From the NCBI RefSeq assembly GCF_030268005.1, contig NZ_BRZC01000004.1, forward strand, positions 496,001 through 560,000: a DNA stretch of 64,000 nt, in the 5' to 3' direction. This document shows, piece after piece, positions 1-64,000 of the stretch. Source of the stretch: Microbacterium arabinogalactanolyticum. Lineage in GTDB: Bacteria; Actinomycetota; Actinomycetes; Actinomycetales; Microbacteriaceae. The position numbers and the translations under genes were made by a program. Under the pieces are notes generated by a model. That model had not been told where the DNA came from. It worked only from the letters and a program-made list of their open reading frames with translations, and did no database searches. Positions within the stretch are counted from its first letter, which is position 1, and every line of letters starts with the position of its first letter.

Positions 1-83
1 AACACGTGGATTCCCGATTCCTGGCGCTGCCCCTCAGCCGCCCCCTGCTGCCTGAGCAGGAAGAAGTCGCCCGCCTCCGTCAT
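1..83 (-). CDS. Unidentified reading frame, N-terminus only, cut by the window edge
   Basis: An ATG at 83 on the minus strand opens a frame with no stop for its 27 visible codons (MTEAGDFFLLRQQG...). It starts 27 bases after the rseP stop codon. A GGGGG run four bases before the ATG could serve as ribosome binding site, so it may be the next gene of an rseP operon. The visible residues match nothing I recognise; they do not look like the start of IspG, which often follows rseP. It could also be a chance open frame in GC-rich DNA. Confidence 0.35.
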   Translation of the reverse strand, partial: MTEAGDFFLLRQQGAAEGQRQESGIHV

Positions 84-110
84 GAGTCCCCCTCACGGAG
101 ACCCTATCGG

Positions 111-1430
111 TCAGCCCCCGAGCAGGTTCATCGGCCTGATGATGTCGGCGATGATCAGCAGCGCCCCCATCGCGATCAGCAGCACGGCGACCACGACCGT
201 GACGGGCACCAGGCGCGTCGCATCCACGGGCGCGGGTTCGGGGCGTCCGGTGACCTTCGCCCACAGGCGCTTGATCCCCTCCCACAGCGCGACCACGATG
301 TGCCCGCCGTCCAGCGGCAGCAGCGGGATGAGGTTGAACACGAAGAGCGCGACGTTCAGCGCCGCGAGCAGGTTCAGCAGCACCGCGAGGCGGTCGAGCA
401 CCGGAGCGTTCGTCGCCGCCACCTCACCGGCGATGCGCCCGACGCCGACGACGCTGAGAGGGCCGTTCGGGTCGCGCTGCGATCCGGTGATCAGCGACTC
501 GCCGACGTTCCAGAGCTTCTGCGGCAGCTGGATGATCAGGTTCGTCACTCCGCCGACCTGCTGCCAGGTCATCTGGGCGCCGGTCCAGATCGGCTGGTGC
601 GCGTACTCCAGCTGCGCCGTGATGCCCGCGTAGCCCACGCTGTGGGTGACGGGCTTGCCGCCCTTGTCGGTGACGGGCCGGCCCTGGGCATCCGTCTGCT
701 GACGCTGAGCTGCGACCGGGGTCAGCTGCAGTGTGACGTCCTCGCCATTCCGCTCGACCACCACGTCGAGGGTGCGTCCGGGAGAATCCTGGATGATCTG
801 CGACGCGGCCGCGAAGGTGGCGACGGGTTCGCCGTCCATGCTGACCAGACGGTCACCGGGCTCGAACCCGGCCTCCGCGGCGGGCGCGGCGGGGTCGTCC
901 GCGGCACAGGTCTGCTGCTTCGCCGCCGTCGCGGGGATCATGCACTCGCTGACCGCGGCGACCGTCGTGCTGGCCTGCTGGATGCCGATGCCGGATGCCA
1001 TGAGCGTGAAGAGCAGCACCGCCAGGACCAGGTTCATGACGGGCCCGCCGAGCATGACGATCACGCGCTTCCACACCGGCAGGCGGTAGAAGACGCGCTC
1101 CTCCTCGCCCTCGGCGATCGTCTCGTCGTTGGCCGTGCGGGCGTCCTGAACCAGGGCGGCGAACACGCCCTTCGCCGGTCCGGTCTTCGTCGAGGGCGGG
1201 TACATGCCGGACATCGAGATGAATCCGCCGACGGGGAGCGCTTTGAAACCGTATTCGGTCTCACCGATCCGCTTGGACCACAGCCGCGGCCCGAAGCCGA
1301 TCATGTACTGGCCCACGCGCACGCCGAACAGCTTCGCGGGCACCAGATGGCCCACCTCGTGCAGCCCGATCGACACGCCGAGACCGACGAGCATGAACAG
1401 GATGCCGCCCAGATACAGCAGGATCTCCAC
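111..1430 (-). CDS. rseP: Site-2 intramembrane metalloprotease RseP (M50 family)
   Basis: Zinc protease of 439 residues that cuts transmembrane anti-sigma factors or signal-peptide remnants within the membrane. The first membrane helix carries the zinc motif HEVGH at residues 24-28. A periplasmic-side PDZ region (around residues 190-300, including GFEPGDRLVSMDG) follows, and the C-terminal membrane part holds the second active-site motif in NLIPLLPLDGGH. Four hydrophobic segments fit the family. The start is a GTG that begins exactly six bases after a TAGCGT hexamer, which suggests leaderless translation. rseP is usually next to dxr; here dxr lies 3.2 kb upstream, beyond three plus-strand genes. 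Confidence 0.96.
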   Translation of the reverse strand: MEILLYLGGILFMLVGLGVSIGLHEVGHLVPAKLFGVRVGQYMIGFGPRLWSKRIGETEYGFKALPVGGFISMSGMYPPSTKTGPAKGVFAALVQDARTANDETIAEGEEERVFYRLPVWKRVIVMLGGPVMNLVLAVLLFTLMASGIGIQQASTTVAAVSECMIPATAAKQQTCAADDPAAPAAEAGFEPGDRLVSMDGEPVATFAAASQIIQDSPGRTLDVVVERNGEDVTLQLTPVAAQRQQTDAQGRPVTDKGGKPVTHSVGYAGITAQLEYAHQPIWTGAQMTWQQVGGVTNLIIQLPQKLWNVGESLITGSQRDPNGPLSVVGVGRIAGEVAATNAPVLDRLAVLLNLLAALNVALFVFNLIPLLPLDGGHIVVALWEGIKRLWAKVTGRPEPAPVDATRLVPVTVVVAVLLIAMGALLIIADIIRPMNLLGG

Positions 1431-1436
1431 CCGACC

Positions 1437-1442
1437 ACGCTA
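1437..1442 (-). promoter_or_regulatory. Putative -10 hexamer for leaderless rseP
   Basis: TAGCGT on the minus strand, then six bases, then the GTG start of rseP. It fits TAnnnT-N6-start, seen at ten other genes in this window. Confidence 0.55.
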
Positions 1443-1488
1443 GTGCCCCGCACCGAGGAATCCGCTGTGCCGTCGCTATGCATCCGGC

Positions 1489-1494
1489 TAGGCT
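1489..1494 (+). promoter_or_regulatory. Putative -10 hexamer for the leaderless membrane-protein gene at 1501
   Basis: TAGGCT, six-base spacer, then GTG at 1501. No Shine-Dalgarno sequence fits in the spacer. Transcription would start at or next to the start codon, back to back with the rseP promoter. Confidence 0.55.
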
Positions 1495-1500
1495 GAAGAC

Positions 1501-2085
1501 GTGACGATCCGCCAGCTGCGCCTCTTCCGCGGCGCAGTGGCCTCTTCCGTCGCGACGATCCTCGCCGCGGTGTCGCACACCGTCGGCGGCGGCACCGCAC
1601 CGCACCCGCTGCTGATCCTCACCGTGGCGGTGCTCCTCTCGCCGCTGGCCGCTCTCCTGGTGGGCACGCGGATCCGGCTGTCGGGGCTCATCGGAGCCGT
1701 GCTCTCGACGCAGTTCGTCTTCCATGCGCTGTTCGAGCTGACCGGCGGCATCGCCCCGACGGGCCTCGTGGGCGGGCACCAGCACGGCCCGATCGTTCTC
1801 GAGCTCGCCCCTGGAACGCATCCCGACCTGCTCTCATCGTCCCCCGGCATGCTGCTCGCCCACCTGCTGGCAGCCCTCGTCACCACGCTGCTGCTCTGGC
1901 GCGGCGAACTGCTGGTCCGCACGATCGCACGCTGGGTGCGCACCCTGCTGCGCCTCCCGCAGACCGCTCCGGCGCATCCGGTGGCGGCGCCGGCGACCGT
2001 CACGCGCACCCAGGCTCCCCTCCTCGATCGGCTGCTGGCCGACTGCGCCTGGCGGCGCGGCCCTCCTGCGTCAGCGCTCAGCTGA
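1501..2085 (+). CDS. Small integral membrane protein next to ycnI, function unknown
   Basis: Protein of 194 residues with several hydrophobic stretches (about residues 10-28, 37-56, 62-80 and 115-135), so probably four membrane spans. The C-terminal 50 residues are basic and soluble-looking. I recognise no enzyme motif. It diverges from rseP and precedes a YcnI-type gene on the same strand after 152 bases. Paired membrane proteins near YcnI are common in actinobacteria, so a role in copper handling is possible, but that rests on context only. The GTG start fits the leaderless pattern. Confidence 0.8.
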   Translation: MTIRQLRLFRGAVASSVATILAAVSHTVGGGTAPHPLLILTVAVLLSPLAALLVGTRIRLSGLIGAVLSTQFVFHALFELTGGIAPTGLVGGHQHGPIVLELAPGTHPDLLSSSPGMLLAHLLAALVTTLLLWRGELLVRTIARWVRTLLRLPQTAPAHPVAAPATVTRTQAPLLDRLLADCAWRRGPPASALS

Positions 2086-2166
2086 TCCTCCGGGGCGTCC
2101 AGCCCGTCATCGCCGTCCGGCCACCCGGACCGCGTCCCGCCGATCGCGCCTCGCGACGGCATCCGT

Positions 2167-2184
2167 CCGCGCGCTTCCGCGCGG
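2167..2184 (+). terminator. Hairpin between the membrane-protein gene and ycnI
   Basis: Perfect 7-bp stem CCGCGCG / CGCGCGG around the loop CTTC, 82 bases after the upstream stop and 54 before the ycnI start. There is no U tract. It may be a weak terminator or a leader structure. Confidence 0.4.
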
Positions 2185-2237
2185 AGCATCTTCTCGCTGC
2201 GCGCGTGCGCGGCGTCTCATCCATGAAGGACGAATCC

Positions 2238-2933
2238 ATGTCTCATACCCTCCGTCGCGGCGGCATCGCCGCGGCCGCCCTCGCCCTGTTCCTCGTCGCA
2301 GCACCCACCGCGGCCTCCGCGCACGTGGGCGTCTCACCGGACCGGATCCCGGCCGGCCAGGTCACGCCGCTGACCTTCTCGTTCAGCCACGGCTGCGGCG
2401 AGTCCCCGACCACGTCGCTGCGCGTCACGATGCCGAAGGGCATCGGCAGCGCCTGGCCGGCGTTCGACGGCGATTGGGCGGCAGACGTCGAGAAGGATGC
2501 GGGCGGGGCGATCACCGCCGTGACGTTCACCGCCGCGCAGCCCGTGCCGGTCGATCTGCGCGGTTCGGTGGAGCTGGCCGTGATCACGGACAAGAACGCC
2601 GCCGACGAACTGGTGTTCCCCGTCGAGCAGCGCTGCGTCTCCGGGACGAACGAGTGGACCCAGGTGGCGAAGGACGGCGAGAACGCCCACGATCTGGACT
2701 CGCCGGCTCCCGTCGTCGCGCTCACCGCGGCCGACGCCTCAGGCGACCACGGTCAGCAGGGCGCGCACGGTCAGCAGGGCGCGCACGGTCAGCACACGGC
2801 CGCTCCGGAGGCATCGTCGTCGAGCTCCGAGCAGCCGGCGGCGATCCTGCCGATGCTCCTGGGCGGCGGCGGACTGGTCCTCGCCGTTGTGGCGCTCCTG
2901 GTGTCGATCCGCGGCTCCCGTCGGCGCGCATAG
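2238..2933 (+). CDS. ycnI: YcnI family (DUF1775) exported copper-associated protein
   Basis: Exported protein of 231 residues with an N-terminal signal peptide, cut after ...TAASA. The mature protein then begins with histidine (AHVGVSP), as in YcnI, where this residue takes part in copper binding. The DUF1775 core follows (RIPAGQVTPLTFSFSHGCGES...). After it come a His/Gln-rich linker of hexapeptide repeats (HGQQGA), a Ser-rich spacer and a C-terminal membrane helix with a basic tail (GSRRRA), so it is probably tethered outside the membrane. I chose the ATG at 2238 because AAGGA lies seven bases upstream; two earlier in-frame starts lack this. A role in copper acquisition or buffering is inferred from the family. 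Confidence 0.9.
   Translation: MSHTLRRGGIAAAALALFLVAAPTAASAHVGVSPDRIPAGQVTPLTFSFSHGCGESPTTSLRVTMPKGIGSAWPAFDGDWAADVEKDAGGAITAVTFTAAQPVPVDLRGSVELAVITDKNAADELVFPVEQRCVSGTNEWTQVAKDGENAHDLDSPAPVVALTAADASGDHGQQGAHGQQGAHGQHTAAPEASSSSSEQPAAILPMLLGGGGLVLAVVALLVSIRGSRRRA
2751..2794 (+). repeat. In-frame 18-bp tandem repeat inside ycnI
   Basis: GGTCAGCAGGGCGCGCAC occurs twice without change (2751-2768 and 2769-2786), followed by the first eight bases of a third copy. It encodes a His/Gln-rich hexapeptide repeat in the linker before the membrane anchor. Such repeats can change copy number by slippage. Confidence 0.9.
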
Positions 2934-2944
2934 CGCACCCTGTC

Positions 2945-2974
2945 GGAGGCGTCCGGCGCACGCCGGGCGCCTCC
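2945..2974 (+). terminator. Terminator-like hairpin after ycnI
   Basis: Stem of 14 pairs with one G-T pair: GGAGGCG at 2945 pairs with CGCCTCC ending at 2974, and an inner CCGGCG/CGCCGG closes a two-base loop. It lies 12 bases after the ycnI stop. There is no clear U run, as is common in high-GC actinobacteria. Confidence 0.65.
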
Positions 2975-3018
2975 AATCCGCAGGATCCCTCCGCTGTGCG
3001 TGAGATCATGGAGACGCT

Positions 3019-4638
3019 ATGACCACTCAGCCCTCACTGCCGCCCGTGCTCCGCCCCGCCGACCCACCCCGTCGCGCGCTGGCCGAGCTCGCAGACCGCT
3101 TCGCAACGGAGGTCCGCGGTGATCTCGCGGGCGTTCAGCTCAGCGGCATCACCCTCGCCACCGCCGACCTCCGCGCCGGGGAGGCCTTCGTCGCCATCCA
3201 GGGCGTGAACCGCCACGGTGCCGAGTTCGCGCAGACCGCCGCCGATCAGGGCGCAGTCGCGGTCATCACGGACGCCGCGGGCGCCGACATCGCGGCATCA
3301 GCGGGTCTGCCGATCGTGATAGTCGACGATCCCCGCGGCGTGCTGGGCGAGCTGAGCGCGTGGGTGTACGGCACCGGAGCATCGGACCCGCTGCCGCTGC
3401 TGTTCGGCACCACGGGCACCAACGGCAAGACCAGCGTCTCGCACCTGCTGCAGGGCATCTTCGACCAGCTGGGCGTCGTCTCGGGCCTCTCCTCCACCGC
3501 GGAGCGGCACATCGCCGGTGAGGTCATCGTCTCCCGGCTCACCACCCCCGAGGCATCCGAGATGCACGCCCTCCTGGCGCTGATGCGGGAGCGGAACGTC
3601 GAGGCCGTCGCCGTGGAGGTGAGTGCGCAGGCCCTCTCCCGCCACCGCGTCGACGGGATCGTGTTCGACGTCGCCGGCTTCACGAACCTCTCGCACGACC
3701 ACCTCGACGACTACGCCGACATGGAGGAGTACTTCCAGGCGAAGCTGCCGCTGTTCACGCCCGAGCGCGCCCGCCGCGGCGTGATCAGCCTGGACTCGGC
3801 GTACAGCCCCCGCGTCGTCGAAGCAGCGAGCATCCCTGTCGTCACCGTCGGGACACCGTCGATCGCCGCCGACCCGGATGCCGCCGCAGCGGCCGACTGG
3901 GTCGTGACCATCGACGACGAACGGCAGGCGGGCACGGTGTTCACGCTCACCGGACGCGACGGACGCACGCTGACGACCATGGTGCCGGTGATCGGCCAGC
4001 ACATGGCCGCCAACGCCGGACTCGCGATCGTCATGCTGCTCGAGGCCGGATACGAGTGGGACCGCATCACCGCGGCGTTCGAGCGCGACGGCCAGATCCT
4101 GGCGTACCTCCCCGGTCGCACCCAGTTCATCTCCGGCGAGACCGGCCCCGCCGTGTACGTCGACTTCGGCCACTCCCCGGACGCCTTCGAGAAGACCCTC
4201 GCCGCGGTCCGCCGGGTCACGCCGGGCAAGGTGCTGATGCTGTTCGGCGCCGACGGCGACCGCGACGCCACCAAGCGCTACGACATGGCCCGCACGGCCG
4301 TCGAGGGCAGCGACATCCTGGTCGTCACCGACCATCACCCGCGCTTCGAGGACCCGGACTCCATCCGCGCGACCCTCGTCGCCGGAGCACGCAAGGCGCG
4401 ACCGGATGCCGAGATCCACGAGTTCTCCCCGCCGGAGAAGGCGATCGTGGCGGCCGTCGGCATGGTCGGCGAAGGCGACGCGATCCTGTGGGCCGGTCCC
4501 GGCCACCAGGACTACCGCGACATCCGCGGCGTCCGCACCCCGTACTCGGCACGCGAACTCGCCCGGCGCGCGCTCATCGCCGCCGGCTGGCCCGCCCCCG
4601 ACTCGCACTGGCCCGTCCCCTACGACGACCGGGTCTGA
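3019..4638 (+). CDS. MurE-like Mur ligase (UDP-MurNAc dipeptide : amino acid ligase family)
   Basis: ATP-dependent ligase of 539 residues. All three MurE domains are visible: the N-terminal UDP-substrate domain, a central ATPase with P-loop GTTGTNGKTS (about residues 129-138) and the Mur motif TNLSHDHLDDY, and a C-terminal domain with DFGHSPDAFEKT (about 381) and GADGDRD. The amino-acid recognition site that reads DNPR in diaminopimelate enzymes reads HHPR here (in DHHPRFEDP, about residue 440), so the substrate is uncertain. Lysine, ornithine or diaminobutyrate are options given the varied peptidoglycan of this family. The gene stands apart from a cell-division cluster and may be a second MurE. 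GGAG lies five bases before the ATG. Confidence 0.85.
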   Translation: MTTQPSLPPVLRPADPPRRALAELADRFATEVRGDLAGVQLSGITLATADLRAGEAFVAIQGVNRHGAEFAQTAADQGAVAVITDAAGADIAASAGLPIVIVDDPRGVLGELSAWVYGTGASDPLPLLFGTTGTNGKTSVSHLLQGIFDQLGVVSGLSSTAERHIAGEVIVSRLTTPEASEMHALLALMRERNVEAVAVEVSAQALSRHRVDGIVFDVAGFTNLSHDHLDDYADMEEYFQAKLPLFTPERARRGVISLDSAYSPRVVEAASIPVVTVGTPSIAADPDAAAAADWVVTIDDERQAGTVFTLTGRDGRTLTTMVPVIGQHMAANAGLAIVMLLEAGYEWDRITAAFERDGQILAYLPGRTQFISGETGPAVYVDFGHSPDAFEKTLAAVRRVTPGKVLMLFGADGDRDATKRYDMARTAVEGSDILVVTDHHPRFEDPDSIRATLVAGARKARPDAEIHEFSPPEKAIVAAVGMVGEGDAILWAGPGHQDYRDIRGVRTPYSARELARRALIAAGWPAPDSHWPVPYDDRV

Positions 4639-4671
4639 CCGGGGACAGCCCTCGCGACGGGGGTTCGCGCC

Positions 4672-5754
4672 TCAGGCGGAGGCGATCAGCGCATCCGCCT
4701 TGGCGCGCGCCCACGTCTCGGCCTCGGCCAGCGTCTCGAGCGTGAGGTCGTCCGGCGCGTCGTGCGCCTCGATGACGCGCTCGATCGTGTCGACGATGCC
4801 GAGGAACGGCAACCGGCCCTCGTGGAAGGCGTCCACGGCCTGCTCGTTGGCGGCGTTGTAGACCGCGGGGAACGTGCCGCCCGCGCGGCCGACGGACTTC
4901 GCCAGGCCGACCGACGGGAACGCCTCGCCGTCGAGGGGTTCGAACGTCCAGCTGGTCGCCTGCCGCCAGTCCAGCGGCTTGCCCACCCCGCCGACGCGGT
5001 TCGGCCAGTCCAGCCCCAGCGAGATCGGCAGACGCATGTCCGGGGGCGACGCCTGAGCGATCGTGGAGCCGTCGACGAACTCGACCATCGAGTGCACGAT
5101 CGACTGCGGGTGCACGACCACCTCGATGTCGTCATACTGCACGTCGAAGAGCAGGTGCGCCTCGATGACCTCCAGGCCCTTGTTGACGAGGGTGGCGGAG
5201 TTGGTCGTGACCATCCGCCCCATGTCCCAGGTCGGGTGCGCCAGGGCCTCCGCGGGCGTCACGTCGCCGAGCTCGGCCCTGGTGCGGCCTCGGAAGGGCC
5301 CGCCGGATGCTGTGACGATCAGCCGCCGCACCTCCGCGGCGGTGCCCGATCGCAGCGCCTGCGCGATCGCCGAGTGCTCCGAGTCGACCGGGACGATCTG
5401 GTCCCGCTCCGCGGCGGCGCGCACGAGCGCGCCGCCGACGATGAGTGATTCCTTGTTGGCCAGGGCGAGGGTCCGCCCGGCCTTCAGCGCGGCCAGTGTC
5501 GGCCCGAGCCCGATGGAGCCTGTGATGGCGTTGAGCACGACATCCGCCTCCACGTCGCGGACGAGCTGCTCCGACTCTGCCGCGCCGAGCGCCGTGTGCT
5601 CGAGGCGGAACTCCGCGGCCTGACGGGCCATCATCTCCGCGTTCGACCCCGCCGAGATCCCGACCAGTTCGAAACGGCGGGGATTGGCGCGGATCACATC
5701 CAGGGCCTGCGTGCCGATGGAGCCGGTGGAGCCGAGGACGATGATGCGACGCAT
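4672..5754 (-). CDS. dxr: 1-deoxy-D-xylulose 5-phosphate reductoisomerase
   Basis: Second enzyme of the MEP isoprenoid pathway, making 2-C-methyl-D-erythritol 4-phosphate from DXP with NADPH and a divalent metal. The 360-residue length is normal. The NADPH-binding loop GSTGSIG is at residues 8-14, and the metal/substrate region shows [14 protein letters not shown], and TASGGPFRG with the HPTWDMG motif. The ATG follows a TAGGCT hexamer by six bases, so it is probably leaderless. It converges with the MurE-like gene (33-base gap) and lies downstream of the FKBP gene behind a strong hairpin. Confidence 0.97.
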
Positions 5755-5760
5755 GCCGCC

Positions 5761-5766
5761 AGCCTA
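5761..5766 (-). promoter_or_regulatory. Putative -10 hexamer for leaderless dxr
   Basis: TAGGCT on the minus strand, six bases before the dxr ATG. It lies between the upstream terminator and the gene, so dxr has its own promoter. Confidence 0.6.
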
Positions 5767-5771
5767 TGCGA

Positions 5772-5809
5772 GAGTGCGCCGGCCCTGCAGGAGCGGGGCC
5801 GGCGCACTC
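5772..5809 (-). terminator. Strong hairpin terminator between the FKBP gene and dxr
   Basis: Perfect 14-bp stem GAGTGCGCCGGCCC / GGGCCGGCGCACTC with a ten-base loop, starting 16 bases after the FKBP stop. The stem is symmetrical and lacks a T tract. Confidence 0.75.
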
Positions 5810-5825
5810 ACGGTGGCGGGAATGC

Positions 5826-6818
5826 CTACTTGGCGGCGGGCGCGTGCTGCGTGGCCAGGATGTCGATCACGAACACGAGTGTCGAGTTCGCGGGGATCGA
5901 CCCCTGCTCCTTGTCGCCGTAGCCGAGCGCCGGCGGGATGACGACCAGCACCTGCGAGCCGACCTTCTGACCGGCCAGCGCCTGCACGAAACCGGGCACG
6001 TAGGTGTTGCCGGGGATGGAGATGGGTTCGCCGTTCTTCCACGAGGAGTCGAAGCTCTTGCCGTCGGCCCAGTTGACGCCGTAGTACTGCAGCAGAGTGG
6101 TGTCGCCGTCGGCGACCGCCTCGCCGTCGCCCTGCTTGAGCACCGACACCTTCAGCTCGGTGGGCGCGTCGGTCTTCGGGATCGAGATGCTGGGCTCGCC
6201 GTTCTTGGCCAGCTTGACCTCGGGCATACCGTCGACGGGCGCCTGCTCTTCGCCCCACGCCGCCGTCGGGACGGTGCCGAGCACATCGACGATGTAGATC
6301 TGGGACTCGGCGCCGTTGGAGCCGGTCGGGAACGCGACGGCCAGGCGCGAGCCGACCGTGGCGCAGCCGATCACCTGGGCGAGGGTGGGGTTCGCGAGCA
6401 CGTTCTGCGGCAGCATCTGCTCGGTGCCCGGGTAACCTGCGTCGCCGATGTGCTCGCCGGTGGTCGTGTTGAACGCGCTGAGGGCGTAGGAGACGAACTC
6501 GCCCTTCTTCACGGTCGCCCCGTCGCCCTTGGTGATCACCGTGCGCTGCAGTTTCTTGATGTCCTGCTTGAGCGTGAAGGTGGCCTTCGACGGCGTGCCG
6601 AACTGGCCGTCGACCTTGACGCCGTCGGAGATCGCACCCGGCTCAGCGGTCTGCGCGCAGACGTCGCCGCTCGTGGCGTCGGACGTCGAGGTCGGACTCG
6701 GCGACGCGCTGCCGGCGCAGCCGGCCAGAAGCAGCGCCGAGACGGCGATGGTGGACAGGAGGGCCAGGGGACGCAGGCGCAAGATGAGACCTCGGAATCG
6801 CTGATGTGAAGTGTCCAT
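5826..6818 (-). CDS. Exported FKBP-type peptidyl-prolyl isomerase lipoprotein
   Basis: Lipoprotein of 330 residues with a basic N-terminus, a hydrophobic helix and lipobox LLAG before Cys34. Two FKBP-like domains follow. The first (about residues 80-190) is degenerate. The second (about 210-325) has the usual FKBP features: VADGDTTLLQYYGVNWADGKSFDSSW, VPGFVQALAGQKVGS, PPALGYGD and a final VFVIDIL strand. It should speed proline isomerisation in proteins folding outside the membrane. It is monocistronic, with a hairpin behind it. Confidence 0.92.
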   Translation of the reverse strand: MDTSHQRFRGLILRLRPLALLSTIAVSALLLAGCAGSASPSPTSTSDATSGDVCAQTAEPGAISDGVKVDGQFGTPSKATFTLKQDIKKLQRTVITKGDGATVKKGEFVSYALSAFNTTTGEHIGDAGYPGTEQMLPQNVLANPTLAQVIGCATVGSRLAVAFPTGSNGAESQIYIVDVLGTVPTAAWGEEQAPVDGMPEVKLAKNGEPSISIPKTDAPTELKVSVLKQGDGEAVADGDTTLLQYYGVNWADGKSFDSSWKNGEPISIPGNTYVPGFVQALAGQKVGSQVLVVIPPALGYGDKEQGSIPANSTLVFVIDILATQHAPAAK

Positions 6819-6893
6819 CTTCGCGCATCCGGCTTTGCCGCGGCTGAACGAACACGCGTCGAGGACATTCCGTGACCGGAATGCGGCGCTCGA

Positions 6894-6899
6894 TAAACT
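6894..6899 (+). promoter_or_regulatory. Putative -10 hexamer for leaderless plsC
   Basis: TAAACT, six bases, then the ATG of plsC. The start has no ribosome binding site. Confidence 0.55.
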
Positions 6900-6905
6900 T
6901 CACGG

Positions 6906-7682
6906 ATGAGTTCTGAGCAGTCGGTCGGGTCCGAGCACGAACCGGAATCGCACACCCCCCGACATGCCGGATTCAAGTACGCGGTGGGTCGCATGGTGGC
7001 CACTCCCCTCGCCCGGATCGTGTACCGTCCCCACATCGAAGGGCGCGAGAACGTGCCGAAGCGCGGTGCGGTGATCCTGGCCAGCAACCACCTGTCGTTC
7101 ATCGACTCGATGGCGATCCCCGTCGCCGCCCCCCGCCCCGTGCACTTCCTCGCGAAGTCGAGCTACTTCGAGGGCACCGGTGTGAAGGGAGCGCTCTCGA
7201 GGGAGTTCTTCACTTCCGTCGGCGCCATCCCGGTGCGCCGCGGTGCCGGCCAGGCCGCGCTCGACGCCCTGGATCAGCAGCGTCAGCTGCTCGATCAGGG
7301 TCTCGCGGTGGCGCTCTACCCTGAGGGGACGCGGTCCACCGACGGCCGGCTGTACAAGGGCCGCACCGGAGTCGCCTTCCTCGCTCTGCAGACCGGTGCA
7401 CCCGTCGTGCCGGTCGGGCTGATCGGCACGGATCATGTGATGCCCGTGGGCGCGAAGATGCCGTCGGTCAAGGAGCGCATCACCGTGCGCTTCGGCCAGC
7501 CCATCGACGTGTCCAAGCACGGTCCCGCCACCAGCGGGAAGGCGCGCCGACTCGCGACCGACGAGATCATGGCCGCCATCCACGCGCTGAGCGAGCAGGA
7601 GCTCGCGGGCGTGTACAACGAGCCGCCGGCGCAGAGCCCGATCGAGAAGATCAAGCAGGCGCTGCCGCACGAGCGGCGCTGA
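6906..7682 (+). CDS. plsC: 1-acyl-sn-glycerol-3-phosphate acyltransferase (PlsC family)
   Basis: Membrane-associated acyltransferase of 258 residues that adds the second acyl chain in phosphatidate synthesis. The catalytic HX4D motif is His62 to Asp67 (NHLSFID), and the glycerophosphate-binding block PEGTRSTDG is near residues 139-147. A third block, GAPVVPVGLIG, follows. The C-terminus is a basic tail without further domains. It ends 13 bases before the stop of the convergent OsmC gene. The exact acyl acceptor cannot be read from sequence; related paralogues may act on other lysolipids. Confidence 0.93.
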   Translation: MSSEQSVGSEHEPESHTPRHAGFKYAVGRMVATPLARIVYRPHIEGRENVPKRGAVILASNHLSFIDSMAIPVAAPRPVHFLAKSSYFEGTGVKGALSREFFTSVGAIPVRRGAGQAALDALDQQRQLLDQGLAVALYPEGTRSTDGRLYKGRTGVAFLALQTGAPVVPVGLIGTDHVMPVGAKMPSVKERITVRFGQPIDVSKHGPATSGKARRLATDEIMAAIHALSEQELAGVYNEPPAQSPIEKIKQALPHERR

Positions 7683-7702
7683 CCCTTCGACGGTCTCAGG
7701 GG
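7683..7702. repeat. REP-like intergenic motif, copy 1
   Basis: CCCTTCGACGGTCTCAGGGG lies just after the plsC stop and covers the end of the OsmC gene. The same core, CCCTTCGACG-N2-CTCAGGG, recurs on the opposite strand near 41,245. Confidence 0.5.
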
Positions 7703-8193
7703 CCGGCAAGAGGGTCGACGGTCACCGTCGCCTCATGGCGGACCGGGAAGTTCACCGAGTTCGCGATGAAGCACCAGTCGTGCGCCTGGTGGTGAGCCTG
7801 CTCGGCGGCCTCGATCATGGACGCGTCCGCGACCGTCACCTGCGGATGCAGCACCACCTCGGCGAATGCTCCCCCGCCGCGGCCGTCCTCGCGCATGACC
7901 CCGGTCGCCTCATCGCGATACGAGGTGACGACGACCCCCGCCGTGACGCAGGCGTGCAGGTACGACAGCAGATGGCACTCGGCGAGCGCCGCGATCAGCA
8001 TGTCCTCGGGATTCCAGCGGCCGGGATCGCCGCGGAACGGACGGTCGGCGGAGGCGAGCAGGTCCGGTTTGCCGTCGATCGAGATCGTCACGTCGCGCGC
8101 GTAGTCCCGGTAGCCGCTCGTGCCGCTCCCGCGGTCGCCGGTCCAGGTGGCGGTGAGTGCGTAGCGGTGCTCGCCGAGCGGATGCTGTGCCAT
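7696..8193 (-). CDS. OsmC/Ohr family thiol peroxidase-like protein
   Basis: Protein of 165 residues with the OsmC fold. The peroxidatic cysteine sits in AECHLLSYLH after PEDMLIAAL, and a second cysteine lies about 60 residues later in AHDWCFIANS. The family reduces organic hydroperoxides with these two cysteines; the sequence does not separate OsmC from Ohr-like subgroups. The ATG at 8193 is preceded by AAGACT at six bases, a near match to the leaderless pattern. It converges with plsC. Confidence 0.92.
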   Translation of the reverse strand: MAQHPLGEHRYALTATWTGDRGSGTSGYRDYARDVTISIDGKPDLLASADRPFRGDPGRWNPEDMLIAALAECHLLSYLHACVTAGVVVTSYRDEATGVMREDGRGGGAFAEVVLHPQVTVADASMIEAAEQAHHQAHDWCFIANSVNFPVRHEATVTVDPLAGP

Positions 8194-8282
8194 GCCGCCA
8201 GTCTTTCACCTTCCGGGAGCGGCGGGACGGTCGCACGACAGAGGAGGCCAGGCCGTCTGCAGGAAGGGGCGATGCGGCGCAT

Positions 8283-8288
8283 TAGGCT
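8283..8288 (+). promoter_or_regulatory. Putative -10 hexamer for the leaderless asparaginase gene
   Basis: TAGGCT, six bases, then GTG at 8295. It supports the GTG as the true start. Confidence 0.55.
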
Positions 8289-8294
8289 GGTCTG

Positions 8295-9290
8295 GTGCTG
8301 GAGACCCTTACCGTCCGTGATGCTGTCGAACTCGCCGTCGTGGAGCGCAGCGGCTTCGTGGAGTCCCGCCACGCGGGCGCCGCGGTCGTGCTGTCACCGG
8401 AAGGCGACATCGTCGCCCAGCACGGCAACGCGGATGCCCTGATCCTCCCCCGCTCGAGCCTCAAGCCGCTGCAGGCGGTCGCCAGCCTCACCGCCGGCGC
8501 CGCGCTGGAGGGCGAGCAGCTCGCGGTAGGTACGGCCAGTCATTCCGGGACCGATCGACACGCCGAGGTCGTGCGCGAGATCCTCGCCGCCGGTGGTCTG
8601 ACCGAGGACGATCTGGGCTGCCCTCCCGCCTGGCCCTCGGATGCCGCCACCCGGCGGGAGATGATCAGCGATCACGCCGCGGAGTCCCGCATCCGGATGA
8701 ACTGCTCCGGCAAGCACGCGCTCATGCTCCGCGCCTGCGTGGCAACCGGGTGGCCCACCGCGGGGTACCTGGATCCCGCGCATCCGCTGCAGGTGCACAT
8801 CCGCGAAGTCGTCGAACGGCTCACCGGTGAGAAGATCGCGCACACGTCGGTCGACGGCTGCGGTGCGCCGGTGCATGCGATCACGCTGACCGGGCTCGCC
8901 CGCGGCATCCACCGGATCGGCTCCGCGTCGGAGCGCTCCCCGTTCGCGCTGCATCGCGTGGCCGGAGCCCTGGTGCGCGCCGTGCGCGAGAACCCGTGGA
9001 CGATCGCCGGTCCCGGTGAGCCGGACACGATCGCGATCGAGACGCTCGGCGTTTTCGCGAAGGGCGGTGCCGAGGGCGTCATGGTCATGGTCGCCCCGAA
9101 CGGCGCGACCGTGGCGCTCAAGATGCTCGACGGCAACGGCCGCGCCGCGACGATCGTCGCCGCGACACTGCTCGCCCGCGCGGGGGCCCTGACGGATGCC
9201 GATGTGGCGACGCTGACTGCGGCACTGCCGCTGTCGGTGCTCGGCGGCGGGCAGCCCGTCGGAGCCGTCCGGGTCGCCCCCGGCCTCTGA
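8295..9290 (+). CDS. L-asparaginase, Asparaginase_II (PF06089-type) family
   Basis: Protein of 331 residues hydrolysing L-asparagine to aspartate and ammonia. It belongs to the family typified by the Rhizobium etli inducible enzyme and is unrelated to E. coli AnsA/AnsB. Conserved blocks are PRSSLKPLQA near the N-terminus, GTASHSGTDRH, the MNCSGKHALML block, VDGCGAP and a Gly-rich C-terminal part. No signal peptide is visible, so it is cytoplasmic. It converges with the FtsK-like gene, with two hairpins between. Confidence 0.92.
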   Translation: MLETLTVRDAVELAVVERSGFVESRHAGAAVVLSPEGDIVAQHGNADALILPRSSLKPLQAVASLTAGAALEGEQLAVGTASHSGTDRHAEVVREILAAGGLTEDDLGCPPAWPSDAATRREMISDHAAESRIRMNCSGKHALMLRACVATGWPTAGYLDPAHPLQVHIREVVERLTGEKIAHTSVDGCGAPVHAITLTGLARGIHRIGSASERSPFALHRVAGALVRAVRENPWTIAGPGEPDTIAIETLGVFAKGGAEGVMVMVAPNGATVALKMLDGNGRAATIVAATLLARAGALTDADVATLTAALPLSVLGGGQPVGAVRVAPGL

Positions 9291-9312
9291 GCTCTGAGCT
9301 CCGCCGCGGGCC

Positions 9313-9350
9313 GAGGGGTGCTCCCCTCACGCGGGTGAGCGCGCTCACCC
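9313..9350. terminator. Two tandem hairpins between convergent genes
   Basis: GAGGGG-TGCT-CCCCTC (9313-9328) is followed by the palindrome GGGTGAGC-GC-GCTCACCC (9333-9350), which runs into the stop codon of the FtsK-like gene. Together they can stop transcription from both sides. Confidence 0.6.
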
Positions 9351-12047
9351 GAGCACGACGCGTCGCGGCATCCGTCCGCCCTGCACGCTCCAGGCCCGAT
9401 CGGCGTGGGCTCGCGCATACGGCGGCAGTTCCCGCACGCCCGTGAGCTGCCGGAGCTCGGTGGCGCACTCCGCGGCGACGACGAGTTCTCCGGAGGATCG
9501 GATGCCCTGCAGGAGCGTCCACTGGGCTCGCCAGTCCTCGGGATCACCGACGATGATCACGGGCGCGTCCAGGTGAGCGCCGAGCGCCTCAGCGAGAGGC
9601 ACGATGCGATGGCCGGGATGCGCGGTGCGCAGCACAGCGCAGGTGGCTCTGACCGCCTGAGTGATGATCCCCACCCGGTGCTCGGACGGCGCCCACACCG
9701 CATCGGTTGCCGGAGAGACGCGAGCCGAGGACATGGCGCGATCGGAGGAGCCGGGCACGCACAGCTGCACCTCCCGCCCGTCCAGCCACGCGCGCCCGAC
9801 CGGACGGTCGCGTTCGAACGCCGCCGGCTCTCCCCCGGCCGCGATGTGCTCGACCCTGCTCGTCAGTCTGAGCAGGCCGCGCCGCGGGAGGGCGTCGATC
9901 AGCCGGCCGACCGGCCCTGACACCCGGGACAGCGTGACCACGATCGTCGTGGGGGCGCGCACGATCAGCTCCCAGCGGCTCAGGAAGAGCTGCGCGTAAT
10001 CGGGCGGATACTGACCGATCAGCACGTCCAGGTCGTCGCAGAGCACGGGTCGATCGGTTCCCGCGCTGAGTTCCGCGACGACGTCCCAGGCGGCCTCGGG
10101 ATCCGCGGGGATCACGATCGCATCCGGGAGCTGTGCGGCCAGCATCTCGATGGCAGAGCTCTTGCCCGAGCCGGGCCCGCCGATCAGCGCAAGCCCGTCC
10201 GACGGCCCCAGCGCCACCCACGGCTGCCTCTGCCGCTCGGGCTCGTCCGCCCGGCCGAGCACCGCGCCGCCGTCGTCGCGCACGCCGCTCGGCAGCGGGA
10301 TCCGAGCCGGCAGCGGAGGCAGCCATGGGCTTCTCTGCGATTCGTGTCCCGCCCACCGGCGGTCGACGCCGGCGAGAGCGGCCTCGGCAGTGAGGGCGAT
10401 GCGGGCCGGCAGTGCCGCCGTGTCTCGGGGACGCCGCACGAAGGCCAGGCCGCGCGAGTCCGCTCCGCCGGGCAGATCGGATGCCGCATCCGAGCCGATC
10501 ACGAAACGGCTGTCGGCCGCCTCGGCGACCCGCAGGCTGACGCGCAGCGGGCAGTTCGCGGCCAACGCGTCGCGGATGACCCCACTCGCGCGCTGCGTGC
10601 CGAGGATGAGATGCATGCCGAGGGCGCGACCGCGCGCCGCGACGTCGGTGAAGATCTGGCCCAGGTCGGGGTGCTCCTGAAGAAGCGCGGCGAACTCGTC
10701 CACGACGATCACGAGCCGCGCCAGCTCGGGACAGTCAGTGACGTCGCGCACGCCGGCCCGCGACAGCGCGGCCTCTCGCCGCCGCAGCTCGGCGCTCAGG
10801 CTCCCCACGCCGCGCTGCGCTCCCTCGGCGTCCAGATCGGTGACGACCGCGACCACGTGGGGCAGGCGGCGCAGCGGATCGAACGCCGTGCCGCCCTTGA
10901 AGTCGACGAGCACGAAGGCGAGCTGCTCCGGCGGGTGCGCTGCAGCGAGGCCCGTGATCCAGGTGATCAGCAGCTCGCTCTTCCCGGTCCCCGTCATACC
11001 GGTGACGATGGCATGCGGGCCGTCCTCGACGAGGTCCACGACCACATCTCCTCGCTCGCCCCTCCCGAGTGCGGCGGTGAGGCCGGCAGGGCCCACCGGT
11101 GCGAGTTCGTCCAGACCGATGCGATCGGGGAAGGTCTCCTCGGCATCCGTCCGCCCGGCGAGCTCTGCGGCGATCGCCCGCGCCTGCTGCGCGGACAGGG
11201 CCTCGACCGCGACGGACTCCTCACCGTCGGGTGTGCGCACACGCGTCTCGTCCGGCACGGTGCAGTCGAGCACGGTGGTCACGCCCTCTGGGGCCTCCTC
11301 CCCCGGCCGGCGGATGCACACGACGGCATCCGCACCCTCCACCCCGGCATCGAGCCCGAGCCGGAACGCCGCGCGACGGCGGCCCAGGTGCGGGAGCGCA
11401 TCCAGTGCCCAGGCCGGTGCGAGGTCGCCGATCACACCCAGCTGGCCCGGGCCGAACCGCAGGCACAGCTGGATCACGAGCGCGCGGGCGACGGCCCGGG
11501 CCACGGGTTCTGCGGCGCGGACGCAGATCCCGCCGCCGAGTGGGACCGACGCGGGCGCGTCATGCAGCGTCTGCGCGCGAACGCGGAAGGCCCGCGAGAG
11601 CTCGTCCTCCCCGCCCCTCACCTGGACGCGGCTGGTCCGGGTTCCACGGCCCAGCACCACCGGAGTGGCTCGATCAGGCGGCTCATGCCCTCGCAGCGGC
11701 GGCTCGGCCACGCACTCCGCGACGCCCGGTTCGCGGCGCCAGGCGGCGGCGTGCTCCTGTACGTGCAGGCGCTCCAGCTCCGCCTCGGCGCGCTGCCAGC
11801 CGGCATCCGCCTCCTGCTGCGCGCGTCGGCGATCCCTGCCCCTGGTGCGCAGCCCGTCGAGGAACGACGCGACCAGCATCAGCGGGCCGAGCGCGGCGAA
11901 GCACAGCGCGAACAGGGACCCCGTGACCAGCCAGAGGACGACACCCGCGACGACGGGCACGACCGCGGCCATCAGAGGCAGCGACGGGCGTCTCGGCTCG
12001 GCGGGAACAGCGGGAAGCACGATCGTGGTGGCGTCCATGCGCACCAT
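9345..12047 (-). CDS. FtsK/SpoIIIE-family ATPase, EccC-like, orphan
   Basis: Protein of 900 residues with two close membrane helices near the N-terminus (about residues 25-62), a charged coiled segment and then ATPase modules. The first has Walker A GMTGTGKS (about 352) and a Walker B-like strand FVLVDFKGGTAFD (about 383). The second has Walker A GGPGSGKS (about 626). The order resembles EccC of type VII secretion, shortened by one module, more than DNA translocase FtsK, which has four membrane helices and a gamma domain. No WXG100 substrate or other ESX component is next to it. DNA versus protein as cargo is undecided. Confidence 0.85.
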   Translation of the reverse strand: MVRMDATTIVLPAVPAEPRRPSLPLMAAVVPVVAGVVLWLVTGSLFALCFAALGPLMLVASFLDGLRTRGRDRRRAQQEADAGWQRAEAELERLHVQEHAAAWRREPGVAECVAEPPLRGHEPPDRATPVVLGRGTRTSRVQVRGGEDELSRAFRVRAQTLHDAPASVPLGGGICVRAAEPVARAVARALVIQLCLRFGPGQLGVIGDLAPAWALDALPHLGRRRAAFRLGLDAGVEGADAVVCIRRPGEEAPEGVTTVLDCTVPDETRVRTPDGEESVAVEALSAQQARAIAAELAGRTDAEETFPDRIGLDELAPVGPAGLTAALGRGERGDVVVDLVEDGPHAIVTGMTGTGKSELLITWITGLAAAHPPEQLAFVLVDFKGGTAFDPLRRLPHVVAVVTDLDAEGAQRGVGSLSAELRRREAALSRAGVRDVTDCPELARLVIVVDEFAALLQEHPDLGQIFTDVAARGRALGMHLILGTQRASGVIRDALAANCPLRVSLRVAEAADSRFVIGSDAASDLPGGADSRGLAFVRRPRDTAALPARIALTAEAALAGVDRRWAGHESQRSPWLPPLPARIPLPSGVRDDGGAVLGRADEPERQRQPWVALGPSDGLALIGGPGSGKSSAIEMLAAQLPDAIVIPADPEAAWDVVAELSAGTDRPVLCDDLDVLIGQYPPDYAQLFLSRWELIVRAPTTIVVTLSRVSGPVGRLIDALPRRGLLRLTSRVEHIAAGGEPAAFERDRPVGRAWLDGREVQLCVPGSSDRAMSSARVSPATDAVWAPSEHRVGIITQAVRATCAVLRTAHPGHRIVPLAEALGAHLDAPVIIVGDPEDWRAQWTLLQGIRSSGELVVAAECATELRQLTGVRELPPYARAHADRAWSVQGGRMPRRVVLG

Positions 12048-12071
12048 TGCACCGCACGATCAGCACGGGAA

Positions 12072-12091
12072 CCGGCCTGTCCACAGGCCGG
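12072..12091 (-). terminator. Hairpin after the PP2C gene
   Basis: CCGGCCTGT-CC-ACAGGCCGG is a perfect 9-bp dyad starting six bases after the PP2C stop and lying before the FtsK-like gene on the same strand. Confidence 0.6.
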
Positions 12092-12096
12092 ACCGG

Positions 12097-12891
12097 TCAT
12101 TCCTCCGGATCGGCGTCTGTGGAGGGAGAGTCCGGCATCAGCACGCGCACGACGATCAGCGTGACGTTGTCGCGCCCGCCGTTCTCCAGAGCCGCGTCGA
12201 GCATGGCTTCCGCCGCCTCGGCCGGGTCCTCGTGCTCGCGCAGGAAATGCAGGATGCCGTAGTCCGTGAGCTCTTTGGTGAGCCCGTCGGAGCAGATGAC
12301 GAGCCGGTCCTCGTCGCGCAGGTCGACCGTCACGTAGTCCGGCGGCACGAGCTCACTGGCGCCGACGGCGCGCGTGATCACGTTGCTGTACGGGTGGCCG
12401 TCGGCCTCCTCCGGGCTGATCTTGCCCGAGGCGATGAGCTCCTGCACCACGGAGTGGTCGGTCGTGACCTGCACGAGCCGGTCATCGCGCTTGAGGTAGA
12501 CGCGCGAGTCGCCGATGTTCAGCACGGTCCACTGCGGGGTGCCGTCCTCGGCGTGGTCCAGAAATGCACCGGTGAGCGTGGTCCCGGTGCCCTCGTCCGT
12601 CGTCTCCGGGTGCAGGTGGATGTCGTCGACCGCGTGGTGCAGTGCGGTCTGGATGGCGGCATCCGACACCTCGCCGTCACCGACCATCTCGTCGAGGCGG
12701 GCGACCGTGCTCTGGCTGGCGATCTCGCCACCCGCATGCCCGCCCATGCCGTCCGCCACCACGAAGAGCGGGAACCTCGCCAGGAACGAGTCCTGGTTGT
12801 TCTCACGGCGACGACCGCGATCGGTCACCCCGGCCCAGGCGAGCTGCAGCTCGTCGCTGACGCGATGCGTCTGCGTTGTGGTCTCAGGCAC
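12097..12891 (-). CDS. PP2C-family serine/threonine protein phosphatase
   Basis: Metal-dependent phosphatase of about 264 residues acting on phospho-Ser/Thr proteins. PP2C motifs in order are VTDRGRRRENNQD, VVADGMGGHAGGE (metal-binding Asp and Gly), GTTLTGAF, LNIGDSRVYL, DRLVICSDGLTKE and GGRDNVTLIVV. There is no membrane segment, so it is soluble. I chose the GTG at 12891 because GGAG lies seven bases before it; an in-frame ATG at 12927 lacks such a site. The same strand carries the FtsK-like gene downstream and the aldo/keto reductase upstream. No partner kinase gene is in the window. Confidence 0.92.
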   Translation of the reverse strand: MPETTTQTHRVSDELQLAWAGVTDRGRRRENNQDSFLARFPLFVVADGMGGHAGGEIASQSTVARLDEMVGDGEVSDAAIQTALHHAVDDIHLHPETTDEGTGTTLTGAFLDHAEDGTPQWTVLNIGDSRVYLKRDDRLVQVTTDHSVVQELIASGKISPEEADGHPYSNVITRAVGASELVPPDYVTVDLRDEDRLVICSDGLTKELTDYGILHFLREHEDPAEAAEAMLDAALENGGRDNVTLIVVRVLMPDSPSTDADPEE

Positions 12892-12961
12892 GGGCGGTCT
12901 CCGTCGAGTGGGCGGATGCAGGGGCATCCGCGGGATACAGATACATGCTAGTGGTCGCCGC

Positions 12962-13945
12962 TCACATCGCCGACGCGGGGTCCTCGACCAGCGGGAACAG
13001 CCGGTCGATCTCCTCCAGCTCGGCGACGGACGGCGCCCAGGCATCGGAGGCTGCGGCATTCGCCTCGACCTGGGCCGGCGTGGTGGCTCCGGCGATCACA
13101 CTGGCCACCCCCGGCTGGGCGAGCAGCCACCCGAACGTCGCCTGCAGCATGGTGATCCCCCGCGCGTCGCAGAACGCCTGGTACGCCTCGAGCGCATCCC
13201 ACGGGGCATCGGCCCAGATGTGCGGACGGGTCTCCATGATGCGGCTTCCCGCCGGACCGCCTTCGCGGGTGAACTTGCCGGTGAGCAGACCGTTCTTCAG
13301 CGGGAAGTACGGGAAGAATCCCAGATCGTAGCGATTCGCCGCGGGCAGCACCTCCCGCTCGGACGCCCGTGCGAGCAGCGAGTAGTGGTTCTGCGCGGAG
13401 ATGAACCGGCCCGTGGAGCGCGCCCGCGCCGTGAACTCCGCCTCGGCGATCTGCCATCCGTCGAAGTTCGAATGACCGTAGTAGCGGATCTTCCCCTCAT
13501 CGACGAGCTCGTCCAGGGCGTCGATCGTCTCGGCGATCGGCGTCTGCGGGTCAGGCAGATGAAGCTGGTACAGGTCGATCCAGTCCGTGCGCAGGCGCCG
13601 CAGGGACTGCTCGACGGCGAAGCGCACGTACCGGCGGGAGCCTCGGCCACCCGGGAAGTCGTAGCCCATGTCGCGGGCGTGCCCGAACTTCGTGGCCAGC
13701 ACGACGCGATCGCGACGCCCCTCGAGGGCCTCGCCCATCAGCGCCTCGCTGCTGCCCGGCTCTGCGCCGTACATGTCGGCCGTGTCGAAGAAGAAAACGC
13801 CGTTCGAGAGGGCCGCGTCGATCACGGCCCTGGTGCCCTCCAGCGTCTGCGTCACGGTGCCCGCGCGCCCGAAGTTGTTGCAGCCGAGGCCGGTTGCGGA
13901 GACGACGAGGCCGGATGCGCCGACGCGACGCTGCGAGGTTCCCAT
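12962..13945 (-). CDS. Aldo/keto reductase
   Basis: NADPH-dependent oxidoreductase of 327 residues with a TIM-barrel fold. The catalytic residues lie in FFDTADMYG (Asp, Tyr), VLATKFG (Lys) and DLYQLHLPD (His); the cofactor-binding end shows SVIAGATTPAQVEAN. It resembles the YghZ/Kvbeta-like subgroup, so the natural substrate cannot be named. The ATG at 13945 is six bases after TACGGT, consistent with leaderless expression; open frame extends further upstream but looks noncoding. Confidence 0.93.
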   Translation of the reverse strand: MGTSQRRVGASGLVVSATGLGCNNFGRAGTVTQTLEGTRAVIDAALSNGVFFFDTADMYGAEPGSSEALMGEALEGRRDRVVLATKFGHARDMGYDFPGGRGSRRYVRFAVEQSLRRLRTDWIDLYQLHLPDPQTPIAETIDALDELVDEGKIRYYGHSNFDGWQIAEAEFTARARSTGRFISAQNHYSLLARASEREVLPAANRYDLGFFPYFPLKNGLLTGKFTREGGPAGSRIMETRPHIWADAPWDALEAYQAFCDARGITMLQATFGWLLAQPGVASVIAGATTPAQVEANAAASDAWAPSVAELEEIDRLFPLVEDPASAM

Positions 13946-13951
13946 GCCTCC

Positions 13952-13957
13952 ACCGTA
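13952..13957 (-). promoter_or_regulatory. Putative -10 hexamer for the leaderless aldo/keto reductase gene
   Basis: TACGGT on the minus strand, six bases before the ATG at 13945. Confidence 0.5.
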
Positions 13958-13990
13958 TCGAACGCGCGGACATGCCGAGGCCGCACGCAG

Positions 13991-14020
13991 GAACGCCCCC
14001 GACCGGAGTCGGGGGCGTTC
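13991..14020 (-). terminator. Hairpin terminator after the DUF5684-like gene
   Basis: Perfect 13-bp stem GAACGCCCCCGAC / GTCGGGGGCGTTC with the tetraloop CGGA, 13 bases after the stop at 14034. Confidence 0.75.
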
Positions 14021-14033
14021 GAGGCGAATCAGA

Positions 14034-14885
14034 TCACGCCGGGGGCTGCGTCGGATCTGCCGGCGGCTCAGCGGCCGGCGGTGCGGGCGGAGCAGGAGGC
14101 GCCGGCGGAGTCGCAGGCGGTGCAGCAGGCGGCACGGGGGCTGCCGGGGGCGCCGCGGGCGGCGGAACCGGAGCACCCGGTGCAGCAGGCGGCGGGAACG
14201 GAGCACCGGGCTGCGGAACACCGTATCCCGGCTGCGCGGGGGCGCCGTAACCGGGCTGTGCCGGGTAGCCGGGCTGCTGCGGAGCACCGTAGCCGGGCTG
14301 CGGCGGGGCGTAGCCCTGCGGTGCCGGCGGCTGGTATCCCTGCGGCGCGCCGTAGCCGGGGGCCGCGAAGCCCGGAGCAGCGGCGGCCGACGGCTGAACG
14401 GGGATGCCGTCCCACACCGTGCGGTCGGCGAGGAAGCTGTTCGTCGCCCAGGCGGACGGCGGGATGTTCGGGTTCCAGCGCGAGGAGTCGAAGGCGAGGA
14501 TACCCAGCCAGACCGGCTCGAGCAGGATGTACAGCACGATCCACGCGCCGTCCTTCTGCAGCTTCTGGCCGATGCGGTACGCGGCCAGGATGCCCATCAC
14601 GGCGACGGCCAGGCCGACCAGCCAGCCGAGGAACGGGATCCAGGTCAGGAACACGCCGAAGAGCAGCCAGGGGCTGACATCACCGAGCTTGAAGAAGATC
14701 ATCCCGTTGTAGAACGGGACCCAGGCGCGCCACTTGCCCTGCACACCGGCCTTCTCGAAGATGTTCATCAGGAACCAGGCCGTGATGACGTAGAAGATGG
14801 GCCCGGCAAGCAGCACGATCAGCCAGATCAGGCCGATCAGGGCGCTCACCCCCGCGCCATAGCCGTAACCGCTGTAGTCGTCCAT
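14034..14885 (-). CDS. DUF5684-like membrane protein with a Pro/Gly/Tyr-rich tail
   Basis: Protein of 283 residues. The N-terminal half has four to five membrane helices, with GKWRAWVPFYNGMIFFKLGD between them, a pattern of the DUF5684 group. The C-terminal 130 residues are low-complexity repeats of the type PGYGAPQ and APPAAPVPP and are probably disordered and cytoplasmic. The function is unknown. The ATG has a good site (GGAGGGAAAC just before it), and a TAGTGT hexamer about 45 bases upstream could be the promoter. A strong hairpin follows. Confidence 0.85.
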   Translation of the reverse strand: MDDYSGYGYGAGVSALIGLIWLIVLLAGPIFYVITAWFLMNIFEKAGVQGKWRAWVPFYNGMIFFKLGDVSPWLLFGVFLTWIPFLGWLVGLAVAVMGILAAYRIGQKLQKDGAWIVLYILLEPVWLGILAFDSSRWNPNIPPSAWATNSFLADRTVWDGIPVQPSAAAAPGFAAPGYGAPQGYQPPAPQGYAPPQPGYGAPQQPGYPAQPGYGAPAQPGYGVPQPGAPFPPPAAPGAPVPPPAAPPAAPVPPAAPPATPPAPPAPPAPPAAEPPADPTQPPA

Positions 14886-14962
14886 GTTTCCCTCCGATAG
14901 GCATTCGCGTCCACGCGGACGCCGTGACCACACTAGCCAACGCCCGGTACCGCGAGCAATCG

Positions 14963-15703
14963 TCACTCTGCGACGACGAGCTCCAGCACTCCGGCATCCG
15001 CTGTCCTCCTGAGCAGGATGCCCTGCTCGCCGGCCCACGAGAGGAGGGATCCGGCCGACTTCACCCTCGGGCGCGTGTGCGCGAGGGTGCGCACCAGTTC
15101 GCCCTTGGACTTCTTGTTGAAGTGGTTCAGCGCCCGGCCCTGCTCGGTGACCACGCGCACGTAGGCGGCGGGGACGCCTGACGGAACGGGCCCGAGCGCG
15201 ACGTACGCCTCACTGCGCAGGTCGAGAACGAAGTCGGCGTCGCCCAGTGCGGCGCTGGTCGCCGCGCTCCAATGCCGTCGCAGCGGCGGGATGCCAGGCA
15301 GCGACGTCCCGGCCGAAAGCCGGTACACCGGGATCGGGTCCAACGCTCCGACCGGTCCGAAGGGCGCCGAGTGGATGAGCACGTTCCGTCCCAGCCACCG
15401 TCGGGCCGGCTGGTCGAGCGATCCGGCGTCCAGTGCGTCGTAGAGCACGCCGGTGTACCGGTCGACCGCCGCCATCGTGGCGGCCGTGCGCAGCATCCGG
15501 TTGTGGTCCACATCCGCCAGCTGACGGTCGCTGAGCTTGAGCACGCGCCGCACGGCGTCGGCATCCGCCGACAGCGCCACGAGGGCGTCCACGACCGCCT
15601 CGCGCTGCGGCGCAAGGGCGGGCAGCGCGAGCCCGGCGACGTCGAGCGGCCGCGGCCGCCCCCCGGCGCGCTTGGTCTCCGAGGGCGGGAGGAGGATCTT
15701 CAT
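14963..15703 (-). CDS. yaaA: YaaA family (UPF0246) peroxide stress protein
   Basis: Protein of 246 residues starting with MKILLPPSETKR, the hallmark of YaaA. E. coli YaaA limits free iron and oxidative DNA damage during peroxide stress. LIHSAPFGPVGALDPIPVYRLSAG and a late NHFNKKSKGELVR stretch also match the family. It lies behind the atp operon terminator. GGGAG four bases before the ATG is the likely ribosome binding site. Confidence 0.92.
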   Translation of the reverse strand: MKILLPPSETKRAGGRPRPLDVAGLALPALAPQREAVVDALVALSADADAVRRVLKLSDRQLADVDHNRMLRTAATMAAVDRYTGVLYDALDAGSLDQPARRWLGRNVLIHSAPFGPVGALDPIPVYRLSAGTSLPGIPPLRRHWSAATSAALGDADFVLDLRSEAYVALGPVPSGVPAAYVRVVTEQGRALNHFNKKSKGELVRTLAHTRPRVKSAGSLLSWAGEQGILLRRTADAGVLELVVAE

Positions 15704-15719
15704 GAGCTCCCTGCATACG

Positions 15720-15768
15720 GAGACGTCCGCCCCGTCCTGCGCCGGAGCGCGGTCGAGGCGGACGTCTC
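15720..15768 (-). terminator. atp operon terminator
   Basis: GAGACGTCCGCC pairs perfectly with GGCGGACGTCTC (12 bp) around a 25-base loop that contains a smaller hairpin (GCGCCGGAGCGC). It starts 11 bases after the atpC stop. Confidence 0.7.
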
Positions 15769-15779
15769 GGGAATGGTTG

Positions 15780-16040
15780 TCAGGCGACCAGTGCGGCGTT
15801 CCCGGCCACGATCGTCAGGGCGTCGCCCTCCATGGAGAGGAAGCCGTCCTGCGCGTTGGCGAGCACCTTCGTGCCGTCGGGCCGGGTGATCCGGACCTGC
15901 CCCTCGGCGAGGATGGCCAGGACCGGCTCGTGACCGGACATGAAGCCGATCTCGCCCTCGACGGTCTTGGCGACGACGAGCGACGCTTCTCCCGTCCAGA
16001 CCTCCGCGTCCGCGGAGACGAGGCTGACGTGCAGAGCCAT
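15780..16040 (-). CDS. atpC: F1 ATP synthase subunit epsilon
   Basis: Central-stalk subunit of 86 residues that couples to gamma and tunes ATP hydrolysis. The N-terminal beta-sandwich is complete (GEIGFMSGHEPVLAIL, VRITRPDGTKV, FLSMEGDALTIVAGNA). The C-terminal helical hairpin found in longer epsilon subunits is missing, as in many actinobacteria. The ATG at 16040 is two bases from the atpD stop, so the two are translationally coupled. It is the last gene of the operon. Confidence 0.96.
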   Translation of the reverse strand: MALHVSLVSADAEVWTGEASLVVAKTVEGEIGFMSGHEPVLAILAEGQVRITRPDGTKVLANAQDGFLSMEGDALTIVAGNAALVA

Positions 16041-16042
16041 GG

Positions 16043-18420
<2,378 letters not shown>

Positions 18421-18439
18421 GAATCAGTACCTCACGCGA

Positions 18440-20080
<1,641 letters not shown>

Positions 20081-20130
20081 TGTCTTCCCTTTGTGTGTCT
20101 GGTGTGCGCGGTTCCCCGCGTCAGTCTGTG

Positions 20131-20919
20131 TCAGCTCGCGAGCTTCTGACGGAGCTCGGCGAGTCGGGCGGAGATGCTGCCGTCGATGACGTCATCGGCG
20201 ATCTGCACGCGCAGGCCGCCGACGACGGTGGGGTCGATCACCTGGTTCACGGAGATCTCCCCGCCGTAGCGGCGTGCCAGAGCGTCACGGAGACGCGTCT
20301 CCTGCGCAGCGGCGAGCGGTGCGGCCGTGTAGACGGTCGCGACCGAGCGGCCGGCCTGCGCGGAGACGATGTCGATGGCCCGGCTCAGAAGCTGACGGAC
20401 GCGGCGCTCGCGCGGCAGGCGCACCAGCGAAGCGGCGATCAGCACGGTCGCAGCGGAGGCCGAGGAACCCAGTACGTTCTCGACGAGCGCGGCCTTGGCC
20501 GCGGAGTCGCCGAGGCGGCTGCCGAGCGCGAGCTCGAACTCCGGGTTCGCGGCGACGACGCGCGAGAACCCGAAGAGCTCGCCGGCGACGTCGTCCTTCG
20601 CGGAGGCGATGGCCGCAGCGCGGATCGCGAGCTCCTCGACACCGTCGATGAGATCGGATGCACTGGACCAGCGCTCACCGGCGACGGTGTCCAGCAGCGC
20701 GCGCACCGGAGCGGATGCCCCGGCGAACACGCTGGAGACCAGCGCGGAGCGTGCCTGGGCAGGCGCCGTGGGATCGGCCAGCGCGCCGCTCAGCTGAGCC
20801 GAATCCCCGAGCGCGCGGGCGGCTGCGAACAGCTCGGCCGCACTGTCGAGGGTCAGGCCCGACGCCGCGGCAAGCGCCTGCGTGGATGCCGCGAGTGCCT
20901 GAGTGGTCGCGCTGCCCAT
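20131..20919 (-). CDS. atpH: F1 ATP synthase subunit delta
   Basis: Peripheral-stalk subunit of 262 residues, longer than E. coli delta (about 177) because of an Ala-rich N-terminal domain. The C-terminal OSCP motif region shows [23 protein letters not shown]. Its ATG shares one base with the atpF stop (TAATG), which gives tight translational coupling. Confidence 0.96.
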
Positions 20920-21461
20920 TACTTCGCCTTCTCGAGGTCGGCGAGGAAGCGGTCCACGACGGCCGTCGCACGAGCGTCGTCGGTGAGGGTCTCCCCCACC
21001 ACGCCGCCGGCGAGGTCGATCGCGAGCGTGCCGACCTCGTTGCGGAGGGACACGAACGCGGCCTGGCGCTCGGCCTCGATCTGCGTGTGCGCGGCGGTGG
21101 TGATGCGGTTCGCCTCAGCGGACGCGGCATCCTTCGCCTCGGCGACGATCTTCTTGCCGTCCTCGCGGGCGGCGTCGCGGATCTGTCCGGCCTCGGTGCG
21201 CGCCTCGGCGAGCTGACGGGTGTACTCGTCGAGCGCGGCCTCGGCCTGCTTCTGAGCCTCATCAGCCTTGGCGATGTTGCCTTCGATCGCTGCGGAGCGC
21301 TCATCGAGCATCGCCGTGAGCTTCGGAAGGGCGACCTTCCAGACCACGATGAGGATGATGAGGAACCACAGCGCCGACCAGACGATGTCGTACCAGGCAG
21401 GGAGAAGCGGGTTCTGCGCCTCTTCCCCTGCTGCCAGGTTCGTGACAAGAGCGTTCAGCAT
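20919..21461 (-). CDS. atpF: Fo ATP synthase subunit b
   Basis: Peripheral-stalk subunit of 180 residues. One N-terminal membrane helix (about residues 22-42, including WFLIILIVVWKVALPKL) leads into a long charged helix of heptad-like Ala, Glu and Lys that forms the dimeric stalk. It is placed between atpE and atpH. Confidence 0.97.
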   Translation of the reverse strand: MLNALVTNLAAGEEAQNPLLPAWYDIVWSALWFLIILIVVWKVALPKLTAMLDERSAAIEGNIAKADEAQKQAEAALDEYTRQLAEARTEAGQIRDAAREDGKKIVAEAKDAASAEANRITTAAHTQIEAERQAAFVSLRNEVGTLAIDLAGGVVGETLTDDARATAVVDRFLADLEKAK

Positions 21462-21488
21462 CCTGTCTCCTTCAGAAGTCGCTGCGGT

Positions 21489-22573
<1,085 letters not shown>

Positions 22574-22682
22574 CAGCGCGGGCTCCAGCTTCGGGTCACC
22601 GGTCGGAACCGGGGCGACGAGGGACGGTGTGCATCACAGCGCAAGCGCTCGCGAAACGAGCGGCGGGCACGGTTCAACACTA

Positions 22683-23195
22683 TCAGATGTCGCCGGTCTG
22701 CTTTGGCGCACCGGGCGCCCCCTGGGCGTCGTCACCGTCGTCTTCGGGGTTCGTCGTCGGGAGGTCGATGTCGCTGACGTTCGGGAGCCGCATCTTCGTG
22801 AGGACGATGACATCCACGACGAGAGTCATCGCGATGCCCGCGACGAGAGCGAGGAAGAAGACGAGCGGGTCGATCCACGGCTGCTCACGCAGCACCAGCA
22901 TGAGCACCACGAACAGACCGAGCTTGACCAGCCAGCCGCCGAGCACGATCGCGAAGAAGAACTGCACGTACAGCGGGTCCCCGAACCAGCGGTTCGCGAA
23001 CAGGATGCTGCCCGCTGTGATCCCGAGGAAGATGAACGAGAGGAGCACGCCGATCAGCCCGCTCCACAGCCCGTCGGTGCCGGCGACTGCGAAGCCAATG
23101 CCCGCGGCGATGAGAGCCAGCACCCCGGCCGCGACGGCGGACAGGATCAGCGTGCGGCGAAGGATGGGCGTGCTGGACACGGGGCTCGGGGTCAT
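22683..23195 (-). CDS. atpI: AtpI-like membrane protein
   Basis: Protein of 170 residues with four membrane helices in two pairs (about residues 12-60 and 75-130) and an acidic C-terminal tail. It fits the loosely conserved ATP synthase protein I group, thought to help assemble the c-ring. The assignment rests on length, topology and position just before atpB. Its ATG overlaps the wecA stop by four bases. Confidence 0.85.
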   Translation of the reverse strand: MTPSPVSSTPILRRTLILSAVAAGVLALIAAGIGFAVAGTDGLWSGLIGVLLSFIFLGITAGSILFANRWFGDPLYVQFFFAIVLGGWLVKLGLFVVLMLVLREQPWIDPLVFFLALVAGIAMTLVVDVIVLTKMRLPNVSDIDLPTTNPEDDGDDAQGAPGAPKQTGDI

Positions 23196-24394
23196 CGGGG
23201 CTCCAGGGGCTTCGTGGGCTTCATGGCGTCAAGGGTCTGGGGTGCGCCCTCGGACGGTTCGTCCGTGCGCGGGCTGCGGCGAGAGGGTATCCGGGTGACC
23301 ACCAGGCAGGCGGCCGCCCCGAGCACGCCGAACACGATCCCGCCGACGTAGCCGCCGGGCCAGTCCTGGCGCGTCCCGATGTACATCAGCAGCACCGCGA
23401 GCGAGATCACGGCGGTCCAGGCGTAGAAGACGAGCACGGCGTCGCGGTCGCGGTGGCCGAGGTCCAGCATCCGATGATGCAGGTGCTTGCGGTCCGGGGC
23501 GAACGGCGACTTGCCCGCGCGCATCCGCCGGAACACGGCCAGACCGAAGTCCAGCAGCGGCAGCATCACGATGACCAGCGGCAGGACGATCGGGATGAAG
23601 GCGCCCAGCAGCTGCGAACGGCCGAACTTCGCGGGGTCGAACGCGTTCACGTCGCCCTGGGCGGTCACGGCGATCGCCGAGGTGGCCATCAGCAGGCCGA
23701 GCACGAGCGCGCCGGAGTCGCCCATGAAGATCTTGGCGGGGCTCCAGTTGAACGGCAGGAACCCCAGGCAGGCGCCGATCAGGACGGCGGCGAGGAAGGT
23801 GGCCACGTTGAAGTAGCTGGTCGCGCCGGAGTCGCGGGTGAGGATGTAGGAGTAGACGAAGAAGATGCCGTTCGCGATCAGGCAGACGCCGGCGACGAGC
23901 CCGTCGAGTCCGTCGATGAAGTTCACGGCGTTCATGACCACGACGATCGCCACCATCGTGATCGCGATGCTGAGCCACGGCGAGACGAGGACCATGGTCC
24001 CGACGGGCAGCGACAGGATCTGCAGACCGCCCCAGGCCGTGATGATGCCGGCGGCGAGGAACTGCGCGGCCAGCTTGATCATCCAGTCCAGATCCCAGAG
24101 GTCGTCGATCACGCCGACCACGGCGATCAGCGCGGCCGCGGCGAGGATCGCCCAGAGCGTCTGCGGCGGCGACCACATCCGCTCGAAGAACGGGTTCGCG
24201 GTGGAGATCAGGATCGCCGCGGCGATGCCGATGAACATGGCGACGCCGCCCAGGCGGGGCTTCGGCGTCTTGTGCACGTCCCGTTCACGGATGCCCGGGT
24301 AGAGCTTGAACTTCATGCTCAAGCGCCACACCGCCCACGTCAGCGCGAAGGTGATCGACGCCGTGAGGATGATCGTGAACAGATACTGCTTCAC
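23192..24394 (-). CDS. wecA: Polyprenyl-phosphate GlcNAc-1-phosphate transferase (WecA/MraY family)
   Basis: Membrane enzyme of 400 residues with about eleven helices that transfers a sugar phosphate from a UDP-sugar to decaprenyl or undecaprenyl phosphate, starting cell-wall glycan synthesis (the linkage unit for wall polymers in actinobacteria). Family motifs are VIDDLWDLDW, NAVNFIDGLDGLVAG, KIFMGDSGALVLG and the HLHHRMLDLGHRDRD loop. It is coupled by four-base ATGA overlaps to tsaC before and atpI after. This wecA-atpI order is conserved in actinobacteria. Confidence 0.94.
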   Translation of the reverse strand: MKQYLFTIILTASITFALTWAVWRLSMKFKLYPGIRERDVHKTPKPRLGGVAMFIGIAAAILISTANPFFERMWSPPQTLWAILAAAALIAVVGVIDDLWDLDWMIKLAAQFLAAGIITAWGGLQILSLPVGTMVLVSPWLSIAITMVAIVVVMNAVNFIDGLDGLVAGVCLIANGIFFVYSYILTRDSGATSYFNVATFLAAVLIGACLGFLPFNWSPAKIFMGDSGALVLGLLMATSAIAVTAQGDVNAFDPAKFGRSQLLGAFIPIVLPLVIVMLPLLDFGLAVFRRMRAGKSPFAPDRKHLHHRMLDLGHRDRDAVLVFYAWTAVISLAVLLMYIGTRQDWPGGYVGGIVFGVLGAAACLVVTRIPSRRSPRTDEPSEGAPQTLDAMKPTKPLEPR

Positions 24395-25182
24395 TCTTCG
24401 TCTACCGGACTTCCCGCGTCCCCTGCCGGTGCGGCGTCCGCGGCAGGAGCGGCGTCCGCGGCAGGAGCGGCGTCAGGAACGTGACCCGGGACCGTCTCGT
24501 CGGGCTTCTCGGCGGGCTCGAGCAGATCACCGAGGACCTCCTCGAGCTGCTCGCGGGAGACCGCTCCCTGGCGCAGGATCCGGACGACAGGGGTCTCCCC
24601 CTCCGCGGTGCCCACCAGCGAGGTCGCGTCCACGATGGTCGAGGGGATGCCGTTCTCGCTGTAGCCCTCCTCGAGGTACACCGCGACGGAGTCGCCCAGC
24701 ATCTCCTGGGCGTCGGAGGCGATGACCGCGGCATCGTGGCCGGTGAGGTTCGCGCTGGACACCGCGAGCGGGCCGGTCTCGGCGAGCAGCTCGAGGGCCA
24801 CGCGGCGGTCGGGCATCCGCACCGCGACCGTGCCCTTGGTCTCCCCCAGGTCCCAGGTCAGCGACGGCTGCGCGGGCAGCACGATGGTCAGTCCGCCGGG
24901 CCAGAACGCGTCGATGAGCTTCTGCACGGCATCAGGCACGGACTCCACCAGAGCCGCCATCATCTCGGGCCCCGCGACGAGCACGGGCGGCGGCATCTCA
25001 CGACCCCGGCCCTTCGCGTCGAGGAGACGCTGGACGGCGGCAGGTGAGAACGCGTCGGCGGCGATGCCGTAGACGGTGTCGGTGGGGAGGACGACGAGCT
25101 CGCCGCGGGCGATCGCCTGACGGGCGTGGCGCATGCCGGCGAGGATCTGGGCGTCGTCGCGGCAATCGAAGACAGTTGACAT
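24391..25182 (-). CDS. tsaC: L-threonylcarbamoyladenylate synthase (Sua5/YrdC/TsaC)
   Basis: Makes threonylcarbamoyl-AMP for the t6A37 modification of tRNAs that read ANN codons. The protein has 263 residues; the YrdC core covers about residues 10-200 with [37 protein letters not shown] and [11 protein letters not shown]. The last 50 residues are an Ala/Pro/Asp-rich tail made partly of a six-residue repeat; the Sua5 C-terminal domain is absent. The ATG lies nine bases after a TAGAAT hexamer. Confidence 0.95.
24431..24474 (-). repeat. 18-bp tandem repeat in the tsaC tail
   Basis: GCGGCGTCCGCGGCAGGA occurs twice (24431-24448 and 24449-24466), with eight bases of a third copy. It encodes the Ala/Asp/Pro repeat at the C-terminus of TsaC, outside the catalytic domain. 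Confidence 0.9.
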
Positions 25183-25191
25183 GGCGTGCTC

Positions 25192-25197
25192 ATTCTA
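25192..25197 (-). promoter_or_regulatory. Putative -10 element for tsaC
   Basis: TAGAAT, nine bases before the tsaC ATG. Transcription would begin one to three bases before the start codon. It is the best -10 match in the window and would drive tsaC-wecA-atpI and perhaps the atp genes. Confidence 0.55.
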
Positions 25198-25250
25198 CGG
25201 TGGTGGCCTGTCGGTCCGCCGTGGAGGGCGGACCCGGGTTCAGGGGAGGC

Positions 25251-26108
25251 TCAGCGACTCAGCGCAGTGGTGGCGCGATCGCGCCGGGTCAGGTCCTCGT
25301 GCGTCGCCGCCGCCCGCCATCCGTCGGCCTCCAGCAGCGCCCGGATCGACGCGCCCTGCAGCTCGCCGTGCTCCAGTACGAGCAGACCGCCCGGATGCAG
25401 CAGCTCCTGCGCCCGCCGGCTGATCACCCGCACCACGTCGAGCCCGTCCGCGCCGCCGTAGAGCGCCTGCGCTGGATCGTGCAGGCGCACCTCCGGGTCG
25501 CGCGGGATCGCGTCGTCCGGCACGTAGGGCGGGTTGGAGATCACGACCGACGCCGTGCCGCGCAGCTCATCGAACGCGGTGGCGAGATCGTCGAGCACGA
25601 GGGTCAGGTTCTCGGCATCCGCGGTGTTCCTCGCAGCCCAGGCGTGCGCCTCGAGCGAGCGCTCGACGGCGAACACCCGCGCGTGCGGCACCTCGGTCGC
25701 CATCGCGAGAGCGATAGCGCCGCTGCCCGTGCCCAGATCGATCGCGATCGGCGAGGGCGAGGCGCTCTCCATCAGTGCGTCGATCGCGATCTGCACGACC
25801 GTCTCGGTCTCCGGCCTGGGCACGAAGACGCCGGGGCCCACGGCGAGCTCCAGGTGCCGGAAGGCGGCGACACCGGTGAGATGCTGCAGGGGCTCCCTGG
25901 CTGCGCGCCGCGAGACGAGTGCGTCCAGCCGAGCGGCATCCGCGTCCTCCAGCCCGTCACCGCGGACGACGGCAGCCTGCAGCTCGCCGCGTCCGAGGCC
26001 CAGGACATGGCCGATCAGCAGCTCCGCATCCACCAGCGGGTCCGGAACCCCGGCATCGGCGAGCTGCTGGGCGACGGCGCGCAGACGCGCGGAGAGGGAG
26101 TCGGGCAT
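25251..26108 (-). CDS. prmC: Peptide chain release factor N5-glutamine methyltransferase
   Basis: Methylates the Gln of the GGQ motif in release factors, using SAM. The protein has 285 residues: an N-terminal helical domain, then a Rossmann domain with [15 protein letters not shown] and the catalytic NPPY motif ([17 protein letters not shown], near residue 190). Its substrate gene prfA lies 1.7 kb upstream, with cysK-cysE between them. The ATG at 26108 is six bases after TACGCT; GGAGGG directly abuts the ATG, too close for a normal ribosome binding site. Confidence 0.95.
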
Positions 26109-26114
26109 CCCTCC

Positions 26115-26120
26115 AGCGTA
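26115..26120 (-). promoter_or_regulatory. Putative -10 hexamer for leaderless prmC
   Basis: TACGCT on the minus strand, six bases before the prmC ATG. It gives prmC its own promoter, as expected after its separation from prfA. Confidence 0.55.
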
Positions 26121-26219
26121 GGCGTCGAACGCGCTCGGACACATTCGGCGAGGGTCGGGGATCCGGGTCGTAGGCTGAGCACGCTGATCACTTCGACACC
26201 CTTCGACGAAAGGCCCGCC

Positions 26220-27167
26220 ATGACCGGCATCCACTCCGACATCACCTCCGCATTCGGCAACACCCCGCTGGTGCGCCTGAATCGCGTCACCGAGGGCCTG
26301 GACGCGACCGTGGTCGCGAAGCTGGAGTTCTACAACCCGGCATCCAGCGTCAAGGACCGCATCGGCATCGCCATGGTCGACGCGGCCGAGGCGTCGGGCC
26401 AGCTCAAGCCCGGCGGCACGATCCTCGAGGCCACCAGCGGGAACACCGGCATCGCGCTCGCGATGGTGGGGGCCGCGCGCGGCTACAAGGTGATCCTCAC
26501 CATGCCGGCGTCGATGTCCAAGGAGCGTCGCGTGCTGCTGCGCGCGTTCGGCGCCGAGATCGTGCTCACCGACCCGACCAAGGGCATGACGGGATCCATC
26601 GACGCGCTGAAGGAGATCCTCGCCGAGAACCCGGGTGCCGTGTGGGCCCGCCAGTTCGAGAACGAGGCCAACCCCCGGATCCACCGCGAGACCACCGCCC
26701 AGGAGATCCTGCGCGACACCGACGGGAACATCGACATCCTGGTCGCAGGTGTCGGGACCGGTGGCACCGTCACCGGCGTCGGCCAGGCGCTGAAGGCGGT
26801 CAAGCCCGAGGTGCAGGTGATCGCGGTCGAGCCGAAGGACTCCCCCGTGCTCAGCGAGGGCCACCCCGGCCCGCACAAGATCCAGGGCATCGGCCCGAAC
26901 TTCGTCCCGCCGGTGCTCGACCGCGACGTGATCGACGAGGTCTACCCCGTGGAGTTCGAGGACTCGCTGCGCACCGCGCGCGACCTCGCCGCCAAGGAGG
27001 GACTGCTCGTGGGCATGTCCGCCGGCGCCGCGGTGTGGGCGGCCCTGAACATCGCCCGTCGCCCCGAGAACGCGGGCAAGACCATCGTCGCGGTCGTCCC
27101 CGACACCGGTGAGCGCTACATCTCGACCGCGCTGTTCGAGGACCTGCGCGACCAGCCGAAGGACTGA
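26220..27167 (+). CDS. cysK: Cysteine synthase A (O-acetylserine sulfhydrylase)
   Basis: PLP enzyme of 315 residues that makes cysteine from O-acetylserine and sulfide. The PLP lysine is in [11 protein letters not shown], the substrate loop is TSGNTG, the phosphate-binding loop is [10 protein letters not shown], and a late PDTGERY block marks the family. A TAGGCT hexamer at 26171 could be the promoter, with a 40-base leader and GAAAGG six bases before the ATG. cysE follows after one base, so the two act as a unit. Confidence 0.97.
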
Positions 27168-27168
27168 G

Positions 27169-27738
27169 ATGGGCATGATCGGGCGGCTGCGCGAGGACGT
27201 CGCAGCCGCACGCAGGCGCGACCCGGCGGCGCGCTCCGGACTCGAGGTGGCACTGCTGTACCCGGGGCTGCACGCCATCTGGGCGCACCGGGTCTGGCAT
27301 GCGCTGTGGCGGCGCGGCATCCGATTCCCGGCGCGGATGGGCTCGCAGGTGTCGCGCTGGCTGACCGGCATCGAGATCCACCCCGGCGCGCGCATCGGCC
27401 GGCGCTTCTTCATCGACCACGGCATGGGCGTCGTGATCGGCGAGACCGCGGAGGTCGGCGACGACGTGATGCTGTACCACGGCGTGACGCTCGGCGGCCG
27501 CACACGGGATCACGGCAAGCGGCATCCGACGCTGGAGGACGGCGTCGCGGTCGGCGCCGGGGCGAAGATCCTCGGTCCGGTGCGCATCGGCGCGCGCTCG
27601 GTCATCGGGGCGAACGCGGTCGTGACCCGTGACGCCCCGCCGGACAGCGTGCTGGTGGGCATCCCCGCGAAGGCGCGCCCGCGCGACGCGGACGAGAGCG
27701 TCCGCGTCCTGCTGTCCGTCCCCGACTACTCGATCTGA
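27169..27738 (+). CDS. cysE: Serine O-acetyltransferase
   Basis: Makes O-acetylserine from serine and acetyl-CoA, the substrate of the adjacent CysK. The protein has 189 residues, the short actinobacterial form with a reduced N-terminal helical domain. The left-handed beta helix is seen as hexapeptide repeats from about residue 65; catalytic residues lie in [13 protein letters not shown] and YHGVTLGG. CysE normally docks its C-terminal Ile into CysK; here the protein ends in DYSI, consistent with such a complex. AAGGA lies five bases before the ATG. Confidence 0.95.
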
Positions 27739-27764
27739 GCGGCCGACTACTCGATCTGAGCGGC
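27723..27764 (+). repeat. 21-bp tandem duplication across the cysE stop codon
   Basis: Two identical 21-bp units (27723-27743 and 27744-27764) lie head to tail. Each contains GACTACTCGATCTGA, so the last four codons and the stop of cysE are present twice in the same frame. Confidence 0.92.
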
Positions 27765-27781
27765 CGCGCGCCGACGGCGGG

Positions 27782-28864
27782 TCAGGACGCGTCGGAGCCG
27801 ACGGCGGCGAGGCGCTCGGCCTCGTCGGCCTCGATGCAGGACTCGATGATCGGCTCGAGCGCGCCGTCCATGACCTGGTCGAGGTTGTACGCCTTGTACC
27901 CCGTGCGATGGTCCGCGATCCGGTTCTCCGGGAAGTTGTAGGTGCGGATGCGCTCCGAGCGATCCATACCGCGGATCTGCGAGCGACGGGCGTCGGATGC
28001 GGCGGCTGCCAGCTCCTCCTGCTGACGCGCCAGCAGCCGGGCGCGCAGCACGCGCATGCCGGCTTCGCGGTTCTGCAGCTGCGACTTCTCGTTCTGCATC
28101 GACACCACGATGCCGGTCGGCACATGCGTGATGCGCACGGCCGAGTCGGTGGTGTTCACCGACTGCCCGCCGGGACCGGACGATCGGTACACGTCGATCT
28201 TCAGATCGTTCGGATCGATCTGGATCTCCTCCGGCTCGTCGACCTCGGGGAAGACCAGCACACCGGTGGTCGAGGTGTGGATGCGTCCCTGCGACTCGGT
28301 GGCCGGCACGCGCTGCACGCGGTGCACGCCGCCCTCGTACTTCAGGTGCGCCCAGACACCCTGCGAGGGATCGCTGGAGGATCCCTTGATCGCCACCTGC
28401 ACGTCCTTGTATCCGCCGAGATCGGACTCGTTGCGCTCGAGCAGCTCGGTCTTCCACCCGCGGTGCGCTGCGTACTGGATGTACATCCGCAGCAGGTCCG
28501 CGGCGAACAGCGCCGACTCGGCGCCGCCCTCCCCCGCCTTGATCTCCATGATCACGTCACGGGCGTCGTCCGGGTCGCGCGGGATCAGCAGCCGGCGCAG
28601 CTTCTCCTGCGCGGCGTGCAGCCCGGCCTCCAGCTCGGGAACCTCGTCGGCGAACGCCTCGTCCTCGCGGGCGAGCTCACGGGCGGCCTCCAGGTCCTCG
28701 CCTGCAGCGACCCACGCCTCGTGCGCGGCGACGATCTTCGACAGCTCGGCGTAGCGACGGTTGACGCGCTTCGCCCGCGCGGCATCGGCGTGCACCGCCG
28801 GGTCGGAGAGCTCCTCCTGCACCCGGCGATGCTCGTCGATCAGAGCCTGGACGGACTCGAACAC
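27782..28864 (-). CDS. prfA: Peptide chain release factor 1
   Basis: Terminates translation at UAA and UAG. The 360-residue length is normal. The GGQ motif is in [19 protein letters not shown], and the codon-recognition tripeptide lies in the preceding superdomain (around [15 protein letters not shown]). It follows rho by 20 bases on the same strand and probably shares its transcript. Confidence 0.97.
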
Positions 28865-28884
28865 AGATCAGTCCCGACTGCAGC

Positions 28885-30894
28885 TCAGCGGATGTTGTTC
28901 TCGTGCGCGTGCGAGGAACCGGTCGAGGTGGGCGCCGGGATCGACTTCTGCATCTGGAACAGGAACTCGACGTTCGAGCTCGTCTCCTTCAGCTTGCCGA
29001 GCACGACCTCCAGGGCCTGCTGCGGGTCCAGGCCCGCGAGGGCACGGCGCAGCTTCCAGGTGATCTTGACCTCGTCGGCCGAGAGCAGCATCTCCTCGCG
29101 GCGGGTGCTGGACGCGTTGACGTCCACGGCCGGGAAGATCCGCTTGTCGGCCAGCGCGCGCGACAGGCGCAGCTCGCTGTTGCCGGTGCCCTTGAACTCC
29201 TCGAAGATGACCTCGTCCATCTTGGAGCCGGTCTCCACGAGCGCGGTCGCGAGGATGGTCAGCGAGCCGCCGTTCTCGATGTTGCGCGCGGCGCCGAAGA
29301 AGCGCTTCGGCGGGTACAGCGCCGAAGCGTCGACTCCACCGGTCAGCACGCGGCCGGAGGCGGGCGCCGAAATGTTGTACGCACGGCCCAGTCGGGTGAT
29401 CGAGTCGAGCAGCACGACCACGTCGCGGCCCAGCTCCACCAGTCGCTTCGCGCGCTCGATGGCGAGCTCGGCGACCGTGGTGTGGTCCTCGGCGGGGCGG
29501 TCGAAGGTGGAGGCGATGACCTCGCCCTTCACCGTGCGCTGCATGTCGGTGACCTCTTCGGGCCGCTCGTCGACGAGCACGACCATGAGGTGCACCTCGG
29601 GGTTGTTCTGCGCGATCGCGTTCGCGATCTGCTGCAGCACGATGGTCTTGCCGGCCTTGGGCGGCGCGACGATCAGGCCGCGCTGGCCCTTGCCGATCGG
29701 GGCGACCAGGTCGATGATGCGCTGGGTCAGCTTCTCGGGCGCCGTCTCCAGGCGCAGGCGCTCCTGCGGGTACAGCGGGGTCAGCTTGCCGAACTCGACG
29801 CGGTTGCCCGCATCCTCGGGCGAGAGGCCGTTGATCGAGTCGACCTTGACCAGGGCGTTGTACTTCTGGCGGCCCTGCTGCTCGCCCTCGCGCGGCTGCT
29901 TGATGGCGCCGACGATCGCGTCGCCCTTGCGCAGGTTGTACTTCTTGACCTGTCCGAGCGAGACGTAGACGTCGCTGGCGCCGGCGAGGTAGCCGGTGGT
30001 GCGCACGAACGCGTAGTTGTCGAGCACGTCGAGGATGCCCGCGACGGGGATCAGCACGTCGTCCTCGCCGATCTCGGTCTCGAACTCGTCGGCGTTCTGG
30101 TTGGCACCACCACGGCGCTTGTTGCGCTGGCGGGTGCGGCCAGAGCCCTGCTCGTCGTCGCCCTGGGCGTCGTCCTGCTGGCCACCACGGCTGTTCTGGC
30201 CGCCCTGCTGGCCGCCGTTCTGGCCGTTCTGACCGTTCTCGCCCTTGCCGCCGCGACCACGGCTGCGGCTCCGGCTGCGGCTCCGGCTCCGGCCGGAGCC
30301 CTCGCCGTCGGCCTGCTCTCCGTCGGCAGTCGAGCTCTGCTCTCCCTGCGCGACCTCGGCGGGTGCGGACTCGGCAGGCTTGTCACCCGATGCCTCGGAT
30401 GCGGCGCCCTCGGCCGCGTCGGCGGCCTTCGAGCCGCGACGCCCGCGTGCGGGGCGCTTGGCCGGTGCGGCCGAGTCGTCGGATGCGGCGGCGTCCGCGG
30501 CCTCTGCCGGGGCGGACTGCTCGGCGGTGGTCTCGGCGGGAGCCGCGGCATCCTCCGTCGCCGTCTTGCCGGCGGCGCGCGATGCGCGCTTGCGGACGGG
30601 CTTGGCCGGTGCCTCGTCGGCGGCGGGCGCCTCGGCGACGGGGATGTCGAGCGTCTCGGCGTCCGCCTTCTTCGCGCGGGTGCGGCGCGCGGCCTTCGGC
30701 TTCTCCTCCGCGGCGGGCGCCGCCTCGGAGGCCGGCGCAGCCGGCGCCTCGGTCACCGCAGCCGGCGCCTCGGCGGCAGCAGCGGCGGATGCTGTGGTGG
30801 CGCGACGCGGAGCGCGCTTGCGCACCGGAGCAGCCTCGGAAGCCGGCGCCTCAGCGGTCGGCTGGTCGTTCTGGGTCTCGGAGAAGGTCTCCAC
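28885..30894 (-). CDS. rho: Transcription termination factor Rho with long N-terminal extension
   Basis: Hexameric RNA helicase of 669 residues. The conserved part is about residues 270-669: the RNA-binding OB fold, P-loop [12 protein letters not shown], Walker [13 protein letters not shown] and R-loop region. In front lie about 270 residues rich in Ala, Glu and Lys, ending in an Arg/Ser and Gly/Asn/Gln-rich stretch ([26 protein letters not shown]). Such inserts are known in actinobacterial Rho and add RNA-binding or phase-separating capacity. The GTG start has GAGGGA six bases upstream, which outweighs other candidates. Confidence 0.97.
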
Positions 30895-30937
30895 GAGTAC
30901 TCCCTCATATGTCGTGGGAAATGAGCAATCCAGATGT

Positions 30938-30955
30938 GCGCAGCAGAAGCTGCGC
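30938..30955 (-). promoter_or_regulatory. Hairpin in the rho leader
   Basis: Perfect 7-bp stem GCGCAGC-AGAA-GCTGCGC, 44 bases upstream of the rho start in the 167-base thrB-rho gap. Rho controls its own leader in several bacteria; this may be such an element or the thrB terminator. Confidence 0.45.
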
Positions 30956-31061
30956 GTTTCACACGCGCCGACGCAGAAGAGCGTCTGCCGGCCAGAACCT
31001 GGATGGTGCTGGGGATCGCGTGCGGATTTCGCAGAAGTGCGATGGGGCGAGATTCACGAAG

Positions 31062-32057
31062 TTACGTGGAGCCCTCCGCTCGATCCCTAACTGTACCACC
31101 ACGCACGTCGACGGCGAGCATGTGCGCGTCCCACGGAGTGTCCGTGACGGCGTCCGCCACCTCGACCGCGCGCTGGCGCGTGCCTGGTCCGTCCGCGAGC
31201 ACCAGCACGCTCGGCCCTGCGCCGGACACGACGGCGGCGAAGCCCTCGGCTCGCAGCGCCTGCACGAGTCGCAGGGTCTCCGGCATCGCGGCGCCGCGGT
31301 AGTCCTGGTGCAGCCGGTCGGCGGTGGCGTCCAGCATCAGCTCGGGGCTCTGCGTCAGCGCCGCCACCAGCAGCGCGGAGCGCGAGACGTTGAACACGGC
31401 GTCCTCGCGCGGCACGTGCGGCGGCTGCAGCGAGCGCGCGAGCGAGGTCGACATGGTGAACCCGGGCACGAACACCAGCGGAGCGACGCCGCGATGCACC
31501 AGCAGCTTCTTGTGCTGCGGTCCGCGCTCGCCCATCCAGGCGATCGTCAGGCCCCCGAAGAGCGCCGGAGCGACGTTGTCGGGGTGCCCCTCCAGCTCGG
31601 TGGCCAGGCGCAGCAGCGCCTCGTCGTCGAGGTCGACGTCTCCTGCCAGCAGACCCTTGGCGATCAGGATGCCGGCGGTGACCGCCGCACCCGATGACCC
31701 CAGGCCGCGCCCGTGCGGGACGCCGTTGAGGGCGTGGATGCGCAGACCAGGCATCCGTCGCCCGGCATCGGCGTAGACGTGCGCGATGGTGCGGACCACG
31801 AGGTTGCTCGCGTCCGTGGGGATCTCGGCGGCGCCCGATCCCTCGACTTCGATCTCCAGGCGGTCGTCGTCGAAGGACGACGCCGTGAGCGTGTCGTAGA
31901 TGCTGAGCGCGAGGCCCAGGGTGTCGAAACCGGGGCCGAGGTTCGCGCTGGTGGCCGGCACCGTCACGATGACCGTGCGCAGCGCGCCCTCGACGGCGTG
32001 CGCCTCGGAGACGACGGGCTCCATGTCCGCCGGCACGAGGGTGACGGTCATGCTCAC
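31062..32057 (-). CDS. thrB: Homoserine kinase
   Basis: GHMP kinase of 331 residues that phosphorylates homoserine on the way to threonine. The start of the fold is VTVPATSANLGPGFDTLG, and the GHMP motif is PHGRGLGSSGAAVTAG. The GTG start overlaps the hom stop by four bases (GTGA). No threonine synthase gene lies next to it in this window. Confidence 0.96.
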   Translation of the reverse strand: MSMTVTLVPADMEPVVSEAHAVEGALRTVIVTVPATSANLGPGFDTLGLALSIYDTLTASSFDDDRLEIEVEGSGAAEIPTDASNLVVRTIAHVYADAGRRMPGLRIHALNGVPHGRGLGSSGAAVTAGILIAKGLLAGDVDLDDEALLRLATELEGHPDNVAPALFGGLTIAWMGERGPQHKKLLVHRGVAPLVFVPGFTMSTSLARSLQPPHVPREDAVFNVSRSALLVAALTQSPELMLDATADRLHQDYRGAAMPETLRLVQALRAEGFAAVVSGAGPSVLVLADGPGTRQRAVEVADAVTDTPWDAHMLAVDVRGGTVRDRAEGST

Positions 32058-33370
32058 TCCCCTTCGACGCGAAGCACTGAGACGACGTGCTCGACGACGT
32101 CGCTGGCCGTGAGCCGCTCGACAGCCGCGCTCAGCGCGCTGTCCGCCGCGCGGTGCGTTCCGATGATCAGGCGCGCGGTGCTGCGCTGCTCCCCCTCGAC
32201 CGCGGGGATCGCGGTCTGCACGAGCGTCGCCACCGAGACGCCGCCCTCGCTGAGGAGGCCTGCGATCGACGCCAGCACGCCCGGCTGGTCGGCGACCTCG
32301 AGTGTGATCTGGTAGCGGGTCACGACGTGGCCGATCGAGACGATCGGCAGGTTCGCCCTGGTCGACTCGCCGACCCCGGTGCCGCCGGCCATGTGGCGCC
32401 GGGCGGCGGAGACGACGTCACCGAGCACGGCGGATGCGGTCTGCATCCCACCCGCTCCCGCGCCGTAGAACATCAGGGAGCCGGCCGCCTCGGCCTCGAC
32501 GAAGACCGCGTTGTTCGCGCCGTGCACGGAGGCGAGCGGATGCGAGCGCGGCACGAGTGCCGGATACACGCGCACCGAGATCGACTCGCCGTCCTCCGTG
32601 GTCAGGCGCTCGCAGACGGCGAGCAGCTTGATCACGAAGCCGGCCTCGCGGGCCTCCTCGATCATGTCGGCGGTGATGGTCGTGATGCCCTCGCGGTGCA
32701 CGGCGTCGAGCGGGACGGCGGTGTGGAAGGCCAGGGATGCCAGGATCGCCGCCTTCTGCGCGGCGTCGTAGCCCTCGACGTCAGCCGTCGGGTCGGCCTC
32801 GGCGTAGCCCAGCCGCTGCGCGTCGGCGAGCACGTCGGCGAAGTCGGCGCCCTCGCTGTCCATGCGATCGAGGATGTAGTTCGTGGTGCCGTTGACGATG
32901 CCCATGATCCGCACCACGCGGTCGCCGGCGAGCGAGTCGCGCAGCGGCCGGATGATCGGGATCGCGCCCGCGGCGGCCGCCTCGTAGTAGACCGAGGCGC
33001 CGACCCGGTCGGCGGCCTCGAAGACCTCGGGGCCGTGAGTGGCCAGCAGGGCCTTGTTGGCGGTGACCACGTCGGCGCCCGAGCCCAGGCCCAGGAGGAT
33101 GTGCGAACGCGCCGGCTCGATGCCGCCCATCAGCTCGATCACGATGTCGGCGCTCGTGATCAGCGCCTCCGGGTCGGTCGTGTACAGCTCGCGAGGCAGC
33201 TCGACGTCGCGCGGCGCGTCGGGGTTGCGCACCGCGATGCCCGCCAGCTCCAGCCGCGCGCCCGCGCGGTCGGCGAGCTCGTCGCCGTGCTTGAGCAGCA
33301 GGGACGCCACCTGCGAGCCCACGGCTCCGGCACCCAGCAGTGCCACACGAAGTCGTCGGTAATCAGTCAT
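32054..33370 (-). CDS. hom: Homoserine dehydrogenase
   Basis: Reduces aspartate semialdehyde to homoserine, the branch to threonine, methionine and isoleucine. The protein has 438 residues: an N-terminal NAD(P) fold (LLGAGAVGSQVAS), a catalytic domain with GIVNGTTNYIL and GYAEADPTADVEGYDAAQK, and a C-terminal ACT domain (about residues 350-438) for threonine feedback. It lies between lysA and thrB on one strand. Confidence 0.97.
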   Translation of the reverse strand: MTDYRRLRVALLGAGAVGSQVASLLLKHGDELADRAGARLELAGIAVRNPDAPRDVELPRELYTTDPEALITSADIVIELMGGIEPARSHILLGLGSGADVVTANKALLATHGPEVFEAADRVGASVYYEAAAAGAIPIIRPLRDSLAGDRVVRIMGIVNGTTNYILDRMDSEGADFADVLADAQRLGYAEADPTADVEGYDAAQKAAILASLAFHTAVPLDAVHREGITTITADMIEEAREAGFVIKLLAVCERLTTEDGESISVRVYPALVPRSHPLASVHGANNAVFVEAEAAGSLMFYGAGAGGMQTASAVLGDVVSAARRHMAGGTGVGESTRANLPIVSIGHVVTRYQITLEVADQPGVLASIAGLLSEGGVSVATLVQTAIPAVEGEQRSTARLIIGTHRAADSALSAAVERLTASDVVEHVVSVLRVEGE

Positions 33371-33405
33371 CAGCGCTCCTCAGCACATCGGGGTCGTCGG
33401 GTGCC

Positions 33406-33424
33406 GGGCGCGGAATGCGCGCCC
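33406..33424 (-). terminator. Hairpin between lysA and hom
   Basis: GGGCGCG pairs with CGCGCCC around a five-base loop. An alternative pairing of GTCGGG (33395-33400) with CCCGAC (33422-33427) competes with it. It may be a terminator or an attenuator between the lysine and threonine genes. Confidence 0.45.
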
Positions 33425-33440
33425 GACGTCTGCAGGGGCT

Positions 33441-34832
33441 TCACCGCTCGATGCCGGCGTCGCGGGCGAGCAGGTCGTCCAGGCTCTCACCGCGCACGAT
33501 CACCCGGGACTCCCCGTCGCGCACGGCGACGATCGGCGGGCGGGCGATGTGGTTGTAGTTGCTCGACAGCGGCGCGCAGTAGGCGCCTGTCGAGGGCACG
33601 GCCAGCAGGTCACCGGGGGCGACGTCGCCGGGAAGGTACTCGTGGTCGACGACGATGTCTCCGGACTCGCAGTGCTTGCCGACCACCCGCACGAGCACCG
33701 GGGCGTCCTCGCCGGCGCGCGACGCCAGACGCGCCGAGTACTGCGCACCGTACAGCGCGGGGCGGGCGTTGTCGCTCATGCCGCCGTCCACGCTCACGTA
33801 GCGCCGCTCCCCCTGCTCGAGGGCGACGTCCTTGATCGTGCCGACCTCGTAGAGCGTGATGCCGGCGTTGCCGACGATGGCCCGGCCGGGCTCGAACGAC
33901 AGGGCGGGGATGCGGATGCCGCGTGCCGCGCATCCTTCTGCCACCGCGTCCACGATGCCCTGCGCGAGATCCTCGATGGGCTCAGGCGTGTCGACCCGGG
34001 TGTAGGCGATGCCGAAGCCGCCGCCGAGGTTCAGCTGCGGGACGTCGCCGCCCGCCAGCAGCTCCTGGTGCAGGTCGAGAACGCGTGCGGCCGACTCGCG
34101 GAAGCCGGCGACGCCGAAGATCTGAGACCCGATGTGGCAGTGCAGGCCGACGAACTCGAGGCCCTCGATCTCGCGGATGCGGGACACGAGCCCGGGGGCG
34201 AGGGACAGCGGGGTCCCGAACTTCTGATCCTCGTGCGCCGTCGCCAGGAAGTCGTGCGTCTCCGCGTGGACGCCGCTGTTGACGCGCAGCATGACGCGCT
34301 GCGTGGTCCCGGTGCGGGAGACGATGGCGGCGAGCCGCTCGATCTCGATCTCGCTGTCGATGACGACGGTGCCGATGCCGACCTCGACCGCCCGCTCCAG
34401 CTCGGGCACGGACTTGTTGTTGCCGTGGAAGCCCAGTCGTCCGGCATCCGCTCCGCCTGCCAGCGCCACCTCGAGCTCACCACCGGTGCAGACGTCGACG
34501 TTCAGGCCCTCCTCCGTCACCCACCGCACGACGGAGGTGTTCAGCAGGGCCTTGCCTGCGTAGTACACCCGCGCGGTGGTGCCGTGCGCCTCGGCCGCGG
34601 CGTCGAAGGCGGATCGGATGGCTGCCGCGCGACGCCGCACCTCGCCCTCGTCGAGGACCTGCAGCGGCGTGCCGTACGTGCGGGCCAGCAGCCCGGCCGG
34701 CACTCCCCCGACGATCAGCTCGCCATCCGCGTCGCGGTGGGCGGACGCCGGCCAGATCGCGGGCACGAGGTCGTTGGCGTCCTCGGGGACGACCAGCCAT
34801 TCGGGAGCGGGCGATGAGACAGCTGAATGCAC
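33441..34832 (-). CDS. lysA: Diaminopimelate decarboxylase
   Basis: PLP enzyme of 463 residues making lysine from meso-diaminopimelate. The PLP lysine is in VYYAGKALL; HCHIGSQI, GGGFGIAY and EPGRAIVGNAG are the fold-III decarboxylase blocks, and the active-site Cys is in KHCESGD. The most likely start is GTG at 34832; open frame further upstream is not protein-like. The ribosome binding site is weak. It precedes hom, as in many actinobacteria. Confidence 0.95.
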   Translation of the reverse strand: MHSAVSSPAPEWLVVPEDANDLVPAIWPASAHRDADGELIVGGVPAGLLARTYGTPLQVLDEGEVRRRAAAIRSAFDAAAEAHGTTARVYYAGKALLNTSVVRWVTEEGLNVDVCTGGELEVALAGGADAGRLGFHGNNKSVPELERAVEVGIGTVVIDSEIEIERLAAIVSRTGTTQRVMLRVNSGVHAETHDFLATAHEDQKFGTPLSLAPGLVSRIREIEGLEFVGLHCHIGSQIFGVAGFRESAARVLDLHQELLAGGDVPQLNLGGGFGIAYTRVDTPEPIEDLAQGIVDAVAEGCAARGIRIPALSFEPGRAIVGNAGITLYEVGTIKDVALEQGERRYVSVDGGMSDNARPALYGAQYSARLASRAGEDAPVLVRVVGKHCESGDIVVDHEYLPGDVAPGDLLAVPSTGAYCAPLSSNYNHIARPPIVAVRDGESRVIVRGESLDDLLARDAGIER

Positions 34833-34937
34833 AGAGCACCAATCGTGGGCGGGACCTCGGGCGGGGAGCGCACGACGAGGCTGCCCCGATTCTAGGTCAT
34901 CTCCGCAACCCCCTCCGCCTGTGTTCCCCGGCATGAC

Positions 34938-34943
34938 TATGGT
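34938..34943 (+). promoter_or_regulatory. Putative -10 hexamer for the leaderless yihY gene
   Basis: TATGGT, six bases, then ATG at 34950. Confidence 0.5.
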
Positions 34944-34949
34944 GGCCGG

Positions 34950-35990
34950 ATGAGCCGACGAACCGATTCCCCGCGTCCCGGCGCCTTCGCCAGGGCGTCC
35001 GCCGCGGTCATCGCCCGAGCGCTGCGCTTGCGTCTGGTCCGGGCCGCCCTGCGCTATTCGGGGCACCGGGGCCCGGTGCTCGCTGATGCGGTGACCTACC
35101 GCGCCCTGTTCAGCGTGTTCGCCGCCGTGCTGCTGGCGTTCTCGGCCGCCGCGCTGTGGCTCTCACGGGACGACGCCGCGTGGGACGCGGTCGTGCACGC
35201 GGTCGACACCGCGGTGCCGGGCCTGATCCGCACCTCCGGCGGTCAGGGCATCGTCGATCTCGATGAGATCCGCGCTCCTGCCGGACTGTCGGTCACAGGG
35301 ATCGTCTCACTGGCCGGGCTCATCGGCGCGGCGCTCGGCGCGATCAGCTCGCTGCGCATCTCGATCAGGTCGATGGCCGGCACGGCGCGCGACGACGTCG
35401 CCTGGTACCTGGTGATCGCGCGCAACGTCCTGCTCGCGCTGATCATCGCTGTGACGTTCGCCGGCGCCGCCGCCCTGACGCTGGCGGGCGAGTTCGTGGT
35501 CGACTGGCTCGCCGGCATCCTCGGTCTTCCCGCGAAGTCCGCCGCCGTGCTCTGGACGGTGCGGCTCGTCTCGCTCGTCATCGTGCTCGCGCTCAATGCG
35601 GTGCTCATCGCCGCGACCTTCCGGATGCTGTCGGGAGTGCCTGCCTCAGCACGATCGCTCTGGTCCGGCGCCGTGCTCGGCGGAATGGCGCTGCTGGTGC
35701 TGCAGGAGCTGTCGGGGCTGTTCGTCGGCGGCGCCAAGGCCAACCCGCTGCTCGCGTCGTTCGCGTCGCTGCTGGCGCTGCTGCTGTGGCTGAACCTGTC
35801 GACGCAGGTGATCCTGCTGGCGAGCGCGTTCATCGTGGTGTCGGTGCACGAGGAGCACGACCGCGTGGCAGCCAGGTTCGGAGCCACGACGCTCGCCGAC
35901 GCCGCCGTGCGGCTCGCCGAGGAGGACGTGCGCACCGCGACCGAGGCGCTGCGCGCGGCCCGTGCGGGCGCGGAGCGCGCAGCACCCTGA
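34950..35990 (+). CDS. YihY/BrkB family inner-membrane protein
   Basis: Protein of 346 residues with six or more membrane helices between about residues 45 and 305. The family pattern ADAVTYRALFSVFAAVL near the first helix and LLLWLNLSTQVILLASAFI near the last are clear. The cytoplasmic C-terminus is charged. Transport function is not established for the family; the old ribonuclease BN label is wrong. It diverges from lysA and converges with the DUF2993 gene across a six-base gap. Confidence 0.9.
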   Translation: MSRRTDSPRPGAFARASAAVIARALRLRLVRAALRYSGHRGPVLADAVTYRALFSVFAAVLLAFSAAALWLSRDDAAWDAVVHAVDTAVPGLIRTSGGQGIVDLDEIRAPAGLSVTGIVSLAGLIGAALGAISSLRISIRSMAGTARDDVAWYLVIARNVLLALIIAVTFAGAAALTLAGEFVVDWLAGILGLPAKSAAVLWTVRLVSLVIVLALNAVLIAATFRMLSGVPASARSLWSGAVLGGMALLVLQELSGLFVGGAKANPLLASFASLLALLLWLNLSTQVILLASAFIVVSVHEEHDRVAARFGATTLADAAVRLAEEDVRTATEALRAARAGAERAAP

Positions 35991-35996
35991 CGCCTG

Positions 35997-36773
35997 TCAG
36001 CGCGGGCAGGTGCCGTTCTCGAGCAGGGCAGGGTCCGTGGCGATGCGGCCGTCGGCGCTGATGTCGGCGACCGCGCTGGTTCCCTCGATGCGCAGGCCGG
36101 TGAGCGTGATGCCGGCCGGCAGGTGCTCCGCGATGCAGATGCGCTGGGGTGCGGCGAGCTGCGCGCCGAGGCCGCCCAGCACCCCGGAGAGCCTCTTCAG
36201 GTCGATCTCAGCGCCGCCGAGCGTCGCGGACACGGGCGTGAGCAGCAGGTCGCCGTCCTGAGCGCCAGGGGTGACCGTCAGGCCCACCGGGATCTCACGT
36301 CCGAGCAGGCTGAGCTCGCCCTGCACGGTGGCATCCGGTGCCGCCAGCACGACCCCGGTGATCGGCAGCTGCGAGTTCTTCAGCAGCGTCGTGAACTGGC
36401 CCTGATCGATGGCGATGGTGCCCTTCGCCGAGCCCAGGGCGCCGCCGCGGATCGGCACACCCGTGGCGGTCACATGCGCGGAGCCGGTGATCCCGCCGAT
36501 CGTGACCTGCTTCGATGACAGCTGAAGCTCGTCCAGCGTTCCGGAGATCAGCTGCGGAAGCAGCACGCCGGACGCCTCCACGTCGAGCTGCTGGTCGGCC
36601 GGCAGCTTCAGCTCCTCGACGACCAGCGAGCGGACGATCCCCGGCAGAACGGCGCGCGCCACCACTTCGGCGGCGACGAGCAGAGCGGCGATCACCGCGA
36701 CGACGATCAGCAGCACCCAGGGCCAGCGCGCATGCCGGCGGCGGACCTCCGCTTCTGGTGCCGCTGCCGTCAT
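35997..36773 (-). CDS. DUF2993 (LmeA-like) exported lipid-binding protein
   Basis: Protein of 258 residues: a short basic cytoplasmic start, one membrane helix (about residues 18-40, WPWVLLIVVAVIAALLVAAEV) and an extracytoplasmic beta-rich domain. The pattern VVEELKLPADQQLDVEASG...LPQLISGTLDELQLSS matches DUF2993. Its mycobacterial relative LmeA binds phospholipids and supports cell-envelope glycolipid assembly; the role here is inferred. The ATG is one base from the argS stop, so it is in an operon with argS. Confidence 0.88.
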   Translation of the reverse strand: MTAAAPEAEVRRRHARWPWVLLIVVAVIAALLVAAEVVARAVLPGIVRSLVVEELKLPADQQLDVEASGVLLPQLISGTLDELQLSSKQVTIGGITGSAHVTATGVPIRGGALGSAKGTIAIDQGQFTTLLKNSQLPITGVVLAAPDATVQGELSLLGREIPVGLTVTPGAQDGDLLLTPVSATLGGAEIDLKRLSGVLGGLGAQLAAPQRICIAEHLPAGITLTGLRIEGTSAVADISADGRIATDPALLENGTCPR

Positions 36774-36774
36774 G

Positions 36775-38442
36775 TCACATCCGCTCGGGCGCGGAGACGC
36801 CCAGCAGCTCCAGACCGTTGCGCAGCACCTGGCCCGCGGCGTCGTTCAGCCAGAGACGCGTGCGGTGCACGGTCTCGATCGGGTCGTCGCCCTTGGGGAT
36901 CACCCGGCAGTTGTCGTACCAGCGGTGGTACAGGCCGGCGAGCTCCTCGAGATAGCGCGCGATGCGGTGCGGCTCGCGCACCTCGGCCGCGAACGCGACG
37001 ATGCGCGGGAACTCCTGCAGCGCACCCAGCAGCGCACCCTCGGTCTCGTGCACCAGAAGCTCCGGGGCGAACTCCGAGCGGTCGACGCCGGAGTCGGCGG
37101 CGTTGCGGGCGACGTTGTGCGTGCGCGCATGCGCGTACTGCACGTAGAAGACCGGGTTGTCGTTGGTGCGCTTCTGCAGCAGCTCCGGGTCCAGGTCCAG
37201 GGGCGAATCGGCGGGCGAGCGCTCCAGCGAGTAGCGCAGCGCGTCCGCGCCCAGCCAGTTCAGCAGGTCGTCCATCTCGATGATGTTCCCGGCGCGCTTG
37301 GACAGGCGCGCCCCGTTGATCGAGACCATCTGCCCGATCAGCACCTGGATGTTCTTCTCGGGATCCTCGCCCGCCGCTCCGGCGACGGCCTTGAGGCGGT
37401 TCACGTAGCCGTGGTGGTCGGCACCGAGCAGGTAGATCTTGTTCTGGAACCCGCGGTCGCCCTTGTTCAGGTAGTAGGCGGCGTCGGCGGCGAAGTAGGT
37501 GTACTCGCCGTTGGAGCGGCGGATGACGCGATCCTTGTCGTCCGTGAAGTCGGTGGTGCGCACCCACACCGCACCCTCGTCGTCGAAGACGTGTCCCTGC
37601 GCGCGCAGGCGGTCGACGGCCTGGTCGACCAGGCTGGGCCCGCCGTCCTCGCCGGCGGCGTGCAGCGTGCGCTCGGAGAACCACACGTCGAAGGGCACGT
37701 TGAAGCGCTCGAGCGAGTTCTTGATCTCGGCGAGCTGGTACTCGTAGGCCTGGTCGCGGGCGACGACGAGCTGCTCGTCCTCGGGGAGCTCCAGCAGCCC
37801 CGGGTGCGCGGCGAGCACCCGCTGGGCGAGCTCGGTGATGTACTCCCCCGGGTAGCCGCCCTCGGGGGTCGGCTCGCCCTTGGCCGCAGCCAGCACCGAG
37901 TGCGCGAAGCGCTCCATCTGGGCGCCGGCGTCATTGATGTAGTACTCGCGCACGGCATGCGCGCCGCTGGCCAGCAGCAGGCGCACGATCGAGTCGCCCA
38001 GCGCGGCCCACCGGGTGTGCGCGATGTGCAGCGGACCGGTGGGGTTCGCCGAGACGAACTCGACGTTCACCGAGACTCCGGCCTGGGAGTCGTTGGTTCC
38101 GTAGGCGGCGCCCGCGTCGACGATCGTCTTCGCGAGGGCTCCCGCGGCGCCGGCCTCCAGGCGGATGTTGATGAATCCGGGACCGGCGACCTCGACGCTC
38201 GAGATCCCGTCGACGGACGCCAGGTCATCGGCGATGCGCTGCGCGAGCTCCCGCGGGTTCGATCCGAGCTTCTTGGCCAGCCGCATGGCGATGTTGCTGG
38301 CCCAGTCGCCGTGGTCGCGATTGCGCGGACGGTCCAGCACGACGTCGGATGCCGTGAGCCCCAGCTCCTCGTCGGGTCGCAGCGACGTCGCGATCGGCGT
38401 CAGGACGGCGAGGATGGCTGCGGCGAGGGCTTCAGGATTCAT
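36775..38442 (-). CDS. argS: Arginyl-tRNA synthetase
   Basis: Class I synthetase of 555 residues charging tRNA-Arg. The HIGH-type motif reads HIAH in NPTGPLHIAHTRWAALGDS, and the KMSKS region reads ARLSKRAGN. The N-terminal additional domain and the C-terminal DALR anticodon-binding domain (ending GLELLGVSAPERM) are complete. The ATG lies nine bases after TAGACT. A tRNA-Arg gene occurs 8 kb away at 46.6 kb. Confidence 0.97.
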   Translation of the reverse strand: MNPEALAAAILAVLTPIATSLRPDEELGLTASDVVLDRPRNRDHGDWASNIAMRLAKKLGSNPRELAQRIADDLASVDGISSVEVAGPGFINIRLEAGAAGALAKTIVDAGAAYGTNDSQAGVSVNVEFVSANPTGPLHIAHTRWAALGDSIVRLLLASGAHAVREYYINDAGAQMERFAHSVLAAAKGEPTPEGGYPGEYITELAQRVLAAHPGLLELPEDEQLVVARDQAYEYQLAEIKNSLERFNVPFDVWFSERTLHAAGEDGGPSLVDQAVDRLRAQGHVFDDEGAVWVRTTDFTDDKDRVIRRSNGEYTYFAADAAYYLNKGDRGFQNKIYLLGADHHGYVNRLKAVAGAAGEDPEKNIQVLIGQMVSINGARLSKRAGNIIEMDDLLNWLGADALRYSLERSPADSPLDLDPELLQKRTNDNPVFYVQYAHARTHNVARNAADSGVDRSEFAPELLVHETEGALLGALQEFPRIVAFAAEVREPHRIARYLEELAGLYHRWYDNCRVIPKGDDPIETVHRTRLWLNDAAGQVLRNGLELLGVSAPERM

Positions 38443-38451
38443 AGACCCACA

Positions 38452-38457
38452 AGTCTA
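38452..38457 (-). promoter_or_regulatory. Putative -10 element for argS
   Basis: TAGACT on the minus strand with nine bases to the argS ATG, leaving a leader of at most a few bases. Confidence 0.45.
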
Positions 38458-38469
38458 CCGGCCCGGAAC

Positions 38470-39453
38470 TCAGCGGAAGGCGGCGACGGTCTCCGTCAGA
38501 CGGGCCAGGATCCGGTCGTCGGGGACGCCGCCCGCGGCGCGGATGGCGAGCATCGCCGCGCCGACCGCGCCATCGCTGACCGCGCGCATGTCCAGGTCGG
38601 CGGCCGCGACGCCGAGCCGAGCGAGGAAGGCATCGCGCACCGGTCCGCTGCGGGAGAGGACGCTGCCGCCGATCACCAGCGGCCCGGGCCCCCGCAGCAC
38701 CGCGGAGAGCGTGCCCGCCAGGTGCTCCCCCGCTTCCTCGAGGATGCCGCGCGCCACCGCGTCGTCGACCTCGAAGGCGAAGGGCGCGAGCCCGGCGAGC
38801 TCGATCGGGGGCCGTGAGTACAGCGCTCCGACCAGGTCCTCGAGCTCCTGCCAGCGCCCGTCGTGCCGCACCTCCGTGCGGGCGAGGTCGTGGTGCGCCA
38901 GCACGAGGTCGGTGAGCCCCGTGCGCGGTCCCGTGCCGTCGAGGTCCTGCACGGCCGCCCGTGCGATCGCGTGCCCGATCCAGAACCCGCTCCCCCTGTC
39001 GCCGAGGAGCCACCCCAGCCCGTCGCCCGTCCCGTCGATCCGTCCGTCCTGCACGCGGATCACGCAGGCTCCGGTGCCGGAGACCAGCGCGTACCCGAAT
39101 TCGGCGGCCGCCCCGCTGAAGTAGGTCGCCAGCAGGTCGGACTCGAACACCAGCCGCCCGGTGAACCCCTGCGGGGTGAGTCGGTCCAGCAGCCAGTCCG
39201 CACCGCCGGCGGCCCGCATCCCGGCCATCGCCGGCACGATCACCGCGATGTCGGCGAGGGTGCGGCCGGACGGCGAGAGGGCTGCGCCCACAGCAGCCAG
39301 CACACCGTCCGCGGCGCGCTCCGGCCCTGCGGAGATGGGGTTCCCGCGCCCGCCGACGCCATAACCGAGGCACTCGCCGTGCAGGTCGGTCAGCACCGCT
39401 CTGGTCGAGGTCCCACCTGCGTCGATTCCCAGCAGCAGCGGTTCGTGACTCAT
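38470..39453 (-). CDS. N-acetylglucosamine kinase-like protein (BadF/BcrA ATPase family)
   Basis: Sugar kinase of 327 residues with the ASKHA fold. The phosphate-1 loop is GIDAGGTSTRAVLTD near the N-terminus; YALVSGTGACVIRV and GDRGSGFWIG follow, and the adenosine motif is PLVIGGSVLSRSGPV. It resembles eukaryotic-type NAGK. It diverges from an RpiR regulator that heads a chitobiose/GlcNAc import unit, so phosphorylation of imported GlcNAc, or of a related amino sugar, is the likely job. Glucosamine or MurNAc remain possible. Confidence 0.88.
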   Translation of the reverse strand: MSHEPLLLGIDAGGTSTRAVLTDLHGECLGYGVGGRGNPISAGPERAADGVLAAVGAALSPSGRTLADIAVIVPAMAGMRAAGGADWLLDRLTPQGFTGRLVFESDLLATYFSGAAAEFGYALVSGTGACVIRVQDGRIDGTGDGLGWLLGDRGSGFWIGHAIARAAVQDLDGTGPRTGLTDLVLAHHDLARTEVRHDGRWQELEDLVGALYSRPPIELAGLAPFAFEVDDAVARGILEEAGEHLAGTLSAVLRGPGPLVIGGSVLSRSGPVRDAFLARLGVAAADLDMRAVSDGAVGAAMLAIRAAGGVPDDRILARLTETVAAFR

Positions 39454-39470
39454 TTGTGATGTTGTCCTAT

Positions 39471-39504
39471 TTGACGTTTTCGTCGCGTGAGAATAGTTTT
39501 CATC
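39471..39504 (+). promoter_or_regulatory. rpiR promoter with paired direct repeat (candidate operator)
   Basis: A -35-like TTGACG (39471-39476) and -10-like TAGTTT (39494-39499) are 17 bases apart. GTTTTCGTC (39476-39484) and GTTTTCATC (39496-39504) are direct repeats 20 bases apart, about two helix turns, one touching each promoter box. The region is only 87 bases wide and also serves nagK, so one regulator could control both sides. The sigma assignment and the operator role are inferred. Confidence 0.45.
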
Positions 39505-39540
39505 TCAACGAGAAATACTCCGGGCGGGATTCAGGAGGCA

Positions 39541-40476
39541 ATGGTGCCACGGACCAAGGACTTCGGCAACGGAATGACGATCGCGCGCCGCATCGCGGCC
39601 GGTCGTCACACCATGCCGACGGCGATGAGCAAGATCGCCGACGTGGTCACCGGTCACCCCGCGGCCCCGGTCGAGCTGACCATCACCGAGCTCGCCGACC
39701 GTGCCGGCACCTCCCCCGCGACCGTCACCCGCTTCTGCCGGGCGATCGGGTTCGACGGCTACACGCAGTTCCGCGTCGGTGTGGCGAGCGAGATCGGGCG
39801 CGGAGACGCCGACGAGAGCTGGCAGGCCGACATCGGCGAGGAGTTCGGCGCCACCGACGAGCCGGGCAAGGTGCTCCAGACGCTCGTCGCCCTGCACGTC
39901 GCCAGCCTGGAGAGCACGGCTGCACGCCTGGACCTCGACGCCGTCATGCAGGTCGCGAACGCCATCGCCGCCTCGCGCCACGTCGACATCTACGGCGTGG
40001 GCGGCAGCGGTGTCATCGCCCGGGAGTTCCAGGGCCGGCTGTACCGCATCGGCGTCAACGCCCACGCCTGGTCGGACGTGCACGACGGCCTCACCAGTGC
40101 CGTGATGCAGAACGCGTCCTCGGTCGCGATCGGCGTGTCGAGCACGGGCCGCACCGACGAGACCGTGCAGATGCTCTCCCAGGCGGGCGCGGCCGGTGCC
40201 TTCACCGTCGCGATCACCCATGACGCGGACTCATGGCTCGCAGGCATCGCCGACATCTCCCTCGCCACCGCCGAGCCATCGCACTACCTGCGCCCGGATG
40301 ACCTCTCGGTCAAGCACTCGCAGCTGCTGGTGCTGGATCTGCTGTACCTGCTGGTGGCCCAGCAGATGTTCGGCGAGGCGTCCACGCATCTCGCCGCCAG
40401 CGCGATGGCGGTCTCCGCCCACCGTCGCCCGGTGCGCGTCCCCAAGCCCGCCCCCGTCACGGAGGAGAACCGATGA
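39541..40476 (+). CDS. RpiR/MurR family transcriptional regulator
   Basis: Sugar-phosphate-responsive regulator of about 311 residues. The N-terminal winged helix-turn-helix lies near residues 25-80 (LADRAGTSPATVTRFCRAIGFDGYTQFR), and the C-terminal SIS domain has IYGVGGSGVIA and GVSSTGRTDETV. Probable ligand: an amino-sugar phosphate from the genes it neighbours. AGGAGG lies two bases before the ATG at 39541 and five before a GTG at 39544, so either may be used; a GTG at 39487 lacks a site. It overlaps the SIS gene by four bases. Confidence 0.9.
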   Translation: MVPRTKDFGNGMTIARRIAAGRHTMPTAMSKIADVVTGHPAAPVELTITELADRAGTSPATVTRFCRAIGFDGYTQFRVGVASEIGRGDADESWQADIGEEFGATDEPGKVLQTLVALHVASLESTAARLDLDAVMQVANAIAASRHVDIYGVGGSGVIAREFQGRLYRIGVNAHAWSDVHDGLTSAVMQNASSVAIGVSSTGRTDETVQMLSQAGAAGAFTVAITHDADSWLAGIADISLATAEPSHYLRPDDLSVKHSQLLVLDLLYLLVAQQMFGEASTHLAASAMAVSAHRRPVRVPKPAPVTEENR

Positions 40477-41225
40477 CCGCCACCCCGACCGATCTGCTCC
40501 AGCAGGCGACCTCCCGGCTCGAGCGTCTCGCCGCGGATGCCGAGGCGGGCGCGCTCGATGCCGCCATCGCCCTCATGGTGAAGGCGCTGGACGACGGCGG
40601 AGTGATCCACGCGTTCGGCACCGGCCACTCCGAGGCGTTCGCGATGGAGATCGCGGGACGCGCCGGCGGGCTGATCCCCACCAACCGATTCGCGCTGCGC
40701 GACATCGTGATGCACGGCGACCGCGACGTCGACGTGCTCACCGGCTCCCTGGAGCGCGAGCCGTGGGTCGTGGACGAGCTCATGGCCACCGTCCCGGTCG
40801 GTGCGGGCGACGTGTTCCTGATCGCCTCCAATTCGGGCGTGAACGGATCGATCGTGGGCACCGCGCTGTGGGCGCAGGAGCACGGCCACAAGGTCATCGC
40901 CGTGACGAGCCTGCAGCACACCGCGCGCGTCGAGCCCAAGCATCCCAGCGGGAAGCGACTCAGCGAGATCGCCGATGTCGTCATCGACAACCTCGCCCCG
41001 TACGGCGACTCCACGCTCGAGATCACGGACGGCATCGGCGCCGGCGCGATCTCCTCCATCACCGCGGCCTTCATCGCGCAGCTGCTGACGCTCGGCGTCG
41101 CGCGCACGATCGCCGAGCGCGGTGAGACCCCACCGATGTACATCTCCGCCAACATCCCCGGCGGCGATGAGCACAACTCCGTCCTCGAGGACCGCTACGC
41201 GGGCCGCCTGCGGCGGGGAGCTTGA
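40473..41225 (+). CDS. SIS-domain sugar-phosphate protein (UPF0309-like)
   Basis: Protein of 250 residues made of one SIS domain: GVIHAFGTGHSEAFAMEIAGRAGG binds a phosphosugar, VFLIASNSGVNGSIVG is the second loop, and HTARVEPKHPSGKRLSEIADVVIDN is a block shared with UPF0309 proteins. It is related to, but shorter than, MurNAc-6-P etherases and has no lyase or deaminase domain. It starts inside the rpiR stop (ATGA), so both are translated together. An isomerase, etherase or sugar-phosphate sensor role in amino-sugar use is inferred. Confidence 0.85.
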   Translation: MTATPTDLLQQATSRLERLAADAEAGALDAAIALMVKALDDGGVIHAFGTGHSEAFAMEIAGRAGGLIPTNRFALRDIVMHGDRDVDVLTGSLEREPWVVDELMATVPVGAGDVFLIASNSGVNGSIVGTALWAQEHGHKVIAVTSLQHTARVEPKHPSGKRLSEIADVVIDNLAPYGDSTLEITDGIGAGAISSITAAFIAQLLTLGVARTIAERGETPPMYISANIPGGDEHNSVLEDRYAGRLRRGA

Positions 41226-41241
41226 CCTCAGAGCTCACCCT

Positions 41242-41266
41242 GGGACCCTGAGCTCGTCGAAGGGCC
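41242..41266. repeat. REP-like intergenic motif, copy 2
   Basis: A 25-base element starting GGGACCCTGAGCTCGTCGAA and ending in GGGCCC; its reverse complement shares CCCTTCGACG-N2-CTCAGGG with the copy at 7683. It sits between the SIS gene and ngcE. Confidence 0.55.
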
Positions 41267-41308
41267 CGAACCCTGTACACCGATCACATCACTACGGAAG
41301 GTATGAAG

Positions 41309-42727
41309 ATGGAACTCAAAGAAGCATCCATCAGCCGTCGCAACCTGCTGCGCGGCGCGGCCACGGCTGCTCTCCTGCTGCCGTTCGGCGCAACCCTCGC
41401 TTCGTGCGCAGCACCCGGCGGCGGCGGTGGCGGCGGCGCGGGAACCGGCAAGGTCACCGCTGACAACCCGTTCGGCGTCGCCGCCAACTCGAAGGTCGAC
41501 GCGGTCATCTTCAACGGCGGCTATGGCATCGACTACGTCGAGACCTCGGCGAAGATCATGGAGGGGAACAAGAAGCTCGGCGGCGTGTCCGTCAAGGTGA
41601 ACTCCTCGACCAAGATCGCCCAGGAGCTGCAGCCCCGATTCGTCGGTGGCAACCCGCCGGACCTCATCGACAACTCGGGCGCCAACTCGATCGGATGGAA
41701 CACCATCCTCGACCAGCTCGAGACGCTCGACGACGTGCTCGACTCGAACAACCTCGAGGGCACCAAGATCAGCGACACGCTGTTCGGCGGTGTCAAGGCA
41801 CCCGGCACCTTCGACGGCAAGTTCGTGGCGCTGAACTACGTCATGACCGTCTACGGCATCTGGTACTCATCCAGCCTGTTCGAGGAGAACGGCTGGACCG
41901 TCCCCACCTCGTGGCAGGACCTGAAGGCCCTCGGCGAGGCCGCCAAGGCGAAGGGCAAGTACCTCTTCCTCTGGGGCAAGGAGGCGGCGACCTACTACCA
42001 GACCATGGTGGTGGACTCCGCTGTCATCCAGGCCGGCGACGACGTGCGCCTGCCGCTGGAGAACCTCGACGCCAAGGCGTGGTCGCACCCGGCCATCCAG
42101 GGCATCCTCGAGATCCTCTACGACCTCATCAAGTCGGGCTACGTCAAGCCCGGTGGCGGTGGCACGCAGTTCACGCAGGCCCAGTCTCAGTGGAGCCTGG
42201 ACCAGGAGGCGCTGCTGTACCCCTCGGGCTCGTGGATCGAGAACGAGATGAAGAAGACGACGAAGGACGGCTTCAAGATGAAGGGCATCGCGGAGCTGCC
42301 CCTCGACGCCAACCAGACGACCCCCAAGGGCACCATGCGCGCCGAAGCCGGCGAGCCGTTCATCGTCCCCAAGAAGGCGAAGAACCCGGCCGGCGGCAAG
42401 GAGCTGCTGCGCACGATGCTCTCGAAGGAGTCGGCCACCGCGTTCGCCAAGGCGAAGCTCGCGCCGACCATCGTCAAGGACACCGTCCCCGCCGACGGCT
42501 TCGGCTCGACGGCGCTCGTCTCCCAGTCGGAGCTGCTGGCCGCCGCAGGCGACAACGTCTTCACCATCAAGTCGTTCAACCTGTACGGCATGAACTCCGA
42601 CCAGCTGCCGATCTGGAACTCGTTCCTGGGTGGCGGCATGACGGTGGCCGAGATCACCTCTCAGCTGCAGGCCCTGACCGACAAGGTCCGCGAGGACAGC
42701 TCGGTCAAGAAGATCGAGATCAAGTGA
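41309..42727 (+). CDS. ngcE: Chitobiose/GlcNAc ABC importer binding lipoprotein (NgcE-like)
   Basis: Solute-binding lipoprotein of 472 residues. The twin-arginine signal SISRRNLLRG is followed by a hydrophobic helix and lipobox LAS before Cys33, so it is exported folded by Tat and then lipidated. A Gly-rich linker leads into an extended family-1 binding protein similar to Streptomyces NgcE (for example LNYVMTVYGIWYSSSLFEENGW and LYPSGSWIENEMKK). I chose the ATG at 41309 because GGAAGG is seven bases upstream; an ATG at 41303 is only one base from it. Substrate is inferred from similarity and neighbours. Confidence 0.9.
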   Translation: MELKEASISRRNLLRGAATAALLLPFGATLASCAAPGGGGGGGAGTGKVTADNPFGVAANSKVDAVIFNGGYGIDYVETSAKIMEGNKKLGGVSVKVNSSTKIAQELQPRFVGGNPPDLIDNSGANSIGWNTILDQLETLDDVLDSNNLEGTKISDTLFGGVKAPGTFDGKFVALNYVMTVYGIWYSSSLFEENGWTVPTSWQDLKALGEAAKAKGKYLFLWGKEAATYYQTMVVDSAVIQAGDDVRLPLENLDAKAWSHPAIQGILEILYDLIKSGYVKPGGGGTQFTQAQSQWSLDQEALLYPSGSWIENEMKKTTKDGFKMKGIAELPLDANQTTPKGTMRAEAGEPFIVPKKAKNPAGGKELLRTMLSKESATAFAKAKLAPTIVKDTVPADGFGSTALVSQSELLAAAGDNVFTIKSFNLYGMNSDQLPIWNSFLGGGMTVAEITSQLQALTDKVREDSSVKKIEIK

Positions 42728-43746
42728 GCAATTCGACACCCAGCGGCGGACCCGGCCTTCAGACGGCCGCGGTCACTGCAACCCAGGCGGGGCGACGCAT
42801 GTCGCCCCGCCTGGGCGGGCGCAGGCTGACCTTCGATTTCATCTCGTTCATCGCGGTCTTCCTGCTGCTGCCGCTGGCGATCTTCCTGATCTTCGTCATC
42901 TCGCCGTTCGTGCAGGCGCTGTACTACGCCATGACGAACTGGACCGGCTTCTCGCCGAACATGGACTTCGTCGGCCTCGACAACTACGTCCGGCTGTTCA
43001 ACGACAGCACCTTCAAGCAGGCGATGCTCAACAACGTGGTGCTGGCGCTCATCGTGCCGCTCATCACCATCGTCATCGCCCTCGTCTTCGCCAGCATGAT
43101 CACCGTCGGCGGCCCGAGCCACGGTCAGGTGCGGGGGCTCCGGGGTTCGAGCTTCTACCGCGTCATCTCGTTCTTCCCCTACGTCATCCCCGCGATCGTC
43201 ATCGCGATCCTGTGGAGCATGATCTACGCGCCGACCGGCCTGCTCAACGGCGCGCTGGGCGCGATCGGCATCGACACCGGCCAGTTCGCCTGGCTCGGCG
43301 ATGCGAACACCGCCATGGGAGCCACGATCTTCGTGATCGTCTGGAGCATGGTCGGCTTCTACATGATCCTGTTCATCGCCGCGATCAAGGGCATTCCCGC
43401 CGAGACGCTCGAGGCCGCCCGCATCGACGGCGCCGGCCGCTTCCGCACCGTGACCTCGATCCTGCTCCCGCAGATGCGCGACAACGTGCAGACCGCGTAC
43501 ATCTACCTCGGGATCATGGCCCTGGACGCGTTCGTCTACATGGCGGGCCTGAACTCGACCGGTGGTCCTGGCAACAGCACGCTGGTCATGAGCCAGTACC
43601 TGTTCCGCACCGCGTTCGAGAAGGGCCAATTCGGCCTCGCCACCGCCATGGGCGTGGTGCTCGCCGTGCTCACGCTGCTGTTCGCCGCCCTGATCATCGG
43701 CGTGTTCCGCCTGATCGGCGGCAAGGATGAAGGAGGACGCGCATGA
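42724..43746 (+). CDS. ngcF: Chitobiose/GlcNAc ABC importer permease 1 (NgcF-like)
   Basis: Membrane subunit of 340 residues with six helices and the MalF-type architecture. The ATPase-docking EAA loop is KGIPAETLEAARIDGAGRF. The start GTG overlaps the ngcE stop (GTGA), and the end overlaps ngcG (ATGA), so the three proteins are made together. Confidence 0.92.
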   Translation: MSNSTPSGGPGLQTAAVTATQAGRRMSPRLGGRRLTFDFISFIAVFLLLPLAIFLIFVISPFVQALYYAMTNWTGFSPNMDFVGLDNYVRLFNDSTFKQAMLNNVVLALIVPLITIVIALVFASMITVGGPSHGQVRGLRGSSFYRVISFFPYVIPAIVIAILWSMIYAPTGLLNGALGAIGIDTGQFAWLGDANTAMGATIFVIVWSMVGFYMILFIAAIKGIPAETLEAARIDGAGRFRTVTSILLPQMRDNVQTAYIYLGIMALDAFVYMAGLNSTGGPGNSTLVMSQYLFRTAFEKGQFGLATAMGVVLAVLTLLFAALIIGVFRLIGGKDEGGRA

Positions 43747-44651
43747 GCACCGACACGCGCGCCGCAATCACGATCGATCGCCACTCGGCCTCCGCCAAGG
43801 ACGTGCGCACCACGAAGTCGACCGCCGGCGACAAGGTCGTCGGCGGCATCTCCCACGTGGTGATGGTGATCTGGTCGCTGATCGTCATCCTGCCGATGCT
43901 CTGGACGCTGATCGGCTCGTTCAAGACCACGAAGGAGATCTTCAAGTCCCCCTTCGGCCTGCCCGCGAACTGGAACTTCGACAACTACGTCAGCGCCTGG
44001 GTCGACAACAACTTCGGCGGGATGTTCCTGAACACCGTGATCGTCGTGGGCGTCTCGCTCGTGCTCGTGATGGTGCTCGGCGCCATGTGCGCGTACGTGC
44101 TGGCACGGTTCTCGCTTCCCGGCAGCAAGGTCATCTACTACCTGATGCTGGCTGGACTGACCTTCCCGGTCTTCCTCGCCATCGTCCCGCTGTTCATGAT
44201 CCTGCAGAACATGCAGCTGCTGAACACGCTGGCAGGCCTCATCGTCACCTATGTGGCGTTCGCGCTGCCGTTCACGGTGTTCTTCCTGTTCTCGTTCTTC
44301 AAGTCGCTGCCGTACGAGATCCAGGAGGCCGCCTACGTGGACGGGGCCAGTGAGTGGCGCACGTTCTTCCAGGTGATGCTCCCGATGGCCAAGCCCGGCA
44401 TGGCCGCTGTCGCGATCATGAACTTCCTGGGTCTGTGGAACCAGTTCCTGCTGCCGATCTCGCTGAACGCGGACAAGGACAACTACGTGCTCTCGCAGGG
44501 TATGGCCGCCTACGCGTCGTCGGCCGGCTACGCCCTCGACTTCGGGCAGATGTTCGCCGCCGTGATGATCACCATCATCCCGGTGCTGATCGTCTACATC
44601 CTCTTCCAGCGCCAGCTGCAGGGATCCGTCTCGCAGGGCACCTCGAAGTAG
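43743..44651 (+). CDS. ngcG: Chitobiose/GlcNAc ABC importer permease 2 (NgcG-like)
   Basis: Membrane subunit of 302 residues with six helices and MalG-type order. Its EAA loop is KSLPYEIQEAAYVDGASEW. No ATPase gene follows; ngc systems of Streptomyces share the ATPase MsiK encoded elsewhere, and the same is expected here. A strong hairpin ends the unit 12 bases after the stop. Confidence 0.92.
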   Translation: MSTDTRAAITIDRHSASAKDVRTTKSTAGDKVVGGISHVVMVIWSLIVILPMLWTLIGSFKTTKEIFKSPFGLPANWNFDNYVSAWVDNNFGGMFLNTVIVVGVSLVLVMVLGAMCAYVLARFSLPGSKVIYYLMLAGLTFPVFLAIVPLFMILQNMQLLNTLAGLIVTYVAFALPFTVFFLFSFFKSLPYEIQEAAYVDGASEWRTFFQVMLPMAKPGMAAVAIMNFLGLWNQFLLPISLNADKDNYVLSQGMAAYASSAGYALDFGQMFAAVMITIIPVLIVYILFQRQLQGSVSQGTSK

Positions 44652-44663
44652 CATCCGTCAGCT

Positions 44664-44700
44664 CCGAAGGCCCGGGTTCCTCAGGTTCCCGGGCCTTCGG
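44664..44700 (+). terminator. Terminator of the ngc operon
   Basis: Perfect 13-bp stem CCGAAGGCCCGGG / CCCGGGCCTTCGG with an 11-base loop. Confidence 0.78.
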
Positions 44701-44744
44701 CGTCCCACCGCGGCATCCGAATTCTGTTCTGACCGAACATGACT

Positions 44745-44750
44745 TACTCT
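44745..44750 (+). promoter_or_regulatory. Putative -10 hexamer for the leaderless GDSL hydrolase gene
   Basis: TACTCT, six bases, then ATG at 44757. It favours this start over an in-frame ATG at 44739, which lies upstream of the hexamer. Confidence 0.55.
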
Positions 44751-44756
44751 TCTCCA

Positions 44757-45551
44757 ATGACCACGCGTCCGCCGACCCGACGGCGCCGCACGGCCCTCGT
44801 GGTCGTGGGCGCGCTCGCTGCCGCGCTCACGGTGTTCCTCGGGATCTCCCGGCCGTGGATGCCGCCCGCGGAGACGCCGCCGATCGCGGCCGCCGAGAGC
44901 GGTGTCCAGCCCGCCCCGCTGGCGCTTCCCGAGCATCCGAAGGTGCTCGTGTTCGGAGACTCCTGGACGTACGGCTCGGCTGCCACTCCCCCGACGAACG
45001 GGTACGCGTATCTGCTCGCCGGACTCATCGACGGAACCACCGTGGTCGACGGCGTCCGCGGCAGCGGATACCAGAAGCCCGGACTCGACGGGCCCGACTA
45101 CCTGACCCGCATCAGGGCGCTGGATCCGAGCATCGCCCCCGACCTGATCGTCATCGAGGGCTCGATCAACGATCGCCGCGAGAACGCCGCGGCGTTCCCC
45201 GCCGCCGTCAACGCCGCGTGGGATGCACTGACCGGCAAGTTCCCCGACGTCCCGATAGTCGTGCTGGGTCCCGCGCCGCACGAGCTGCCCGTCGGCGCAT
45301 CGACGGCGCGCATCGACCACGACCTCTCACGTCTGGCGGCCCAGCGCGCCTGGTGGTACATCTCGCCCGTGCAGGAGAACTGGATCACGCCCGAGAACTA
45401 CCTGCGTCTGATCGATGTGGGTGCGGGTCGCAGGCATCCGACGAACGCGGGCCACGAGTACCTCGCCGAGAAGGTGCACGACGCGCTGGAGCGCTTCAGC
45501 ACGGCGCCGGTCACGGCGGCGGACGGCGCCCATCAGAAGCCGGCGAAGTAG
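44757..45551 (+). CDS. SGNH/GDSL-type esterase, exported or membrane-anchored
   Basis: Protein of 264 residues. An Arg-rich start and one hydrophobic helix (about residues 11-32) form a signal or anchor. The SGNH blocks are VFGDSWTYGSAA (Ser), RGSGYQKPG (Gly), EGSINDRREN (Asn) and HPTNAGHEYLA (His with its Asp/Thr partner). Such enzymes remove acyl groups from polysaccharides or lipids outside the cell; the substrate is unknown. The last 41 bases overlap the end of the convergent DUF488 gene. Confidence 0.9.
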   Translation: MTTRPPTRRRRTALVVVGALAAALTVFLGISRPWMPPAETPPIAAAESGVQPAPLALPEHPKVLVFGDSWTYGSAATPPTNGYAYLLAGLIDGTTVVDGVRGSGYQKPGLDGPDYLTRIRALDPSIAPDLIVIEGSINDRRENAAAFPAAVNAAWDALTGKFPDVPIVVLGPAPHELPVGASTARIDHDLSRLAAQRAWWYISPVQENWITPENYLRLIDVGAGRRHPTNAGHEYLAEKVHDALERFSTAPVTAADGAHQKPAK

Positions 45552-46086
45552 GGTCCGCGGCCGGATAGACGACCTGAGTCCCCCGGATCACCGCACCCGG
45601 GGTGAGCTCGGCCGGCGAGATGCGCCCGTCGGGCATGATGTGCTCGACACGGATGCCGCGGGCCAGCAGGTGGTCCGCGATGATGCGGCGATGACAGCGC
45701 CACCACACGGCCTCCGAGCACATCACCGCGGTCCGGCTCTCACCGCCAAGGCGCACGAGCTCGTCGAGCCCACGGGCGAAGTCCGGGCCGAGCGCGTGGT
45801 CGGCGTAGTTGTGGAAGCTGCGGTTGCGCCAGAGCGCGTCCACCTCGTCGGGGACGTCGTGCTGCACGGGACGGCGACCGGTCAGCTCCGGGATGCGGGT
45901 GTACCGGATGCCGGCATCGGCGAGGCTCTCGGACAGGGCGTCCTGGTCGAACCAGGGGAAGCGCCGGGAGCCCGGCAGCCGCCGTACGTCGACGATCCCT
46001 CCGATGTCCGCATCGCTCAGCAGTCCGAGGAACTCGTCGAGCGGATGCGTGGAGTGCCCGACGGTGAGGATCGTCCGCTCAGTCAT
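45511..46086 (-). CDS. DUF488 family protein
   Basis: Protein of 191 residues with the DUF488 layout: TVGHSTHPLDEFLGLL at the N-terminus, [13 protein letters not shown], and the cysteine-containing MCSEAVWWRCHRRIIAD near residue 130. The biochemical role of the family is not established. It overlaps the preceding DUF2945 gene by eight bases, so the two are co-translated, and its 3' end overlaps the GDSL gene antisense by 41 bases. Confidence 0.9.
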   Translation of the reverse strand: MTERTILTVGHSTHPLDEFLGLLSDADIGGIVDVRRLPGSRRFPWFDQDALSESLADAGIRYTRIPELTGRRPVQHDVPDEVDALWRNRSFHNYADHALGPDFARGLDELVRLGGESRTAVMCSEAVWWRCHRRIIADHLLARGIRVEHIMPDGRISPAELTPGAVIRGTQVVYPAADPTSPASDGRRPPP

Positions 46087-46294
46087 CGGCGAGCTTCAGG
46101 GCACCGCCCTTGTGCGCCGCGATGTGGTCGGTCCTGTCGCTCTTGATCTCGTACTGCGGATCGGCCTCGCTGGCACGGTGCGTGTGCCCCTTGTAGTCGA
46201 AATCGGCCGTGTGCACCTTGACGATGCGGCCGCTGACGTGACCGGCCTCGGAGTTCCAGGTGACGTGATCCCCGACCTTGAAGCGATGAGGCAT
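46079..46294 (-). CDS. DUF2945 small protein (Tudor-like, HVA1 family)
   Basis: Protein of 71 residues, MPHRFKVGDHVTWNSEAGHVSG..., with IVKVHTADFDYKGHTHRASEADPQYEIKSD in the middle. This is the DUF2945 pattern, a small SH3/Tudor-like beta barrel. No partner or activity is known to me. Only the ATG at 46294 gives a compact protein. Confidence 0.85.
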   Translation of the reverse strand: MPHRFKVGDHVTWNSEAGHVSGRIVKVHTADFDYKGHTHRASEADPQYEIKSDRTDHIAAHKGGALKLADD

Positions 46295-46518
46295 GACGGG
46301 CTCTTCCTCCGATGGCAGCGTAGGGCTATTGTGCCTCGGACGGCGCGTCAGGTGGTCGCATCGAGGATCGAGACGGGAGACGGCCTTCGGCCGTCGTGCC
46401 CCCGCGTCCCCACCGGCCACTCACCGCGCCGCGGGTGGGCGAGGTCGGGTCGCGTTGCGCACGGAGGGGGCGCGGCGAGCCTCCTGGCCGGCGGGGCCCC
46501 TCTGTCGGGGGCGGGTAG
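46295..46518. other. Noncoding stretch before the tRNA terminator
   Basis: This 224-base stretch holds no convincing gene. It contains a 7-bp hairpin, GACGGCC-TTC-GGCCGTC (46379-46395), and GC-rich runs. Short open frames on both strands have no recognisable sequence or start site. With the terminator it makes the longest gene-free stretch in the window. Confidence 0.6.
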
Positions 46519-46562
46519 AACGCTGAAGGCCGCCCCCGCAAGCGGGGGCGGCCTTCAGCGTT
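46519..46562 (-). terminator. Very strong hairpin terminator after tRNA-Arg
   Basis: A 20-bp perfect stem with a CAAG loop, beginning AACGCTGAAGGCC and mirrored by GGCCTTCAGCGTT. It starts two bases after the tRNA 3' end on the minus strand. Confidence 0.85.
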
Positions 46563-46564
46563 CG

Positions 46565-46637
46565 TGCCCCCGACAGGAATCGAACCTGCGACCTACGGTA
46601 CCGGAAACCGGCGCTCTATCCGCTGAGCTACGGAGGC
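46565..46637 (-). tRNA. tRNA-Arg (anticodon CCG)
   Basis: Cloverleaf of 73 bases without encoded CCA. The acceptor stem GCCTCCG pairs with CGGGGGC with one G-U pair; the discriminator base is A. The D arm is GCTC-AGCGGATA-GAGC. The anticodon loop TTCCGGT gives CCG for CGG codons. The T arm is GCAGG-TTCGATT-CCTGT. The outermost anticodon-stem pair (C27-U43) is mismatched. Confidence 0.93.
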
Positions 46638-46682
46638 GAACTCATCGAGCCTATCATTCAGCGGGGCCCGTCCCGTTCCGCC

Positions 46683-47123
46683 TCACCCCTTGCGCAGAGC
46701 ATCCTCCGCGGCGACCCAGGCGAGCATCGCGCACTTCACCCGAGCGACGTACTTCGACACTCCCCCCAGGGCGGTCGCGTCCCCGAGCAGCTCGGGATCC
46801 GGCTCGATCCGGCCCCGCGATCGCATCGCCTCGCGGAACGCGTCGATCCGTCTGATCACCTCGTCCTCGGGCATCCCCTCGACAAGCTCGGCGAACAGCG
46901 ACGCCGAGGCCTGCGAGATCGCGCAGCCGTGGCCCTCCCAGGCGACGGCCTCGATCGTGCCGTCCGGCGCGCGGTGCATCTGCAGGGTGATCTCGTCGCC
47001 GCAGGTGGGATTGAGCTGGTGCGACTGGGCGGCGATCGGTTCGCGCAGCCCGTAGCCGTGCGGCGCACGGGAGTGATCGAGGATGAGCTCCTGGTAGAGC
47101 CCGTTGAGGTCGGAAGAGGACAT
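46683..47123 (-). CDS. sufU: Fe-S cluster assembly sulfur-transfer protein SufU
   Basis: Zinc-containing IscU-like protein of 146 residues that takes sulfur from SufS. The three conserved cysteines are in NPTCGDE, GHGCAISQAS and RVKCAML, with a conserved Asp beside the first. The SufU-type insertion between the last two (GMPEDEVIRRIDAFREAMRSRG) is present. Its start shares one base with the sufS stop. No sufBCD genes are in the window. Confidence 0.95.
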   Translation of the reverse strand: MSSSDLNGLYQELILDHSRAPHGYGLREPIAAQSHQLNPTCGDEITLQMHRAPDGTIEAVAWEGHGCAISQASASLFAELVEGMPEDEVIRRIDAFREAMRSRGRIEPDPELLGDATALGGVSKYVARVKCAMLAWVAAEDALRKG

Positions 47124-48421
47124 CAGCGCCTCCGGAAGAAGTCGATCGCGCGGGCGACCCCTGCGATCACCGCGTCGACCTCGTCGCGGGTCGTGTACAG
47201 GTAGGTGCTGGCTCGGGTGGATGCCGTGATGCCCAGGCGCCGGTGCAGAGGCTGAGCGCAGTGATGGCCCACGCGCACCGCGATGCCCTCGTCGTCCAGG
47301 ATCTGACCGACGTCGTGGGCGTGGATGCCGGCCACGTCGAAGCTCGCGAGCCCGACGCGGGGCCGTGCGATGCCCGATCCCAGCACCCGCACGCCATCGA
47401 GCGCGCCGAGCCCGTCGACGAGCCGAGAGCCCAGCTCGGCTTCGTGTGCGGCGATCCGCGGCATCCCGACGCGCTCCAGGTAGCGGACGGCGGCGGCCAG
47501 CGCGATCGCCTGCGAGACGCGCTGCGTTCCGGCCTCGAAGCGCTGCGGCGGAGGCAGATACGCGGCCTCCGTGGTCGTGACGGTCGTGATCATCGAACCG
47601 CCGGTGAGGAACGGCGGCATGGCCTCGAGCAGCTCCCGCCGCCCGTACAGGGCGCCGATCCCGGTCGGGCCGAGCATCTTGTGCCCGGACAGCACCGCGA
47701 AGTCCACGTCGAGAGCATGCAGGTCAAGAGGCAGGTGGGGCGCGGACTGGCAGGCATCCAGAAGCACCATCGCCCCGGCCTCGCGAGCGAGCGCGATGAC
47801 CTCCTCGATCGGGTTGACCACACCGAGGACGTTCGAGACGTGGGTGACGGCGACGATCCGGGTGCGCGGCCCGATCAGCCGGGCGGCCTCCTCCATGCGC
47901 AGCGCACCGTCATCGTCCAGCGGGATGACGCGCAGCGTCGCGCCGGTGCGCGCCGCCAGCTCCTGCCATGGGATGAGGTTGGCGTGGTGCTCCATCTCGG
48001 TGGTCACGATCTCGTCGCCCTCGGCGAGGCGAAGCCTGTCCGCCTCCGCTCCGCCACGACCCGCCGAGGCGTTCGACAGCGAGTACGCGACGAGGTTCAC
48101 GGCCTCGGTGGCGTTCGAGGTCCAGACGATCTCGTCCGCGTCGGCGCCCACGAAGCGCGCCAGGGTCTCACGCGCGTCCTCGAAGGCATCCGTCGCCTCG
48201 GCGGCGAGCGTGTGCGCGCCCCGGTGCACGGCCGCGTTGAGGTTCAGGAGGTAGTCGCGCTCGGCGTCGAGCACCGCGAGCGGCCGTTGCGCGGTCGCGC
48301 CGGAGTCGAGGTAGACGAGCGGATGCCCGTTCACCTCGGTCTGCAGGATCGGGAAGTCCTCGCGGAGGCGGAGCACCTCCGCTTCGGCGAGCGTGTCCAC
48401 GGTGGAGGCGGTGTTGTGCAC
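47123..48421 (-). CDS. sufS: Cysteine desulfurase SufS
   Basis: Group II cysteine desulfurase of 432 residues that releases sulfur from cysteine to SufU for Fe-S cluster building. The PLP lysine is in VLSGHKMLGPTGIG, and the active-site Cys lies in VRVGHHCAQPLHRRLG. EMEHHANLIPWQ is typical. The GTG start at 48421 has GAGACT six bases upstream, a near match to the leaderless pattern. Confidence 0.96.
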   Translation of the reverse strand: MHNTASTVDTLAEAEVLRLREDFPILQTEVNGHPLVYLDSGATAQRPLAVLDAERDYLLNLNAAVHRGAHTLAAEATDAFEDARETLARFVGADADEIVWTSNATEAVNLVAYSLSNASAGRGGAEADRLRLAEGDEIVTTEMEHHANLIPWQELAARTGATLRVIPLDDDGALRMEEAARLIGPRTRIVAVTHVSNVLGVVNPIEEVIALAREAGAMVLLDACQSAPHLPLDLHALDVDFAVLSGHKMLGPTGIGALYGRRELLEAMPPFLTGGSMITTVTTTEAAYLPPPQRFEAGTQRVSQAIALAAAVRYLERVGMPRIAAHEAELGSRLVDGLGALDGVRVLGSGIARPRVGLASFDVAGIHAHDVGQILDDEGIAVRVGHHCAQPLHRRLGITASTRASTYLYTTRDEVDAVIAGVARAIDFFRRR

Positions 48422-48493
48422 CCCTCCAGTCTCCCACCTGCGAAGACCGCGACGGCCGTCGTGCGTCAGGAGCTGTCGTTCCCCGAGACGGCC

Positions 48494-49363
48494 TCAGATC
48501 AGGAAGACCGGGAGCAGCCCCGGATTGTGCGCGTGCACGAGGACCGCGAACACGACCGCGTCGAACAGCAGATGCACGGTGACGACGTAGGCGAGCGAAT
48601 GCGTCCGCAGGAAGATCCAGCCCTGCAGCAGGGCGAACGGGACGGTCAGGACCGGCCCCCACGCCCGGTAACCGAGCTCCCACAGGAACGACACGAACAC
48701 GATCGCCTGCAGCAGGTTCGCGACCAGGTCGGGGAAGTGCCTCCGCAGCAGCGCGAACACCGTGCAGATGAAGAACAGCTCGTCCCAGATGCCCACCGCT
48801 CCCACGCCGACGAAGAGCCGTCCGATCAATTCGGGCGAGTCGACGACGGGCCAGTTGCGGTACACGCCGCTGGAGATGAAGTAGTACGGCAGGATCAGCC
48901 AGCCGAGCACCAGCACGGCCACCAGCCACACCCACTGCCAGCGCGCCCAGCGCCTGCGAGTGCGCCACGGGAACGAGATCGCCCGATCCCGGAACACGAA
49001 CCGCGAGACGAGGTACGGCACGAGCACCGCTCCCCCGAGCGCCAGGGTGAACCGCAGCATCGCCGCGTCGTCGAGCTGAGCCTCCAGCGAGATGGCGTGC
49101 ACGATCAGCATCCCGGCCGCTATCAGCACAAGATCCCGCGCGAGCGACGGCGCGCGTCTCTCGCCGATGCGCCACGTCGGCCGATGACCCGCGAACACCG
49201 CTCCGCCGCTCTCGGGCCGCCGGCGCTCCACCAGGGCGGCGGTTCCGACGCCGATCGCGAGCAGCACCCATCCGACCCAGGTCCAGCCGAGCACGAAGAA
49301 GGCCGGCGCGGCGAGGCACACCAGCGCGGCGGGCCCGAGCCGCCGCCAGGCGGCGGCAGTCAC
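48494..49363 (-). CDS. CPBP-like membrane protein with altered catalytic motif
   Basis: Protein of 289 residues with eight hydrophobic segments. The CPBP (Abi) glutamic protease motif EExxxR is replaced by DELFFI (in IWDELFFICTVFALLRR), so only the second Glu remains. The later His motifs are represented by FLWELGYRAWGP and TVHLLFDAVVF. It may be inactive as a protease or use other residues. The GTG start overlaps the trmB stop (GTGA), which decides the start and shows coupling to trmB. Confidence 0.8.
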   Translation of the reverse strand: MTAAAWRRLGPAALVCLAAPAFFVLGWTWVGWVLLAIGVGTAALVERRRPESGGAVFAGHRPTWRIGERRAPSLARDLVLIAAGMLIVHAISLEAQLDDAAMLRFTLALGGAVLVPYLVSRFVFRDRAISFPWRTRRRWARWQWVWLVAVLVLGWLILPYYFISSGVYRNWPVVDSPELIGRLFVGVGAVGIWDELFFICTVFALLRRHFPDLVANLLQAIVFVSFLWELGYRAWGPVLTVPFALLQGWIFLRTHSLAYVVTVHLLFDAVVFAVLVHAHNPGLLPVFLI

Positions 49364-50085
49364 ACCCGCTGGACCCTGCGGTAGGTCAGATCCCGGATGT
49401 CGCGGCCCTTGGCGATGCCCTTGCGCTCGAAGGCGGTCATCACTCGGCCGTCGAATCGTTCGGCCCATTCGCCGTCGAACGCGCGCTCGAACTCGGGCGC
49501 CTCGTCGAGGACCTCGCGCATCTGCAGCGCATAGTCCTCCCAGTCGGTCGCCAGCCGCAGCAGCCCGCCATCGGCGAGAGCGCGTGCGGCGATGGGCGGG
49601 AATCCGGGGCGGATCATGCGGCGCTTGTTGTGACGTGACTTGTGCCACGGGTCGGAGAAGAAGATCCACACCTCGGATGCCGCGCCCTCCGGCAGGAACG
49701 TCGACAGCACCTCCGGCGCGTTCGCCTCCACGAGACGCAGGTTGCGGGCGCCCTCGCGATCCGCGTCGAGCATCGTCCGGGCCAGGCCGGCGCGGAAGAC
49801 CTCGACGGCGAGGAAGTCGTCGTCAGGGCGCGACGACGCCGCGGACACGATCGCATGCCCCTGACCGGATCCGATCTCGACGATCAGCGGGGCGGTGCGG
49901 CCGTAGACGGAGGCCACGTCGAGCCGGGCATCCGGATGCACCGAGGTGAACGCCACGTCGCGCGGGACGTCGATCAGATAGGACGGAGCGAGCTCCTCGA
50001 ACGCGCGCTCCTGACCCTCGGACATGCGGCCGCTGCGGCGCACGAACGAGACCGGTTCTTCGCGGAAGGTGCGGGGTTCTGGCAT
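49360..50085 (-). CDS. trmB: tRNA (guanine-N7-)-methyltransferase
   Basis: Methylates G46 of tRNAs using SAM. Protein of 241 residues with the SAM site VEIGSGQGHAIV, the TrmB block FFSDPWHKSRHNKRR and the late TAFERKG motif. The ATG at 50085 is six bases after TACCCT, with GGAGGG directly abutting the ATG, as at prmC. It leads a two-gene unit with the CPBP-like gene. Confidence 0.95.
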   Translation of the reverse strand: MPEPRTFREEPVSFVRRSGRMSEGQERAFEELAPSYLIDVPRDVAFTSVHPDARLDVASVYGRTAPLIVEIGSGQGHAIVSAASSRPDDDFLAVEVFRAGLARTMLDADREGARNLRLVEANAPEVLSTFLPEGAASEVWIFFSDPWHKSRHNKRRMIRPGFPPIAARALADGGLLRLATDWEDYALQMREVLDEAPEFERAFDGEWAERFDGRVMTAFERKGIAKGRDIRDLTYRRVQRV

Positions 50086-50091
50086 CCCTCC

Positions 50092-50097
50092 AGGGTA
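50092..50097 (-). promoter_or_regulatory. Putative -10 hexamer for leaderless trmB
   Basis: TACCCT on the minus strand, six bases before the trmB ATG. Confidence 0.5.
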
Positions 50098-50144
50098 CCG
50101 GGGCGAGCCCTCCCGCCCCGTCGGGATGCCGCGCGACCGGCCGC

Positions 50145-50984
50145 TCATGATGCCGGCGCGGTGACGAAGTCGATCAGCTCCTCCACCCGCCCCAGCAGAG
50201 AGGGCTCGAGGTCGCGGAAGGTGGTCACGCGGGACAGGATGCGCTGCCACGCCCGAGCGATGTCGGCCTGGTCCTCCGCGGGCCAGCCGAACGCGCGGCA
50301 GATCCCCGTCTTCCAGTCGGTGCCGCGCGGGATCTGCGGCCAGGCGCGGATGCCCATCGCGGCCGGCGTGACGCACTGCCAGACGTCGATGTACGGGTGG
50401 CCGACGATCTTGAGATGCTTCCCGTGCGGGCCGCGCATGATCTGCTCGACCATCCGGGTCTCCTTCGACCCGGGCACGAGGTGGTCGACCAGCACGCCGT
50501 AGCGGCGGGTCGCGTTCGGCGGCGCCTCGGTCAGCAGCTCCTCGAGCAGGTCGATGCCCTGCAGGTACTCGACCACGACGCCCTCGACCCGCAGGTCGGC
50601 GCCCCACACCTTCTCCACCAGCTCGGCGTCATGCCTGCCCTCGACCAGGATGCGGCTGGGAAGGGCGACCTTCGCGCGGTCGTCGGCGACAGCGAAAGAG
50701 CCGGATGCCGTGCGCCGGGTGCCCTGCGGCGCGGCCTTCGGCACCACGAGGCGCACGGGCCTGCCCTCCACGAGGAAGCCGCCGCCCATCGGGAAGCTGC
50801 GTCGGCGCCCCTTCCAATCCTCCAGCTCGACCATCCCGGCTTCGACGCGCGTGATCGCGCCGCAGTATCCGTCCGCTGCCAACTCGACGACGAGATCCTT
50901 CACGGCGGGCACGTCGCTCGCCTTCGCGAAGCCGCGCTCCCGCCATCCCGCCGCGAGCACATCGCTGCCGTACCTGTCGTCCAT
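50145..50984 (-). CDS. DUF3097 family protein with Toprim-like segment
   Basis: Protein of 279 residues found widely in actinobacteria. Residues about 20-90 form a small beta-rich region (ELEDWKGRRRSFPMGGGFLVEG). Then comes a Toprim-like strand and loop (RILVEGRHDAELVEKVWG), followed by YGVLVDHLVPGSKE with acidic residues where Toprim proteins bind metal. Activity is unknown; nucleic acid processing is a guess from the fold. A TACGCT hexamer lies seven bases before the ATG at 50984. Confidence 0.85.
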   Translation of the reverse strand: MDDRYGSDVLAAGWRERGFAKASDVPAVKDLVVELAADGYCGAITRVEAGMVELEDWKGRRRSFPMGGGFLVEGRPVRLVVPKAAPQGTRRTASGSFAVADDRAKVALPSRILVEGRHDAELVEKVWGADLRVEGVVVEYLQGIDLLEELLTEAPPNATRRYGVLVDHLVPGSKETRMVEQIMRGPHGKHLKIVGHPYIDVWQCVTPAAMGIRAWPQIPRGTDWKTGICRAFGWPAEDQADIARAWQRILSRVTTFRDLEPSLLGRVEELIDFVTAPAS

Positions 50985-51062
50985 GCCTTCCAGCGTATGC
51001 GCCTCCGCGGACAGCGAACGGGCAGCGCCCAGCGGATGCTGTCGCGTGTCGGCCGCTGTGCA

Positions 51063-51068
51063 TAGACT
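51063..51068 (+). promoter_or_regulatory. Putative -10 hexamer for the TPM-domain gene
   Basis: TAGACT lies six bases before an ATG at 51075, but the next in-frame ATG at 51108 has a full ribosome binding site. A transcript from here would carry a 33-base leader to the preferred start. Confidence 0.45.
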
Positions 51069-51107
51069 CGTCGCATGGGGGCACGGCTGCCGGTCGGAGG
51101 GAACAGT

Positions 51108-53108
51108 ATGCGTCAACGGTGGCTGGTCTGGGTCGCGGTCCTGCTCGGTACGGTCCTGGGCGGGTTCTCGCTGAGCGCGGCCTCCGCCACGGACCCAGGG
51201 CCACTCACCGGATCCGGCAACGTCACCGACATCAGCGGCGTGCTCTCTTCGCAGCAGGTGTCGGCGGCCGATGCCCGGCTGTCAAAGCTTCGCGCGGACA
51301 CGGGACTCGACCTCTTCGTCGTCTTCGTCCCCGAGTTCACCGGCGCCACCGACGAGAAGGACTGGGTCGCCCGCACCGCCTCGGGCAACGGCTTCAACGA
51401 CCATCAGTATCTGGTCGGCGTCTCGACCGAGGGGCGGATGCTCGCCATAGCCGGGCCCCAGCAGGGCGGCCCGATCTCGGTCTCCGACCGCACACAGATC
51501 ACCGACGCAATGCTCCCTGCGCTGCGTGGCAACGACTGGGCCGGATCGATCGACGCGGCGGCTGCCCAGGTGCAGGAGATGCTCGTCGACGGACCGGCGC
51601 GCACGGCGATGGGATGGACGGTATTCGGCATCATCTTGCTGATCGCCGTGATCATCGTCGTCGTCGTGCTGCTGATCCGACGGGCCCGCAAGCGAGCTGC
51701 CGAACAGGCGAAGCGCCGCGCGCAGCTGGTGGAGATCGGGCAGCAGGCGAACATCGCGCTCGTGCGCACCGACGATCTCGTGCGCTCCAGTGAGCAGGAG
51801 ATGGAGTACGCGCGCGCCCAGTTCGGCGACGACGTCATCGGCGACTTCGTCACGGCGCTGCAGACCTCTCGCACCAATCTGAACGAGGCCTTCTCCCTGC
51901 AGCAGAAGCTCGACGACGAGGTCCCCGACACCGACGAGCAGAAGCTGGAGTGGTCGCAGCGCATCCTCGAACTGTGCTCGGAGTCGACGAAGGTGCTCGA
52001 GGAGCGCAAGGCCGACTTCGACGAACTGCGCAAGCTGGAGCAGAACGCCCCTGCTGCGCTGGACAACGTGCGCAAGCTCCGAGCCGCCGCCGGTGCCGAG
52101 GTCGACCGCGCCGATCAGATCCTCGCCGCGCTCACAGCCGCCTATGCGTCCGCAGCGATATCACCGGTCGCCGACAACCCCGCGCAGGCCCGATCCCGCC
52201 TCGCGTTCACGGACACGCAGGTCGAGGCGGCCGACGGGTTCATCGCCGCGGGGAAGACCGGTGACGCGGCCGTCTCGGTGCGCGCCGCGGAGGGCGCCGT
52301 GCAGCAGGCGACGCAGCTGGAGGATGCCGTCGAGGAGCTGCAGAAGTCGCTGAAGGATGCCGATGATCGTGCCGCGGCTCTCGTCGCGGAGCTGGGCAGC
52401 GACCTGCAGACGGCCCGCGCGCTGCCCGACGCACAGGGCGCTGTCGCCCAGGCCGTCGCGGCCACGGAGCAGGGCATCCGCCAGGCGCAGAGCCAGCTCG
52501 GCGCATCGGGTCGCAATCCCGTCGAGGCGCTGCGCGTCCTTGAGGCGGCGAACATCGCGATCGACGGCGTCATCGCGCACGTGCGCGATGAACAGGCCAG
52601 GATCCAGCGCGCCGCCGCCATGCTGGGCGATGCGATGCAGCGCGCGCAGATGCAGATCTCCTCGGCGGAGAGCTTCATCCTCAATCGCCGTGGCTCGATC
52701 GCGTCGACCGCGCGCACACGGCTCTCCGAGGCCCAGGGAAGCCTCGACCAGGCGCAGAGCCTCGCCGGGACGGATCCGGTGCAGGCCCTCGCGCTCGCGC
52801 AGCGCGCCGACACCCTCGCCGCCGAGGCCCTGCGCCTCGCCCAGAACGACTACGGCGGGTGGAGCGGCGGCGGAGGCGGGAACGACAATCTCGGCGCCTT
52901 CATCGGCGGGATCCTCATCGGGTCGGCAGGCAGCCATGGTGGTGGCGGCTGGGGTGGTGGCGGCGGCCTCTTCGGCGGGGGCGGAGGAGGCGGCACCAGC
53001 GGGAGCAGCGGCGGATTCTTCGGCGGCGGAGGCGGCGGCGGCTTCTCCGTGGGAGGCTTCGGCGGAGGAGGCGGAGGGTTCTCCGGCAGCAGCGGAGGCC
53101 ACTTCTAG
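51108..53108 (+). CDS. TPM-domain membrane protein with coiled coil and Gly-rich tail
   Basis: Protein of 666 residues. The signal peptide (MRQRWLVWVAVLLGTVLGG) is followed by a TPM domain outside the membrane (about residues 25-170: VLSSQQVSAADARLSKLRADTGLDLFVVFV). One membrane helix (about 180-200) leads to a long alpha-helical, Ala/Gln/Glu-rich cytoplasmic coiled coil (about 205-580). The last 90 residues are Gly/Ser/Phe-rich repeats such as GGGFFGGGGGGG. GGAGGG six bases before the ATG at 51108 decides the start over 51075. It is paired with pspA downstream, so a role in envelope stress or membrane repair is inferred. Confidence 0.88.
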   Translation: MRQRWLVWVAVLLGTVLGGFSLSAASATDPGPLTGSGNVTDISGVLSSQQVSAADARLSKLRADTGLDLFVVFVPEFTGATDEKDWVARTASGNGFNDHQYLVGVSTEGRMLAIAGPQQGGPISVSDRTQITDAMLPALRGNDWAGSIDAAAAQVQEMLVDGPARTAMGWTVFGIILLIAVIIVVVVLLIRRARKRAAEQAKRRAQLVEIGQQANIALVRTDDLVRSSEQEMEYARAQFGDDVIGDFVTALQTSRTNLNEAFSLQQKLDDEVPDTDEQKLEWSQRILELCSESTKVLEERKADFDELRKLEQNAPAALDNVRKLRAAAGAEVDRADQILAALTAAYASAAISPVADNPAQARSRLAFTDTQVEAADGFIAAGKTGDAAVSVRAAEGAVQQATQLEDAVEELQKSLKDADDRAAALVAELGSDLQTARALPDAQGAVAQAVAATEQGIRQAQSQLGASGRNPVEALRVLEAANIAIDGVIAHVRDEQARIQRAAAMLGDAMQRAQMQISSAESFILNRRGSIASTARTRLSEAQGSLDQAQSLAGTDPVQALALAQRADTLAAEALRLAQNDYGGWSGGGGGNDNLGAFIGGILIGSAGSHGGGGWGGGGGLFGGGGGGGTSGSSGGFFGGGGGGGFSVGGFGGGGGGFSGSSGGHF

Positions 53109-53209
53109 CCACATCGCGCACCTGATCGCGACTCATCAGATCGACCTCTAACCTGACCAGACACGTACACGGCAAGACAACCATCCGAGAAGAAAAGGGA
53201 ACCCACACA

Positions 53210-53947
53210 ATGGCCAAGGAATCCATCTTCGGACGCATCTCCACGCTCGTCCGTGCCAACATCAACGCTCTCCTCGACCAGGCCGAGGACCCGCAGAAGA
53301 TGATCGACCAGCTCGTCCGCGACTACACGAACAACATCGCCGACGCCGAGTCCGCGATCGCGGAGACCATCGGCAACCTGCGTCTTCTCGAGCGCGACCA
53401 CGAGGAGGACGTGCAGGCTGCGACGGACTGGGGCAACAAGGCCCTCGCCGCCTCCCGCAAGGCCGACGAGCTCCGCGGCACCGGCCACACCGCCGACGCC
53501 GACAAGTTCGACAACCTCGCGAAGATCGCGCTGCAGCGCCAGATCAGCTCCGAGCGCGAGGCGAAGGCGGCCGAGCCGCAGATCGCATCGCAGACCGAGA
53601 TCGTCGACAAGCTGAAGGACGGCTTGAACGGCATGAAGAACAAGCTCGGCGAGCTCAAGACCAAGCGCAGCGAGCTGCTCGCCCGCGCCAAGGTCGCCGA
53701 GGCGCAGACCAAGGTGCAGGACGCCATCGGCTCGATCAACGTGCTCGACCCGACCAGCGAGCTGGGCCGCTTCGAGGACAAGATCCGCCGCCAGGAGGCT
53801 CTCGCCCAGGGCAAGGCCGAGATCGCCGCCTCGTCGCTGGACGCGCAGTTCGAGAGCCTCGAGGACCTCGGTGAGCTCACGGAGGTCGAGGCGCGCCTCG
53901 CCGAGCTCAAGTCGGGCAAGCCGCAGGCCGCCATCGAAGCCGAGTGA
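53210..53947 (+). CDS. pspA: PspA/IM30 (ESCRT-III-like) membrane-stress protein
   Basis: Protein of 245 residues, almost entirely helical coiled coil. The N-terminal amphipathic helix IFGRISTLVRANINALLDQAEDP and the following motif MIDQLVRDYTNNIADAE match PspA. It should polymerise on damaged membrane. AAGGGA lies nine bases before the ATG. A strong hairpin follows. Confidence 0.95.
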   Translation: MAKESIFGRISTLVRANINALLDQAEDPQKMIDQLVRDYTNNIADAESAIAETIGNLRLLERDHEEDVQAATDWGNKALAASRKADELRGTGHTADADKFDNLAKIALQRQISSEREAKAAEPQIASQTEIVDKLKDGLNGMKNKLGELKTKRSELLARAKVAEAQTKVQDAIGSINVLDPTSELGRFEDKIRRQEALAQGKAEIAASSLDAQFESLEDLGELTEVEARLAELKSGKPQAAIEAE

Positions 53948-53966
53948 TCGGACACACAGATTGACC

Positions 53967-54003
53967 GAGCGGGCGGACGCCGCATCCCGGCATCCGCCCG
54001 CTC
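53967..54003 (+). terminator. Terminator after pspA
   Basis: Perfect 11-bp stem GAGCGGGCGGA / TCCGCCCGCTC with a 15-base loop, then the pyrimidine run CTTCTCCTC. Confidence 0.72.
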
Positions 54004-54024
54004 CTTCTCCTCCCGGGAGAGACC

Positions 54025-54831
54025 ATGACCCGTTTCCTCATCGTCCCGCAGTGGCAGGGCTCGCCCGCCTCGCGGGCCATGCTCCTCATCGACGGCGCCA
54101 CCGCGATCGCCGGCGACCTGCCCCGCAAGGACACCACCGTCCTGGATGTGCCGCTCGAGGCCGGCGAATCGCTGGGCACCGGCGTGCGCCGGCTCAGCTC
54201 ACTGCTGCGCGTGCGGGAGCTGATCGCGGAGCACATGACGGATGCCGACGATCAGATCGTGCTCGTCGGCGGCGACTGCAGCGTGAGCGTGTTCGCGCTC
54301 TCCGCGATCGACACCTCGGATCTCGCCGTGCTCTGGTGCGACGCGCATCCCGATCTGAACGATCCCTCCACCTCCCCGTCCGGCGCGTTCTCCGGCATGT
54401 CCCTCGGAGCCGTGCTCGGCGACGGGGAGCCGCAGCTCGCGCTGAACCCGGGCATCCCCGCCGAGCGGGTCGTCCTCCTCGGCGCTCGCAGCGTCGATGA
54501 CGGCGAGAAGTCGCGACTGGACGCGCTGCGCACGCTCTCGCCGGAGGACGCACAGGATCCGGATGCCGTGGCCGAGGCGCTGCGCGCGACCGGGGCATCC
54601 CGGGTCTGGGTGCACATCGACGTCGATGTCATCGATCCCGCGGAGTTCGAGGGTGTCTCGGACGCGGAGCCGTTCGGCGTCAGCACGGCCGCCCTCGCCG
54701 CCGCCGTCAAGCGCGTCCGTCAGGATCTCCCGCTCGCCGGCGCGACGATCGCCGGGTTCGCGCCCCGCAGCCCCGCGGATGCCGTGCAGGACATGGGTGC
54801 GATCCTGCGCCTGATCGGTTCCGTGGCGTGA
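54025..54831 (+). CDS. Arginase/ureohydrolase-fold protein with a His-to-Cys change
   Basis: Protein of 268 residues with the ureohydrolase fold. Metal-binding blocks are LWCDAHPDLN (Asp, His, Asp) and HIDVDVIDPAEF (two Asp). The first block, normally GGDHS with a metal-binding His, reads GGDCS here, so one manganese ligand is replaced by Cys. The substrate (arginine, agmatine, formiminoglutamate or another guanidino compound) cannot be named. It precedes the small HExxH gene by 30 bases. Confidence 0.88.
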   Translation: MTRFLIVPQWQGSPASRAMLLIDGATAIAGDLPRKDTTVLDVPLEAGESLGTGVRRLSSLLRVRELIAEHMTDADDQIVLVGGDCSVSVFALSAIDTSDLAVLWCDAHPDLNDPSTSPSGAFSGMSLGAVLGDGEPQLALNPGIPAERVVLLGARSVDDGEKSRLDALRTLSPEDAQDPDAVAEALRATGASRVWVHIDVDVIDPAEFEGVSDAEPFGVSTAALAAAVKRVRQDLPLAGATIAGFAPRSPADAVQDMGAILRLIGSVA

Positions 54832-54861
54832 CGCGGCGCACGGCATGAGGCAGGCCGCACC

Positions 54862-55302
54862 ATGAGCGCCGACTGGCGCGCCGACGCCGAGCGTGCACTC
54901 GAGCGCGGGCGACGCTCCGACCTGCGCATCCCCTCGTTTCTGCTGCGCTCCCCCATCAGCCGGATCGGCTACTGGTGGGGCACCTCCGTCGGCTGGGTCT
55001 GGGGCTCGCTCTGGAGCACCGGACCGGTCGAGCGCCGTGCCGGCCTCTGGGTGTTCCGCGGCCTGCCTGACTGGGCCTACGGTCGCGGCGGGGTGTGCGT
55101 GGGCGGCTGCTATCTGACCGGTGATGTCGAACCCTCGGATGCCGTGCTGCGTCACGAGAGCGTGCACAAGCAGCAGTGGCTGCGCTACGGCTTCCTCATG
55201 CCGGTGCTGTACCTGTTCGCCGGCCGGAATCCCCTGCGCAACCGCTTCGAGATCGAGGCAGGTCTGGAAGACGGCGGCTATGTGCCGCGGTCCGGACGCT
55301 GA
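54862..55302 (+). CDS. Small HExxH protein, putative metallopeptidase of unknown family
   Basis: Protein of 146 residues. His98-Glu99-Ser-Val-His102 (RHESVHKQQW) is a full HExxH zinc motif; Glu130 and Glu132 in NRFEIEAGLEDGGY could give the third ligand, as in gluzincins. The N-terminal half has many Trp and hydrophobic residues (IGYWWGTSVGWVWGSLW, about 35-51) and may touch the membrane, and Cys79 and Cys83 form a CxxxC pair. I do not recognise a named family. It follows the arginase-fold gene and ends three bases before the convergent SIP gene. Confidence 0.8.
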   Translation: MSADWRADAERALERGRRSDLRIPSFLLRSPISRIGYWWGTSVGWVWGSLWSTGPVERRAGLWVFRGLPDWAYGRGGVCVGGCYLTGDVEPSDAVLRHESVHKQQWLRYGFLMPVLYLFAGRNPLRNRFEIEAGLEDGGYVPRSGR

Positions 55303-55305
55303 GCG

Positions 55306-55764
55306 TCAGAAGACCGGCAGTCCGTAGCGTGCGGGAGCGTGGATGGCCGTCGGCTCGACGCCGCACCCTCCGGTGAGGTGCTCGACGATGTCCGCCGTGC
55401 TGAGGTAACCGCCCAGCAGCGTGGCCTCGGTGCGCATCGCACCCTCGGAGTCGTCGCACAGCATCTCGTCCGCCCATGCGGTCGCGGCACGCGTGAGAGT
55501 CTCTCCGGCCGCCCGGCGGACGCCCCGACGGGTGCGAGGCAGCCAGGTGACGGTCATGCGCGGCGGCGCCGAGACGATGCTGACGTCGTCCTGGTCGGCG
55601 ACCTCGATGAACACACGGCCCACGGCGCACAGCGGCAGCGTCGCGAGCAGGACCTCCAGCTCGGCGAGCGAGTTCTCGTCGGCGGTGATCAGGTGCTGCA
55701 CCTGCGGGCGACGGGACGCCCGACGTGCGGCGCGTGCGCTCGCGGTCGTCTCGGCAGTGCTCAT
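55306..55764 (-). CDS. SIP-domain protein (stand-alone siderophore-interacting C-terminal domain)
   Basis: Protein of 152 residues equal to the C-terminal NAD(P)H-binding domain of siderophore-interacting ferric reductases: LITADENSLAELEVLL starts it and WADEMLCDDSEGAMRTEATLLGGYL is the core. The FAD-binding N-terminal domain is absent. It may work with a separate flavoprotein or bind nucleotide for another purpose. A near-consensus iron box lies upstream, so it should be induced by iron limitation. TACGAT nine bases before the ATG is the likely -10. Confidence 0.85.
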   Translation of the reverse strand: MSTAETTASARAARRASRRPQVQHLITADENSLAELEVLLATLPLCAVGRVFIEVADQDDVSIVSAPPRMTVTWLPRTRRGVRRAAGETLTRAATAWADEMLCDDSEGAMRTEATLLGGYLSTADIVEHLTGGCGVEPTAIHAPARYGLPVF

Positions 55765-55787
55765 GATGTCTTCATCGTAGCACCGAG

Positions 55788-55806
55788 GAAGGGTTGCCTA
55801 ACCTAT
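55788..55806 (-). promoter_or_regulatory. DtxR/IdeR-type iron box in the SIP gene promoter
   Basis: On the minus strand this 19-mer reads ATAGGTTAGGCAACCCTTC. It matches the DtxR/IdeR consensus TTAGGTTAGGCTAACCTAA at 14 of 19 positions, with the left half nearly perfect. The -10 (TACGAT, 55774-55779) begins eight bases downstream, so the box covers the -35 area, the right place for iron-dependent repression. Confidence 0.72.
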
Positions 55807-55849
55807 GCGACTCCCAGCCTTGGGCCGCTGAGCCTGCCCGAGCAGACGC

Positions 55850-56554
55850 TCACTCGATCAGCGCGTCCGCGAGGGCATCCAGCTCGGCCTGCGTGAGACC
55901 CGCCTCGAGGAGGTAGGCGGCGACCGAGCCGTAGCGGCGATCGAGATCGCCGAGCAGCGCGGCCATGACCGGCGCGGGCGACTCGGTGGCGAGCTGGATC
56001 GCGTTGCGCGCGTCGGGCATGTGGGCGCGGAAGTACTCCGCGATAGCGCGATTGCGCTCAGCGGGCAGCTGCGACGCCGTCAGTGCGTAGTCAGCGACCA
56101 CGGCATCGCGGTCCGCCCCGACCGCGCTCAGCGCCAGCGCGACGATGACCCCGGTGCGGTCCTTGCCGACCGTGCAGTGCACGAGCGCGGGCTCCCCCTC
56201 GGAGAGGATGCGCACGGCATCCACCAGTCGCGACGAGCAGTCGTCGACCAGATGGCCGTACATCCCGGCCAGATCCATGTCCTGCTCGAAGAACGATCCG
56301 ACCGAGCCGAGGAACAGGGGGACGCGCGTCGTCGGGACGTCACGGAGCGCAGAGGGCTCCGAGCGCACCTCGGTGTCGTCCCGCAGGTCGACCACGCGCC
56401 GGATGCGGTCGCGCAGCAACGCCTGCCCGTCCGGCGTGACCCGCGCGAGATGACCCGACCGCAGCAGCGCACCCGCGCGCACGCGCGCCGACCCGACGGG
56501 AATGCCGCCGACATCACGCAGGTTGTTCACGCCGGGAATGCGAAGGACCGTCAC
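55850..56554 (-). CDS. Tyrosine-protein phosphatase (PtpB/Y_phosphatase3-like)
   Basis: Phosphatase of 234 residues with the CX5R signature HCTVGKDRTGV near residue 128. The N-terminus PGVNNLRDVGG is typical of the mycobacterial PtpB and Siw14-like group, which act on phosphotyrosine or phosphoinositides. There is no signal peptide. The GTG start is six bases after TAGGCT, so it is probably leaderless. Confidence 0.92.
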   Translation of the reverse strand: MTVLRIPGVNNLRDVGGIPVGSARVRAGALLRSGHLARVTPDGQALLRDRIRRVVDLRDDTEVRSEPSALRDVPTTRVPLFLGSVGSFFEQDMDLAGMYGHLVDDCSSRLVDAVRILSEGEPALVHCTVGKDRTGVIVALALSAVGADRDAVVADYALTASQLPAERNRAIAEYFRAHMPDARNAIQLATESPAPVMAALLGDLDRRYGSVAAYLLEAGLTQAELDALADALIE

Positions 56555-56560
56555 CGTTCC

Positions 56561-56566
56561 AGCCTA
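56561..56566 (-). promoter_or_regulatory. Putative -10 hexamer for the leaderless phosphatase gene
   Basis: TAGGCT on the minus strand, six bases before the GTG at 56554. Confidence 0.55.
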
Positions 56567-56648
56567 GGCGAGGGAGCACAACCTGGCCCGACACCGGCGA
56601 AGACAGAAAGACAAGCCCAAGTGGTCAGATGACTTCTTTATGTCCATT

Positions 56649-56674
56649 GATTACCGAAGATTACTTGTCGTAAT
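56649..56674 (+). promoter_or_regulatory. Candidate operator in front of the hydrolase/ABC operon
   Basis: GATTAC is repeated at 56649 and 56659. The second copy overlaps the dyad ATTAC-TTGTC-GTAAT (56660-56674). The surrounding stretch (56,620-56,690) is much AT-richer than the rest of the window, as expected of a regulated promoter. No regulator gene lies alongside. Confidence 0.4.
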
Positions 56675-56714
56675 GATCTGGCATTTCCTGTGAGCCGCAT
56701 CCGGATAGGAGAAT

Positions 56715-57629
56715 ATGGCCGTGGCACAAGACACCAGCGAGTTCCGGTACCTGCCCACGCAGGCGGCGATCCTCGGCACCACCGTACCCGCTGCCGAGCG
56801 CATCTCGCTGACGCTGCCCGACGGTCGCACCCTCAGCGCCCTGCGCTTCGGCGGCGGAGACCCGGAGGTGACCCTCCTGCACGGCGCCGGCCTGAACGCG
56901 CACACCTGGGACACCGTCCAGCTGCTGCTGGACCGACCCGCCCTCGCGATCGATCTCGCCGGTCACGGCGACTCCTCCTGGCGCGAGGACCTGGACTACT
57001 CCCCCGTCTCCCTCGCCGCCGACGTCGCGATCGCGATGGCCGAATGGACGCGTGACCCGCAGGTGCTGATCGGGCACTCGCTCGGCGGGCTCACGGCGTC
57101 CGTCGTGGCCGCGCGGAATCCGCGGCTCGTCCGCGAGCTCATCCTCGTCGACATCGTCCCCGGGATGGACACCGACGCCGCCCCGGCCGTTCTCCGCGAC
57201 TTCTACCAGGTGACCGAGTTCGCGAGCCGCGAGGATGCCGTCGACCGGGCGCAGGCGTTCGGCTTCGGCGGTTCCCGCGAGGACACCGAGCGCGGTGTCT
57301 TCTTCAACACGCGCGTGCGCGCGGACGGTCGCGTGGAGTGGAAGCATCACTTCGCGCACATCATCGGGCAGGCCTTCGACGCGCTGAACGCCGCCAACGC
57401 GAAAGCCGCCGAGGCCGACCCATGGGCGGATCTCGAGGCGGTCACCGCGCCCGTCACCCTCGTCCGCGGTGCACGCGGCTTCCTCGCCGACACCGACGCG
57501 GCCGCATTCGAACGGCGTCTCCCGAAGGCCACCGCGATCACCGTCGACGCCGGCCACAACGTGCAGGAGACCGACCCGGCCTTCCTCGCATCCCTCGCAT
57601 CCGACGCCCTGACCCGACCCTCCCGCTGA
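56715..57629 (+). CDS. Alpha/beta hydrolase
   Basis: Soluble hydrolase of 304 residues. The oxyanion region is LLHGAGLNAHTWD, the nucleophile elbow is GHSLGG (Ser), and the final His is in DAGHNVQETDP. GGAG three bases before the ATG sets the start. It is the first gene of an operon with a dipeptide-type ABC importer (42 bases to the next start), so it may process the imported ester or amide; the substrate is unknown. Confidence 0.9.
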   Translation: MAVAQDTSEFRYLPTQAAILGTTVPAAERISLTLPDGRTLSALRFGGGDPEVTLLHGAGLNAHTWDTVQLLLDRPALAIDLAGHGDSSWREDLDYSPVSLAADVAIAMAEWTRDPQVLIGHSLGGLTASVVAARNPRLVRELILVDIVPGMDTDAAPAVLRDFYQVTEFASREDAVDRAQAFGFGGSREDTERGVFFNTRVRADGRVEWKHHFAHIIGQAFDALNAANAKAAEADPWADLEAVTAPVTLVRGARGFLADTDAAAFERRLPKATAITVDAGHNVQETDPAFLASLASDALTRPSR

Positions 57630-57671
57630 CCAGCCCCGGCGTCTCACAGCACCCCTCCGAGAGGAAACACC

Positions 57672-59201
57672 GTGTCTCCCTTCCGCAGCACCCGACGATC
57701 GGCCCGTCTCGCGGCCATCGGCATCCTCGCCATCGGCGCTCTGATCCTCACCGCCTGCGGCGGATCGACCGAGCCGCAGACCACCTCGACCGGAAAGGCC
57801 GACCCCAAGGCGGGTCTCACGGTCGGGCTGGTGCTCGAGCCCACCAACCTCGACATCCGCCACACCAGCGGCGCAGCACTCGAGCAGATCCTGGTCGACA
57901 ACATCTACGAAGGCCTCGTCACGCGCACGCAGGACAACAAGGTCGAGGACCGCCTGGCGAAGTCCCACGAGATCTCGCCCGACGGCCTCACCTACACCTT
58001 CACGCTCAATGAGGGCATCGCCTTCCACGACGGCACCGCCCTCACCTCGGCCGACGTCGTCTCGTCGTACGAGACCGTGAAGTCGGATGCCACGGTGCAG
58101 GGCAACGCCGAGTTCGCCGGCGTCACCGCGATCACCGCACCCGACCCGACGACGGTGCAGATCACGCTGGCCAAGCCGGATCAGAACTTCCTCTTCAACC
58201 TCACGGGACCTGCCGGCCTCGTCTTCAAGACCGGAGACACCACCGATCTGAAGACCGCCGAGAACGGCACGGGTCCCTTCACGCTGCAGCGCTGGGCCAA
58301 GGGCAGCTCGATCACGTTCTCGCGCAACGAGGACTACTGGGGCAAGAAGGCCGGGCTCGCCGAGGTCACGTTCCAGTACATCCCGGACTTCACCGCCGGC
58401 GTGAACGCGGCTCTGGACGGCAGCGTCGACGTGCTCACCGCCGTCGACCCGAACCTGGTCTCGCAGCTGAAGGACAGCGGCGACTTCACGATCACGACAG
58501 GGCGCACCACCGACAAGGCCACGCTCGCCTTCAACAACGCGAAGGCTCCGCTGAACGACAAGCGCGTGCGCGAGGCACTGCGCCTGGCGGTCGACCACGA
58601 GGCTCTCGTCGAGGCGGTCGGCGCGGGCCAGCCGCTGTACGGTCCGATCCCGGAGCTCGATCCTGGCTACGAGAACCTGTCCAAGCTGGTCCCCTACGAC
58701 CCCGACAAGGCCAAGGCGCTCCTCAAGGAGGCCGGCGTCGAGAAGCTCGACCTCTCCCTGACGATCCCGTCGTTCTACGGCACGACCGTCGCTCAGGTGC
58801 TCGTCTCCGACTACGCCAAGATCGGCGTCTCGCTCGAAGTCGACCGCGTCGAGTTCGCCACCTGGCTCGAGGACGTCTACAAGAACCACGACTACGAGCT
58901 GAGCTTCGTGCTGCACGTCGAGCCGCGCGACTTCAGCAACTGGGCGAACCCCGAGTACTACTTCGGCTACGACAACAAGCAGGTGCAGGACCTCTATGCG
59001 CAGTCGCAGGCCGAGCTCGACCCGGCGAAGTCGGCCGATCTGCTCGCGGAGGCCGCGCGGATCGTCTCCGAGGACGACGCTGCGGACTGGCTGTACAACG
59101 GCGCGACCCTGACCGCCCTGACCGCGGGCGTCAAGGGCTTCCCGAAGGACTCGATCAACTCGCGCATCGACCTCGCGGGCGTCACCAAGACCGCCGGCTG
59201 A
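57672..59201 (+). CDS. ABC importer substrate-binding lipoprotein (family 5, peptide/opine/nickel type)
   Basis: Lipoprotein of 509 residues with signal peptide and lipobox LTAC. The family-5 pattern is clear: ILVDNIYEGLVTRTQDNKVEDRLAKS, FTLNEGIAFHDGTALTSADVV and FNNAKAPLNDKRVREALRLAVD. The usual ligands are short peptides, but this family also carries glutathione, nickel chelates and sugars. The GTG start follows GAGAGGA by six bases. Confidence 0.93.
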   Translation: MSPFRSTRRSARLAAIGILAIGALILTACGGSTEPQTTSTGKADPKAGLTVGLVLEPTNLDIRHTSGAALEQILVDNIYEGLVTRTQDNKVEDRLAKSHEISPDGLTYTFTLNEGIAFHDGTALTSADVVSSYETVKSDATVQGNAEFAGVTAITAPDPTTVQITLAKPDQNFLFNLTGPAGLVFKTGDTTDLKTAENGTGPFTLQRWAKGSSITFSRNEDYWGKKAGLAEVTFQYIPDFTAGVNAALDGSVDVLTAVDPNLVSQLKDSGDFTITTGRTTDKATLAFNNAKAPLNDKRVREALRLAVDHEALVEAVGAGQPLYGPIPELDPGYENLSKLVPYDPDKAKALLKEAGVEKLDLSLTIPSFYGTTVAQVLVSDYAKIGVSLEVDRVEFATWLEDVYKNHDYELSFVLHVEPRDFSNWANPEYYFGYDNKQVQDLYAQSQAELDPAKSADLLAEAARIVSEDDAADWLYNGATLTALTAGVKGFPKDSINSRIDLAGVTKTAG

Positions 59202-59202
59202 C

Positions 59203-60156
59203 ATGCTCCGCTACGCGCTCACACGAGGAGTCCTGCTCATCGCAGGGCTCCTCGTGTCGAGCGTGATCATCTTCTTCACCCTGCGGGTCTTCCCCGGCGA
59301 CGTCGCGCAGCTGATCGCCGGCACGCAGGCGAGCCCCGAACAGGTCGAGGCGATCCGCCAGTCACTCGGACTCGACAAGCCGCTGCTCGCGCAGTACACC
59401 GACTGGATCGGCGGCATCCTGCACGGCGACCTGGGCACCTCTCAGCTCAGCGGGGCCTCGGTGGGCGCCGAGCTCGCCGAGAAGGCGCGGGTCACCTGGC
59501 CGCTGGCCCTGATGTCGATGACCATCGCGATGCTGATCGCAGCGCCCTTCGGCGTGCTCTCCGCGATGCTGCGGGGTCGCGGCGGCGGCACCGCGTTGAG
59601 CGTCACCGCGCAGGCGGTCGCGGCGATCCCGGTCATCTGGGCCGGCATGATGCTGGTCGTCGTCTTCGCGCACTGGCTGGGCTGGCTGCCCGCCCAGGGG
59701 TTCCCTCGCACCGGCTGGTCGACCCCGGCCAAGGCGTTCGAATCGCTGCTGCTGCCGGCCATGACCATCGGGATCGTCGAGGGCGCCATGCTGATGCGCT
59801 TCGTGCGCAGCGCGACGCTGCAGGCCTCCGGCCAGGACTTCGTGCGCACAGCAGCCGCCAAGGGACTCACCCGCCGCCAGGCGCTGATCCGGCACGGGAT
59901 CCCTGCCGTGGGGCTCTCCATCGTGACCGTGCTGGGCGTGCAGGTCGCGGGCATCATCGTCGGCTCGGTCGTCGTGGAGCAGCTGTTCACGCTTCCCGGC
60001 ATCGGGCGGATGCTGGTCGCCGACGTCGGCACGCGCGATCTCGTCAAGGTGCAGAGCGAGCTGCTGGTGCTGACCGGCTTCGTGCTGGTGATCGGCTTCC
60101 TGGTCGACCTCGTCCATCACGCCATCGACCCGCGACAGCGCGAGGAGGCCGGATGA
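59203..60156 (+). CDS. ABC importer permease (DppB-like)
   Basis: Membrane subunit of 317 residues with six helices. Family features are the N-terminal FTLRVFPGDVAQLI segment and the EAA loop DFVRTAAAKGLTRRQALIRHGIP. It starts one base after the binding protein gene and overlaps the next permease by four bases. Confidence 0.94.
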   Translation: MLRYALTRGVLLIAGLLVSSVIIFFTLRVFPGDVAQLIAGTQASPEQVEAIRQSLGLDKPLLAQYTDWIGGILHGDLGTSQLSGASVGAELAEKARVTWPLALMSMTIAMLIAAPFGVLSAMLRGRGGGTALSVTAQAVAAIPVIWAGMMLVVVFAHWLGWLPAQGFPRTGWSTPAKAFESLLLPAMTIGIVEGAMLMRFVRSATLQASGQDFVRTAAAKGLTRRQALIRHGIPAVGLSIVTVLGVQVAGIIVGSVVVEQLFTLPGIGRMLVADVGTRDLVKVQSELLVLTGFVLVIGFLVDLVHHAIDPRQREEAG

Positions 60157-61022
60157 TGCCCCGCTGGCTGCGTTCCCTGCTCTCGTCGCGCACGGGGCTG
60201 TTCGGCGTGATCGTCGTGCTGCTGATCGCCGTGACGGCGCTGGTCTCGGTGTTCTGGACCCCGTTCGATCCGATGCTCTCCGACATCCGCGGCCGGTGGG
60301 CAGCCCCCGGCTGGCCGCATCTGCTGGGCACCGACGGCACCGGGCGGGACATCCTCAGCCTCGTCATGGCCGGTGCGCGCACGACACTGTTCGTCGCCGT
60401 GGGGTCGGGCATCGTCGCAACCCTCGTCGGTGTCGCCCTCGCCGCCCTGGGCGCCCTCACCGTGCGCTGGGTGCGCGAGACCGTCGCGGTGCTCGTCGAC
60501 ATCCTCATCGCGTTCCCCGTGCTGATGATCGCCATGATGATCTCCGCCGTCTGGGGCGGCTCGCTGTGGGTCGTCGTGTTCTCGGTGGGCATCGGGTTCG
60601 GTGTGAGCATCGCCCGCGTCACCCGGCCCGAGCTGCGCCGGGTGCAGCAGAGCGACTTCGTCGTGGCCGGCCGCGCGAGCGGGCTCACCACAGCACAGAA
60701 CCTCGTGCGGCACCTGCTGCCGAACGTGGCGCCCGTGTTCATCGTGCAACTGTCCTGGTCTATGGCGGTCGCCGTGCTCGCAGAGGCCGGCCTGTCGTAC
60801 CTGGGCTTCGGAGCGACCCTCACCGAGGCGTCCTGGGGAACGCTGCTGGCGGATCTGCAGCGGTACATCGGCGTGCATCCGCTCACCGTGGTCTGGCCGG
60901 GCCTTGCCATCACGATCACGGTGCTCGGGCTGAACCTGCTCGGCGACGCCCTGCGCGAGGCCACCGACCCGACGCTGAGCCGCCGCAGCGCAGAGGTGCA
61001 TGTCCCGGCGGTGGTCGCATGA
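60153..61022 (+). CDS. ABC importer permease (DppC-like)
   Basis: Membrane subunit of 289 residues with five to six helices, the HLLGTDGTGRDILS motif after the first helix, and the EAA loop DFVVAGRASGLTTAQNLVRHLLP. It overlaps the genes on both sides by four bases (ATGA). Confidence 0.94.
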   Translation: MMPRWLRSLLSSRTGLFGVIVVLLIAVTALVSVFWTPFDPMLSDIRGRWAAPGWPHLLGTDGTGRDILSLVMAGARTTLFVAVGSGIVATLVGVALAALGALTVRWVRETVAVLVDILIAFPVLMIAMMISAVWGGSLWVVVFSVGIGFGVSIARVTRPELRRVQQSDFVVAGRASGLTTAQNLVRHLLPNVAPVFIVQLSWSMAVAVLAEAGLSYLGFGATLTEASWGTLLADLQRYIGVHPLTVVWPGLAITITVLGLNLLGDALREATDPTLSRRSAEVHVPAVVA

Positions 61023-61840
61023 GCCTCGAGGTGAACGACCTGGTCATCGAGATCGACGGCCGTCGTGTGATCGACGGCGTCTCGTTCTCGGTCGCCGACG
61101 GCCAGCGCTTCGGCCTGATCGGCGAATCGGGATCCGGCAAGTCCCTGACCGCGCTCGCACTGCTGGGTCTGCTCCCGGACGCGGCGACGGCGAGCGGCAG
61201 CATCCGCTGGAACGGCACCGAGCTGATCGGGATGCCCGACCGCGAACTCGCGAAGCTGCGCGGTGATGAGATCGGCATGGTGTTCCAGGAGCCGCGCACC
61301 GCGCTGAACCCGATCCGCACGGTCGGCCGGCAGATCGCGGAATCGGTGCGCATCCACGAGCGCATCGGACGCCGCGAGGCCCGCGAGCGGGCCGTGGCCG
61401 AAGCCGCTCGCGTCCGGCTCCCGGAACCGGACGCCATCGTGGACCGCTACCCCCATCAGCTCTCCGGCGGCCAGCGCCAGCGCGTCGCGATCGCGATGGC
61501 ACTCGCCTGCCGGCCGAAGCTGCTGATCACCGACGAGCCCACCACCGCCCTCGACGTCACGATCCAGGCCGAGGTGCTGAGGCTGCTGCTGTCGCTGGTG
61601 CAGGAGCACGGCATGTCGCTGGTGTTCATCACGCACGATCTCGCCGTGCTGTCACAGGTGGCGACGCACGCGGTGGTGCTCGAGCACGGCCGCATCGCCG
61701 AGCAGGGACCCGTCTCGACGCTGCTGAGCGCGCCGTCGTCCCCGATCACCCAGGCGCTGCTGCGCGACGCGACCGCGACGCTGTGGCGTCCCGACGCCGG
61801 GCATGACGAGGGTCACGCACCGAAGGGAGGCGTCGCATGA
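61019..61840 (+). CDS. ABC importer ATPase (DppD-like)
   Basis: ATPase of 273 residues: Walker A GESGSGKS, signature LSGGQRQRVAIA, Walker B LLITDEPTTALD, switch His in THD. It couples ATP use to the two permeases. The C-terminal oligopeptide extension with cysteines seen in some DppD proteins is absent. Confidence 0.95.
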   Translation: MSLEVNDLVIEIDGRRVIDGVSFSVADGQRFGLIGESGSGKSLTALALLGLLPDAATASGSIRWNGTELIGMPDRELAKLRGDEIGMVFQEPRTALNPIRTVGRQIAESVRIHERIGRREARERAVAEAARVRLPEPDAIVDRYPHQLSGGQRQRVAIAMALACRPKLLITDEPTTALDVTIQAEVLRLLLSLVQEHGMSLVFITHDLAVLSQVATHAVVLEHGRIAEQGPVSTLLSAPSSPITQALLRDATATLWRPDAGHDEGHAPKGGVA

Positions 61841-62625
61841 GTCTCATCGAGGCGGAGGGCCTCGGCCGCACGTTCGCCCTTCCCAAGCGCACCCTCCTCG
61901 AGTCGCGCCGCACGAGCACGGCCCTGCATCCCACCGATCTGACGATCGATGCGGGCGAGTCGGTCGGCATCATCGGCGAGTCCGGCTCCGGCAAGTCCAC
62001 CCTTGTGCGACTGCTGCTGGGGCTCGACCGTCCGACGACCGGCCGGGTGGCGGTCGACGGCAGGGACGTGGATGCCACGGCATCCGCCCGCTCGCTGCAC
62101 TGGCTGCGCCGACAGACCGGGCTGGTCTTCCAGGACCCGTACGCGTCACTGGATCCGCGGATGACGGCGGGCCGGATCATCGCCGAGCCGCTCTGGGCGC
62201 TCGACATCCCCGGCGATCACCGTGCGCGGGTGCGGGAGGTGCTCGAGCAGGTGGGTCTGGAGGCCGACATGGCCGATCGGCACCCCCACGAATTCTCCGG
62301 AGGGCAGCGCCAGCGCATCGCCCTGGCGCGCGCGATCGCGCATCGCCCCCGCGTCCTCGTCGGCGACGAGCCTCTTTCGGCGCTGGACGTGACGGTCCGC
62401 GCACAGGTGCTCGAGCTGATCGCGCAGCTGCAGCGCGACGAGGGCCTGACGGTCATCATGGTCTCGCACGACATCGGCGTTGTGCAGAACCTCGCCGACA
62501 CGGTCATGGTGATGAAGGACGGACGGATCGTGGAGCACGGACCGACGGATGCCGTGCTGCAGCACCCCGCCGAGGACTACACGAGGCGGCTGCTCGCGGC
62601 GATCCCGGTCATCCCGCACCCCTGA
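61837..62625 (+). CDS. ABC importer ATPase (DppF-like)
   Basis: Second ATPase of 262 residues: Walker A GESGSGKS, Q-loop FQDPYASLDPRM, signature FSGGQRQRIALA, Walker B VLVGDEPLSALD and SHD. It completes a five-component importer. Its last 17 bases overlap the convergent unknown gene. Confidence 0.95.
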   Translation: MSLIEAEGLGRTFALPKRTLLESRRTSTALHPTDLTIDAGESVGIIGESGSGKSTLVRLLLGLDRPTTGRVAVDGRDVDATASARSLHWLRRQTGLVFQDPYASLDPRMTAGRIIAEPLWALDIPGDHRARVREVLEQVGLEADMADRHPHEFSGGQRQRIALARAIAHRPRVLVGDEPLSALDVTVRAQVLELIAQLQRDEGLTVIMVSHDIGVVQNLADTVMVMKDGRIVEHGPTDAVLQHPAEDYTRRLLAAIPVIPHP

Positions 62626-63358
62626 CCGCGATCCGGCGTCCGGATCCGAACGCGGCGATCTGGGCGCCGAGGTCGGAGAGACCGACCGCGACATCGACGA
62701 GGTCGAGGTCCGCAAGGGCATCCGCCAGCAGGAGACACTCGCCGGACAGCTCTCGTCGCAGCCTTCGCCCCTCGCGCGTGCGCCGCCACGTCCGCGAGCC
62801 GGCGAGTCCTGCTTGCAGTGCGTCGAGATCGACGAGCAGCTCCCACATCTCGGGATGCACGATCATCCAGTTCGACGTCATCGCCGGCAGGCGGTGGTCG
62901 GCCAGCAGGCCGGCAGCCGCGAGCTGCGCCCTCCGGCGAACACGCCACCGTCGCAGCGGTGAGAGCCGCGCGAGCAGACGGCTGAGCGGGGCGAACAGCA
63001 GAACCTCCTCGTCGTCGACGGCGACGGCGAGACGACGCCGCCCGCTCCGGCGCGTCAGCCGGCTCTTGCCGTCCAGGTGCGGGACCGCGATCCTCACCAG
63101 GCCGGCGAGGTGCTCGCGCACCTCATCCGCACTCAGGTCGACATCGATGATGTCCCTGGTGAAATGGCCGTCGACGACGAGGGAGAACCAGGTCGCTCCC
63201 GTCGAGTGCACGACCGCCCACCGTGTGGGGTCGCTGGTGCTGAGGAGGCTCAGGAACGCCGAGTCGCTCCGCAGCGTGACGCACGAACGGATGCCGGCGT
63301 CGACCGGCTTCAGGGCGATGAGCGCGGCGCGGACGTCATGCAACGGATCGGCGGTCAC
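62609..63358 (-). CDS. Hypothetical protein, no recognised domain
   Basis: Predicted protein of 249 residues with GTG start; GGGG four bases upstream is a weak site. The middle is Arg-rich (LARLSPLRRWRVRRRAQ) and the C-terminal third has LSDLGAQIAAFGSGRR. No membrane helix or known motif. It lies 12 bases after the GNAT gene on the same strand, which supports a real gene, and overlaps the end of the DppF-like gene. Confidence 0.65.
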   Translation of the reverse strand: MTADPLHDVRAALIALKPVDAGIRSCVTLRSDSAFLSLLSTSDPTRWAVVHSTGATWFSLVVDGHFTRDIIDVDLSADEVREHLAGLVRIAVPHLDGKSRLTRRSGRRRLAVAVDDEEVLLFAPLSRLLARLSPLRRWRVRRRAQLAAAGLLADHRLPAMTSNWMIVHPEMWELLVDLDALQAGLAGSRTWRRTREGRRLRRELSGECLLLADALADLDLVDVAVGLSDLGAQIAAFGSGRRIAVRGAG

Positions 63359-63370
63359 GGAGCCCCGCGA

Positions 63371-63874
63371 TCACAGGGTCTTCTGCAGCAGGAACACTCC
63401 TTGCGGCTCGCCGAACTTCAGACCGACCTCGGTGAGCCGCCCCGCATCGGTGAAGCCCGCCTTGCGGTGCAGGGCGATGGAAGCCTCGGCCCCGCGGTCG
63501 GCGATCACGGCGATGACCTGGCGCAGACCCGCCGTGCGGCAGGCGTCCAGGAACTCGGCGAGCAGCGCCCACCCGATCCCCCGCCCACCGGCCGTCGGGG
63601 CGAGATAGATCGAGTTCTCGATCGTGAACCTGTACGCCGACTTCGGGGACCACTGCTGGCCGAGCGCGTAACCGAGGAGCTCGCCGTCCTCGGTCTCGGC
63701 CACCAGGAACGGGATGCCCGCGTCCGCGATCTTCGCGGCCTTGTCCGCCCAGGTCTGCTCCGTGGACTCGACCTCGTCGTACGTGACCGTCGAGGTGCGC
63801 ACGTAGTGGTTGTAGATGTCGCGGATCGCCGGCAGATCGGCGTCCGCCACCTGCCGGATGCGCAGCGCGCTCAT
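63371..63874 (-). CDS. GNAT N-acetyltransferase (phosphinothricin acetyltransferase-like)
   Basis: Acetyltransferase of 167 residues. [18 protein letters not shown] is the start pattern of the Pat/Bar/YncA group, and [17 protein letters not shown] holds the acetyl-CoA loop. Members acetylate methionine sulfone, phosphinothricin or similar compounds; the natural substrate is unknown. A GGAGGGAGAGGC run precedes the ATG, which overlaps the ung stop (ATGA). Confidence 0.92.
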
Positions 63875-64000
63875 GCCTCTCCCTCCACACGCCAGTCGAC
63901 GGGCTGCGCGCCCATCGACTCCAGCATCGTATTAGCCCGGGAGAACGGCTTCGACCCGAAGAACCCCCTGCTCGCCGACAGCGGCGAGGGGTGGGCGGAC
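63871..64000 (-). CDS. ung: Uracil-DNA glycosylase, C-terminal 42 residues (cut by window edge)
   Basis: The minus-strand frame entering from the right edge reads [18 protein letters not shown]..., which contains the HPSPLS motif of family-1 uracil-DNA glycosylase with its catalytic His, and then a short C-terminal tail. It ends in a TGA that overlaps the GNAT start. The enzyme removes uracil from DNA. Confidence 0.92.

Follow-up and report, generated by a model that had tools for sequence, protein, structure and literature searches.

A chain of only 146 residues that carries the motif HESVH raises two questions: what so small a protein does, and with which of its neighbours it works. The earlier note had seen in it a possible new minimal gluzincin with a membrane-contacting, Trp-rich half, encoded behind an arginase-fold gene with an altered metal site. 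We examined this locus in the window, the whole stretch of 64,000 nucleotides, which belongs to a genome of 3.67 Mb in 13 contigs. The explanation that we favour, with a probability of about 60%, is that the gene encodes a predicted minimal gluzincin-type zinc metallopeptidase which, in the Microbacteriaceae, would serve the PspA/TPM envelope-stress system; it draws on alignments, gene order and structure models.

The gene and its predicted zinc site

The frames that matter here lie as follows:

51075-53108 (+): TPM-domain protein, conserved upstream of PspA
53210-53947 (+): PspA/IM30 homologue, conserved upstream gene
54025-54831 (+): arginase-fold neighbour (PF00491), with GGDC as its first metal motif
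54862-55302 (+): predicted minimal gluzincin, 146 residues from ATG to stop, supported by translation, homologues and dN/dS
54199-55167 (-): antisense frame of 322 residues, spanning the arginase-fold and gluzincin genes

Compared with 12 Microbacterium relatives picked by hand among the 80 listed loci, the 146-residue frame showed a dN/dS of 0.11-0.34, which indicates a real gene under purifying selection. We set aside the antisense frame as a true gene because conservation is carried by the plus-strand frame; in such GC-rich DNA it is probably spurious. The promoter scan found none, and two terminator-like matches appeared against 1.0 expected. The only histidines of the protein are His98 and His102, both inside HExxH. 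This motif arises in 168 of 200,000 shuffles of the protein's own residues, and conservation and shuffles together rule it out as a chance motif.

Conservation was scored over 92 non-redundant relatives, obtained by thinning 206 loci plus this protein with a k-mer similarity rule. The elements of the putative active site, and the signature that follows it, are:

55153-55167 (+): HESVH, residues 98-102, with His98 and His102 as predicted ligands and Glu99 as predicted general base; kept in 92/92 relatives, on helix 93-109 of the model
55210-55212 (+): Tyr117, candidate active-site residue, kept in 90/92
55246-55263 (+): FEIEAG, residues 129-134, with Glu130 (55249-55251) as predicted third ligand, on helix 128-136 of the model
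55273-55281 (+): G-G-Y, residues 138-140, C-terminal signature past the third-ligand helix (Gly138 72/92, Tyr140 71/92)

His98, Glu99, His102, Glu130 and Ala133 are invariant across the 92 relatives, and Gln105 (91/92), Tyr117 and Asn127 (88/92) nearly so. Every locus with a profile match carries HExxH (206/206), a count to be read with the fact that the search profile itself contains this motif, by which degenerate members may have been missed; Glu130 was never a filter. The conservation on which the earlier note had staked its zinc-site motif, HESVH plus a downstream glutamate, was therefore found among the homologues and reaches far beyond the genus. Its proposal that EIEAG supplies the third ligand is favoured by conservation for Glu130 but not for Glu132, which is kept in only 43/92 relatives and was rejected in that role. 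The family as a whole can be written RGGxxxGxxxLT...HExxHxxQW...Y...NxFExxAGLxxGGY, and its outer members follow the pattern GHVVL...HELVHVRQWERWG...YRDNxFExxA.

In the mechanism that we propose, one zinc ion would be held by His98, His102 and Glu130, Glu99 would activate a water molecule for zinc-dependent peptide hydrolysis, and the transition state may be stabilised by Tyr117, Tyr140 or both, which are conserved. It seems rather unlikely that the protein is instead a gluzincin-like zinc binder without peptidase activity, either another kind of hydrolase or a zinc-stabilised binding protein. Such a role would agree with the lack of any known activity in the family, with proabylysin, which the consulted part of its description reports to be without hydrolytic activity, its C-terminal tail blocking the site (PMC5557861), and with VgrG2b, for which the sections seen of its report identify no direct substrate cleavage (PMC6899460); by analogy, the conserved GGY tail could block the site likewise. 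Against it stands Glu99, which would be catalytic and no zinc ligand and is nevertheless present in 92/92 relatives, and the corresponding VgrG2b mutant, E936A, lost toxicity according to the same partly seen report (PMC6899460).

Predicted fold, Trp-rich helix and cysteines

AlphaFold2 modelled the protein from 60 aligned sequences with a pLDDT of 88.3 and a pTM of 0.82, and a second relative from 32 sequences with 88.5 and 0.83. The first model contains helices 3-20, 31-51, 93-109 (HExxH), 112-120 and 128-136 and strands 56-59, 62-65, 78-80 and 83-85; the order of elements is unchanged in the second, but its helices 93-109 and 112-120 are joined. The fold would begin with a pair of N-terminal helices, continue through two beta-hairpins to the HExxH helix, and close with a hydrophobic helix and the short Glu130 helix. 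In the structure prediction called for earlier, the modelled HExxH lies entirely on helix 93-109 and Glu130 near the start of the later helix 128-136.

Foldseek against the PDB gave no match with E <= 0.001; the first model came closest to IrrE (E 0.5), the second reached no better than 3.9, and besides zincins the lists contain other, unrelated folds with comparable E. With VIA, the 11 chains listed of the 89 aligned to the first model are all zincin metallopeptidases, a class to which we presume some of these entries belong, at weak Z scores of 2.0-4.0 (6h56 4.0, 3c37 3.9, BepA 3.7, selecase 2.1, IrrE 2.0); both chains listed of 20 for the second model are zincins as well, again with weak scores (3c37 3.5, BepA 3.2). 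Proabylysin and projannalysin were not among the match rows of either Foldseek or VIA. In BFVD, a nameless viral protein of 116 residues was matched with E 7e-4. These weak structural matches hint at the zincin fold class, and both the model and the profile comparison given below point to a gluzincin.

Two further features had drawn attention to this chain:

54952-55014 (+): Trp-rich helix, residues 31-51, with no clear transmembrane segment by model and hydropathy
55096-55110 (+): CxxxC, Cys79 and Cys83, in a beta-hairpin and lineage-specific by model and alignment

Tryptophan occupies nine positions (5, 38, 39, 45, 47, 51, 63, 71 and 106), with seven in the stretch 38-71, and the earlier note had read membrane contact from this half of the protein. 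That suggestion fared poorly. The best 19 residues of helix 31-51 have a mean KD of 0.37 in this protein, only 5/85 scorable relatives have a helix here as hydrophobic as a usual transmembrane segment (19-residue KD >= 1.6), and its tryptophans are often replaced in distant members. A transmembrane helix 31-51 was discarded as unsupported on these hydropathy counts. An integral-membrane minimal metallopeptidase similar to M48/M56, in which the bilayer would take up both helix 31-51 and the one that follows HExxH, would account for the favourable octanol transfer energy of helix 31-51, for the hydrophobic helix after HExxH and for the structural matches to M48 peptidases, whose Z scores are weak; the hydropathy of the family argues against it, as KD >= 1.6 is reached in only 5/85 relatives for the first of these helices and in 15/92 for the second, and we hold it to be improbable. 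We regard the Trp-rich helix chiefly as an element of the fold that possibly faces the membrane; the predicted gluzincin has no clear transmembrane segment and is probably cytosolic.

The CxxxC motif is present in 59/60 rows of the folding alignment, and across the wide family Cys79 is kept in 36/92 and Cys83 in 34/92 relatives. Given its hairpin location and lineage-specific occurrence, we rejected it both as a family-wide feature and as a zinc knuckle.

Distribution and gene neighbourhood

Homologues were found in 34/35 genomes of Microbacterium, its own genome counted, and in 182 of 249 Microbacteriaceae genomes belonging to 64 of 85 genera, almost always as one match per genome. Among the 20 listed of the 67 Microbacteriaceae genomes without a match, 10 are smaller than 2 Mb and others measure ~3 Mb. 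The profile search gave matches in 120/394 genomes of the class and 76/296 of the phylum, two samples that overlap. All of the closest named relatives among the matches listed are labelled Microbacterium or 'Actinomycetota bacterium', and 80 named loci were kept from at least 511 confirmed stretches. One genome of the same genus (G102), in 10 contigs and with an estimated completeness of 100%, carries PspA but gave no gluzincin match, and is a candidate for natural gene loss.

A plasmid search with this protein returned no match at E <= 0.001; with the outer member L189 as query, relatives of ~36% identity annotated as hypothetical protein appeared on two Polaromonas naphthalenivorans plasmids. 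The phage search with this protein gave two short weak matches only, in the Thermus phages phiLo and YS40_Isch. A phage-type relative lies on an IMG/VR contig and matches Pseudoalteromonas phage and Phage C48C1, and no confirmed match came from scanning viral_contigs with the GHVVL-type alignment.

Arginases carry GGDH at their first metal motif. The altered metal site attributed to the preceding gene is real: GGDC stands for GGDH in the window, and the 80 listed Microbacterium loci have Cys at this position in 79 cases and Gly in 1, with DAHxD in 80/80. Such a genus-wide alteration probably means a changed activity of the arginase-fold protein. In each of the 80 listed named Microbacterium loci this gene is the next tested gene upstream, with aligned parts 0-66 bp from those of the gluzincin (307 and 394 bp in two loci), and PspA was found in 79/80. 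The full order TPM, PspA, arginase-fold, gluzincin, SIP, phosphatase, hydrolase and binding protein is kept in 63/80. The SIP-domain (siderophore-interacting) gene at 55306-55764 (-) faces the gluzincin gene tail to tail, the two stop codons being 3 bp apart, and is matched in 79/80 listed loci.

Further loci of the genus (L001-L035) have the arginase-fold gene upstream in 34/35 cases, the flank of L029 showing neither it nor PspA. In 18 larger regions from other genera, chosen by hand from the listed matches and including one short contig, the arginase-fold gene is upstream in 15/18 and PspA, TPM and the oxidoreductase are present in 12/18 each. The recurrent order of this wider Microbacteriaceae cluster is TPM, PspA, arginase-fold, (flavin oxidoreductase) and gluzincin. 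In many other Microbacteriaceae loci (among L036-L041, L152 and L300-L322), the gluzincin gene is immediately preceded by one for a pyridine-nucleotide disulphide oxidoreductase (VGGECSYWACVPSK), often past the arginase-fold gene; the window has no match to it. Loci outside the Microbacteriaceae (L042-L058, L159-L163, L165-L206), seen mostly with ~1.5 kb of flank, gave no PspA or arginase-fold match.

Whether the gluzincin and the arginase-fold protein work together had been left open by the earlier note. A functional pair, in which for instance a freed peptide or arginine-like product would be handled by the ureohydrolase-fold protein, is what the adjacency invites, with 80/80 listed named loci (often gapless), 34/35 further ones and 15/18 other-genus regions; nevertheless, a flavin oxidoreductase often stands between the two genes, PspA is directly upstream in several genomes, L029 is a Microbacterium locus without an arginase-fold match in its flank and no biochemical link is known, so that we consider such a pair highly improbable.

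Our comparison of PspA and gluzincin in 249 Microbacteriaceae genomes found both in 145, the gluzincin alone in 37, PspA alone in 8 and neither in 59, counts that are inflated by shared descent and genome reduction. Because 37 genomes carry the gluzincin gene without a PspA match, PspA is not required. Distances were taken from 150 listed gluzincin matches and 148 listed PspA genomes, of which 117 had both; 13 were split between contigs and 7 had PspA elsewhere than upstream within 10 kb. Two genomes (G908 and G1016) are among the 33 listed without a PspA position, yet are PspA-positive in the PspA table. Among the matches listed, 104 genomes have both genes on one contig, and in 97 of them a same-strand PspA precedes the gluzincin gene by no more than 10 kb; chance upstream placement would amount to ~0.14% per genome, although the genomes are related. 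The distance from PspA to the profile match is at most 350 bp in ten of those 97 and at most 60 bp in three; the true gaps are shorter, because the distances end at the start of that match, inside the gluzincin gene. At the locus L313 and in the genomes G881, G958 and G1064, which are among these 10, PspA lies 43-263 bp upstream of the gluzincin match, with no room for an arginase-fold gene.

The upstream position of PspA in 97/104 genomes suggests work in envelope stress, and as a candidate partner PspA takes precedence over the arginase-fold protein. Under the reading that we favour, the small protease would act on the inner side of the membrane in the service of PspA and TPM, clipping a protein that is either damaged or regulatory.

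Relation to known zincins and toxin domains

At E <= 1, the protein has no match in Pfam, including M48 (PF01435) and M78/IrrE (PF06114), or in NCBIfam, and the whole genome has no PF13699 match. For 14 diverse members PADLOC and NCBIfam returned nothing, PF13699 (eCIS_core) was weakly matched by 2/14 (best E 0.024), and two other Pfam names were hit by one member each at E > 0.1. The nine outer-group rows (8 distinct proteins) gave two single weak matches in NCBIfam; five of the nine rows matched eCIS_core with a best E of 0.0031, and no other family was listed. PHROGs gave weak matches only (best E 0.019). Two outer members scored 14.0 and 16.6 bits against eCIS_core, under its cut-off of 22, so the Pfam threshold for PF13699 membership was not reached. 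An apparent likeness to the alpha-xylosidase 5jou (profile E 0.0018; protein alone E 0.035) was set aside as chance.

Profile-profile comparison with hhalign gave a probability of 77.9% for eCIS_core, 6.9% for M48 and 2.0% for M78, using 29/30, 27/30 and 20/30 loci respectively, the eCIS set being noisy (14/29 rows without HE..H..Q and 7 more without a readable Glu motif). In the controls for eCIS_core, ten column shuffles remained at <= 0.16% and the reversed set at 0.10%. The same run scored eCIS_core against M48 at 90.2% and against M78 at 85.1%, which makes the 146-residue family more remote from M48 and M78 than eCIS_core is. The local eCIS_core match spans only the strand and the HExxHxxQ helix; when a global alignment was forced, at a low probability of 15%, RFEIEA faced RFEREA of an eCIS protein. 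The family carries the HExxHxxQ...E signature through Gln105 and Glu130, the latter 32 residues from the first His. The best reading of these profiles is that the family is nearest to PVC-metallopeptidase (eCIS_core) while lying outside the Pfam cut-off. The 'new minimal gluzincin' of the earlier note stands as regards a family without a name, but not as regards the class, which is known already from minigluzincins and PVC-metallopeptidase.

In several actinobacterial genomes very long proteins end in this domain. The match covers the full domain at the C-termini of L170, L195, L198 and L201 and is partial and weaker in L196, L197, L199 and L200; seven of these eight long proteins exceed the RHS_repeat cut-off, L196 falling just under it (20.0 vs 22 bits). 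The Pfam scan of the eight RHS proteins produced no name of the Tox-MPTase1-5 series, from a library that may not carry all five models. RHS proteins ending in this metallopeptidase domain are a possible undescribed polymorphic-toxin tip, and a common origin of the RHS-end domain and the 146-residue family fits these matches.

The source PMC3482391 is, we presume, Zhang et al. 2012. Its consulted part describes PVC-metallopeptidase as an HExxHxxQ-E protein that is mostly a releasing peptidase but in some cases follows RHS repeats as the toxin at the C-terminus (PMC3482391). This double use, together with our relatives at the extreme C-terminus of RHS-repeat proteins (7/8 above the cut-off), would accommodate the domestication of a polymorphic-toxin domain that survives either as a relic or as an effector against other bacteria. 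The gene of the window is, on the contrary, standalone, almost always a single match, present in 64/85 genera and part of a conserved cluster, which is a housekeeping pattern, and we think a toxin origin of this kind improbable here. A broader proposal, which we offer as tentative, is that new and widespread HExxHxxQ...E minimal gluzincins are the protease of a Microbacteriaceae PspA/TPM module (TPM, PspA, arginase-fold, flavin oxidoreductase and gluzincin), and that the RHS/eCIS toxin peptidases would be offshoots of such small housekeeping proteases.

Several points give this locus a wider interest. The family is carried by 120/394 class and 76/296 phylum genomes, yet no scanned library names it; our search of the open-licence literature found no description of it, which is weak evidence. 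Its compact scaffold lends itself to asking how small a zinc protease can be, and the tie between a housekeeping-like protein and toxin-like domains bears on the origin of RHS/eCIS peptidase toxins. It would also give PspA a new partner that can be put to the test, in a bacterial family whose type genus goes unnamed in the main text, as far as consulted, of the 2024 PSP survey, from which the word arginase is likewise absent (PMC11237479).

Among known systems, PVC-metallopeptidase/eCIS_core (DUF4157, PF13699) is the closest of the three zincin families by profile. Both share HExxHxxQ and a downstream Glu, within DRFEREA there and NRFEIEA here, at a spacing of 32 residues in this family and in 4/8 readable eCIS rows (25-28 in the others), and both also occur at the C-terminus of RHS proteins, on the eCIS side according to the part seen of PMC3482391. 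The present protein differs in being standalone, in its AGLxxGGY tail, in its TPM-PspA cluster and in the absence of a PF13699 match.

The best structural match, the effector domain of VgrG2b (6h56; Z 4.0, rmsd 3.8 over 91 residues), likewise has HExxH and a Glu ligand, and the consulted part of its report gives the ligands as H935, H939 and E983 atop a helix (PMC6899460). All three fall within the VIA-aligned range. In contrast to our 146-residue standalone protein, it is a 179-residue chain of a T6SS spike, at 9% identity and with a weak Z tied with M48. The minigluzincins proabylysin, projannalysin and selecase, with a fold of about 100 residues, may resemble the predicted protein as small single-domain scaffolds with HExxH and Glu; the selecase match (Z 2.1) is too weak to settle this, and sequence searches of the PDB gave no match to minigluzincin chains. 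M48 peptidases (BepA, HtpX-like) have the gluzincin zinc site that is predicted here and match at Z 3.2-3.9 (BepA 6ait and 3c37), whereas the hhalign probability of 6.9%, the missing PF01435 match and the far shorter chain set our protein apart.

Finally, the sections seen of the PSP survey describe TPM-PspA pairs, a PspA-PspAA-PspAB system that includes a metallopeptidase associated with the membrane, and a repeated coupling to polyamine genes (PMC11237479), and by analogy this last coupling may bear on the arginase-fold gene. Likened by its description in that partly seen survey, the PSP metallopeptidase is membrane-associated, whereas the predicted gluzincin studied here is small and apparently non-transmembrane (PMC11237479).
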